Assembly: GCA_017512675.1 (NCBI GenBank)
Contig: JAFWEY010000191.1
Location: 1 to 34,790 of the forward strand
DNA from: Clostridia bacterium
Lineage (GTDB): Bacteria; Bacillota; Clostridia; Christensenellales; Aristaeellaceae
DNA: 34,790 nucleotides
Reading direction: 5' to 3'
Shown: positions 1-34,790 of the stretch, piece after piece
Numbering within the stretch: position 1 is the first letter of the stretch
Layout of the letters: each line of letters opens with the position of its first letter
Notes under the pieces: model-generated
Databases searched by the model: none
The model's input: only the letters and a program-made list of their open reading frames with translations
What the model was told of the DNA's origin: nothing
Made by a program: the position numbers and the translations under genes

Positions 1-16
1 CACGCCCGGCAGCGTC

Positions 17-97
17 TTTTGCGCCATCCATTTCCTGCAAATTTCTCGATTTACCTCCAGTAAACCATCGAAATCTGCAGGAACGCCTGACGCAAAA
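17..97. repeat. Long imperfect inverted repeat (palindrome)
   Basis: Arms 17-54 and 60-97 are reverse complements of each other at roughly three quarters of positions, around a 5-nt loop (55-59). The best matching blocks are TTTTGCG, CCTGCA, ATTTC and TTTAC. Similarity may continue weakly to position 1, so the element may be cut by the window edge. No coding frame explains it. It could be a dispersed repeat or MITE-like unit, or a large hairpin. Its identity is unknown; only the symmetry is seen. Confidence 0.6.
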
Positions 98-119
98 TCC
101 ACTTGTCGGTCGACCACCT

Positions 120-171
120 CATTTGTGCGGTATTGCCTTAAGAGGACGCTGCATTTGTGCGGTATCGCCTT
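120..171. repeat. Short direct repeat pair, 20 bp with 32-bp period
   Basis: Positions 120-139 and 152-171 carry the same 20-bp word (catttgtgcggtatYgcctt) with a single T/C difference. The pair lies between the palindrome at 17-97 and the ispG promoter. There is no reading frame across it. Two copies are too few for a CRISPR array. It could be a protein-binding pair or a remnant of a dispersed repeat. Confidence 0.6.
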
Positions 172-207
172 CGGCGAATCCGGCGCAGGAACCTTACCAT
201 TTGACGA

Positions 208-236
208 TTGACACGACCGCGCGGGCATGATAAAGT
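208..236 (+). promoter_or_regulatory. Predicted sigma-A promoter of ispG-polC
   Basis: A perfect TTGACA (208-213) is followed after 17 bp by TAAAGT (231-236). A TG at 228-229 gives an extended -10. Transcription would start near 243, leaving a leader of about 70 nt before ispG. This suggests ispG-polC is transcribed from here rather than only from an upstream isoprenoid operon. Confidence 0.65.
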
Positions 237-275
237 TATAGGCGTGTTTTTGGACTGCTTACAGGATACGGGGCG

Positions 276-297
276 GCCGGAAAGGAGCGTTTCCGGC
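276..297 (+). promoter_or_regulatory. Leader hairpin just upstream of the ispG ribosome binding site
   Basis: GCCGGAAA (276-283) pairs perfectly with TTTCCGGC (290-297) around the loop GGAGCG. The left arm and loop contain an AAGGAG word (282-287) that duplicates the true Shine-Dalgarno AAGGAG at 303-308. The hairpin ends only 5 nt before the real site, so it could affect ribosome loading. The fold is seen in the sequence; a regulatory role is inference. Confidence 0.5.
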
Positions 298-314
298 GCG
301 CGAAGGAGCATTGT

Positions 315-1358
315 ATGACGCGGCAGATTCATGTCGGACCTCTGGCGATCGGCGGCGGAGCGCCGGTGACCGTTCAGTCGATGACCAATACGGATACCCG
401 GGACGTCGCCTCGACGCTGGCGCAGATCCGGCATCTGGCGGATGCCGGCTGCGACATCGTGCGCGTGTCGGTCTACGACGAGGCCTGCGCCGAAGCGGTG
501 CGGGAGCTGGTGGATCGTTCTCCGGTTCCGCTGGTGGCGGACATTCATTTCAACCACAGGCTCGCGATCCGGGCGGCGGAAAACGGAATCCACAAGGTGC
601 GCATCAATCCCGGCAACATCGGCGGGAAAGCGCATGTGGAAATGCTGGCGGACTGCCTGAAGGCGCACCATATACCGGTCCGGATCGGCGTGAATGCCGG
701 GTCGCTGGAGCCGGAGCTGCTGCGCAGATACGGATCCCCGAACGCCGCGGCGCTGGTGGAAAGCGCGATGCGGCACGTGCGGATGCTGGAGGACTGCGGG
801 TTTTCGGACATCGCGCTGTCGATGAAGGCGTCCGACGTGCGCACCACTGTGGAAGCGTACCAGCTGGCTTCGGAGGTGTGCGATTACCCGCTGCACATCG
901 GGGTGACGGAAGCGGGCGGCGCCGGCTTCGGCGGCACGAAATCGGCGATCGGCATCGGAGCGCTGCTGCTGCGGGGCATCGGCGATACGCTGCGCGTGTC
1001 GCTGACCGGCGATCCGGCGGAAGAAGTGGCGCTGGGCATCGAAATCCTGCGCGCGGTGGGTCTGCGCCGGGATTTCGTCGAGGTGATCAGCTGTCCCACC
1101 TGCGGCAGAACCTGCGTGGATGTGGCGGGGCTCTCCGAGGACGTGCGCCGCATGACGCGGGACATTCGCAAACCGCTGAAGATCGCGGTGATGGGGTGCG
1201 TGGTCAACGGCCCCGGCGAGGCGCGGGAGGCGGACATCGGCATCGCGGGAGGCCGGGACGGCGGCGTGCTGTTCCGGAAGGGCGAGCCGCCGCGCGCGGT
1301 GAAGGGAGACCTTCGCGAAACGCTGATGCAGGAGATTCGGAGGCTGATCGATGGCTGA
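315..1358 (+). CDS. ispG: 4-hydroxy-3-methylbut-2-enyl diphosphate synthase (flavodoxin/ferredoxin)
   Basis: IspG (GcpE) reduces 2-C-methyl-D-erythritol 2,4-cyclodiphosphate to HMBPP in the cytosolic MEP isoprenoid pathway, using a [4Fe-4S] cluster. The 347-residue protein opens with the TIM-barrel substrate-binding region (VTVQSMTNTDTRD, ADIHFN, RINPGNIG). The cluster ligands are C260 and C263 (CPTC), C295 (GCVVNGPGE) and E302, the same spacing as C270/C273/C305/E312 of the E. coli enzyme. The ATG at 315 follows AAGGAG (303-308) at good spacing; a TTG at 311 is out of frame. The stop overlaps the start of polC by 8 bp, so the two are probably translationally coupled. In many Clostridia dxr and rseP lie directly upstream, but the 314 bp before this gene hold neither. 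Confidence 0.97.
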   Translation: MTRQIHVGPLAIGGGAPVTVQSMTNTDTRDVASTLAQIRHLADAGCDIVRVSVYDEACAEAVRELVDRSPVPLVADIHFNHRLAIRAAENGIHKVRINPGNIGGKAHVEMLADCLKAHHIPVRIGVNAGSLEPELLRRYGSPNAAALVESAMRHVRMLEDCGFSDIALSMKASDVRTTVEAYQLASEVCDYPLHIGVTEAGGAGFGGTKSAIGIGALLLRGIGDTLRVSLTGDPAEEVALGIEILRAVGLRRDFVEVISCPTCGRTCVDVAGLSEDVRRMTRDIRKPLKIAVMGCVVNGPGEAREADIGIAGGRDGGVLFRKGEPPRAVKGDLRETLMQEIRRLIDG

Positions 1359-4300
1359 ATTGTGGCGCGAGCTTTTAACCCCTCTGGATAAGGAGCTGGC
1401 GGATTCCCTGTCGCTGCGGCGGGTGACGGCCGCGCGCTCGGGCGACCGCCTGACCATCGCGCTGAACGCGAAGCGCCTGCTGCGCAAGGGGGAATTCGAA
1501 AAGATTCGCAGATGCCTGGCCGCGGGGTTTCCCGGGGCCCAGGTCTTCCTGCGCGTCAGCTACCACGGCCTGAAGGAGCAAGTGCTGAAGGATATCGGCC
1601 TGGTGTCCGGGTTTGTGACGGATCTGGTGGCGGAAAAGTATCCGGGCGCGCGCCCGATCCTGACGGCGGCCGCACCCGGGTGGCGGCTCGGGGACGGGGT
1701 GCTTTCGATTTCGCTGGAGGATCCGGCGGGGGCGGGCTTTCTCAAAGCCCGGGGCGTCGACGCGCAGATCGCCCGCCACATGAAGGAGATGTTCGGCATC
1801 GACTGCCGGGTCGCCTTGGAAGCCAGCGGGAATACGGAGGCACGCCTGGAGGAAATCGCCCGGCGCCGCCGTGAAGAGGAAGAGCGGTTCGCGGCGATCA
1901 AGCAGGCGCAGCAGAAGGAGCAGGAACAAAAGCCGGAGCTCCCCAGGCAGATCTTCGGGAAAGACATCACCGAGGCGCCGACGCCGATCGCCGAGCTGAC
2001 GGACAACAGCGGACGGGTGGTTTTGAAGGGCGAGGTCTTCGGGATCAGCACGCGGGAGATAAAAAGCGGCACGAAGCTGGTGCTGTTTTCCGTATCCGAC
2101 GCGACCGGCGCCGCGGCCTGCAAGATGTTCCTGGGCGGGAAGCGCGGCGAGGACAAGCCGGAAATCGCCGAAAAGCAATGGGAAACGTTCAGCGCCGGCG
2201 TCAGGGAGGGAAGCTGGATCCTGGTGCGGGGAAGCTGGGCGTTCGACGATTTCGAAAAGGATATGGTGCTGCGCGTCAGCGACATCAATCCCGCGCGGGC
2301 GCCGGAAAGAGTGGACACGGCGGACCGCAAACGGGTGGAGCTGCACCTGCATACCCAGATGAGCACGATGGACGCGCTGGCGTCGGCGGGCGATCTGATC
2401 GCGCAGGCCGCCAAATGGGGCCACAAGGCGATTGCGGTCACGGACCACGGCGTGGTGCAGGCGTTCCCGGAAGCGTTCAACGCCGCGAAAAAGAACAATA
2501 TCAAGCTTTTGCCGGGCTGCGAGGGATACCTGATCGACGACAGCGCGCTGGTGGTGCGCGACGCGGACGACCGGCCCGTGAAGGACGCAGTCTTTGTCGT
2601 TTTCGACGTGGAAACGACCGGGCTGAAGACGTCGCTGGACACGATTCTGGAAATCGGCGCCGTGCGTTTCGAGAACGGCAGGGAGGTCGCGGAGTTTTCG
2701 CAGCTGATCAATCCGGGGCGTCCGGTTCCGGAGAAGGTGACGAAGCTGACCGGCATCACCGACGCCATGGTGCGGGACATGCCGGAAATCTCCCGGGTGG
2801 TGGGCAGCTTTGCCGAATTCTGCAAAGGCGCGGTGCTCTGCGCCCACAACGCGGATTTTGACAGCGCCTTTATGCGCCGCGCCTTCGAGGGAAACGGCAT
2901 TCCGTTCGAATTTCCGGTGCTGGATACGCTGACGCTGTCGCGCAATCTGCTCAAGGGGCAGAAGAGCCACAAGCTGTCCGCGATCTGCAAGACGCTGGGC
3001 GTGAGCCTGAAGAACGCGCACAGGGCGGTGCACGACGCCCGGGCGACGGCGCAGGCGCTGATGATCATGCTGGAGCGGGTCGAGGGCCTGGAACGCCTGA
3101 ACGACCTGAACAATGCGTTTTCCGGGGACGCCGGTTCGAGCCATCACATCATCCTGCTGGCGAAGAACCGGACCGGCATGACCAACCTGAACCGGCTGGT
3201 CAGCGAATCCCATCTGAAGCATTTCTACCGTACGCCCCGGATGCCCAGAAGCCTGATCGAAAAGTACCGCGAGGGGCTGATCGTCGGCAGCGCGTGCGAA
3301 GCGGGCGAATTGTACCGCGCGTTCGTCGGGAAACGGCCGGACGCGGAAATCAGGGCCATCGCGTCCTTCTACGATTACCTGGAAATCCAGCCCCTGGCCA
3401 ACAACGCTTTTCTGGTACGGGAAGGACAGGTGGAAGACGAAGAGGCGCTGCGGGAGATCAACCGCAGGATCGTGGCGCTGGGGGAGGAACTGGGGAAACC
3501 GGTGGTCGCGACGGGCGACGTGCACTTCAAGGAGCCGGAGGACGCGATCTATCGGGCGATCCTGATGAACGCCAAGGGCTTCGAGGACGCGGATTATCAG
3601 CCGCCGCTGTACTTCCGCACGACGGACGACATGCTCGCGGAATTCGCCTACCTGGGCGAGGACGTCGCGCGGCGCGTCGTGGTCGACGAAACAAACCGCA
3701 TCGCGGATATGGTGGAGGACGGCATCACGATCTTCGTGAAGCACCCGGAGGGCAAGGAAACGTTCCAGCCGTTCTGGGAGGAAGCGGAGGACGACATCCG
3801 CAGGCTGACCGCCGAGAAGGCGCAGCGGATTTACGGGAATCCGCTGCCGGAGATCGTCGAAAAGCGCATCGAAAAGGAGCTCGGCTCGATCATCGGCTAC
3901 GGCTTTTCGACGCTGTACGACATCGCGGTGAAGCTGGTGAAGAAATCCCTGTCGGACGGGTACATCGTCGGGTCGCGGGGGTCCGTCGGCTCTTCGTTTG
4001 TCGCGTTCGCCACCGGCATCACGGAGGTCAACGCGCTGCCGCCGCATTACGTCTGCCCGAAGTGCAGGCACAGCGAATTCGACGTGCCGGAGGAGTACAC
4101 CTGCGGGCTGGATCTGCCGCCGAAAAACTGCCCGGTCTGCGGGGAAAGCATGGATCGGGACGGCTTTGACATCCCGTTCGAGGTGTTCCTGGGCTTCAAG
4201 GGCGACAAGGTGCCCGACATCGATCTGAACTTTTCCGGCGAGTACCAGCCGCGGGCGCACAACTACGTCAAGGAGCTGTTCGGCGTGGACAACGTGTTCC

Positions 4301-5655
4301 GGGCTGGCACCATCAGCACGGTGGCGGAGAAGACGGCGTACGGCTACGTGCTGAAATACCTGGAGGAGCGGGGAAAGGCCGCGTCGAACGCCGAAAAGAA
4401 CCGCCTCGCCAGGGGCTGCACCGGTGTGAAGCGCACCACGGGGCAGCATCCCGCCGGCATGGTGGTTCTGCCAAAGGATTACGAGATCTATCAGTTCACC
4501 GCGATCCAGCATCCGGCGGACGACACGGAAAGCGAAACCATCACCACGCATTACGATTTTTCGTCGATGCACGACGTGCTGGTAAAGCTGGATATTCTGG
4601 GCCACGACGACCCGACCATGCTGAAAAAGCTGCAGGACCTGACCGGCATCGCCCCGCAGCAGGTTCCGCTGCACGATCCGGAGGTTTTCCGGAAGATCCT
4701 TTCGCTGTTTACCGGGACGGAGGCGCTGGGGGTGACGAGCGAGGAGATCGGCACGAAAACCGGCACACTCGGCGTGCCGGAGTTCGGCACGCGCTTTGTG
4801 CGCGGCATGCTGGAGGAGACGCGCCCGTCGACGATGGAGGAGCTGATCCGGATCTCGGGCCTGTCGCACGGCACGGACGTGTGGATCGGCAACGCGCGGG
4901 ATCTGGTCACCGGCGGCATCGCGCCGCTGAGAAAGTGCATCTGCACCCGCGACGATATCATGAACCAGCTGATCAAGTGGGGCGTGGAGAGCAAGATGGC
5001 GTTCACCACGATGGAATCGGTGCGCAAGGGCAGGGGCCTGAAGCCGGAAATGGAGCAGGCGATGCGGGACGTGAATACGCCGGAATGGTTTATCGACTCC
5101 TGCAAGAAGATCAAATACATGTTTCCGAAGGCCCACGCGGTGGCCTATGTGACGATGGCGCTGCGCATCGCGTATTTCAAGATCTATTATCCGGTCGAGT
5201 ATTACGCCTGCTATCTGAAGCGCAACATCGACGATTTCGACGCGCTGACCATGGTGGCGCCCATCGACGTCATCAAGGAGCGGCTGAAGGAGCTGCGCGG
5301 CCTGGACAAGAGCGAAGGCGCGAAAAAGGAATCGCAGATCACGGTGATGGAGATCCTGGTGGAAATGCTCGCCCGGGGCATCCGGCTGGAGCCGATCTCG
5401 ATGTACGACAGCCACCCGCAGGATTTCAGGGTCCTGTCGAAAAACGCGATTCTGCCGCCGCTGCTGTCGCTGCCCGGGCTGGGGCTGGCCGCCGCGGAAA
5501 ACTTCGACCGCGTCAGGCGGGAAGGGCCGTTTATCAGCCGGGACGACATGGAGCGGCGCAAGGTATCCCGCAGCGTCATTGAGCTGCTGTCGCTCGCCGG
5601 CGCGCTGGGCGACCTGCCGGAAACCAGCCAGGTCAGCCTGTTCGAAGGGTTTTAG
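1351..5655 (+). CDS. polC: DNA polymerase III alpha subunit, PolC type
   Basis: This is the Gram-positive replicative polymerase with built-in proofreading, 1434 residues, the usual size. Domains in order: N-terminal and OB-fold region (about 1-325); PHP domain starting at the HLHTQMS motif (about 331), split by the exonuclease; DEDDh 3'-5' exonuclease beginning at FDVETTG (about 416-580); second half of PHP; then the C-family polymerase core. A zinc-binding cluster CPKC...C...CPVC (about 903-935) precedes the catalytic aspartates in PDIDLNFSGE (about 955-965). The C-terminal tail carries the fingers and a helix-hairpin-helix-like segment. The PHP and exonuclease residues look intact. It starts inside the end of ispG. 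No clear terminator follows, but a new promoter lies directly downstream. Confidence 0.98.
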   Translation: MAELWRELLTPLDKELADSLSLRRVTAARSGDRLTIALNAKRLLRKGEFEKIRRCLAAGFPGAQVFLRVSYHGLKEQVLKDIGLVSGFVTDLVAEKYPGARPILTAAAPGWRLGDGVLSISLEDPAGAGFLKARGVDAQIARHMKEMFGIDCRVALEASGNTEARLEEIARRRREEEERFAAIKQAQQKEQEQKPELPRQIFGKDITEAPTPIAELTDNSGRVVLKGEVFGISTREIKSGTKLVLFSVSDATGAAACKMFLGGKRGEDKPEIAEKQWETFSAGVREGSWILVRGSWAFDDFEKDMVLRVSDINPARAPERVDTADRKRVELHLHTQMSTMDALASAGDLIAQAAKWGHKAIAVTDHGVVQAFPEAFNAAKKNNIKLLPGCEGYLIDDSALVVRDADDRPVKDAVFVVFDVETTGLKTSLDTILEIGAVRFENGREVAEFSQLINPGRPVPEKVTKLTGITDAMVRDMPEISRVVGSFAEFCKGAVLCAHNADFDSAFMRRAFEGNGIPFEFPVLDTLTLSRNLLKGQKSHKLSAICKTLGVSLKNAHRAVHDARATAQALMIMLERVEGLERLNDLNNAFSGDAGSSHHIILLAKNRTGMTNLNRLVSESHLKHFYRTPRMPRSLIEKYREGLIVGSACEAGELYRAFVGKRPDAEIRAIASFYDYLEIQPLANNAFLVREGQVEDEEALREINRRIVALGEELGKPVVATGDVHFKEPEDAIYRAILMNAKGFEDADYQPPLYFRTTDDMLAEFAYLGEDVARRVVVDETNRIADMVEDGITIFVKHPEGKETFQPFWEEAEDDIRRLTAEKAQRIYGNPLPEIVEKRIEKELGSIIGYGFSTLYDIAVKLVKKSLSDGYIVGSRGSVGSSFVAFATGITEVNALPPHYVCPKCRHSEFDVPEEYTCGLDLPPKNCPVCGESMDRDGFDIPFEVFLGFKGDKVPDIDLNFSGEYQPRAHNYVKELFGVDNVFRAGTISTVAEKTAYGYVLKYLEERGKAASNAEKNRLARGCTGVKRTTGQHPAGMVVLPKDYEIYQFTAIQHPADDTESETITTHYDFSSMHDVLVKLDILGHDDPTMLKKLQDLTGIAPQQVPLHDPEVFRKILSLFTGTEALGVTSEEIGTKTGTLGVPEFGTRFVRGMLEETRPSTMEELIRISGLSHGTDVWIGNARDLVTGGIAPLRKCICTRDDIMNQLIKWGVESKMAFTTMESVRKGRGLKPEMEQAMRDVNTPEWFIDSCKKIKYMFPKAHAVAYVTMALRIAYFKIYYPVEYYACYLKRNIDDFDALTMVAPIDVIKERLKELRGLDKSEGAKKESQITVMEILVEMLARGIRLEPISMYDSHPQDFRVLSKNAILPPLLSLPGLGLAAAENFDRVRREGPFISRDDMERRKVSRSVIELLSLAGALGDLPETSQVSLFEGF

Positions 5656-5675
5656 GCGGCAGAAGCGAATTTCAT

Positions 5676-5704
5676 TTGCGGGAACACGCCTGCCGTGTTA
5701 TAAT
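5676..5704 (+). promoter_or_regulatory. Predicted promoter of the zapA operon
   Basis: A perfect TATAAT (5699-5704) is preceded by TG at 5696-5697 (extended -10) and, 17 bp upstream, by TTGCGG (5676-5681). It sits just after the polC stop and about 30 nt before the zapA start, so it likely drives the six-gene block to 13740. Confidence 0.7.
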
Positions 5705-5733
5705 ATCGCAGGAATTGTCCGGGAGGGATGGAA

Positions 5734-6012
5734 ATGCAGAAAACACGCACCACCGTGCGCATCGCGGGCAGGGATTACGCGATGAGCGGATACGACACCG
5801 AAGAGTACATGCACAGGGTCGCGGCCTATGTGGACCGTACGATGACGGAAATCTCCCTGTCGGCGGTTTCGCTGACGCAGGTGCAGCTGGCGGTTCTGAC
5901 GGCGCTGAACGTGGCGGACGACATGCTGAAGGCCCACGACGAGAACAACCGGCTGAAACGGGAAGTCGAACAGCTGCATATCCAGCTGGATGAATTGCGG
6001 GCGGGCAGGTAA
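5734..6012 (+). CDS. zapA: Cell division protein ZapA
   Basis: ZapA binds and bundles FtsZ filaments and stabilises the cytokinetic ring. The 92-residue product fits the family: an N-terminal beta head (TTVRIAGRDYAMSG), the YMHRVAAYVD helix, then a long C-terminal coiled coil (about 40-90) ending in ENNRLKREVEQL. I chose the ATG at 5734 because the GGGAGGG ribosome site at 5721-5727 is 6 nt away. The ATG at 5728 abuts that site with no spacer and would add only two residues. The U32 gene starts 2 nt after the stop, and the zapA-U32-mutS2 order is common in Clostridia. Confidence 0.9.
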   Translation: MQKTRTTVRIAGRDYAMSGYDTEEYMHRVAAYVDRTMTEISLSAVSLTQVQLAVLTALNVADDMLKAHDENNRLKREVEQLHIQLDELRAGR

Positions 6013-6014
6013 CG

Positions 6015-8099
6015 ATGGAACTGTTGGCACCGGCCGGAAACATGGAAGCGCTGCGCGCGGCGGTGGAAGCCGGCGCGGACGCGGTGTATCTGGGCGGCAA
6101 GTATCTGAACGCGCGGCGCGGCGCGGGAAATTTCGACGCCGATGAACTGAAGCGGGCCGCGGATTACTGTCACGAGCGGGACGTGAAGGTTCACGTGACG
6201 GTCAATACGCTGATTCGGGACAGCGAATTCGGTCAGCTGGAATGCCTGGCGAAGGAAATCGCTGCGGCGCGCGCGGACGCCGCGATCGTTCAGGATTTCG
6301 GCGTGGCGGCGGCGCTTCGGCAGATGCTGCCGGGCCTTGCGCTGCACGCCAGCACGCAGATGGCGATTTCGAACCGCCAGGGCGTTCTGTTCGCGAAGAA
6401 CGCGGGCTTTTCCCGGGTGGTGCTCGCGCGGGAAATGAGCGCGAAAGAGATCCGCGAATGCGCGGATGCCGGCGTTGAAATCGAAGTGTTCGCCCACGGC
6501 GCGATGTGCGTGGCGGCAAGCGGGCTGTGCCTGCTCTCCAGCATGATCGGCGGGCGCAGCGGCAACCGCGGCATGTGCGCGCAGCCCTGCCGGCTGCCCT
6601 GGCGCCTCGAAGGCGGGCCGGTATCGGACGCGGGCGCGCTCCTCTCGCCGAAGGACCTGTGCCTGGCGGACAGGATTCCGCAGCTACGCAGCGCGGGCGT
6701 GGACAGCATCAAGCTGGAAGGGCGGCTGAAGGGGCCGGAGTACGTATACGCGGTCACGCGCGCCTACCGCCTGGCGCTGGACGGCGAAGCGTGGGATGCC
6801 CGCGCGCTGCGTGGGGTGTTTAACCGCGGGTATTCGACAGGCTATTTCGACGGCCTGCGCGATTGCGATTTCCTGTCGGACGAAACGGAAAAGCACGTGG
6901 AGGAGCAGACCGGCGAAGCGGACGGAAGGCCCGTCCGCGCGCGCACGGTTCCGGTCGCCGCGAAGCTGGTGCTGAAGCCGGGGGAACCCGCGCTTCTGGA
7001 GGTCAGCGACGGGATTTCCCGGGCGAAGGCCGAAGGCGCCGCCGTCGAGACCGCGCGCCGCGTGCCGGCGGATGAAGAGCGCATCGCGTCGCAGATCCTG
7101 AAAACCGGGTCGACTCCGTACAGAATCGCCGAATTGCGAAAGGAGATCGCGCCGGACGCGTTCGTGCCCGTGTCTGCGCTGAACGCGCTCAGGCGCGACG
7201 CGCTGTCGCGGCTCGGCGCGCTGCGGATCGAAAGAAACGCGGGCTGCGGGGAAGCCGTCAGGCCGCTTGAGCCGCCCGCGGGGCTTCCGAAACCGGAAAC
7301 CGGAGACCGCCCGCGGCTGGTCGTCTGCGCCCGCTCGGCGCGAACGCTGGAGGCGTCGCTGGATTGGGGCGCGGATGAGATCCTTTGGGCGCCGGCGGAC
7401 TGGACGGAAAAAGGCCTTGGCGGCGCGCCGAAGCGCCCGTTCTGGCTGCTGCTTCCGCCGGTGGCGACGGGCGGGGATCTGGACGCGATTCACCGCCTGG
7501 TGAGCCGCATGGACGGCCTTTGCGGAACGGTTCTGTCAAACGCCGGCCAGCTGGCGCTGGAGTGGCCGGGAGAAAAGCGGCTGGACGCGGCGATGAACAT
7601 CATGAACCTGCGCGCGCAGCGCGCGTTCGGCCTGCCGTGCATGCCGTCGCTGGAGATGACCGCGCGGGAAATCGGCAACCTCGACGGGCCGAAGGAGCTG
7701 TGGATGTACGGCCGGGCGCGGCTGATGCTTCTCAGACACTGTCCGCTGAACGCCCGGGCCGGCCGGGGGCTGCACGCCGACTGCCGGCGCTGTGAACGGT
7801 CCAACGAATTGGAAAAGGAAATTCTGACCGACCGGCGCGGCGTGGCGTTCCCGCTGCGGCGCGTGCGGCTTCCCAGCGGCTGTGTGATCGAGCTGCTGAA
7901 CAGCGTACCGACGCTGCTTCTGAACAAAACGGAAAGGCTGCCCCGGGCGCAGCGCTGGCGCGTTACGCTGACGGACGAGGGAGAGGAGCTTGCGCGGCGC
8001 GCGGTCAAGGCGCACGCTGCGGCGCTTTCGGGGAAGGCGGAAGATCTCCTGAACGATATTTCAGGCACTTCGGGGCATTGTTTTCGGGGGGTGGAATGA
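6015..8099 (+). CDS. U32 family protein (RlhA/TrhP-like) with DUF3656-type middle domain
   Basis: The family was named peptidase U32, but characterised members RlhA and TrhP hydroxylate cytidine in 23S rRNA or uridine in tRNA; a collagenase-type protease role is the older view. The 694-residue protein has a TIM-barrel-like N-terminus (ELLAPAGNMEALRAAVEAGA). The U32 signature lies around 155-190: EVFAHGAMC, SGLC, GNRGMCAQPCRLPW. A variable middle region resembles DUF3656. A late cysteine set (CPLN...CRRC, about 576-595) is probably an Fe-S site. The length is close to E. coli RlhA (about 650). It starts 2 nt after zapA and ends immediately before mutS2, so the genes are co-translated. RNA hydroxylation is inferred from family, and the exact substrate cannot be told. 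Confidence 0.85.
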   Translation: MELLAPAGNMEALRAAVEAGADAVYLGGKYLNARRGAGNFDADELKRAADYCHERDVKVHVTVNTLIRDSEFGQLECLAKEIAAARADAAIVQDFGVAAALRQMLPGLALHASTQMAISNRQGVLFAKNAGFSRVVLAREMSAKEIRECADAGVEIEVFAHGAMCVAASGLCLLSSMIGGRSGNRGMCAQPCRLPWRLEGGPVSDAGALLSPKDLCLADRIPQLRSAGVDSIKLEGRLKGPEYVYAVTRAYRLALDGEAWDARALRGVFNRGYSTGYFDGLRDCDFLSDETEKHVEEQTGEADGRPVRARTVPVAAKLVLKPGEPALLEVSDGISRAKAEGAAVETARRVPADEERIASQILKTGSTPYRIAELRKEIAPDAFVPVSALNALRRDALSRLGALRIERNAGCGEAVRPLEPPAGLPKPETGDRPRLVVCARSARTLEASLDWGADEILWAPADWTEKGLGGAPKRPFWLLLPPVATGGDLDAIHRLVSRMDGLCGTVLSNAGQLALEWPGEKRLDAAMNIMNLRAQRAFGLPCMPSLEMTAREIGNLDGPKELWMYGRARLMLLRHCPLNARAGRGLHADCRRCERSNELEKEILTDRRGVAFPLRRVRLPSGCVIELLNSVPTLLLNKTERLPRAQRWRVTLTDEGEELARRAVKAHAAALSGKAEDLLNDISGTSGHCFRGVE

Positions 8100-10451
8100 A
8101 TGAACGAACGGGATTTGCGCGTTCTGGAATATGATAAAATCCTGAACAGGCTGTCCGGCTTTGCGGTGTCTCCGCCGGGCAAGGAAAAGTGCCTTGCGCT
8201 GCGGCCGGAGAACAGGCTGGAGGAAGTGTCGCGCCTGCTGGCGATGACGGAGGAGGCCGACGCGGCCCGCGCGCAGATCGGCGGATCGCCGATGATGTAT
8301 TTCACGGACGTGACCGGCTCGCTGAAAATCTGCCAGGCCGGCGGGATGCTGAATATGCGGTCGCTGTTGAGCGTCGCGGAGCTTTACAAGGCGTCCCGCA
8401 CCATGCGCTCCGCGCTGGTGACCTCCCGCGAGGACACGCCGCACCTGACGGAACTGGCGTCCCGGCTCACAACCCACCGGGAGCTGGAGGAGGAGATCTT
8501 CAACGCGATCCTGTCCGAAGACGAGATGGCGGACCGGGCGAGCCCGGAGCTGTACGACATCCGCCGCCACATCCGGCAGATCAACGACCGCATGAAGGAA
8601 AAGCTCAGCCAGATGACCCGTTCCCCGCAGCTGGCGAAATACCTGCAGGATACGATCGTCACCATGCGCAACGGGCGCTATGTCGTTCCGGTAAGGGCGG
8701 AATGCCATCAGGACGTGCCGGGCCTGGTTCACGACCAGTCCGCCAGCGGACAGACGCTGTACATCGAACCCATCGCGCTGGTGGAGGCGGGGAACGACCT
8801 GAAGCAGTGGACGGCCAAAGAGAACCAGGAGATCGAGCGCATTCTGCGCGCGTTCGCCGAAGAAATCGCGCCGGACGCGGATCTGTTTATCAACAACATC
8901 CGGATTCTGGCGGAACTGGACTGCGTGTTCGCGAAAGCGCAGATGGGCCGGGAAATGCAGGGCGTGCCGCCGAAGATCAACGGCGAAGGCCGCGTCAACC
9001 TGATCATGGCCAGGCATCCGCTGATCGATCCGCAAGCGGTGGTGCCGATCAGCCTGTGGATGGGCGGAGAATTCCGGGAGCTGGTGATCACCGGGCCCAA
9101 CACCGGCGGCAAAACGGTAACCCTGAAGACGGTCGGGCTTCTGGCGCTGATGGCGCAGTCCGGCATGGCGATTCCCGCCGCGTACGGCAGCGAGATCGCG
9201 GTGTACGACGCGGTTTACGCGGACATCGGAGACGAGCAGTCGATCGAGCAGTCGCTGTCCACGTTCTCCAGTCACATGACGAATATCGTCAGCATACTGA
9301 AAAACGCGACGCCGCAATCGCTGGTGCTGTTTGACGAACTGGGCGCGGGCACCGATCCGACGGAAGGCGCGGCGCTGGCCATGGCCATTCTGAACCGGCT
9401 GCTGGGCGAAGGCGTCAGCGTGCTGGCCACCACCCACTACGCGGAGCTCAAGGCGTTCGCACTCAGCACCCGGGGCGTCGAGAACGCTTCCGTGGAATTC
9501 GACGTCGAAACGCTCCGGCCGACGTACCGGCTGTCCATCGGCGTGCCGGGAAAATCCAACGCCTTCGAAATCTCGCGCAAGCTCGGCTTGCCGGACGATC
9601 TGATCCGGGAAGCGCAGCAGAGCCTCAGCAAGGATCAGATCCGCTTCGAGGACGTAATCGCCAACGCCGAATACCATCGCCAGATCGCGGAGAAGGAGCG
9701 GCAGCTGGCGGAACAGGCGCATCTGGAAACGCAAAGAGCGCTGGACGAGGCGGAGCGGGTGCGCAGGGAGACGGAGCAAAAGAAGGAGGAATACCTGCGC
9801 AAAGCGCGGGAGGAAGCCAAGCGCTATCTCCAGAAGGCCCAGAGGGACGCGGAAAGCATCATTGCGGAGCTGAAAAAGAGCCGGAAGGGCGACGCGTCGC
9901 TGAAGGAACACGAGCTGCACAACATGCGCAGTCAGCTGCAGCAGGCGCTGGACGACGCCAAAGGCCAAGCAGTGCCCGCGGCCGATCAGGCGGAAGCGCC
10001 GGCGAACCTCAAAATCGGCGAAACGGTGGCACTGCGCGGCACCGAGACGAAAGGCAGCGTGCTGACGCTTCCGGATTCCCGGGGCGAACTGACGATTCAG
10101 GCCGGAATCATGAAAATGAAGGTCAACGTGAACCAGCTGGTCCGGGTGAAGGAAAAGCAGGCGTCGCGGGCGCCGACCCGCGCTTCGGCGTCGCTGTCCG
10201 GCCGGGAAGTGCGCCTGGAATGCGACGTGCGGGGCATGACGCTGGAGGAAGCGATCACGCAGGTGGATCTGTTCCTGGACGGCGCGGCGCTGCAGGGGCT
10301 GAAGAACGTGCAGATCATCCACGGAAAGGGAACGGGGGTTCTCCGGAGCGGAATTCAGAATTACCTGAAGCGCTGTCCGAGGGTGAAGGAATACCGGCTG
10401 GGTCATTACGGGGAAGGCGAGGACGGCGTAACGGTGGTCACGCTGAAATAA
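8100..10451 (+). CDS. mutS2: Endonuclease MutS2 / RqcU with Smr domain
   Basis: MutS2 lacks the mismatch-recognition domain of MutS. In Firmicutes it is reported to act on recombination intermediates and, as RqcU, on collided ribosomes. The 783 residues show a helical clamp/core region (about 1-310) and an ABC-type ATPase with Walker A GPNTGGKT at 332-339. Walker B is VLFDELGAGTDPTE, and the signature region includes QSLSTFSSHM. A long charged coiled coil follows (about 515-620), then a KOW-like segment. The C-terminal Smr domain starts near 706 and has HGKGTG. The Smr motif reads CDVRG where LDLRG is usual, a mild deviation. The ATG at 8100 directly abuts the U32 stop, with a GGGGGGTGG ribosome site before it. 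An alternative ATG at 8096 is out of frame. Confidence 0.96.
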   Translation: MNERDLRVLEYDKILNRLSGFAVSPPGKEKCLALRPENRLEEVSRLLAMTEEADAARAQIGGSPMMYFTDVTGSLKICQAGGMLNMRSLLSVAELYKASRTMRSALVTSREDTPHLTELASRLTTHRELEEEIFNAILSEDEMADRASPELYDIRRHIRQINDRMKEKLSQMTRSPQLAKYLQDTIVTMRNGRYVVPVRAECHQDVPGLVHDQSASGQTLYIEPIALVEAGNDLKQWTAKENQEIERILRAFAEEIAPDADLFINNIRILAELDCVFAKAQMGREMQGVPPKINGEGRVNLIMARHPLIDPQAVVPISLWMGGEFRELVITGPNTGGKTVTLKTVGLLALMAQSGMAIPAAYGSEIAVYDAVYADIGDEQSIEQSLSTFSSHMTNIVSILKNATPQSLVLFDELGAGTDPTEGAALAMAILNRLLGEGVSVLATTHYAELKAFALSTRGVENASVEFDVETLRPTYRLSIGVPGKSNAFEISRKLGLPDDLIREAQQSLSKDQIRFEDVIANAEYHRQIAEKERQLAEQAHLETQRALDEAERVRRETEQKKEEYLRKAREEAKRYLQKAQRDAESIIAELKKSRKGDASLKEHELHNMRSQLQQALDDAKGQAVPAADQAEAPANLKIGETVALRGTETKGSVLTLPDSRGELTIQAGIMKMKVNVNQLVRVKEKQASRAPTRASASLSGREVRLECDVRGMTLEEAITQVDLFLDGAALQGLKNVQIIHGKGTGVLRSGIQNYLKRCPRVKEYRLGHYGEGEDGVTVVTLK

Positions 10452-10478
10452 CGCCGGGGCGGCGCAGGAGGAAAAGCT

Positions 10479-11168
10479 ATGGCAAATGAGACCAAGGTGC
10501 TGCTGGTGGACGACGATCCGAACATCGCCCAGCTGGTCAGCCTGTACCTGGAAAGGGAGGGCTTCGACGTCGAGATCGCGGACCGCGGCGACACCGCGCT
10601 GAAGATGTTCCGCGCGACCGCGCCCAACCTGCTTCTGCTGGACGTGATGCTGCCGGGCATGGACGGCTGGCAGGTGTGCCGCGAAGTGCGCAAGATTTCC
10701 AACATCCCGGTCATCATGCTGACCGCGAAGGACGAAACCTTTGACAAAGTGCTGGGCCTGGAGCTCGGCGCGGACGACTACATCGTCAAGCCGTTTGAGA
10801 CAAAAGAGCTGGTCGCGCGCATCAAAGCGGTGCTCCGCAGATACCAGACGGCGGAAACGCCCGGCAAGGAGCTGGTGTTTCCCGGGCTGACCATCAACAT
10901 CAGCCACTATACGGTTACCCTGATGGGGCGCGAAGTGGAGATGCCCCCGAAGGAGCTGGAGCTGCTGTATTTCCTGGCCAGCCATCCGGGCAACGTTTTC
11001 ACCCGGGAGCAGCTGCTGGAACAGGTCTGGGGCTATGACTACTTTGGGGATTCCAGAACGGTGGACGTACACGTCAAACGGCTGCGCGAAAAGCTGGCGG
11101 AGGGAGAAGCCTTCGGCTGGGGCATCCGAACGGTCTGGGGCGTCGGCTACAAATTCGAAATCAAATGA
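10479..11168 (+). CDS. OmpR/PhoB-family response regulator
   Basis: A 229-residue DNA-binding response regulator. The receiver domain (about 1-120) has the acidic pocket VDDD near residue 10, phospho-acceptor D55 (LLLLDVMLPGMDG), the conserved threonine in MLTAKDE, and the lysine in KPFETKEL. The winged-helix effector (about 130-228) has PPKELELLYFLASHPG and the recognition region DSRTVDVHVKRLREKL. A consensus AGGAGG (10466-10471) sits 7 nt before the ATG. Its stop overlaps the kinase start (ATGA), so the pair is a cognate two-component system. HtrA is the next gene, and I infer an envelope-stress role of the VicR/WalR or CssR sort. Target promoters cannot be assigned. Confidence 0.95.
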   Translation: MANETKVLLVDDDPNIAQLVSLYLEREGFDVEIADRGDTALKMFRATAPNLLLLDVMLPGMDGWQVCREVRKISNIPVIMLTAKDETFDKVLGLELGADDYIVKPFETKELVARIKAVLRRYQTAETPGKELVFPGLTINISHYTVTLMGREVEMPPKELELLYFLASHPGNVFTREQLLEQVWGYDYFGDSRTVDVHVKRLREKLAEGEAFGWGIRTVWGVGYKFEIK

Positions 11169-12658
11169 AAAAGGCAGCGCTGCACAAAAACCGGCTGTTC
11201 CGAAGGCTTCTTCTGGCGTTCGTCGCGGCAATCCTGGCGACGGTTCTGGTTCTGTCGCTGCTGATGGTGGTCCTGGTGCGCCGGGAGCGCACCCAGGCGC
11301 TGGAGGCGGAAGTGCGGGTGCAGGCACGGGACGTGGCGAGGCTGATGCAGCAGTTCGATTCGCTGTCCTTCTGGAACGGATCGGAGGCCATTTCCCAGAC
11401 GCTGAACTGGAAATTTGAGGAGATCCGGGCGAACTACGGCGCCAGCGTATGGCTGGTGAACGGAAACCGGCGCGTGCTGGTCCTGGGCGATACGGATAAC
11501 GCGCAGGAGCAGCTGAACGATCCGGACGTCCTCGCGCAGATTTACAACGTTCTTTCCGGCCGGGAAATCCGGGTGCAGGGCCTGATTCCCGAACTGGGCA
11601 ACGATATGGTGACGATCGGGGTTCCCTGGGTAAACGCGTACGGCTACACGGCGGGCGCCGTGCTGCTGCACATCCCGACGCGGGAGCTGTCCGGGGATTA
11701 CCGGGATCTGATTCGGTACACGGCGATTGCCGGAGTGATCGCGCTTACGCTGGGCATCTGCCTGAGCTACGTGATCGCGCGCAGGCAGACGATCCGGCTG
11801 AACGAAATCAGCCGGGCGGCCGGCGAATTCGCCGGCGGCGACCTGACGCGGCGGGTCAGGGTATCCGGCGACGATGAAATCGCGGAGCTGGGCGCGGCGT
11901 TCAACAAGATGGCGGAGGACCTGAGCCGGCTGGAGGAATCGCGCAAGAGCTTTGTGGCCAGCGTGTCCCACGAGCTGCGTTCGCCGCTGACCTGCATCCG
12001 CGGCTATGTGGAGGGCATGCTGGACGGCGTGATTCCGCAGCAGGATCAGGCGCGGTACCTGCGGGTCACGCTGGATGAAACCGGACGGCTGACCAAGCTG
12101 GTCAACGAGCTTCTGGATCTGAGCCGGATCGAATCGGGAGAATTCTCGCTGAATCGCACGGTATTCGAACTGAACGGGCTGATCGCCCAGCAGCTGTTCA
12201 AGTTCGAACAGCGAATCGAAGAAAAGCAGGTGCATGTGGAGGTGTCCTTCGCGGAGGACCGGATGTACGTCCTCGCCGACGCCGACCGCATCCGCCAGGT
12301 CGCGACCAACCTGATCGACAACGCCGTCAAATTCGTGGATGAAGGCGGAACGCTTACGGTGCAGACGCGCGCCGTTCGGGAAAAGGCGGAGGTCTCTGTC
12401 ATCAATTCCGGCGCGGTCATCCCGCCCGACAAGCTTCCGATGGTGTTTGACCGTTTTTACAAGGTGGACTCGGCGCACACCTCCGGCAAGGGGTCGGGGC
12501 TTGGGCTGGCGATCACCAAACGCATTCTGGAGCAGCACGGCCAAACCATCCGCGTTTCCTCCGATTCCTCCGGAACCCGGTTTGCGTTTACTCTTGAGCT
12601 TTCGGCGCCGCCCGCGCAGAACGCCAATTCAAATGAACAGGAAAGAGGTGCCCCATGA
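11165..12658 (+). CDS. Membrane sensor histidine kinase (HAMP-HisKA-HATPase)
   Basis: A 497-residue sensor kinase. TM1 lies at about 12-37. An extracytoplasmic sensor of about 140 residues follows, and TM2 is at about 180-202. A HAMP linker (about 203-255) has the RLNEISRAAGEFAGGDLTRR pattern. The HisKA phospho-acceptor is H269 in SVSHELRSPLT. The HATPase_c domain has the N box NLIDNAVKF, and a G2-type GKGSGLGLAI. It resembles PhoR/WalK/BaeS kinases but has no PAS domain visible. It overlaps the regulator gene by 4 bp upstream and the protease gene by 4 bp downstream, so all three should be made together. The signal sensed is not evident. Confidence 0.94.
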   Translation: MKKAALHKNRLFRRLLLAFVAAILATVLVLSLLMVVLVRRERTQALEAEVRVQARDVARLMQQFDSLSFWNGSEAISQTLNWKFEEIRANYGASVWLVNGNRRVLVLGDTDNAQEQLNDPDVLAQIYNVLSGREIRVQGLIPELGNDMVTIGVPWVNAYGYTAGAVLLHIPTRELSGDYRDLIRYTAIAGVIALTLGICLSYVIARRQTIRLNEISRAAGEFAGGDLTRRVRVSGDDEIAELGAAFNKMAEDLSRLEESRKSFVASVSHELRSPLTCIRGYVEGMLDGVIPQQDQARYLRVTLDETGRLTKLVNELLDLSRIESGEFSLNRTVFELNGLIAQQLFKFEQRIEEKQVHVEVSFAEDRMYVLADADRIRQVATNLIDNAVKFVDEGGTLTVQTRAVREKAEVSVINSGAVIPPDKLPMVFDRFYKVDSAHTSGKGSGLGLAITKRILEQHGQTIRVSSDSSGTRFAFTLELSAPPAQNANSNEQERGAP

Positions 12659-13740
12659 AACAGAAGATCCTTTCGCTGATGCTCATCTGCGCCTTCATGC
12701 TGGTATCGGTATCGAGCGCGGAAACGACAACCTATGCCGCGGTGTACTCCGCGGACAATCCGGTTCCGGCAATCGCGGAGCGCGTGCGTCCGGCGGTGGT
12801 GCAGGTCATCAATGAAGCCGTCATGTGGTCAAAGGATACCGGCGAGATCCATCAGCCGCAGAGCTACGGGTCCGGTGTGCTGATCGACGAACGGGGCTAC
12901 ATCGTCACCAACAATCACGTGGTCGACAAAGCGGACGTCCTGAGGGTGGAGACGCTGGACGGCACGGTGCTGGAGGCGGAATTGATCGGGTTCGACGACG
13001 GCACGGATCTGGCGGTGCTGAAGGTGGAAGAAGGAAAGATCAAGGCCGATCCGGTGCCGATGGGCGATTCGGACCAGCTGGTCATCGGCGAACTGGCCAT
13101 CGCCATCGGCAATCCGGGCGACGCGGACGACGTGCTGCTCGGCACCGTGACCTGCGGCATCATTTCCGCGCTGGGGCGGCAGAACGTGAGCGCCGGAAAT
13201 TTCACCCGGCGGGTCGAAACCATCCAGACGGACGCGGCGATCAACAGCGGCAATTCCGGCGGCGCACTGCTCAACGCGAAGGGCGAACTGATCGGCATCC
13301 CCACGTTAAAAATGGTGGTCTCCTACGATTCCATCTATGAAGGACTCGGCTTCGCGATTCCGGTCAATACGGTCAAAAACGTGGTCAACCAGCTGATCGA
13401 CACCGGCAAGGTGACGCGCCCCCGCATCGGCGTGTCTGTAGCCACGCTGGAAGGGCCGGACGAACCGCTGCGCAAATACGCGCCGGCCGGCGCGCAGGTG
13501 ATGGTGGTGGAGCCCGGCGGGCCGGCGGATATGGCGGGCATCCGCATGTACGACATCGTCACAGAAATCAACGGCATCCGGGTGAGAGACATCAACGACC
13601 TGACGAGCGAAATCGACCGGCACGCGGCGGGCGAAAGCGTCCATCTGAAGATCTGCCGGTATTTCAACGATCTGACCGGTGAGCCGCTCCCCGCATGGTC
13701 CTTCTATGAGACCGATCTCCGGCTGGAAATGCTGGACTGA
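12655..13740 (+). CDS. htrA: Secreted HtrA/DegP-type serine protease with PDZ domain
   Basis: A 361-residue trypsin-like protease of the S1C family that degrades or refolds misfolded exported proteins. The triad is H88 (TNNHVV), D118 (GTDLAVL) and S201 (GNSGGAL). One PDZ domain (about 255-350) has the ligand-binding loop replaced by MVVEPGGPADMAGI. The N-terminus (about 1-22, hydrophobic, ending VSSAET) looks like a cleavable signal peptide. Many Firmicute HtrAs instead keep an uncleaved membrane anchor preceded by a cytoplasmic tail. The start overlaps the kinase stop (ATGA), with AGAGGTG just upstream. Placement after the two-component pair suggests an envelope-stress output or feedback component. 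Confidence 0.93.
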   Translation: MKQKILSLMLICAFMLVSVSSAETTTYAAVYSADNPVPAIAERVRPAVVQVINEAVMWSKDTGEIHQPQSYGSGVLIDERGYIVTNNHVVDKADVLRVETLDGTVLEAELIGFDDGTDLAVLKVEEGKIKADPVPMGDSDQLVIGELAIAIGNPGDADDVLLGTVTCGIISALGRQNVSAGNFTRRVETIQTDAAINSGNSGGALLNAKGELIGIPTLKMVVSYDSIYEGLGFAIPVNTVKNVVNQLIDTGKVTRPRIGVSVATLEGPDEPLRKYAPAGAQVMVVEPGGPADMAGIRMYDIVTEINGIRVRDINDLTSEIDRHAAGESVHLKICRYFNDLTGEPLPAWSFYETDLRLEMLD

Positions 13741-13776
13741 CGCGGAGCACTGCGAAAACAGTCGTTTTCCGAAGCA

Positions 13777-13806
13777 TTGACAAGCAGGCCGAACCTGTGT
13801 TAAAAT
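13777..13806 (+). promoter_or_regulatory. Predicted promoter of the secreted protein gene at 13861
   Basis: TTGACA (13777-13782), an 18-bp spacer and TAAAAT (13801-13806), with TG at 13798-13799 forming an extended -10. The distance to the ATG is about 55 nt. Just upstream a small hairpin (GAAAAC 13754-13759 with GTTTTC 13764-13769) follows the htrA stop but has no T tract. Confidence 0.7.
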
Positions 13807-13860
13807 GCGTTTGTGATTCCGGAACTGCCGGAATGAGCGAGAAAAACGGGAGGGATAGCA

Positions 13861-14865
13861 ATGAAGAGGGTACTTACGATTCTGTTGGCACTGATGCTCC
13901 TGATGACGACCGCGTTCGCGGAAACCACGCAGGTCATTACGATTTCAAACCTGTCCGTTTCGATGACAGCTGACGGCGAACCCCAGCAGATGGACATTCC
14001 GATGGATGTGAAGCTTGCGGGAACCCAGTCGGGCGAGAATGAGATTCTCGGACGCGTGGACATCCTGGGCGGCGGCCAGAAACTGATCGGCGCGGACTTT
14101 AAGATCGAGATCGACGAGAGCCGTTTCGTGATGGCCATCGACGGCGTGTCGACTCCGCTGTATGCCGTATACACGGGCGCCCCGGCGGTGCAGGGCCTGC
14201 AGGGATTCCAGCTGCCGGAAGAGGTCATGAACGAACTGGTTGCGAAAGTGATGACCTCGGTCGAATACGAAGAGAGCGAGGACGGCATGACCGTCAGGCT
14301 GCCCTACACCGCGGTCAACGAGATGCTGCTGATGCTGGCTCCGACCATCGGTGAGATGAACATCGAAGGCTTGAATGCGGAAGAGTTCGAAAAGGGCATT
14401 CAGGAGATGATCGACAGCAATTCCGGCATCGAGGTTTACGGCAGCGTCTCGGGCGTCGAAACCGGCAGCACCGTGGCGGACCTGTATTGCTCGATGGTCC
14501 AGAACGGCGAGGTCATGGAGGACGCCATGGCTTCCGTGCACTTTGAGACCGATGGTCAGGCGATCGGCGTCGATTGCTCCGTGGCTGACGCGGGCAGCTT
14601 CCATTTCGACATGTATCCGGAAGGCGGCGCCTTCGCGGTCAACCTGAGCGCTGACACGCCGGACGGCGCCTACGCGCTTTCGATGACCGTTTCGGTGGGC
14701 GAGGAGGACGTCACCTTCAACGCGATCGAAAACGAGGACGAAGCCATTGACGTGCAGAACCTCACGGACGAGCAGATGGAAGCCCTCCAGGGCGAACTTC
14801 AGGGCGCCGCGATGGGCCTGATCATGTACATCTATATGTCGATGGCGGGCACCCCCGCAGCATAA
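13861..14865 (+). CDS. Secreted acidic protein of unknown function
   Basis: I do not recognise the family. The 334-residue product starts with a classical signal peptide (MKRVLTILLALMLL, cleavage after TTAFA) and no lipobox cysteine, so it should be released or wall-associated. The mature part is strongly acidic, rich in Asp, Glu, Met and Gly. It alternates beta-like stretches (VITISNLSVSMTADG, VDILGGGQKLIGADF) with a helical middle (about 115-190). A LolA- or DUF-like beta sheet fold is conceivable but not supported by any motif. GGGAGGG precedes the ATG at good spacing. It has its own promoter and a strong terminator, so it is monocistronic. Codon use and GC match the neighbours. Confidence 0.85.
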   Translation: MKRVLTILLALMLLMTTAFAETTQVITISNLSVSMTADGEPQQMDIPMDVKLAGTQSGENEILGRVDILGGGQKLIGADFKIEIDESRFVMAIDGVSTPLYAVYTGAPAVQGLQGFQLPEEVMNELVAKVMTSVEYEESEDGMTVRLPYTAVNEMLLMLAPTIGEMNIEGLNAEEFEKGIQEMIDSNSGIEVYGSVSGVETGSTVADLYCSMVQNGEVMEDAMASVHFETDGQAIGVDCSVADAGSFHFDMYPEGGAFAVNLSADTPDGAYALSMTVSVGEEDVTFNAIENEDEAIDVQNLTDEQMEALQGELQGAAMGLIMYIYMSMAGTPAA

Positions 14866-14884
14866 GGGATCCGGAGACACAGTC

Positions 14885-14917
14885 AAATCGCCCCCCGCAT
14901 GACGCGGGGGGCGATTT
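14885..14917. terminator. Strong bidirectional intrinsic terminator
   Basis: A perfect 14-bp stem (14885-14898 with 14904-14917) with six G-C pairs in a row and a 5-nt loop ends in ATTTT on the plus strand. Because the stem base is AAAT/ATTT it can act on both strands. It lies between the convergent secreted-protein gene and ppk2 and probably ends both transcripts. Confidence 0.9.
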
Positions 14918-14935
14918 TGATGCGTTCCGGGGCGC

Positions 14936-15796
14936 CTATTCGTTTTCCAGCCGGGCCACCAGTTCCGGAATCTCCTCTTCCAGCTCGGCCGGCATCACGG
15001 GATAGCGAGGGTCCATGTCTTCCAGCGTCCGAACCAGGATTTCGCTGACCAGATACCGGGTGAACCATTTGTTGTCCGCAGGCAGAACGTACCAGGGCGC
15101 GCAGGCGGTTGCGGTCGCGTTGATCGCGTCCTCGTAGGCTTTCAGGAAATCGTCCCACAGTGCGCGGTCGTCCAGGTCGCTCTTTGAGAACTTCCAGTTT
15201 TTCTCCGGGTTGTTCAGCCGCTCCAGGAACCGCTTTTTCTGTTCCTTTTCCGAGACGTTCAGGAAAATCTTCACCATTCGCACGCCGTTTTCGTACAGGT
15301 ACTTTTCGAAATCGACGATCTGGCGATAGCGCCTGACGAAAAAATCGTCTCCGGTCAGGCAGCGCCCGGGCAGGCCGAGGCCGTTCTCGAGATGGCGCAC
15401 GCGGACCGCCACGCAATCCTCGTAATGGGAACGGTTGAAAATCGCGATTTCACCGCGCGCGGGCAGGCATTTCGCGACGCGCCACAGGTAATCGTGCTTC
15501 AGCTCCGCTGAATTCGGCGCTTTGAACGGGTGTACCCTGACGCCCTGCGGGTTCATGCCGGTCATCACGTGTTTGATCGTGGAATCCTTGCCGGCGGCGT
15601 CCATGGCCTGCAGCACCACGATCAGGCCCTCATGGCCGTCGGCGTAGAGCTTTTCCTGCAGCACCGCCAGTTTTTCGAGATTTCCGTCGGTTTTCGCCTT
15701 CAGCGCCTTCTTGTCGTCCGCGTACAAACCGGCGCCGGTGGCGGCCTGCGTAAGATCGAGAATGCGGGTTCCGTCAAATCTGAATTCCTGCAGCAT
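14936..15796 (-). CDS. ppk2: PPK2-family polyphosphate:nucleotide phosphotransferase
   Basis: PPK2 enzymes transfer phosphate between polyphosphate and nucleoside mono- or diphosphates. The 286-residue single-domain protein has a Walker A loop AMDAAGKDST (about 64-73), the GVRVHPFKAP segment, and a Walker B-like IAIFNRSHYED (about 117-127). A lid-type Arg/Lys-rich stretch (KEQKKRFLERLNNP) follows, with WKFS and DYE-like elements after it. Length fits single-domain PPK2s; whether it is class I, II or III (ADP versus AMP use) cannot be read safely. AAAGGAGG on the minus strand precedes the ATG. It lies 64 nt downstream of lepB, with a hairpin terminator in the gap. It may therefore be reduced-level readthrough from lepB or use an unseen promoter. 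Confidence 0.92.
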   Translation of the reverse strand: MLQEFRFDGTRILDLTQAATGAGLYADDKKALKAKTDGNLEKLAVLQEKLYADGHEGLIVVLQAMDAAGKDSTIKHVMTGMNPQGVRVHPFKAPNSAELKHDYLWRVAKCLPARGEIAIFNRSHYEDCVAVRVRHLENGLGLPGRCLTGDDFFVRRYRQIVDFEKYLYENGVRMVKIFLNVSEKEQKKRFLERLNNPEKNWKFSKSDLDDRALWDDFLKAYEDAINATATACAPWYVLPADNKWFTRYLVSEILVRTLEDMDPRYPVMPAELEEEIPELVARLENE

Positions 15797-15822
15797 CGAA
15801 TGCCTCCTTTATGATGTACAAT

Positions 15823-15848
15823 AAAAGCCTGCCGACGGCGCGGCAGGC
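15823..15848 (-). terminator. Intrinsic terminator between lepB and ppk2
   Basis: On the minus strand an 8-bp GC-rich stem (plus-strand arms 15827-15834 and 15841-15848, 6-nt loop) is followed by TTTTATT. It starts 13 nt after the lepB stop and lies upstream of ppk2, so it can end the lepB transcript or attenuate ppk2. Confidence 0.8.
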
Positions 15849-15860
15849 ATACTGAATCGT

Positions 15861-16658
15861 TTATTCCACGGACCGGAAGGCGCTGAACGGCCAGAAGACC
15901 TGCCGCACGCGTCCCGCGATCATGGATTTGCTGATCGGGCCCACGGTGCCCATGTAGCTGGGCTGATTCCAGTCCTGGGAATCGTGGCTGTTGTAGCGGT
16001 TGTCGCCGACCACGAAGTATTCGTTTTCGCCCAGCGTATACGCCTCGTAATCGTCCGACGAGTACGGATTGTAGTATTTCGGATCCAGCGGCTCTTCCAC
16101 GGTATTGCCGTTTTCGTCGGTGTAAATCACGTAGGTTACGCCCTTTTCCCGCTTGACCTGGTCGCCGGGAACCGCGACAAGGCGTTTGACGAAATAGGTC
16201 CATCCGCGGTTCGGATAATGGCAGATGACGACAGTCCCGCGCTGCGGTTCGCCGAACCGAACGTCCGCGACGGTGACGAACAGGCGTTCGCCGTTGTGGA
16301 GCGTGGTTTCCATCGACTGGCCGTCCACCCGCACCACGTTGAACAGCAAGGAGCGGATGAGAAAGACCGCTATCAGCGCGATGGCGATGGATTTTGCCCA
16401 ATCCAGGATTTCGTGTTTGATATACGCGGCGCGCGCCGCCTTCGCGTCCTCGGCCTTTGCGGCACCGGAGGGAGCCGCGCCGGATTCGCCGGCGGGGGCC
16501 GTCTCTTCGCCCGCGCCGGATGCTTCGGGGTTCTGCGCGGTCTCCGCCGCGCTGTGCGCTGCGGCTGTGCCGCCGTCTTCAGCCGGGCTGGCCGGTTCGT
16601 TCGTGTACTGCTGTTCGTTTTCCTGTTCGCGGCCGACGCCGCGCTTTTCCTCGTCCAT
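15861..16658 (-). CDS. lepB: Type I signal peptidase with long acidic N-terminal tail
   Basis: LepB removes signal peptides from exported preproteins at the outer face of the membrane. The 265-residue enzyme has one membrane segment (about 88-105, SIAIALIAVFLIRSLLF). The Ser/Lys dyad follows: S115 in VDGQSM and K158 in YFVKRLVAVPGD. The box GDNRYNSHDSQDW is near residue 215. Before the membrane segment is an unusual cytoplasmic tail of about 85 residues, rich in Ala, Glu, Pro and Gly and probably disordered. I placed the start at 16658 because AGGAGG lies at the right distance; an upstream in-frame ATG at 16781 lacks one and would add basic residues unlike the family. It probably processes the signal-peptide proteins encoded nearby. 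Confidence 0.94.
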   Translation of the reverse strand: MDEEKRGVGREQENEQQYTNEPASPAEDGGTAAAHSAAETAQNPEASGAGEETAPAGESGAAPSGAAKAEDAKAARAAYIKHEILDWAKSIAIALIAVFLIRSLLFNVVRVDGQSMETTLHNGERLFVTVADVRFGEPQRGTVVICHYPNRGWTYFVKRLVAVPGDQVKREKGVTYVIYTDENGNTVEEPLDPKYYNPYSSDDYEAYTLGENEYFVVGDNRYNSHDSQDWNQPSYMGTVGPISKSMIAGRVRQVFWPFSAFRSVE

Positions 16659-16689
16659 GTCAAGCCTCCTGCAAAAGTTCAATGGATAT

Positions 16690-16718
16690 AAGGTACAACT
16701 TTTGGCGGCATTTGTCAA
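16690..16718 (-). promoter_or_regulatory. Candidate lepB promoter
   Basis: On the minus strand TTGACA (16713-16718) is followed after 17 bp by TACCTT (16690-16695), a weak -10. A better TTATAT (16686-16691) lies at an over-long 21-bp spacing. The -35 is convincing, the -10 is not. Confidence 0.4.
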
Positions 16719-16772
16719 GGAAATTCGTTCTCTCCGCGGGCGAAAGCCCTCCCGGGAAGGCGAATTTGACAA
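16712..16772. repeat. Inverted repeat carrying the two divergent -35 boxes
   Basis: Arm 16712-16727 (TTGTCAAGGAAATTCG) mirrors arm 16761-16772 (CGAATTTGACAA). Each contains the TTGACA box of a divergent promoter, lepB to the left and the RND gene to the right. Between them is a GGGC-GAAA-GCCC tetraloop hairpin (16738-16749). It could be an operator shared by both promoters, or chance similarity of promoter elements. Confidence 0.4.
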
Positions 16773-16794
16773 TTTGTACACATCCTGTTTAAAT
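16766..16794 (+). promoter_or_regulatory. Candidate upstream promoter P1 of the RND exporter
   Basis: TTGACA (16766-16771), 17-bp spacer, TTAAAT (16789-16794) with a TG at 16786-16787. It would act about 40 bp upstream of the better-placed P2. Confidence 0.45.
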
Positions 16795-16808
16795 CATGGG
16801 AATTGGCG

Positions 16809-16837
16809 TTGCAACCCGCGGCCAACTGCGATATAAT
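16809..16837 (+). promoter_or_regulatory. Predicted main promoter P2 of the RND exporter
   Basis: TTGCAA (16809-16814), 17-bp spacer and a perfect TATAAT (16832-16837). The start site would be near 16844. This makes the GTG at 16846 effectively leaderless and supports the ATG at 16879. Confidence 0.7.
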
Positions 16838-16878
16838 GCGATAAAGTGGCAGATTATCTCCCAAAAGGAGCTTTGCGG

Positions 16879-19800
16879 ATGCTTTCCAGGTTCAGCGTGG
16901 AAAAACCGTATACCGTGATCGTCGGGGTCATTCTGGCTCTGGTGCTGGGAGTCATCTCTTTCATGCAGATGACGACCGATCTGCTGCCCGAAATGAATCT
17001 CCCCTACGTTATGGTCATGACCGCGTATCCGGGGGCGAGTCCGGAGCAGGTGGAAAAATCGGTAACACGGCCGCTGGAATCCTCGATGGCGACGACGACC
17101 GACCTGAAAAAAATCACGTCAACATCGAACGAGAGCTATTCGCTGGTGGTTCTCCAGTTCAACTCAGGCACCAATATGGACACGGTGATGATCGAGCTCA
17201 ATTCCAAAGTGAATCAGGTGTCCGCCGGCTGGAGCGACGAGATCGGCGCGCCGACCCTGTTCAAGATCAATCCGAATATGCTGCCGGTGGTCGTCGCCGC
17301 GGTGGATATGGAAGGAAGCGACATCATCAGCCTTTCGGATTACGTGGAGAAGACGCTGCTTCCGCAGCTGGAGGCGGTTGACGGCGTGGCGCAGGTAACG
17401 GCCAGCGGCATCGTCGAGGAGACGATCGACGTTACCATCGACCAGACGCGCATCGACAGGATCAACCATACCATCCTGCAGGAAGTGGACAGCGAGCTTG
17501 CCGAGGTGGAGGACAAGCTGAACGAAGGGGAAGCGCAGCTGCTCGAAGCCAAGAAAATGCTCAGCAGAAAGGGCCGGCAGGGCCTGAATATGATCGACGA
17601 GGCGCTGAAGAAAGTTCGGGAAGCCAAAGCGCAGATCGCGGAAATCCTGCCGGGGCTGCAGGAGCAGCGCGCGCAGCTGGCTGCGCAGCTGGAAGCGGCG
17701 GAGCAGGGAAAGGCGCAGCTGGAAGGGGCGCTCGGCGGGATTCCGGAGGAAATGACCCCGGAACAGGAGGCCGCGCTGGCCGCGATGGAAGCGCAGATCG
17801 CCGAGCTGAAAAGCGCGATTGCCGACGTGGACCGGGAAATCGGGGAGATACAGGGAAAGCTGTCGGATACGGAGAAGAGAATCGAGGATCTTCGAAACCG
17901 GATCGCCGCGCTGGACAAGCCGGAAGAAACGGAGGACCCGGAATCGCCGGAGAATACCGAGCAGCCGGAGAATACCGAGCAGCCGGAGAACACCGACCAG
18001 CCTGAGAACACCGACGAACCGGAGAACACCGAGCAGCCGGAGAACACCGAGCAGCCGGAGAACACCGAACAGCCGGAGAACACCGAACAGCCGGAGAACA
18101 CCGAACAGCCGGAGAACACCGAGCAGCCGGAGAACACCGAACAGCCGGAGAACACCGAACAGCCGGAGAAAACCGAACAGCCGGAGAACACCGAGCAGCC
18201 GGAGAACACGGAGCGGCCGGAGAACACCGAGCAGCCGGAGAACACCGAGCAGCCGGAGAACACCGAGCAGCCGGAGAACACGGAGCAGCCTGAGAACACC
18301 GAACAGCCGGAGAACACCGAACAGCCGGAGGACACCGACCGGCCGGAGAACCCGGAGCAGCCGGAGGATCCCGATTCGGGGGAAGAGACGGATCAGAAAC
18401 AGGAACCGGAGCAAAAGCCGGAAGAGCAGAAGCCCGAATCGGAGCAGAAGCCCGAATCGGAAGAGAGGCCCGAATCGGAAGAGAGGCCCGAATCGGAAGA
18501 GAGGCCCGAATCGGAAGAGAAGCCCGAATCGGAAGAGAAGCCCGAATCGGAGCAGAAGGCCGACGAGCAGAAGTCTGAACCGGAACAGAAGCCCGAAGAG
18601 CAAAAGCCGGAAGAGCAGAAGCCCGAACCGGAACAGCCGAAGGACCCGAACGAAACCCGCGACGGCGACAGGGCGCGGCAGCGGGACGAGGCGCCTTCGG
18701 CCCCGGAAACACCGGGCGCTTCCGGCAGCGGGGAAACAAAAGACGTTCCCGCCTCTGAACCGACGCCAAAGCCGACGCCGGCGGCAAAGGAATCCGGCGG
18801 AGAAAAACCGGACGCGGCCTCCGGCTCCGGACGGGAAGAAAAACCCGGCGGGGAAAGCCGCCGGTCCGCACAGGGAATCTTCCTGATCAGCGCGTATGCC
18901 GAAGCCGAGCCGGCCAGCCGGGAAGAAATGGAAAGCGAACTCGCCGTGCTGCTGGAGCGTCAGAAGACGCTGGCGTCGCAGTTGGCGGACGCCCGGGAGG
19001 AGAAGGCATCCCTGGAAGCCCAGCTGCAGGCGATCCAGGGCAGCGAAGCCTATCAGGGGCTGGTTCAGCTTCAGCAGGCCGTTGCCTCGCGGCCGGCGCT
19101 GGAAGCGCAGCTTCAGCAGGCGGAGGAGGGGATTCCGCAGCTGCAGGAGGGGATCGCGCAGCTTGACGCGGTGATCGAAAAACTGCAGAAGGGGATCATT
19201 CCCGGCGGCATGATCGACGGGATCGACAAGGATACGGATCTCGATTCCGCGGAGTCCCAGCTCAAGGGCGCCCGGAGCACGGCAAAGAGCGCGATATCCG
19301 AAGCGCAGGCGAAGATCAGCGAAGCCCAGACGGAGCTGGGGAAAAAGCGGAAGGAATTTGAAGAAGCCCGGGAGGAAGCGTTCAAAAACGCGAAGCTGGA
19401 CGGCGTGATCACGGTTCAGCTGATCGGGCAGATTCTCGGCGCGCAGAATTTCGGCATGCCGGCCGGGTACCTGACCGAGGGCGACCAGGATTATCTGGTG
19501 CGGGTCGGCGAGGAATACGCGTCCGAAGCGGAATTGCGCAATACCGTCCTGTTCACGATGGAGCTGGATTCCATTCAGAAGGTGCGCCTGCGCGACGTCG
19601 CCAAAGTCAGAAAGACGGACAATTCGGCGGAAGTGTACGCGAAGGTCAACGGCAACAACGGCGTGCTGCTGTCCTTCCAGAAGCAATCCATCTGGTCCAC
19701 CTCGGAGGTCACGGACAATATTCTGGAGGAATTCGCGCGCCTGACCGGCGGGCAGGAGGGGCTCCGGATCACGACCCTGCTCGACCAGGGCATCTATATC

Positions 19801-21918
19801 GACATGGTCGTGAATTCCGTGCTGGAAAACCTGGGGTACGGCGGCATTCTTGCGATTCTGGTTCTGCTGCTGTTCCTGGGGGATTTCCGCCCGACGATCG
19901 TCGTCGCCCTTTCGATTCCGCTGAGCGTCGTGATCGCGTTCGTTACGATGTATTTTACCGGCATCACGCTGAACGTGATGTCGCTGATGGGGCTGGCGCT
20001 GGGCGTCGGCATGCTGGTGGACAACTCGATCGTGGTCATTGAGAACATCTACCGGCTGCACGGCGAAGGCATGCCGGTCCGCACGGCCTGCGTCACCGGC
20101 GCAAAGCAGATGTCCGGCGCGATTTTCTCCTCGACGCTGACCACGATCTGCGTGTTCCTGCCGATCGTGTTCACCCACGGCCTGGCCCGGGAGCTGTTCA
20201 CCGATATGGGGCTGACGATCGCCTATTCGCTGCTTGCGTCGCTGGCCGTGGCGATGACGCTGGTGCCGATGATGTGCAGCGGCCTTCTGAAGCGCAGGCG
20301 CGAGGGCAGGCACCGGCTGTTCGGGGCGGTGCAGAACGCCTATGCCGCGCTGCTGCGCGCGACTCTGCGCGTGAAGCCCCTGGTGCTTCTCCTCGCGGTG
20401 GGGCTTCTGGCGTTCAGCGTGAACCGGCTTGCCTCGATGGGAATCTCGTTTATGCCGGATGTGGATTCCACCCAGATGACGGTTTCGGTCGATATTCCGG
20501 TCAACGCGACGGACCTGGAAAAGTACGCGCTGATGGACGCGGTGTCCGAGGCGATCCAGACGGTTCCGGAGGTGGATACGGTCGGCGTATTCGATTCGGG
20601 ATCCGGCATGCTCCTCTCCTCGAGGGGCGGGGGAACCACGTTCTACCTGATGCTGAAAGAGGACAAGGGGCGCCGCAACACGGAAATCGCCCGGGACCTG
20701 GAAAAGGCGATCGCACCCGTCGGCCTGGAATGCAGCATCGCGACGAGCAATATGGATCTTTCGATGATGTCCGGCAGCGGCGTGATCGTGGATCTGATGG
20801 GCCCGGATCTCGATACCCTGCGCAGGCTGGGAACGGAACTGGCGGACGGCATGGCGGGGATCGAAGGCGCGGTGAACATCTCCGACGGCCAGGAGGCGAC
20901 CACCCCGGAAATGCGCCTGACCGTGGATAAGCGCAAGGCGGTGGAACACGGCCTGACCGTCGCCCAGGTGTACCAGTGGGTGGCGCAGCTGGTCTCGGAC
21001 GGCGCCGAGGTGACGCAGATCACCGTTCAGGACAAGGAATACCCGGTGATGGTCATCAACGGGCGGTATCTGGAGCTGACGCGGGAGACGCTGCTGGACG
21101 AAACGCTGGATGTGGACAAGGGAGACGAATCCCTGCAGGTCCGCCTGGGCGATATCGTCGAAATGCGGGAGGACACCTCGCTCCAGGCAATCAGCCGCAC
21201 CTCGCAGACGCGGTCCCTGCGGGTCTCCTGCGAGGTGGATCCGGATTACGATATCGGCGCGGTGGGAAGAAGCGTGGAGGAGCTCACGGCCGGGCTGCAG
21301 ATGCCGGAAGGCTATCGCGCGGAGGTCTCCGGCGAGAGCACGACGATCACCGACACCATGGCCGACCTGCGGCTGATGATCCTGCTGGCGGTGGCGTTCA
21401 TCTTCCTGATCATGGTTGCGCAGTTCCAGTCGTTTATGATGCCGTTCATCGTGCTGTTCACGGTGCCGCTGGCCTTTACCGGCGGGCTGCTGGCGCTTCT
21501 TCTGACCGGCATGGAATTCTCCGTGGTGTCGATGCTGGGGTTCCTGATCCTCTCCGGCGTAATCGTCAACAACGGCATCGTGTTCGTGGATTCGGTCAAC
21601 CAGATGCGGCTGGAGGGCATGGAAAAGCGGGAAGCGCTGCTCGAAACCGGACGCGTCCGCTTAAGGCCGATTCTGATGACCGCGCTGACCACGATTCTGG
21701 GCATGTCGACGCTGGCTGCCGCGCGGGGCATGGGCGCGGAGATGATGCAGCCGATGGCGGTGGTCACCATCGGAGGGCTCAGCTACGCGACGCTGATGAC
21801 GCTGTTCGTGGTGCCCGCGCTGTACGATCTGTTCACCGGAAAGAACATGAAGGACCGCAGGGTGCGCAGTGAGGGCGCAGAGGAAGAAGAACCGGATCTG
21901 TTCTCCGGGGAAGCCTGA
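16879..21918 (+). CDS. RND (AcrB/HAE1-like) efflux permease with giant coiled-coil and repeat insertion
   Basis: A proton-driven RND exporter of the SwrC/AcrB type, here 1679 residues against about 1030-1060 for the family. The ATG at 16879 follows AAAAGGAG by 8 nt. TM1 is at about 13-33 (VIVGVILALVLGVISF). The porter domain starts normally (PEMNLPYVMVMTAYPGASPEQVE) and is interrupted after residue 199. The insertion, about 200-838, holds: a heptad-rich coiled region (200-350); 23 PENTEQ-type hexamers (357-494); seven PESEEK-type hexamers (519-560); a Pro/Lys/Gly linker; a short hydrophobic patch GIFLISAYAEAE (about 666-677); and a second coiled region (678-838). The porter fold resumes at LDGVITVQLIGQIL. 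TM4 retains the relay aspartate in GMLVDNSIVVIEN. No HlyD/AcrA adaptor or TolC gene is adjacent. Its substrate is unknown. Confidence 0.93.
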   Translation: MLSRFSVEKPYTVIVGVILALVLGVISFMQMTTDLLPEMNLPYVMVMTAYPGASPEQVEKSVTRPLESSMATTTDLKKITSTSNESYSLVVLQFNSGTNMDTVMIELNSKVNQVSAGWSDEIGAPTLFKINPNMLPVVVAAVDMEGSDIISLSDYVEKTLLPQLEAVDGVAQVTASGIVEETIDVTIDQTRIDRINHTILQEVDSELAEVEDKLNEGEAQLLEAKKMLSRKGRQGLNMIDEALKKVREAKAQIAEILPGLQEQRAQLAAQLEAAEQGKAQLEGALGGIPEEMTPEQEAALAAMEAQIAELKSAIADVDREIGEIQGKLSDTEKRIEDLRNRIAALDKPEETEDPESPENTEQPENTEQPENTDQPENTDEPENTEQPENTEQPENTEQPENTEQPENTEQPENTEQPENTEQPENTEQPEKTEQPENTEQPENTERPENTEQPENTEQPENTEQPENTEQPENTEQPENTEQPEDTDRPENPEQPEDPDSGEETDQKQEPEQKPEEQKPESEQKPESEERPESEERPESEERPESEEKPESEEKPESEQKADEQKSEPEQKPEEQKPEEQKPEPEQPKDPNETRDGDRARQRDEAPSAPETPGASGSGETKDVPASEPTPKPTPAAKESGGEKPDAASGSGREEKPGGESRRSAQGIFLISAYAEAEPASREEMESELAVLLERQKTLASQLADAREEKASLEAQLQAIQGSEAYQGLVQLQQAVASRPALEAQLQQAEEGIPQLQEGIAQLDAVIEKLQKGIIPGGMIDGIDKDTDLDSAESQLKGARSTAKSAISEAQAKISEAQTELGKKRKEFEEAREEAFKNAKLDGVITVQLIGQILGAQNFGMPAGYLTEGDQDYLVRVGEEYASEAELRNTVLFTMELDSIQKVRLRDVAKVRKTDNSAEVYAKVNGNNGVLLSFQKQSIWSTSEVTDNILEEFARLTGGQEGLRITTLLDQGIYIDMVVNSVLENLGYGGILAILVLLLFLGDFRPTIVVALSIPLSVVIAFVTMYFTGITLNVMSLMGLALGVGMLVDNSIVVIENIYRLHGEGMPVRTACVTGAKQMSGAIFSSTLTTICVFLPIVFTHGLARELFTDMGLTIAYSLLASLAVAMTLVPMMCSGLLKRRREGRHRLFGAVQNAYAALLRATLRVKPLVLLLAVGLLAFSVNRLASMGISFMPDVDSTQMTVSVDIPVNATDLEKYALMDAVSEAIQTVPEVDTVGVFDSGSGMLLSSRGGGTTFYLMLKEDKGRRNTEIARDLEKAIAPVGLECSIATSNMDLSMMSGSGVIVDLMGPDLDTLRRLGTELADGMAGIEGAVNISDGQEATTPEMRLTVDKRKAVEHGLTVAQVYQWVAQLVSDGAEVTQITVQDKEYPVMVINGRYLELTRETLLDETLDVDKGDESLQVRLGDIVEMREDTSLQAISRTSQTRSLRVSCEVDPDYDIGAVGRSVEELTAGLQMPEGYRAEVSGESTTITDTMADLRLMILLAVAFIFLIMVAQFQSFMMPFIVLFTVPLAFTGGLLALLLTGMEFSVVSMLGFLILSGVIVNNGIVFVDSVNQMRLEGMEKREALLETGRVRLRPILMTALTTILGMSTLAAARGMGAEMMQPMAVVTIGGLSYATLMTLFVVPALYDLFTGKNMKDRRVRSEGAEEEEPDLFSGEA
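17947..18360 (+). repeat. Coding tandem repeat, 23 units of 18 bp (PENTEQ)
   Basis: Exactly 414 bp made of 23 in-frame 18-bp units, consensus ccggagaacaccgaRcag. Central units are almost identical, differing mainly at the GAA/GAG wobble. Edge units are degenerate: AAT codons in the first two, PENTDQ, PENTDE, PEDTDR and PENPEQ. One inner unit reads PEKTEQ and one PENTER. This is the pattern of an array homogenised by slippage or unequal exchange. It encodes an acidic, proline-punctuated and probably extended chain. Confidence 0.95.
18433..18558 (+). repeat. Second coding tandem repeat, 7 units of 18 bp (PESEEK/R)
   Basis: Seven in-frame units, consensus cccgaatcggaagagaRg, encoding PESEER, PESEEK or PESEQK. 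The same 18-bp period as the neighbouring PENTEQ array and the same Pro-Glu opening suggest a shared origin or a shared structural need. Imperfect PEEQK/PEPEQ units continue to about 18640. Confidence 0.9.
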
Positions 21919-22024
21919 TCCCGCCGGCATCCGGTGAAGGAAGCGTTACACTTTCGCGCGCTTCTGTCAGAAAAACGCAAAGCTCTCCGCTGAATCATGA
22001 CAATTCGGCGCCCGAATGCGCTGA

Positions 22025-22055
22025 GCGGCGCTGCCGCGCAGCGGCAAAGCGCCGC
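22025..22055. repeat. Two-tier hairpin in the RND 3' region
   Basis: An outer 8-bp stem (22025-22032 with 22048-22055) encloses an inner 5-bp stem (22033-22037 with 22041-22045, loop GCA), with a 2-nt AA bulge. No T tract follows. It precedes the terminator at 22081 and may protect the 3' end of the RND mRNA or be a REP-like element. Confidence 0.55.
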
Positions 22056-22080
22056 GGGCAGGCGCATAAAACGGTAACAG

Positions 22081-22122
22081 AAATTCCGCCCGGCAGAGCG
22101 GCCGCTCTGCCGGGCGGAATTT
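22081..22122. terminator. Perfect 42-nt palindrome, bidirectional terminator
   Basis: Both halves (22081-22101 and 22102-22122) are exact reverse complements with no loop bases. The base is AAATTCCGCC, and a short T run (22120-22123) follows on the plus strand. In RNA it folds to a very stable hairpin ending the RND transcript. The base AAAT...ATTT design matches the terminator at 14885-14917. Confidence 0.85.
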
Positions 22123-22186
22123 TCCGCGGGGAACCGGAAGGGCGCCGGATGCGTCCAAAGAACACCACATTTCAATGAGGTATTCT

Positions 22187-24112
22187 ATGCTGCGAAGGAT
22201 TCGAATTCTGCGATATCTGACAATTGTTCTGCTGCTGCTGCTCTGCCTGTCCGCCCGCGCGGATCAGGAGCTGGTGCAGCGCGTTCTGAACGGCGAGGAC
22301 ATCCGCCTTACCTGCACCCTGGCGTTCCAGCGGGAAACGCCGGAAGAGGCGGCCGCCAAAACCATAACGCTGACCGCGCCGATGAACGGGAGCGAAAAGG
22401 CGCGGGTGGTGTTTGAATTTGCGGTCAGCGGCGAGCTCTCCCAAAGCGACAGCGCGGAGCTGACCGGGCAGCTGGGCGCGCTGGTGGGCGAAAGCGTTCC
22501 GTCGCTCAGCGGCGTGGACGCGCGCACGGCGGCCAATGCCATCGCCGGGAGCTTCGAGCAGAGGCGGGTTGCCTCCGACGGGGAAAGCGCGGTTTACGCC
22601 CGGGAAAACCTGTATCTTACCCGCCTTACGGTGTCGATCCCCTGGTATCCGTCGATGAAGCCGGGCGACAAGGGCGAAGAGGTTCAGAAGCTGCAGCAGC
22701 GCCTGATAACGCTGGGCTATCTGGACGGCGAGGCCGACGGGCAGTACGGAAAGCAGACGGCGCAGGCCGTCCGGGAAGCACAGGAAGCGCTGCGCGGCAT
22801 ACAGAAACGGAACATGGCAGAGCGAATGCCGGCGCAATCCGACGGGGTCGTGTCGGCGGATATCGGAATCGAAACCGCGCAGGCGGAACCGACCCTCGCG
22901 AACGACGGCGCCGCGGACAGCCTGACCGTCATGCTGCTGTATTCGGACGCGCCGGCGGAGAACACGGCCATCGATTCCGGATCGCCGAAGGCAGAGGTGA
23001 CGAGGCTTCAGCGCAGGCTTCTGGCGCTGGGATGCCTGACCGGCAAGGCGGACGGGGATTACGGCAGCATGACCAGGCTGGGCGTGAGGATTTTCCAGCA
23101 TTATAACGGCCTGCCGGAAACGGGCGCCGCGGACGAAGCGACGCTGCGGCTGATCTTCTCGAACAGCGCCGCAGCGCCGGATTACGAGCTGCTGCGGGAG
23201 GGCTCTTCCGGAGAAGCGGTCAAAAACCTGCAAAGGCGGCTCCGGCGGGGCGGCTTCTATACCGGGTCGGTGGACGGCGGTTACGGCGCCAGCACCGTGG
23301 AAGGCGTCAAAAACCTGCAGTCCTACCTGCGGGCAAGGCAGTCTTCCGGATTTGCGGACGGCGCGGAATACGAGCAGGATGCCGCGGGATTCCCGGAGGA
23401 GGAAGGAGCCGCCGCCGTGATCGAGGTCAACGGCGTGGCGGATCCGATGCTTCTTGACGCCTTTTATGCCAACGATTTTCCGATTGTACCGGAAGACGTA
23501 ATGAAGGTCGGCGCGACCGGCGAAGAAGTGGTTCGGCTGCAGCGCAGGCTCAAGACGCTGGAATACATGTATTCCAGTCCGGACGGGGATTTCGGGGAAG
23601 GCACCAAAGGCGCGATCCGGAAATTCCAGATGCGCAACAACCTGACTGCGGACGGCACGGCGGGCCGCAGCACGCTGGCGGCGCTGTTCTCGCTGGACGC
23701 GAAGCAGGCGCTGAAGCCGTACCTGCTCAGGGTCAGCACCGCGAAGCAGCGGGTATACGCCTACGCGCCGGACGACCAGGAGAATTACACGGTCCTGGTG
23801 CGCACGATGAAGTGTTCGACCGGCCGCGCCGGTTCGCCGACCCCCAAGGGAACGTACAAGGCCTCCACGGGCCCCGGCGCCCGCTGGCACTATTTCAAGA
23901 AATTCGGCTGCTGGGCGCAGTACGCCTATTCGATTCAGGGGGATATCCTGTTCCACTCGGTGCTGTACGGGTCCAGGGGCGGCGCGGTCACCCGATCGTC
24001 CGTCTACAATCTGGGCCGCAGGGCGTCACACGGCTGCGTGCGGCTCTCGGTGGAGGACGCGAAGTGGGTCTGGGAGAACTGCCCGAGAAATACGACGGTG
24101 ATCGTGGAATGA
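22187..24112 (+). CDS. Secreted L,D-transpeptidase (YkuD) with four peptidoglycan-binding repeats
   Basis: L,D-transpeptidases make 3-3 cross-links in peptidoglycan or attach proteins to it. The 641-residue protein has a signal sequence (about 1-25, LTIVLLLLLCLSARA). An N-terminal region of about 125 residues has no recognised domain. Four PG_binding_1 repeats begin near 159, 266, 339 and 440, each with a LQ(R)RL...LGY/DG.YG pattern. The YkuD domain (about 513-641) has His in ILFHSVLYG and the catalytic SHGCVRLS with C617. The ATG at 22187 follows GAGG by 6 nt; the ATG at 22175 has no ribosome site. No clear promoter was found between the 42-nt palindrome and the start, so readthrough may matter. 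Being secreted, it acts at the wall. Confidence 0.94.
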   Translation: MLRRIRILRYLTIVLLLLLCLSARADQELVQRVLNGEDIRLTCTLAFQRETPEEAAAKTITLTAPMNGSEKARVVFEFAVSGELSQSDSAELTGQLGALVGESVPSLSGVDARTAANAIAGSFEQRRVASDGESAVYARENLYLTRLTVSIPWYPSMKPGDKGEEVQKLQQRLITLGYLDGEADGQYGKQTAQAVREAQEALRGIQKRNMAERMPAQSDGVVSADIGIETAQAEPTLANDGAADSLTVMLLYSDAPAENTAIDSGSPKAEVTRLQRRLLALGCLTGKADGDYGSMTRLGVRIFQHYNGLPETGAADEATLRLIFSNSAAAPDYELLREGSSGEAVKNLQRRLRRGGFYTGSVDGGYGASTVEGVKNLQSYLRARQSSGFADGAEYEQDAAGFPEEEGAAAVIEVNGVADPMLLDAFYANDFPIVPEDVMKVGATGEEVVRLQRRLKTLEYMYSSPDGDFGEGTKGAIRKFQMRNNLTADGTAGRSTLAALFSLDAKQALKPYLLRVSTAKQRVYAYAPDDQENYTVLVRTMKCSTGRAGSPTPKGTYKASTGPGARWHYFKKFGCWAQYAYSIQGDILFHSVLYGSRGGAVTRSSVYNLGRRASHGCVRLSVEDAKWVWENCPRNTTVIVE

Positions 24113-24117
24113 ATCCC

Positions 24118-24150
24118 GATGGCGCTGCGTGCAGCGCCATCGATGCTTTT
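24118..24150 (+). terminator. Probable terminator after the L,D-transpeptidase gene
   Basis: A 10-11-bp stem (24118-24128 with 24131-24141) starts 6 nt after the stop codon, with TTTT at 24147-24150. The T run is 5 nt away from the stem, so efficiency may be only partial. Confidence 0.6.
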
Positions 24151-24162
24151 GGAGCAAAACCG

Positions 24163-24203
24163 CTGCGAATTCGTAACGACGGACCGGATTCGCAGTCCGT
24201 TTT
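24163..24203 (+). promoter_or_regulatory. Two mutually exclusive hairpins ahead of the WG-repeat gene
   Basis: CTGCGAAT (24163-24170) can pair with ATTCGCAG (24188-24195). Alternatively ACGGAC (24179-24184) can pair with GTCCGT (24195-24200), followed by TTT. The second looks like a weak terminator. The right arm of the first lies mostly in its loop and shares base 24195, so the two folds compete. This is an attenuator-like arrangement, but no ligand or leader peptide is visible. Confidence 0.35.
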
Positions 24204-24261
24204 GTCAGCGGATATGCCGGAAGAACCTTTCCCGCAATCGCAGGATACGGAGGGACTGAAG

Positions 24262-25899
24262 ATGAAACGCATGGTATGCCTGGTTGCACTGGGGATTCTT
24301 CTGCTTTGCGGCGCGGTCAGGGCCGAGCGGAAAATCTATACGGAACAGAACGGAGTGCGTGTATTCAGTGAGGACGGGCTCGCGGGCCTGATGGATGCGG
24401 ACGGGAACGTACTGCTGGACGCGCAGTTCAGAATGATCTATCCGTTTGCCGGCGATTATGCGGTCGCTGAAACCGCGTATCACGACAGCAAAGGCGTGAT
24501 CTCCAAAGACGGCCGAATTGTGATTCCCTGTGAGTATACGGATATCGAGATGTGGCCGGAGCGGGACCGGGCGACGGCTTATACCCCGGAATACGAGTAC
24601 GGGCGGTTCGTCGATCTCAAAACGGGGGAAACCGTTCTGGAAGGGCACTGTGTCATCTGGATGGAGGGCGGCGATACCGTCCGCATGTCGTTCAGTGACT
24701 ATGGCGGCTGGGATTACGACGGCCGGGAATTCGTAAACGGGCCGTTCTTCGCGGAGGTATTTGACGGGCGGATGAACCTTCGCTTCGGCGTGGACAGGAA
24801 AATCATAACGCGGATGGGGGACGGATATTACCTGACCGAAAGCGATGAAGAAGACGCCGAATGGATCCGGAGCGATTATTGGGACGCGTACCGCATCATC
24901 GACAGCAGCGGGCATCCGGTTCTCGATGATCTCTGCAGCTTTCCGTGGGAAGACGGCGACGGAGCCGTTCACTATACCCGCGCGGTGCGCAGTCCGCTGT
25001 GGGGCCTGTACAGGATCGCAAAGCGGTTCGCTCCCGGGATTGTTCTCAGCGCCCGGGAAAGCCTCAAACGGCACGAAACCGCGTTCAATAACATGAAGAC
25101 GGCGGTGAAGACCTTCGAGGTGTCGGGAATCCTCCGTCCGGACGGCAGCCGCATGGAAGTTCCCGGTTCTGTTCTGTCAGAGCGGGATGAAGAGGGCCTT
25201 TACCGGGCAAAAGCACTGAACCTGTGGGGCTATGTGACCGGGGACGGCGAATGGGCAATTCCCCCGGTTTACCGGCAGGCACGTGCGTTTGTAAACGGAT
25301 CGGCAATCGTTTCCCTGAAGGAGAACGAATGGTTTCTCATCGACCGGAACGGCCGGCAGGTGGGGAATCTGGTATGGGATGTCAATTTGCTGGATTACGG
25401 GATTTCCGGCGGGGGAGAGTATGTGGAAAACTGCTCGGACGTATCGAGGATCATACCGGTCCCGTCCGGGAGCGGGATTTGCCTGTACGATCACGGCGGA
25501 AGAAGGATTTGCGCCGATTCTTTTCCGCGCACGGAAGGCTTTTATCCGGGACTTGAAGGCAGCGTGCGTTTCCTGGATCGCCGAAGAATTGCCATCAACG
25601 ACGCGGAGGGAAACACATGCGTAGTGGATGACCGCGGAAACGTGACGGCGCGCGTCCCCGCAAAGTCCTTTCATCTTGCTGATTGGAGAATCCCTTACAG
25701 CTTTGTATACTGTGATGAGGGGAATTCGTGGCTGGAAACAGATATTCTGAAGGATCTGGGATGGCCGAATGAAGCGGAATATGCGCGGGTTCTCTGGTCC
25801 AGGGGATATGGCAATGTCCTCTGGGCGCAAAGGACGGACGGAAGCTGCCTTTACATGAACACGCGGGGAGAAGCCCTTTGCCCTGCCGGGAGCTATTAA
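24262..25899 (+). CDS. Secreted WG-repeat protein
   Basis: A 545-residue exported protein. The signal peptide is MKRMVCLVALGILLLCGAVRA; LLLC is not a good lipobox, so cleavage by signal peptidase I after VRA is more likely. The mature part contains WG-type beta repeats, best seen as FSEDGLAGLMDADGNVLLD, KGVISKDGRIVIPCEYTDI, LWGYVTGDGEWAIPPVYR and NEWFLIDRNGRQVG. Such repeats form propeller-like binding surfaces of mostly unknown partner. GGAGGG lies 7 nt before this ATG. The frame is open further upstream to 23812, but that part overlaps the L,D-transpeptidase gene and is not coding. It follows the wall enzyme by 149 bp, so a role at the cell surface is likely but unproven. Confidence 0.85.
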   Translation: MKRMVCLVALGILLLCGAVRAERKIYTEQNGVRVFSEDGLAGLMDADGNVLLDAQFRMIYPFAGDYAVAETAYHDSKGVISKDGRIVIPCEYTDIEMWPERDRATAYTPEYEYGRFVDLKTGETVLEGHCVIWMEGGDTVRMSFSDYGGWDYDGREFVNGPFFAEVFDGRMNLRFGVDRKIITRMGDGYYLTESDEEDAEWIRSDYWDAYRIIDSSGHPVLDDLCSFPWEDGDGAVHYTRAVRSPLWGLYRIAKRFAPGIVLSARESLKRHETAFNNMKTAVKTFEVSGILRPDGSRMEVPGSVLSERDEEGLYRAKALNLWGYVTGDGEWAIPPVYRQARAFVNGSAIVSLKENEWFLIDRNGRQVGNLVWDVNLLDYGISGGGEYVENCSDVSRIIPVPSGSGICLYDHGGRRICADSFPRTEGFYPGLEGSVRFLDRRRIAINDAEGNTCVVDDRGNVTARVPAKSFHLADWRIPYSFVYCDEGNSWLETDILKDLGWPNEAEYARVLWSRGYGNVLWAQRTDGSCLYMNTRGEALCPAGSY

Positions 25900-25923
25900 C
25901 TGGTGATCCTTCGAAGCGGGACC

Positions 25924-25990
25924 GGCGCGCCTGTTCCCCCGCGGACGACGGCTGAGTGCGCCGATGCACGGCCGCGGTTCGGGGCGCGCC
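25924..25990. repeat. GC-rich imperfect inverted repeat between convergent genes
   Basis: GGCGCGCC (25924-25931) and CCGCGG (25939-25944) recur in mirrored order as CCGCGG (25972-25977) and GGCGCGCC (25983-25990). There is no T tract. It lies in the 137-bp gap between the convergent WG gene and miaA and may serve as a weak two-way terminator. Confidence 0.4.
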
Positions 25991-26036
25991 GCGAAGCTTT
26001 CGGGCGCGCGCTGTGCCGCCGGATCGCGCGACGCCG

Positions 26037-26927
26037 TCACGGTTCGCGCAGAAACGCGCTGATGCAGGCCTCCGCCTCAGCCAGGGGATCTGCCGTCATG
26101 TCCAGCCAGCGGATGGCAGGGTCGCGCCTGAACCAGGTCATCTGACGCTTGGCAAAGCGCTTGATGGCGAGAGAAAGCTCGCCGAGCATCCGATCGCGGT
26201 CCGGCATGGCGCCCGTCAGGTAGCGGGCGATATAGCGGTACTCAAGGCCCAGCTTGTCCAGAAATTCGAACGATACGCCGGAATCCAGAAGGCGCGCGAC
26301 CTCCTCGATCATCCCCTGTCCGAGGCGCGCCTCAAGCCTTTCGTCGATGCGGCGGGCGAGGGTTTCCTTATCCCAGCGGACGCCGAGCTTCAGCACGCGC
26401 CAGCGCGGCTCGCGCCGCGGCACCACGCTGTCCCCGTCGTGCAGCTTTTCGAGCATGCGCATCACGCGGTTGCGGTTTTTGGCGTCCACCTGAACGCCGG
26501 GGACCTGTTCGCTCAGCATACGGTACAGCTTTTCAGTGGAAAAGGTTTCGAGATGATTCCGGTAATCCAGATCGGGCTTGATGTCGGAGAAGATATACCC
26601 TTCGGTGACGGAATCCACGTACAGGCCTGTCCCGCCCACCAGAAACGGAAGCCGGCCGCGGGAATGGATGCCGTCGACGGCGGCGTACGCAAGGCGCTGG
26701 TAATCGGCCATCGAAAAGAATTCCCCGGCGTCGCACACGTCGAGCAGGTGATGGGGAACGCCGCGCATCTCATCCCGGGTGATTTTCCCGCTGCCCAGAT
26801 CCAGCCCCCGGAAAACCTGGCGGGAATCGGCGGAGATCACTTCTCCGCCGTGGCGCAGCGCCAGCTCCACCCCCAGCGCGCTCTTGCCGGACGCGTTGGT
26901 GCCCACCACAGCGATCAACGGTTTCAT
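26037..26927 (-). CDS. miaA: tRNA dimethylallyltransferase
   Basis: MiaA transfers a dimethylallyl group to N6 of A37 in tRNAs reading UNN codons, consuming an isoprenoid made through the MEP route that ispG serves. The 296-residue protein has the P-loop GTNASGKSA (9-17), where GPTASGKS is usual. It also has DSRQVFRGLDLGSGK, the prenyl/tRNA-binding GGTGLYVDS and the C-terminal KRFAKRQMTWFRRD motif. The ATG at 26927 lies 8 nt after GGGAGGG on the minus strand; the frame is open further upstream, but there it crosses the promoter. It stands alone here, without mutL or hfq beside it. Confidence 0.96.
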   Translation of the reverse strand: MKPLIAVVGTNASGKSALGVELALRHGGEVISADSRQVFRGLDLGSGKITRDEMRGVPHHLLDVCDAGEFFSMADYQRLAYAAVDGIHSRGRLPFLVGGTGLYVDSVTEGYIFSDIKPDLDYRNHLETFSTEKLYRMLSEQVPGVQVDAKNRNRVMRMLEKLHDGDSVVPRREPRWRVLKLGVRWDKETLARRIDERLEARLGQGMIEEVARLLDSGVSFEFLDKLGLEYRYIARYLTGAMPDRDRMLGELSLAIKRFAKRQMTWFRRDPAIRWLDMTADPLAEAEACISAFLREP

Positions 26928-26955
26928 CACATCATCCCTCCCCGCAGCACCGTCC

Positions 26956-26984
26956 ATTTTATACGAAAAGGCGGAAGTTGTCAA
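26956..26984 (-). promoter_or_regulatory. Predicted miaA promoter
   Basis: On the minus strand TTGACA (26979-26984), a 17-bp spacer and TAAAAT (26956-26961), about 30 nt before the ATG. It is one of the best promoter matches in the window. Confidence 0.75.
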
Positions 26985-27025
26985 CGATCCGGAAGGACGC
27001 GGCCGTGCGCGGGCGGGAAAGCAAA

Positions 27026-27076
27026 TTCCCAAAGTAACGTCCACAGTGGACGAGGGGGCGGACGTTAGTCTGGGAA
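27026..27076. repeat. Inverted repeat with 17-bp arms beside the opp terminator
   Basis: Arms 27026-27042 and 27060-27076 match at 15 of 17 positions as reverse complements (TTCCC...TAACGTCC). A smaller palindrome TCCAC-A-GTGGA lies at 27041-27051. It sits between the miaA promoter and the opp terminator in a stretch with no gene. It could be an operator, a second terminator-like fold or the relic of a small mobile element; nothing identifies it. Confidence 0.5.
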
Positions 27077-27080
27077 CCAG

Positions 27081-27117
27081 AAAACAGGGGCTGTCTCAGT
27101 GCTGAGACAGCCCCTGT
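27081..27117 (-). terminator. Strong intrinsic terminator of the opp operon
   Basis: On the minus strand a 16-bp perfect stem (plus-strand arms 27084-27099 and 27102-27117) is followed by a T run (plus-strand AAAA at 27081-27084). It begins about 20 nt after the oppA stop. Confidence 0.92.
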
Positions 27118-27138
27118 GCGGGTGCGCCTGAAGGGAAA

Positions 27139-28815
27139 TTACGCCACCTCAGTCGCGTACTGGAAGAAGAAGTAGCCCAGCGAGGTGAAGCCGACGTTGT
27201 CCACGGTGCTGACCTTGCAGTAGGGCTGCGTGTAGAAGTACAGCGGGGCAACCGGGAAGCCGCCTTCGCTGTAGAGCAGTTCGGCCGCTTCGTACAGGAT
27301 CTCATCGCGCTCGGCGCCCGGCAGGGTGGCCTTGGCCTTGACGATCAGATCGTCGTATTCCGGATTGGAGAACACGCCGTAGTTGTTGCTCTGGCCGGTG
27401 ACCATCAGCTCCAGATAGGTGACCGCGTCGTTGTAGTCCGCGATCCAGCCCAGACGCGCGACGCCGAAGCTGTGCTCGCCCAGACCGTTGGTGTAGGTCG
27501 CCCACTCCTGGTTCTGCAGGGTGATGTTGATGCCCAGCACGGTCTGCCAGTCGGAGCCGACCGCTTCGGCGATCGCCTTGTGGGTATCGGAGGTGTTGAA
27601 GTTGTAGACGATGGTGGTGTCGGGATCCCAGGCGCCTTCATCGACGGCGGCCTGGTACAGCTCCTGCGCCAGCTCGCAGCGGCCGGAATAGGTCTCCAGA
27701 TCCGCTTCGGGATACGCTTCGCTCAGCCAGGCATACATGTCGCCCAGTTCGGAGTTGCCGTACGCGAAATCGTTGCCCGCGGAATCCAGGATGCCGGACG
27801 CGACCAGACCGGTGGCGGGAACCTGACCGCCCTGGGTGACGTTCTCGACGATGTTGTCGCGGTCGATGGCCAGGGTCAGCGCGGCGCGGACGCGCCAGTC
27901 TTCGATCTTCAGGCAGTTCAGGTACAGATAATAGGTGCCCACATAGGGGTTAATGAAGCAGTCGCCGGATTCGCGCAGCGTCTCGATCATATCGGTCGGG
28001 AAGCTGTCGACGAACTGCCACGCGCCGGTCTGATAGCTGGACAGGATCGCGGTTTCGCTGTCGGACAGGTTCCAGACGATCGCGTCGGGGCCCAGGTTCT
28101 CGTAATCGTAGTATTTCTCGTTCGGCTCCATGCGGATGTAGCTGTCATGCACCCACTCGGTGACCTTGTACGCGCCGTTGACCACGATGTTCGCCGGATC
28201 GGTCCAGTTCTCGGAACCTTCGACCACGTCCTGGCGGATGGGCATCAGGGACGGGAACGCGCACATGCTCAGGAAATACGCGCAGGGGGATTCCAGCGTG
28301 ATCTTCACGGTCTTGTCATCCACCGCTTCGATGGCCAGAGTGTCCGGATCGGCTTCGCCGGCCTGAATTTCGGCGGCGTTCAGCACGATGTGATCCAGGA
28401 AGTAGCCATACTCGGACGCGGTGTCCGGATTGACCAGGCGCTTCCAGCTGTACACGAAATCCTGGGCCTTGACCGGCTCGCCGTCGGACCAGAAGATGTC
28501 GTCGCGCAGCGTGAAGGTGTACACGGTCTGGTCTTCGGAGACTTCGTAGGAAGCCGCCTGCCCGAGGACGACTTCGGTGTTGAACACCGTCGTGTCTTCG
28601 GTCAGGTTCTCGTCCGTCATGGCGTACTTCATCAGGTTCTCGAACTGATGGTTGGTCATCATGGCGGCGTCGACCGAGTTGGCCAGGTTGGGATCGATGG
28701 TTTCGGGTTCCGAAGCGACACAGACGTTCAGCACGAACTCGTCGCCCTCGGCAACCGCGCCGACCATCGCCAGGCCCAGGCACAGGGCCAGGATCAGCGA
28801 AAGGATCTTCTTCAT
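27139..28815 (-). CDS. oppA: Oligopeptide ABC transporter, substrate-binding protein
   Basis: A 558-residue SBP_bac_5-family protein that captures peptides outside the membrane and delivers them to OppBC. Typical features are the start of the mature domain (FVLNVCVASEPETIDPN), YTFTLRDDIFWSDGEPVKAQDFVYSWKR-type segment near 120-145, and C-terminal lobe residues. The signal peptide MKKILSLILALCLGLAMVGAVAEGDE ends in an AxA-type site (AVA). The only early cysteine, C12 in LALCLG, is not in a lipobox. Gram-positive OppA proteins are usually lipoproteins, so how it stays at the cell is unclear. AAGGAGG precedes the ATG. It is the last gene of the operon, directly before the terminator. Peptide specificity is inferred from family only. 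Confidence 0.93.
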   Translation of the reverse strand: MKKILSLILALCLGLAMVGAVAEGDEFVLNVCVASEPETIDPNLANSVDAAMMTNHQFENLMKYAMTDENLTEDTTVFNTEVVLGQAASYEVSEDQTVYTFTLRDDIFWSDGEPVKAQDFVYSWKRLVNPDTASEYGYFLDHIVLNAAEIQAGEADPDTLAIEAVDDKTVKITLESPCAYFLSMCAFPSLMPIRQDVVEGSENWTDPANIVVNGAYKVTEWVHDSYIRMEPNEKYYDYENLGPDAIVWNLSDSETAILSSYQTGAWQFVDSFPTDMIETLRESGDCFINPYVGTYYLYLNCLKIEDWRVRAALTLAIDRDNIVENVTQGGQVPATGLVASGILDSAGNDFAYGNSELGDMYAWLSEAYPEADLETYSGRCELAQELYQAAVDEGAWDPDTTIVYNFNTSDTHKAIAEAVGSDWQTVLGINITLQNQEWATYTNGLGEHSFGVARLGWIADYNDAVTYLELMVTGQSNNYGVFSNPEYDDLIVKAKATLPGAERDEILYEAAELLYSEGGFPVAPLYFYTQPYCKVSTVDNVGFTSLGYFFFQYATEVA

Positions 28816-28875
28816 GATGGGTTCCTCCTTGTGATATATCTACAACCCGCGCCGAGGCGGACTGTATTCGGATGT

Positions 28876-29874
28876 TTACTGCCCGTCGAGCTTGTGGCAG
28901 GCGGCGTAATGGCCCGGCGCGTACTCTTTGAGCGCCGGCATCGACTGCGTGCACGCGTCGGTCGCGTACGGGCAGCGGGTGTGGAAGCGGCAGCCGGGAG
29001 GCGGATTGATCGGGCTCGGGATATCGCCCTCCAGCAGAATCCGCTGGCGCGCGCGGCTCTTGACCGGATCCGGCAGCGGCACGGCGGAGAGCAGCGTCTG
29101 CGTGTAGGGATGGATCGGATGGTTGCACAGCTCATAGCTTTCGGACAGTTCCACCAGGCTGCCCAGATACATCACGCCGATCCGGCTGGAAATATGGCGG
29201 ACAACGGAGATGTCGTGCGCGATGAACAGGTAGGTCAGCCCCATTTCCTGCTGCAGATCCTCCAGCATGTTGACGACCTGGGACTGAATCGAAACGTCCA
29301 GCGCCGAAATCGGCTCGTCGCACACGATGAATTCGGGATTCACCGCCAGCGCCCGGGCGATGCCCACGCGCTGCTGCTGGCCGCCGGAGAATTCGTGCGG
29401 AAAGCGGTTCGCGTGCTCGGTATTCAGCCCGACCTCGTCCAGCAGCTGGTTGATGCGCTCCCTGCGCTCGACCCTCCCGGGATACAGCTTATGAATGTCC
29501 AGCGCTTCGCCGACGATTTCGCCGACGGTCATGCGCGGATCCAGCGAGGCGGAGGGATCCTGAAAAATGATCTGCATTTTCCGGCGGTACGGCAGCATCG
29601 GAACCGCCGTTCCGGCTTCGCTGTCGTAAATCGTCGTTCCGTCGTATACGATTTTGCCGGAGGTCGGCTCGTGCAGCCGGATGATCGCGCGGCCGAGGGT
29701 CGATTTGCCGCAGCCGGATTCGCCGACCAGGCCCAGCGTTTCCCCTTTGTAGATGTCAAAGGTCACCGATTCGACGGCCTGAACGTACTGCTTCTTCGAG
29801 AAAATCCCGCCGCCGACCGCGAAATACTTGCGCAGATTGGCGATTTCTATCAGTTTCTGACGGTTGCCGTTCAT
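28876..29874 (-). CDS. oppF: Oligopeptide ABC transporter, ATP-binding protein OppF
   Basis: One of the two ATPases that power the peptide importer. The 332-residue protein has Walker [10 protein letters not shown] (51-59), Q-loop [13 protein letters not shown], signature [15 protein letters not shown], Walker [14 protein letters not shown] and the switch His in LFIAHDISV. The C-terminal oligopeptide-transporter extension has cysteines in [14 protein letters not shown] and AACH, a pattern known to bind a [4Fe-4S] cluster in DppD-type proteins. The ATG overlaps the oppD stop (ATGA, 4 bp), so the two ATPases are coupled. The gap of 60 nt to oppA holds the oppA ribosome site and no good promoter. 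Confidence 0.95.
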
Positions 29875-30881
29875 TCCGCGCCGACCCCCTTATTCATAGC
29901 CTCCATGAAGTGCAGCCAACAGGCGCTGATGTGCCCGTCGCCAAAGTCCGCATAGGGCGGCTTTTCCCTGAGGCAGATTTTGCGGCAGTCCTTGCAGCGC
30001 GGCGCGAAGTTGCAGCCTTTCGGCGGGTTCAGAAGGTCGATCGGCGTGCCCTCGATCGGGATCAGGCGCTCGTGCGCATCTTCGTCCAGGCGCGGCATCG
30101 AAGCCAGAAGCCCCCGGGTGTACGGGTGCAGCGGCTGATAGAAGATGTCGTTCACGTTGCCCTGCTCCACGATTTTTCCTGCGTACATGACGGATACGCG
30201 GTCGCAGATTTCGGCGACGACGCCCAGATTGTGGGTGATGAATATGATCGAGGTATTCTCCTGCTTCTGCAGGCTCTTCATCAGCTCCAGTATCTGCGCC
30301 TGAATGGTCACGTCCAGCGCCGTGGTCGGCTCGTCCGCGATCAGCAGTTTCGGCTTGCAGATCAGCGCCATCGCGATCATCGCGCGCTGACGCATGCCGC
30401 CGGAAAACTCGTGCGGATACTGATCCATGCGCTTGTCGGCGTTGTTGATGCCGACCAGTTCGAGCATCTCGATGGCGCGGGCGCGCGCGTCCTGGCGCGA
30501 AATCGATTTGTCGTGGCAGGTCAGCGCTTCCATCAGCTGATCCCCGATGGTGTAGACCGGATTCAGGCACGTCATCGGATTCTGGAAGATCATCGAGACC
30601 TTGTTGCCGCGGAACTGCCGCATCTGTTCGGGCGTATAGGCGAGCAGGTCCTCGCCTTCGAAGGTGATGCTGCCGCCGATCACCCTGCCGGGATTCTGCA
30701 GAAGGCCGATGATCGAATAGGCTTCCACGCTCTTGCCGGAGCCGCTTTCGCCCACCACGCCCATCACTTCGTTGTAGCCGAGCGCGTAGGAAATGCCGTC
30801 CACCGCTTTGACTTCGCCGGCGGGTGTGAAGAAGGAAACCCGCAGATCCTCAACCTTGATCAGAGTGTCTGTCTCACGCAT
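29871..30881 (-). CDS. oppD: Oligopeptide ABC transporter, ATP-binding protein OppD
   Basis: The partner ATPase of OppF, 336 residues. Walker A is GESGSGKSV (44-52), the Q-loop region is MIFQNPMTCLNPV, the signature is FSGGMRQRAMIAMAL, Walker B is KLLIADEPTTALD and the switch His is in FITHNLGVV. The C-terminal extension has the cysteine set CNFAPRCKDCRKIC and ACW, again fitting an Fe-S site. GGGAGG, overlapping the oppC stop region, lies 7 nt before the ATG. The gap to oppC is 13 nt. Confidence 0.95.
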   Translation of the reverse strand: MRETDTLIKVEDLRVSFFTPAGEVKAVDGISYALGYNEVMGVVGESGSGKSVEAYSIIGLLQNPGRVIGGSITFEGEDLLAYTPEQMRQFRGNKVSMIFQNPMTCLNPVYTIGDQLMEALTCHDKSISRQDARARAIEMLELVGINNADKRMDQYPHEFSGGMRQRAMIAMALICKPKLLIADEPTTALDVTIQAQILELMKSLQKQENTSIIFITHNLGVVAEICDRVSVMYAGKIVEQGNVNDIFYQPLHPYTRGLLASMPRLDEDAHERLIPIEGTPIDLLNPPKGCNFAPRCKDCRKICLREKPPYADFGDGHISACWLHFMEAMNKGVGAE

Positions 30882-30894
30882 TGTGCATCCTCCC

Positions 30895-32262
30895 TCACTT
30901 CTTCAGACGCGGATCGAGCGCGTCACGCAGGCCGTCGCCGATCAGGTTCAGCGTCAGCACGATGACGGTCAGCATGATGGCCGGGTAGAACAGCCGGTGC
31001 GGGAACAGCGTAATGGTTTCCAGCGCGTCCGAACACAGCGAGCCCAGAGAGGCCATCGGCGCCGATACGCCGAGCCCCAGGAAGGACAGGAAGGATTCCA
31101 GGAAAATCGCGCTGGGGATCTGCAGGCAGGTCGTGATGACCAGCGATCCCACCGCGTTCGGCAGCAGGTGCCGCTTGATGATGCGCCCGCTGGTCGCGCC
31201 GAGCGCCACGGCCGCGGTCACGTATTCCTGCTTTCTGAGCTGCAGCACTTGGCCGCGGACGATGCGCGCCATGGTCACCCAGTACAGCAGCGCGAACGTG
31301 ATGAAGATGCTCACGATTCCGGCGCCCAGATCCCCCAGCATCCCGCCGATGCCGGTTTTGTGCGCGTCAAACCATGCCTGCAGCGGATCCTTCAGCACCA
31401 CCTGCAGCAGCAGCACGATCAGCACTTCCGGGATGGAGTAGATCAGTTCGACGATGCGCATCATCACAAAGTCGACCGCGCCGCCGGCGAGGCCGGAAAT
31501 GGCGCCGTAAACGGAACCGATCAGCAGTACGATGATCGCCGCCGAAATGCCGATGATGATCGATACCTGGGCGCCGTACATCGTGCGCGCCATCAGGTCG
31601 CGGCCGGCGGAGTCCGTTCCGAACACGTGGGGGAATACCCGCGAGATCAGCTTGATTTCCGCCGCGCCTTCGGCGGGCGTATCGGTGTGCTCGATCGGCG
31701 TGCTCTTCTTCCACGTGCCGTCATCCTGAATGTCGGACATCTTCACCAGCATCAGCGGCTCTTCCGCCTTGACGTCCAGCACGATGACGGATTTTTCAAT
31801 GGCCTTCGAGGCGGTGAAGGCGTAGGTCTTCCCGCCGAAACGGATGAAATAATCGCCCTTCTTGATTGCCGTCAGGGAACCGGGCTGCAGTGCGGTGGCG
31901 TAGAAGGCGTCGCAGTGACCGGACAGCGCTTCAACCTTCGCCTCATCCTTTGATAACTCAAACGGCGAGAGCTTCTGGGAGCTGCGGTACTGGTCGCCGT
32001 AGCCGTAGGGGACCAGCGACGGCCCGACGAAGGCGAAGAGCAGGCAGAGGATGAACACGAACAGCGCGATCATCGACACCGTGTTCGCGCGGAAGCGGCG
32101 CCACGCGTCGCGCCAGTAGGAAACGCTCTTGCGCTTCTCGACGACGGATTCCTTTTCGGTCTCCGACGCGGCCTCGAAATCCCCGCTGTTCAGGCCGAAC
32201 GCCTGTTCGATTTCTTTGGGATCCACCTGAAAGGGACTGATTTTGGCAAAACGTTCTTTCAT
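30895..32262 (-). CDS. oppC: Oligopeptide ABC transporter permease OppC with extra extracytoplasmic domain
   Basis: One of the two channel-forming permeases. At 455 residues it is about 150 longer than most OppC proteins. A charged cytoplasmic N-terminus (1-60) and TM1 (about 62-82) are followed by an unusual segment of about 110 residues (roughly 97-205). This segment is beta-like and includes GDYFIRFGGKTYAFTA and SVIVLDVKAEEPLMLVK. Only then does the family motif HVFGTDSAGRDLMART appear, and the core TM domain with the EAA loop (VTAAVALGATSGRIIKRHLLPN) follows normally. The extra part should lie outside, facing OppA. The ribosome site GGAGGG lies inside the end of oppB; the genes are 5 nt apart. 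Confidence 0.94.
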   Translation of the reverse strand: MKERFAKISPFQVDPKEIEQAFGLNSGDFEAASETEKESVVEKRKSVSYWRDAWRRFRANTVSMIALFVFILCLLFAFVGPSLVPYGYGDQYRSSQKLSPFELSKDEAKVEALSGHCDAFYATALQPGSLTAIKKGDYFIRFGGKTYAFTASKAIEKSVIVLDVKAEEPLMLVKMSDIQDDGTWKKSTPIEHTDTPAEGAAEIKLISRVFPHVFGTDSAGRDLMARTMYGAQVSIIIGISAAIIVLLIGSVYGAISGLAGGAVDFVMMRIVELIYSIPEVLIVLLLQVVLKDPLQAWFDAHKTGIGGMLGDLGAGIVSIFITFALLYWVTMARIVRGQVLQLRKQEYVTAAVALGATSGRIIKRHLLPNAVGSLVITTCLQIPSAIFLESFLSFLGLGVSAPMASLGSLCSDALETITLFPHRLFYPAIMLTVIVLTLNLIGDGLRDALDPRLKK

Positions 32263-32267
32263 CGCGC

Positions 32268-33209
32268 TCAGCCCTCCCTGTTCGTCAGCGTGATGCGCGG
32301 ATCGACGAGGCGGTAGGCGATGTCGACCACCAGATTCATCACGATGACCAGCGCGCTGAGCACCACCGTGGTCGCCATGATCACCGGGTAATCGCGGTTC
32401 AGCACGCTTTGCACAAAATACTTGCCCAGCCCCGGAATCTGAAAGGTCGATTCCACGACGAAGGAGCCGGTGATGATGCCCGCCGTGACCGGACCCAGAT
32501 AGGTGATGACCGGAATCAGCGAATTGCGCAGCGCGTGTTTCAAAACCAGCACGCGGGTTTTGACGCCCTTCGCGCGCGCGGTGCGGATATAATCCTGATT
32601 GATCGCGTCCAGCATGCTGGTGCGGGTCAGCTTGGCGACGTAGCAGATGTAGTACGAGGAAAGGCTGATGACCGGCATGATAAAGCTCCGGAAATCAGTC
32701 AGCGAACCGCTCTTCGGATCCAGCCAGCGAAGCTGTACCGCCAGCACCGCCAGCAGCAGCGTGGCCAGCACGAAGGTCGGGATCGCGACGCCGACCGTGG
32801 TCATCACGCGCAGCAGCCCGTCCAGCCAGGTGCCGCGCCGATAGGCGGCGATGCAGCCGAGCGGGATGCCGATCAGCACGGCGAGCACCAGCGCCGAAAT
32901 GCCCAGCTTGATCGAAAGATCGAATTTGCCCTGCTGAAAGAGGATCTTGGCTACGTCGGTTCCCTCCTGCATTTTCAGGGAAACGCCCAGATCGCCGTGC
33001 AGATAATTGGACACGTAATTCCGGAACTGCACGATCAGAGGCTTGTCGAGCCCGTACTTTTTGAACGCCAGCTCGATCGCCTGCGGGGAAGCCTTCTCCG
33101 ACAGAAACGGATTGCCGGGGATCGCGTTCATCAGAAAGAAGGTGATGGCCATAATAATCAGCAGTGTGCCGATTGCCGCCAGAATGCGCTTCAGGATGTA
33201 GGATGCCAA
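32268..33209 (-). CDS. oppB: Oligopeptide ABC transporter permease OppB
   Basis: The other permease subunit, 313 residues, the usual length. TM1 lies at about 8-28 (ILAAIGTLLIIMAITFFLMNA), followed by the GNPF and YGLDKP region and five further membrane segments. The cytoplasmic EAA loop is DYIRTARAKGVKTRVLVLKHALRN. The start is a TTG at 33209 with GAGGAG 9 nt upstream; no ATG or GTG fits as well. Use of a weak start codon on the first transporter gene could lower its yield. It follows the aldo/keto reductase gene by 47 nt without a terminator, so co-transcription is likely. Confidence 0.93.
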   Translation of the reverse strand: MASYILKRILAAIGTLLIIMAITFFLMNAIPGNPFLSEKASPQAIELAFKKYGLDKPLIVQFRNYVSNYLHGDLGVSLKMQEGTDVAKILFQQGKFDLSIKLGISALVLAVLIGIPLGCIAAYRRGTWLDGLLRVMTTVGVAIPTFVLATLLLAVLAVQLRWLDPKSGSLTDFRSFIMPVISLSSYYICYVAKLTRTSMLDAINQDYIRTARAKGVKTRVLVLKHALRNSLIPVITYLGPVTAGIITGSFVVESTFQIPGLGKYFVQSVLNRDYPVIMATTVVLSALVIVMNLVVDIAYRLVDPRITLTNREG

Positions 33210-33256
33210 AGTCGTTCACTCCTCGTTTTCCGGTTGCGGATCAGGAACGCCGCGGT

Positions 33257-34300
33257 TTATTCCCCGTTCAGCTTCATTTTAATGATGCCGCGGTAGCGCG
33301 GGCTGGTGCGTTCCAGCGTATACGGATCGCCCGGAAGATCCGGGTATCCGCTTCGCAGACCGCGGATCGCGGCCTTTTCGGCTTCCGTCAGATCGAACGA
33401 AAACAGCTTCGCGTTGTCCAGCACGTGGCGGCTGTTGCGCACGCCGACGATCGCGGCGGCGACGCCCGGCTGACAGAGAATGTAGTGCGTGGCGACGGCG
33501 GAGACGGAAACGCCGTGCGCGCCCGCGATTTCCTTCAGAAGGCCGAGCAGCTTCTGCATGCCGTCCAGCCCCAGCGAATCCTCGATGATCTGCATGTATT
33601 TGACCTGGGAACGGGTCTGGGGCGTGAAATCCGCCGCGCCGAGATACTTTTCGGACAGGAAGCCGCCGGACAGCGTGTCGTAGCAGAACATCGCGACGCC
33701 GTGCTCGCGGCACCAGGGCAGCTGCCTCGCTTCCACGCGGCGGTCGAACATCGAATACTGGCTCTGAATCGATACCACCGGGATGCCCGCGTCCCGGAGG
33801 CGCTCCAGGTGATCGGTATCGAAATTCGTCACGCCGATGCTGCGGATTTTGCCCTTTTCGCGCAGCCGCACCAGGTGATGCGCGACTTCCTCGCACCGGG
33901 GAACGCCGTAATCCCACCAGTGGAACTGCACCAGATCCAGCCGCTCGCGCCGAAGGCGCTTCAGGCTGCGGTCGATGATGCGTTCGGTGTCTTCGAACCG
34001 AACGGTCTCCAGCTTATCCAGATCCGGTACATATTTGGTATGGATCTGGATGGCGTCGGGCGAGGACGCGGACGAGTGCTTCAGCTCTTCCACGAAGGTG
34101 CCGATGAAATCCTCGGCGCCGGTGTAGATGTCCGCGCAGTCGAACGTGGTAAAGCCCTGTTCCGTCAGCATATGGAACGCGCGCATGACATCGGAAAAAT
34201 CGATTTTCGAGGTCAGAGAGTGCCCCTCGCTCAGCTGCCAGCAGCCGTTGATGACGCGGCTGATCGTATAGCCGGGAGTGAGCTCATAGTTCCGGTTCAC
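33257..34300 (-). CDS. Aldo/keto reductase family protein
   Basis: An NAD(P)H-dependent oxidoreductase of the aldo/keto reductase superfamily, 347 residues. The tetrad is D54 and Y59 (DCADIY), K89 (IHTKY) and H127 (VQFHWWD), with TIM-barrel motifs IGVTNFDTDHLERL and FCYDTLSGGFL. The substrate is not predictable. I chose the GTG at 34300 because AGGGGA is well placed upstream and GTGA overlaps the preceding gene by 4 bp; an open frame continues upstream but crosses that gene. The coupling with a TIGR04076-like protein suggests the two work together. Confidence 0.92.
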   Translation of the reverse strand: MNRNYELTPGYTISRVINGCWQLSEGHSLTSKIDFSDVMRAFHMLTEQGFTTFDCADIYTGAEDFIGTFVEELKHSSASSPDAIQIHTKYVPDLDKLETVRFEDTERIIDRSLKRLRRERLDLVQFHWWDYGVPRCEEVAHHLVRLREKGKIRSIGVTNFDTDHLERLRDAGIPVVSIQSQYSMFDRRVEARQLPWCREHGVAMFCYDTLSGGFLSEKYLGAADFTPQTRSQVKYMQIIEDSLGLDGMQKLLGLLKEIAGAHGVSVSAVATHYILCQPGVAAAIVGVRNSRHVLDNAKLFSFDLTEAEKAAIRGLRSGYPDLPGDPYTLERTSPRYRGIIKMKLNGE

Positions 34301-34653
34301 TGCAAATCCCCTTTCTCCCCGGGCGTTATCGGCACCACCGTGCATTCTCCGTGGCGGAAAACGCGCTTTCCGATTCGCGTGATTCTGAAGCGCGCCCCGC
34401 AGTTGGGATCCGGACACGCGATCAGGCTGTCGGACAGCATCCAGTCGTTCCGGTCGAGCGGGCGCTGTTTGGCGGGCAGCAGCGGCAGCAGCGCCGACAG
34501 CGCGTACATGGAGAAGCGGCGGGTGGAATCGAAAACCAGGTTTTCGCCTTCGACCAAAAAGAAATCGCCCGCCTGATGGCCGCATACCATCGGCTTCTCG
34601 CCCGCGATGACCTCCACCTTCAGATCGTACAGTTCAAACGAATCGGGGGACAT
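34297..34653 (-). CDS. TIGR04076-like small protein
   Basis: An uncharacterised protein of 118 residues. The sequence DLKVEVI...CGHQAGDFFLVEG, then YALSALLPLLPAKQR and CPDPNCGARFRITRI, matches my memory of the TIGR04076 family, whose biochemical role is unknown. Four cysteines, including the CPDPNC pair, could bind metal. I chose the ATG at 34653, which starts just before the family-like region and has a weak GGCGGTG upstream. A TTG at 34710 would add 19 residues but has no ribosome site. It overlaps the aldo/keto reductase gene by 4 bp and is the first gene of the operon. Confidence 0.65.
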   Translation of the reverse strand: MSPDSFELYDLKVEVIAGEKPMVCGHQAGDFFLVEGENLVFDSTRRFSMYALSALLPLLPAKQRPLDRNDWMLSDSLIACPDPNCGARFRITRIGKRVFRHGECTVVPITPGEKGDLQ

Positions 34654-34731
34654 GGATTTCACCGCCTGCAGAAAACACCGCGTCCGGGCTCCGGACAGCG
34701 GATGATTCAATTTACCATATTATAGTAAAGA

Positions 34732-34760
34732 ATAATAGCAGATTATTCCGCGGTTGTCAA
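34732..34760 (-). promoter_or_regulatory. Predicted promoter of the TIGR04076-AKR-opp operon
   Basis: On the minus strand TTGACA (34755-34760), a 17-bp spacer and TATTAT (34732-34737), with TG one base before the -10 (extended). A second TATAAT (34719-34724) lies downstream without a -35. The predicted start near 34725 leaves a leader of about 70 nt to the ATG at 34653. Confidence 0.7.
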
Positions 34761-34790
34761 CAAAGTCTCGGTTATCCGTACAAAAACGTA

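Follow-up and report, generated by a model that had tools for sequence, protein, structure and literature searches.

The mode of action of RND pumps in bacteria that lack an outer membrane has been named as an open question (PMC5417439). A stretch of 34,790 nucleotides from a Clostridia bacterium (assembly GCA_017512675.1, contig JAFWEY010000191.1; the whole stretch is called the window below) raises this question in a concrete form, as it encodes an RND permease whose docking domain is interrupted by several hundred additional residues. What is this insertion, how is it folded, and might it take part in export? An extended docking-domain loop was noted in 2017 in Bacillus cereus BC5435 and B. 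subtilis YerP (SwrC); the BC5435 loop was described only as Gln/Ser/Ala-rich, and neither a hairpin nor an acidic repeat tip was reported (PMC5417439). The window protein carries a docking-domain insertion, which is compared with these two loops by description only. In the searchable literature, which covered few subscription journals, no description was found of a clostridial RND hairpin family or of its acidic tips. Here, we combine structure prediction, repeat analysis and comparative genomics of clostridial relatives to characterize the insertion and to weigh its possible roles. Handles beginning with L denote loci and those beginning with G denote genomes.

Results

An AcrB-type permease interrupted in its docking domain

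The RND permease gene occupies positions 16879-21918 of the forward strand and encodes 1679 amino acids (Pfam ACR_tran, 5.5e-209). The open reading frame at 16846-21918 is real and open, and the GTG start at 16846 chosen by the ORF caller adds 11 residues to the protein; the most likely start of the gene is ATG 16879, preceded by a probable ribosome binding site, AAAGGAG, read in the sequence 8 bases 5' of this ATG (16864-16870, forward strand). A 1261-residue open reading frame on the reverse strand (17164-20949) mirrors the RND gene; it was judged an artefact, produced by codon bias and the repeats, with no evidence of a gene.

The ACR_tran match scores 696.8 bits against a curated cut-off of 28 and consists of two stretches flanking the insertion, the second and larger of which starts at profile position 203 and at residue 860 of protein P0001. 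In the 1679-residue numbering, the insertion comprises residues 199-838 (640 residues, nucleotides 17473-19392). It is preceded by TM1 and the initial portion of the porter/docking domain (residues 10-198; 16906-17472, forward strand; AlphaFold2 and AcrB alignment) and followed by the remainder of the docking and porter domains with TM2-TM12 (residues 839-1679; 19393-21915, forward strand; Pfam and PDB sequence matches). The cores of AcrB and other HAE-1 permeases align with the window protein on both sides, and the difference from AcrB is the 640-residue insertion after the equivalent of T199: in a single pairwise alignment with E. coli AcrB, from which this register is taken, T199 pairs with window residue 198 and P200 with residue 839. 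The insertion point lies 8 residues past the equivalent of AcrB N191, and the equivalent of S258 comes after the insertion. Disulfides are formed between AcrB N191C and AcrA P57C and between AcrB S258C and AcrA T217C (PMC8300762), and S258 belongs to the DN beta-hairpin, near the AcrA beta-barrel (PMC5404916). As judged from the aligned sequences, the insertion site is within the adaptor-docking DN subdomain.

An assembly fusion was considered as the source of the insertion and excluded, because these arms are also present in independent genomes. Pfam profile searches recognized neither an adaptor family nor a peptidoglycan-binding domain in the insertion, and a search of viral contigs with its N-terminal arm found no relative. 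Foldseek listed only RND folds for the model of window residues 1-1005; the model of a relative with a shorter insert, L012, matched BpeB (7wls; Z 46.5, rmsd 5.0 over 928 aligned residues) and AcrB (3noc; Z 44.3).

Among the coupling residues of AcrB, D407 is retained in the window protein and the positions of D408 and K940 are Asn. TM4 (20000-20060) thus reads D-N and TM10 (21550-21620) reads N-N, in place of the D407-D408 and K940-N941 of AcrB. These pairs recur in 70 of 76 (TM4) and 75 of 76 (TM10) insert-bearing loci, while the pattern did not read the others. They are a trait of the wider group, since insert-free clostridial pumps share both.

Predicted helical arms and a disordered acidic tip

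AlphaFold2 was run on window residues 1-1005 with 36 relatives. The N arm (residues 199-346; 17473-17916, forward strand) is predicted to be helical over residues 189-203, 205-286 and 294-346, with pLDDT of about 84-94 over most blocks, and the C arm (residues 679-838; 18913-19392, forward strand) over residues 679-720, 723-736, 738-770 and 788-837, with about 82-94 over most blocks. Between them lies a Pro-rich acidic tip (residues 347-678; 17917-18912, forward strand), which is predicted to be disordered from its composition and a pLDDT of about 35, against 80-94 for most arm blocks overall. The N arm, C arm and tip measure 148, 160 and 332 residues, respectively.

The hydrophobic period is consistent with heptads in the N arm (3.54 proximal, p 0.002; 3.48 distal, p 0.046) and the proximal C arm (residues 788-837; 3.60, p 0.012); the distal C arm (residues 679-770) has no significant heptad period (3.34, p 0.066). 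Hydrophobic residues of the arms fall mainly at heptad positions a and d, and a clear second hydrophobic face, as a closed barrel would want, was not seen. Methionines are few (4 in the N arm and 2 in the C arm). Both arms are interrupted: the N arm is kinked near an LPGL motif at about residues 253-256 (17635-17646, forward strand; break profile), ~55 residues from its base, and level with this kink the C arm breaks in the GIIPGGMIDGIDKDTDL region (residues 771-787; 19189-19239, forward strand; AlphaFold2 and break profile), ~50-66 residues from its base.

The tip has a net charge of -79, with Glu at 95 and Pro at 55 of its 332 residues. Tandem Repeats Finder detected an 18-bp repeat of 23.4 copies encoding PENTEQ hexapeptides (17946-18366, forward strand; score 667) and a second 18-bp array of the PESEEK/PESEER type (18424-18636, forward strand). 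The 21 PENTEQ-type units span residues 357-482, and 18 of the 20 base differences between them fall at third codon positions, which indicates that the repeat is translated in the RND frame and that its protein sequence is held. From the sequence alone, the initial annotation had placed the insertion at 17476-19395, within a few bases of the measured boundaries, and had described a roughly symmetric segment of about 640 residues with arms of about 150 and 160 residues around an acidic Pro-rich repeat core; all of this is borne out, and the arms are mostly helical and symmetric in the models of the window protein and of L012.

Where the acidic tip gives way to the C arm there is a short hydrophobic/aromatic patch, seen in the window (about 18870-18905) and in L004, L006, L007 and L008; its sequences across these loci are GIFLISAYAEA, SPFRALAE, RLPFGGAALAEE and WTPFFAAAEE, and it may be a contact of the tip. 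P/E/T-rich repeats of a similar kind are also present in further proteins of the same family that appear to be exported (L100, L101 and L103, the last adaptor-like by eye), and the repeat type might serve this group as a general spacer.

Probable pairing of the arms

An antiparallel pairing of the two arms, as first suggested by the initial annotation, is well supported by the fold of L012, a helix breaker near the midpoint, matched kinks and co-varying arm lengths. The 203-residue insert of L012, which has no tip, is modelled as a pair of helices, 104 and 101 residues long (182-285 and 293-393), joined by a 7-residue gap, with arm pLDDT of only 70-78. In 29 inserts of at most 345 residues with less than 50% mutual identity, the strongest helix-breaking window lay near the centre of the insert, at a mean deviation of 0.076 of its length versus 0.235 after shuffling, and none of 300 shuffles gave a value as low. 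When break profiles were averaged over the window protein and seven close relatives, the N arm and the reversed C arm correlated with r 0.62 at a lag of +8, which none of 2000 circular shifts reached; this match is suggestive only, because the profile has just two or three peaks. Arm lengths vary jointly, from 148/160 in the window to about 215/235 in L004, L006, L007 and L008.

The Gly/Pro breaks, against which the same annotation had cautioned, are indeed present in both arms, but they lie at corresponding heights and so point towards pairing. We also considered a fold that places the hairpin turn at the N-arm break (residues 287-293) and lets the tip branch off midway down the C arm; the matched kinks and the lengthening of both arms together make it less likely.

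Distribution and phylogeny of the insertion

A similarity search, biased by its design towards the query, yielded 80 clostridial loci, and the insert is at the same point in all 76 that have both flanks, with lengths of 126-804 residues (median 308). An even draw of 148 genomes over the class contained 72 near-full-length ACR_tran proteins, ten of which have frames longer than 1110 residues and carry inserts of 77-640 residues. The insertion is thus a recurring family, as a proposed profile search had left to be seen. Within the taxonomic family of the window organism, the gene is present in only some genomes, with strong matches in four (G015, G016, G019 and G022) of the 23 searched. Tip repeats differ from relative to relative (PENTEQ, GEGGT, PGQTDD, TDAATEAPS), but the tips have in common an acidic character and a high content of P, G, S, T, E, D, Q and N; L110, like L012, has an insert without a tip.

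In a quick maximum-likelihood tree of the permease cores, the 35 hairpin-type rows group together with support 99, although its long branches leave finer placement uncertain. Just outside this group are two rows whose insert has 77 residues and three rows with large inserts of other kinds, and the insert-free pumps L121-L123 form the next branch. On this core phylogeny, the insertion marks a single clostridial clade. The short, 77-residue form is found in L109 and L119, and genome G137 has both L119 and a 223-residue form (L115). More distant, order-level relatives (L132, L133 and L134) have other large inserts of 174-430 residues at the docking site, with additional stretches in the C-terminal half of L133 and L134 as well.

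Adaptor genes and genome context

No adaptor gene was found beside the RND gene among the neighbours scanned in the window. In the class sample, an RND_mfp gene lies within 2.5 kb of none of the ten insert-bearing pumps, among the matches listed, versus at least 55 of the 62 insert-free pumps (56 with L124, found later); Fisher's p is 3.6e-8 on gene counts in which related genes are treated as independent. A home-made adaptor HMM had no match in the flanks of L003-L082, L106-L119 and L132-L134, and adaptors are absent from the 25 commonest families of upstream neighbours. Downstream neighbours of insert loci include TetR regulators in 39 of 70 cases. A 1304-residue member in Vescimonas fastidiosa also has no adjacent adaptor.

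Several insert-free pumps share this arrangement. The sister pumps L121 and L123 have a phosphofructokinase gene upstream, a TetR gene downstream and no adaptor; three Bacilli pumps of insert-free length (L137, L138 and L140), from Pontibacillus, Bacillus badius and Priestia, have none annotated beside them, and a pump of Brevibacillus does have one. Working without a linked adaptor therefore does not require a stalk, and since the insert-bearing pumps are one clade, adaptor absence is confounded by descent and is no proof that the stalk replaces the adaptor. Judged from gene neighbourhoods, the absence may be as old as a wider group of monoderm pumps, or older. The lack of an adjacent adaptor gene pointed out for the window thus extends to the insert-bearing loci examined. 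The built-in adaptor that had been proposed agrees with these loci and loses force from the insert-free relatives that also lack a linked adaptor; this reading is plausible.

The window's own genome, about 83% complete, contains one ACR_tran gene. Its single strong RND_mfp match is on a different contig, where, as read from translations, this gene and a neighbour accompany a MacB-like ABC transporter. In comparison with tripartite RND systems, the window pump has no adjacent adaptor gene, and the same incomplete genome gave no match to the outer-membrane factor OEP (PF02321). The next gene downstream in the window (22175-24112, forward strand) starts ~256 bases past the RND gene and encodes four PG_binding_1 domains and a YkuD L,D-transpeptidase domain.

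Discussion

We favour, with a probability of roughly 0.55, a reading of the whole in which the window protein is an AcrB-type exporter with a hairpin stalk on its DN subdomain in the adaptor's place and a disordered acidic tip. The host would be a monoderm clostridium, and the hairpin of this AcrB-type RND pump, rising from the DN subdomain with ~150 residues per arm, would measure about 22 nm if straight and be kinked at two heights. We infer that the protein forms a trimer whose three hairpins would stand upright on the exit funnel, at the adaptor's position, and would carry the exit outward across the space beneath the wall, with the flexible acidic tip, which the initial annotation had pass through the peptidoglycan, perhaps entering it or resting against it. 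The stalk would work in place of an adaptor, without an outer-membrane partner. It need not be upright, because the experimental hairpins of MmpL4 are tilted by about 60 degrees and flexible (PMC12803245). Papers on the Gram-positive wall provided no usable width of the wall space.

MmpL4 and MmpL5 are likewise RND superfamily exporters with a long antiparallel coiled-coil hairpin pointing away from the membrane. MmpL5, the nearest parallel in working, has a 196-residue insertion that is needed for efflux and for which a hexameric tube of ~13 nm is predicted; this insertion is located in periplasmic domain 2, lined with Met, closed by a tip disulfide and partnered by MmpS (PMC12501195). The window hairpin belongs to the first periplasmic domain instead, is Met-poor and has a disordered acidic tip. 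The parallel with MmpL4/MmpL5 drawn in the initial annotation accordingly holds in kind and not in place: the window protein works alike at most and is not a member of that group. Adaptors of the AcrA/MacA type (RND_mfp) also have a coiled-coil hairpin tied to the RND docking domain, whereas the window hairpin is part of the permease chain.

The same hairpin could be a wall anchor or spacer outside the exit path, its tip binding or threading peptidoglycan while the substrate leaves at the funnel. The free variation of insert length (77-804 residues), tip length and tip sequence over a conserved pump core would suit such a role, as would the mainly single-faced heptads and the existence of insert-free pumps without a linked adaptor. 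We nevertheless hold it to be somewhat unlikely, given that the insertion is within the adaptor-docking subdomain, beside adaptor-contacting residues, and that no peptidoglycan-binding domain was recognized in it. By analogy with MmpL5, three hairpins might instead close into a six-helix tube taking the substrate through the wall space; the number of helices per trimer would equal that in the AlphaFold2 model of MmpL5 (PMC12501195), and both the position at the exit funnel and the symmetry of the hairpin agree with it. A hydrophobic pattern mainly at a and d, however, suits a hairpin and does not favour a tube, the arms are Met-poor, unlike those of MmpL4/5, and even the modelled channel of MmpL4 seems too narrow for substrates (PMC12803245), which makes a closed tube decidedly unlikely here. 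The boldest form of the idea, an adaptor-like coiled-coil tube fused into the permease as a stalk of ~22 nm or longer, with interchangeable acidic tips threading peptidoglycan, is in our view unlikely.

It is highly improbable that the insertion is tolerated low-complexity and coiled-coil padding, itself without function. The rapid turnover of the tip repeats, which differ among relatives, would be expected of padding, but the insert is kept at one point in every full-length relative of the similarity-biased set (76/76), its arms are symmetric with matched kinks, relatives retain acidic tips, and nearly all base changes within the repeat are at third positions. The stalk in the adaptor's place remains our preferred reading.

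Conclusions

RND pumps with such a stalk are a widespread but little-described clostridial family, and a stalk with a changeable acidic tip appears to be undescribed in the searchable literature. A clade-wide hairpin at the adaptor-docking site, with no linked adaptor, makes the role of the stalk in export testable, and natural length variants are available, with about 126 to 804 residues in the clade and a 77-residue form just outside it. Beside MmpL4/5, the family is a second, independent case of an RND permease growing its own coiled-coil extension. If the fused tube were real, it would be a one-protein route past a thick wall, convergent with MmpL5 and AcrA. More generally, the family may show how RND pumps reach into a thick cell wall.
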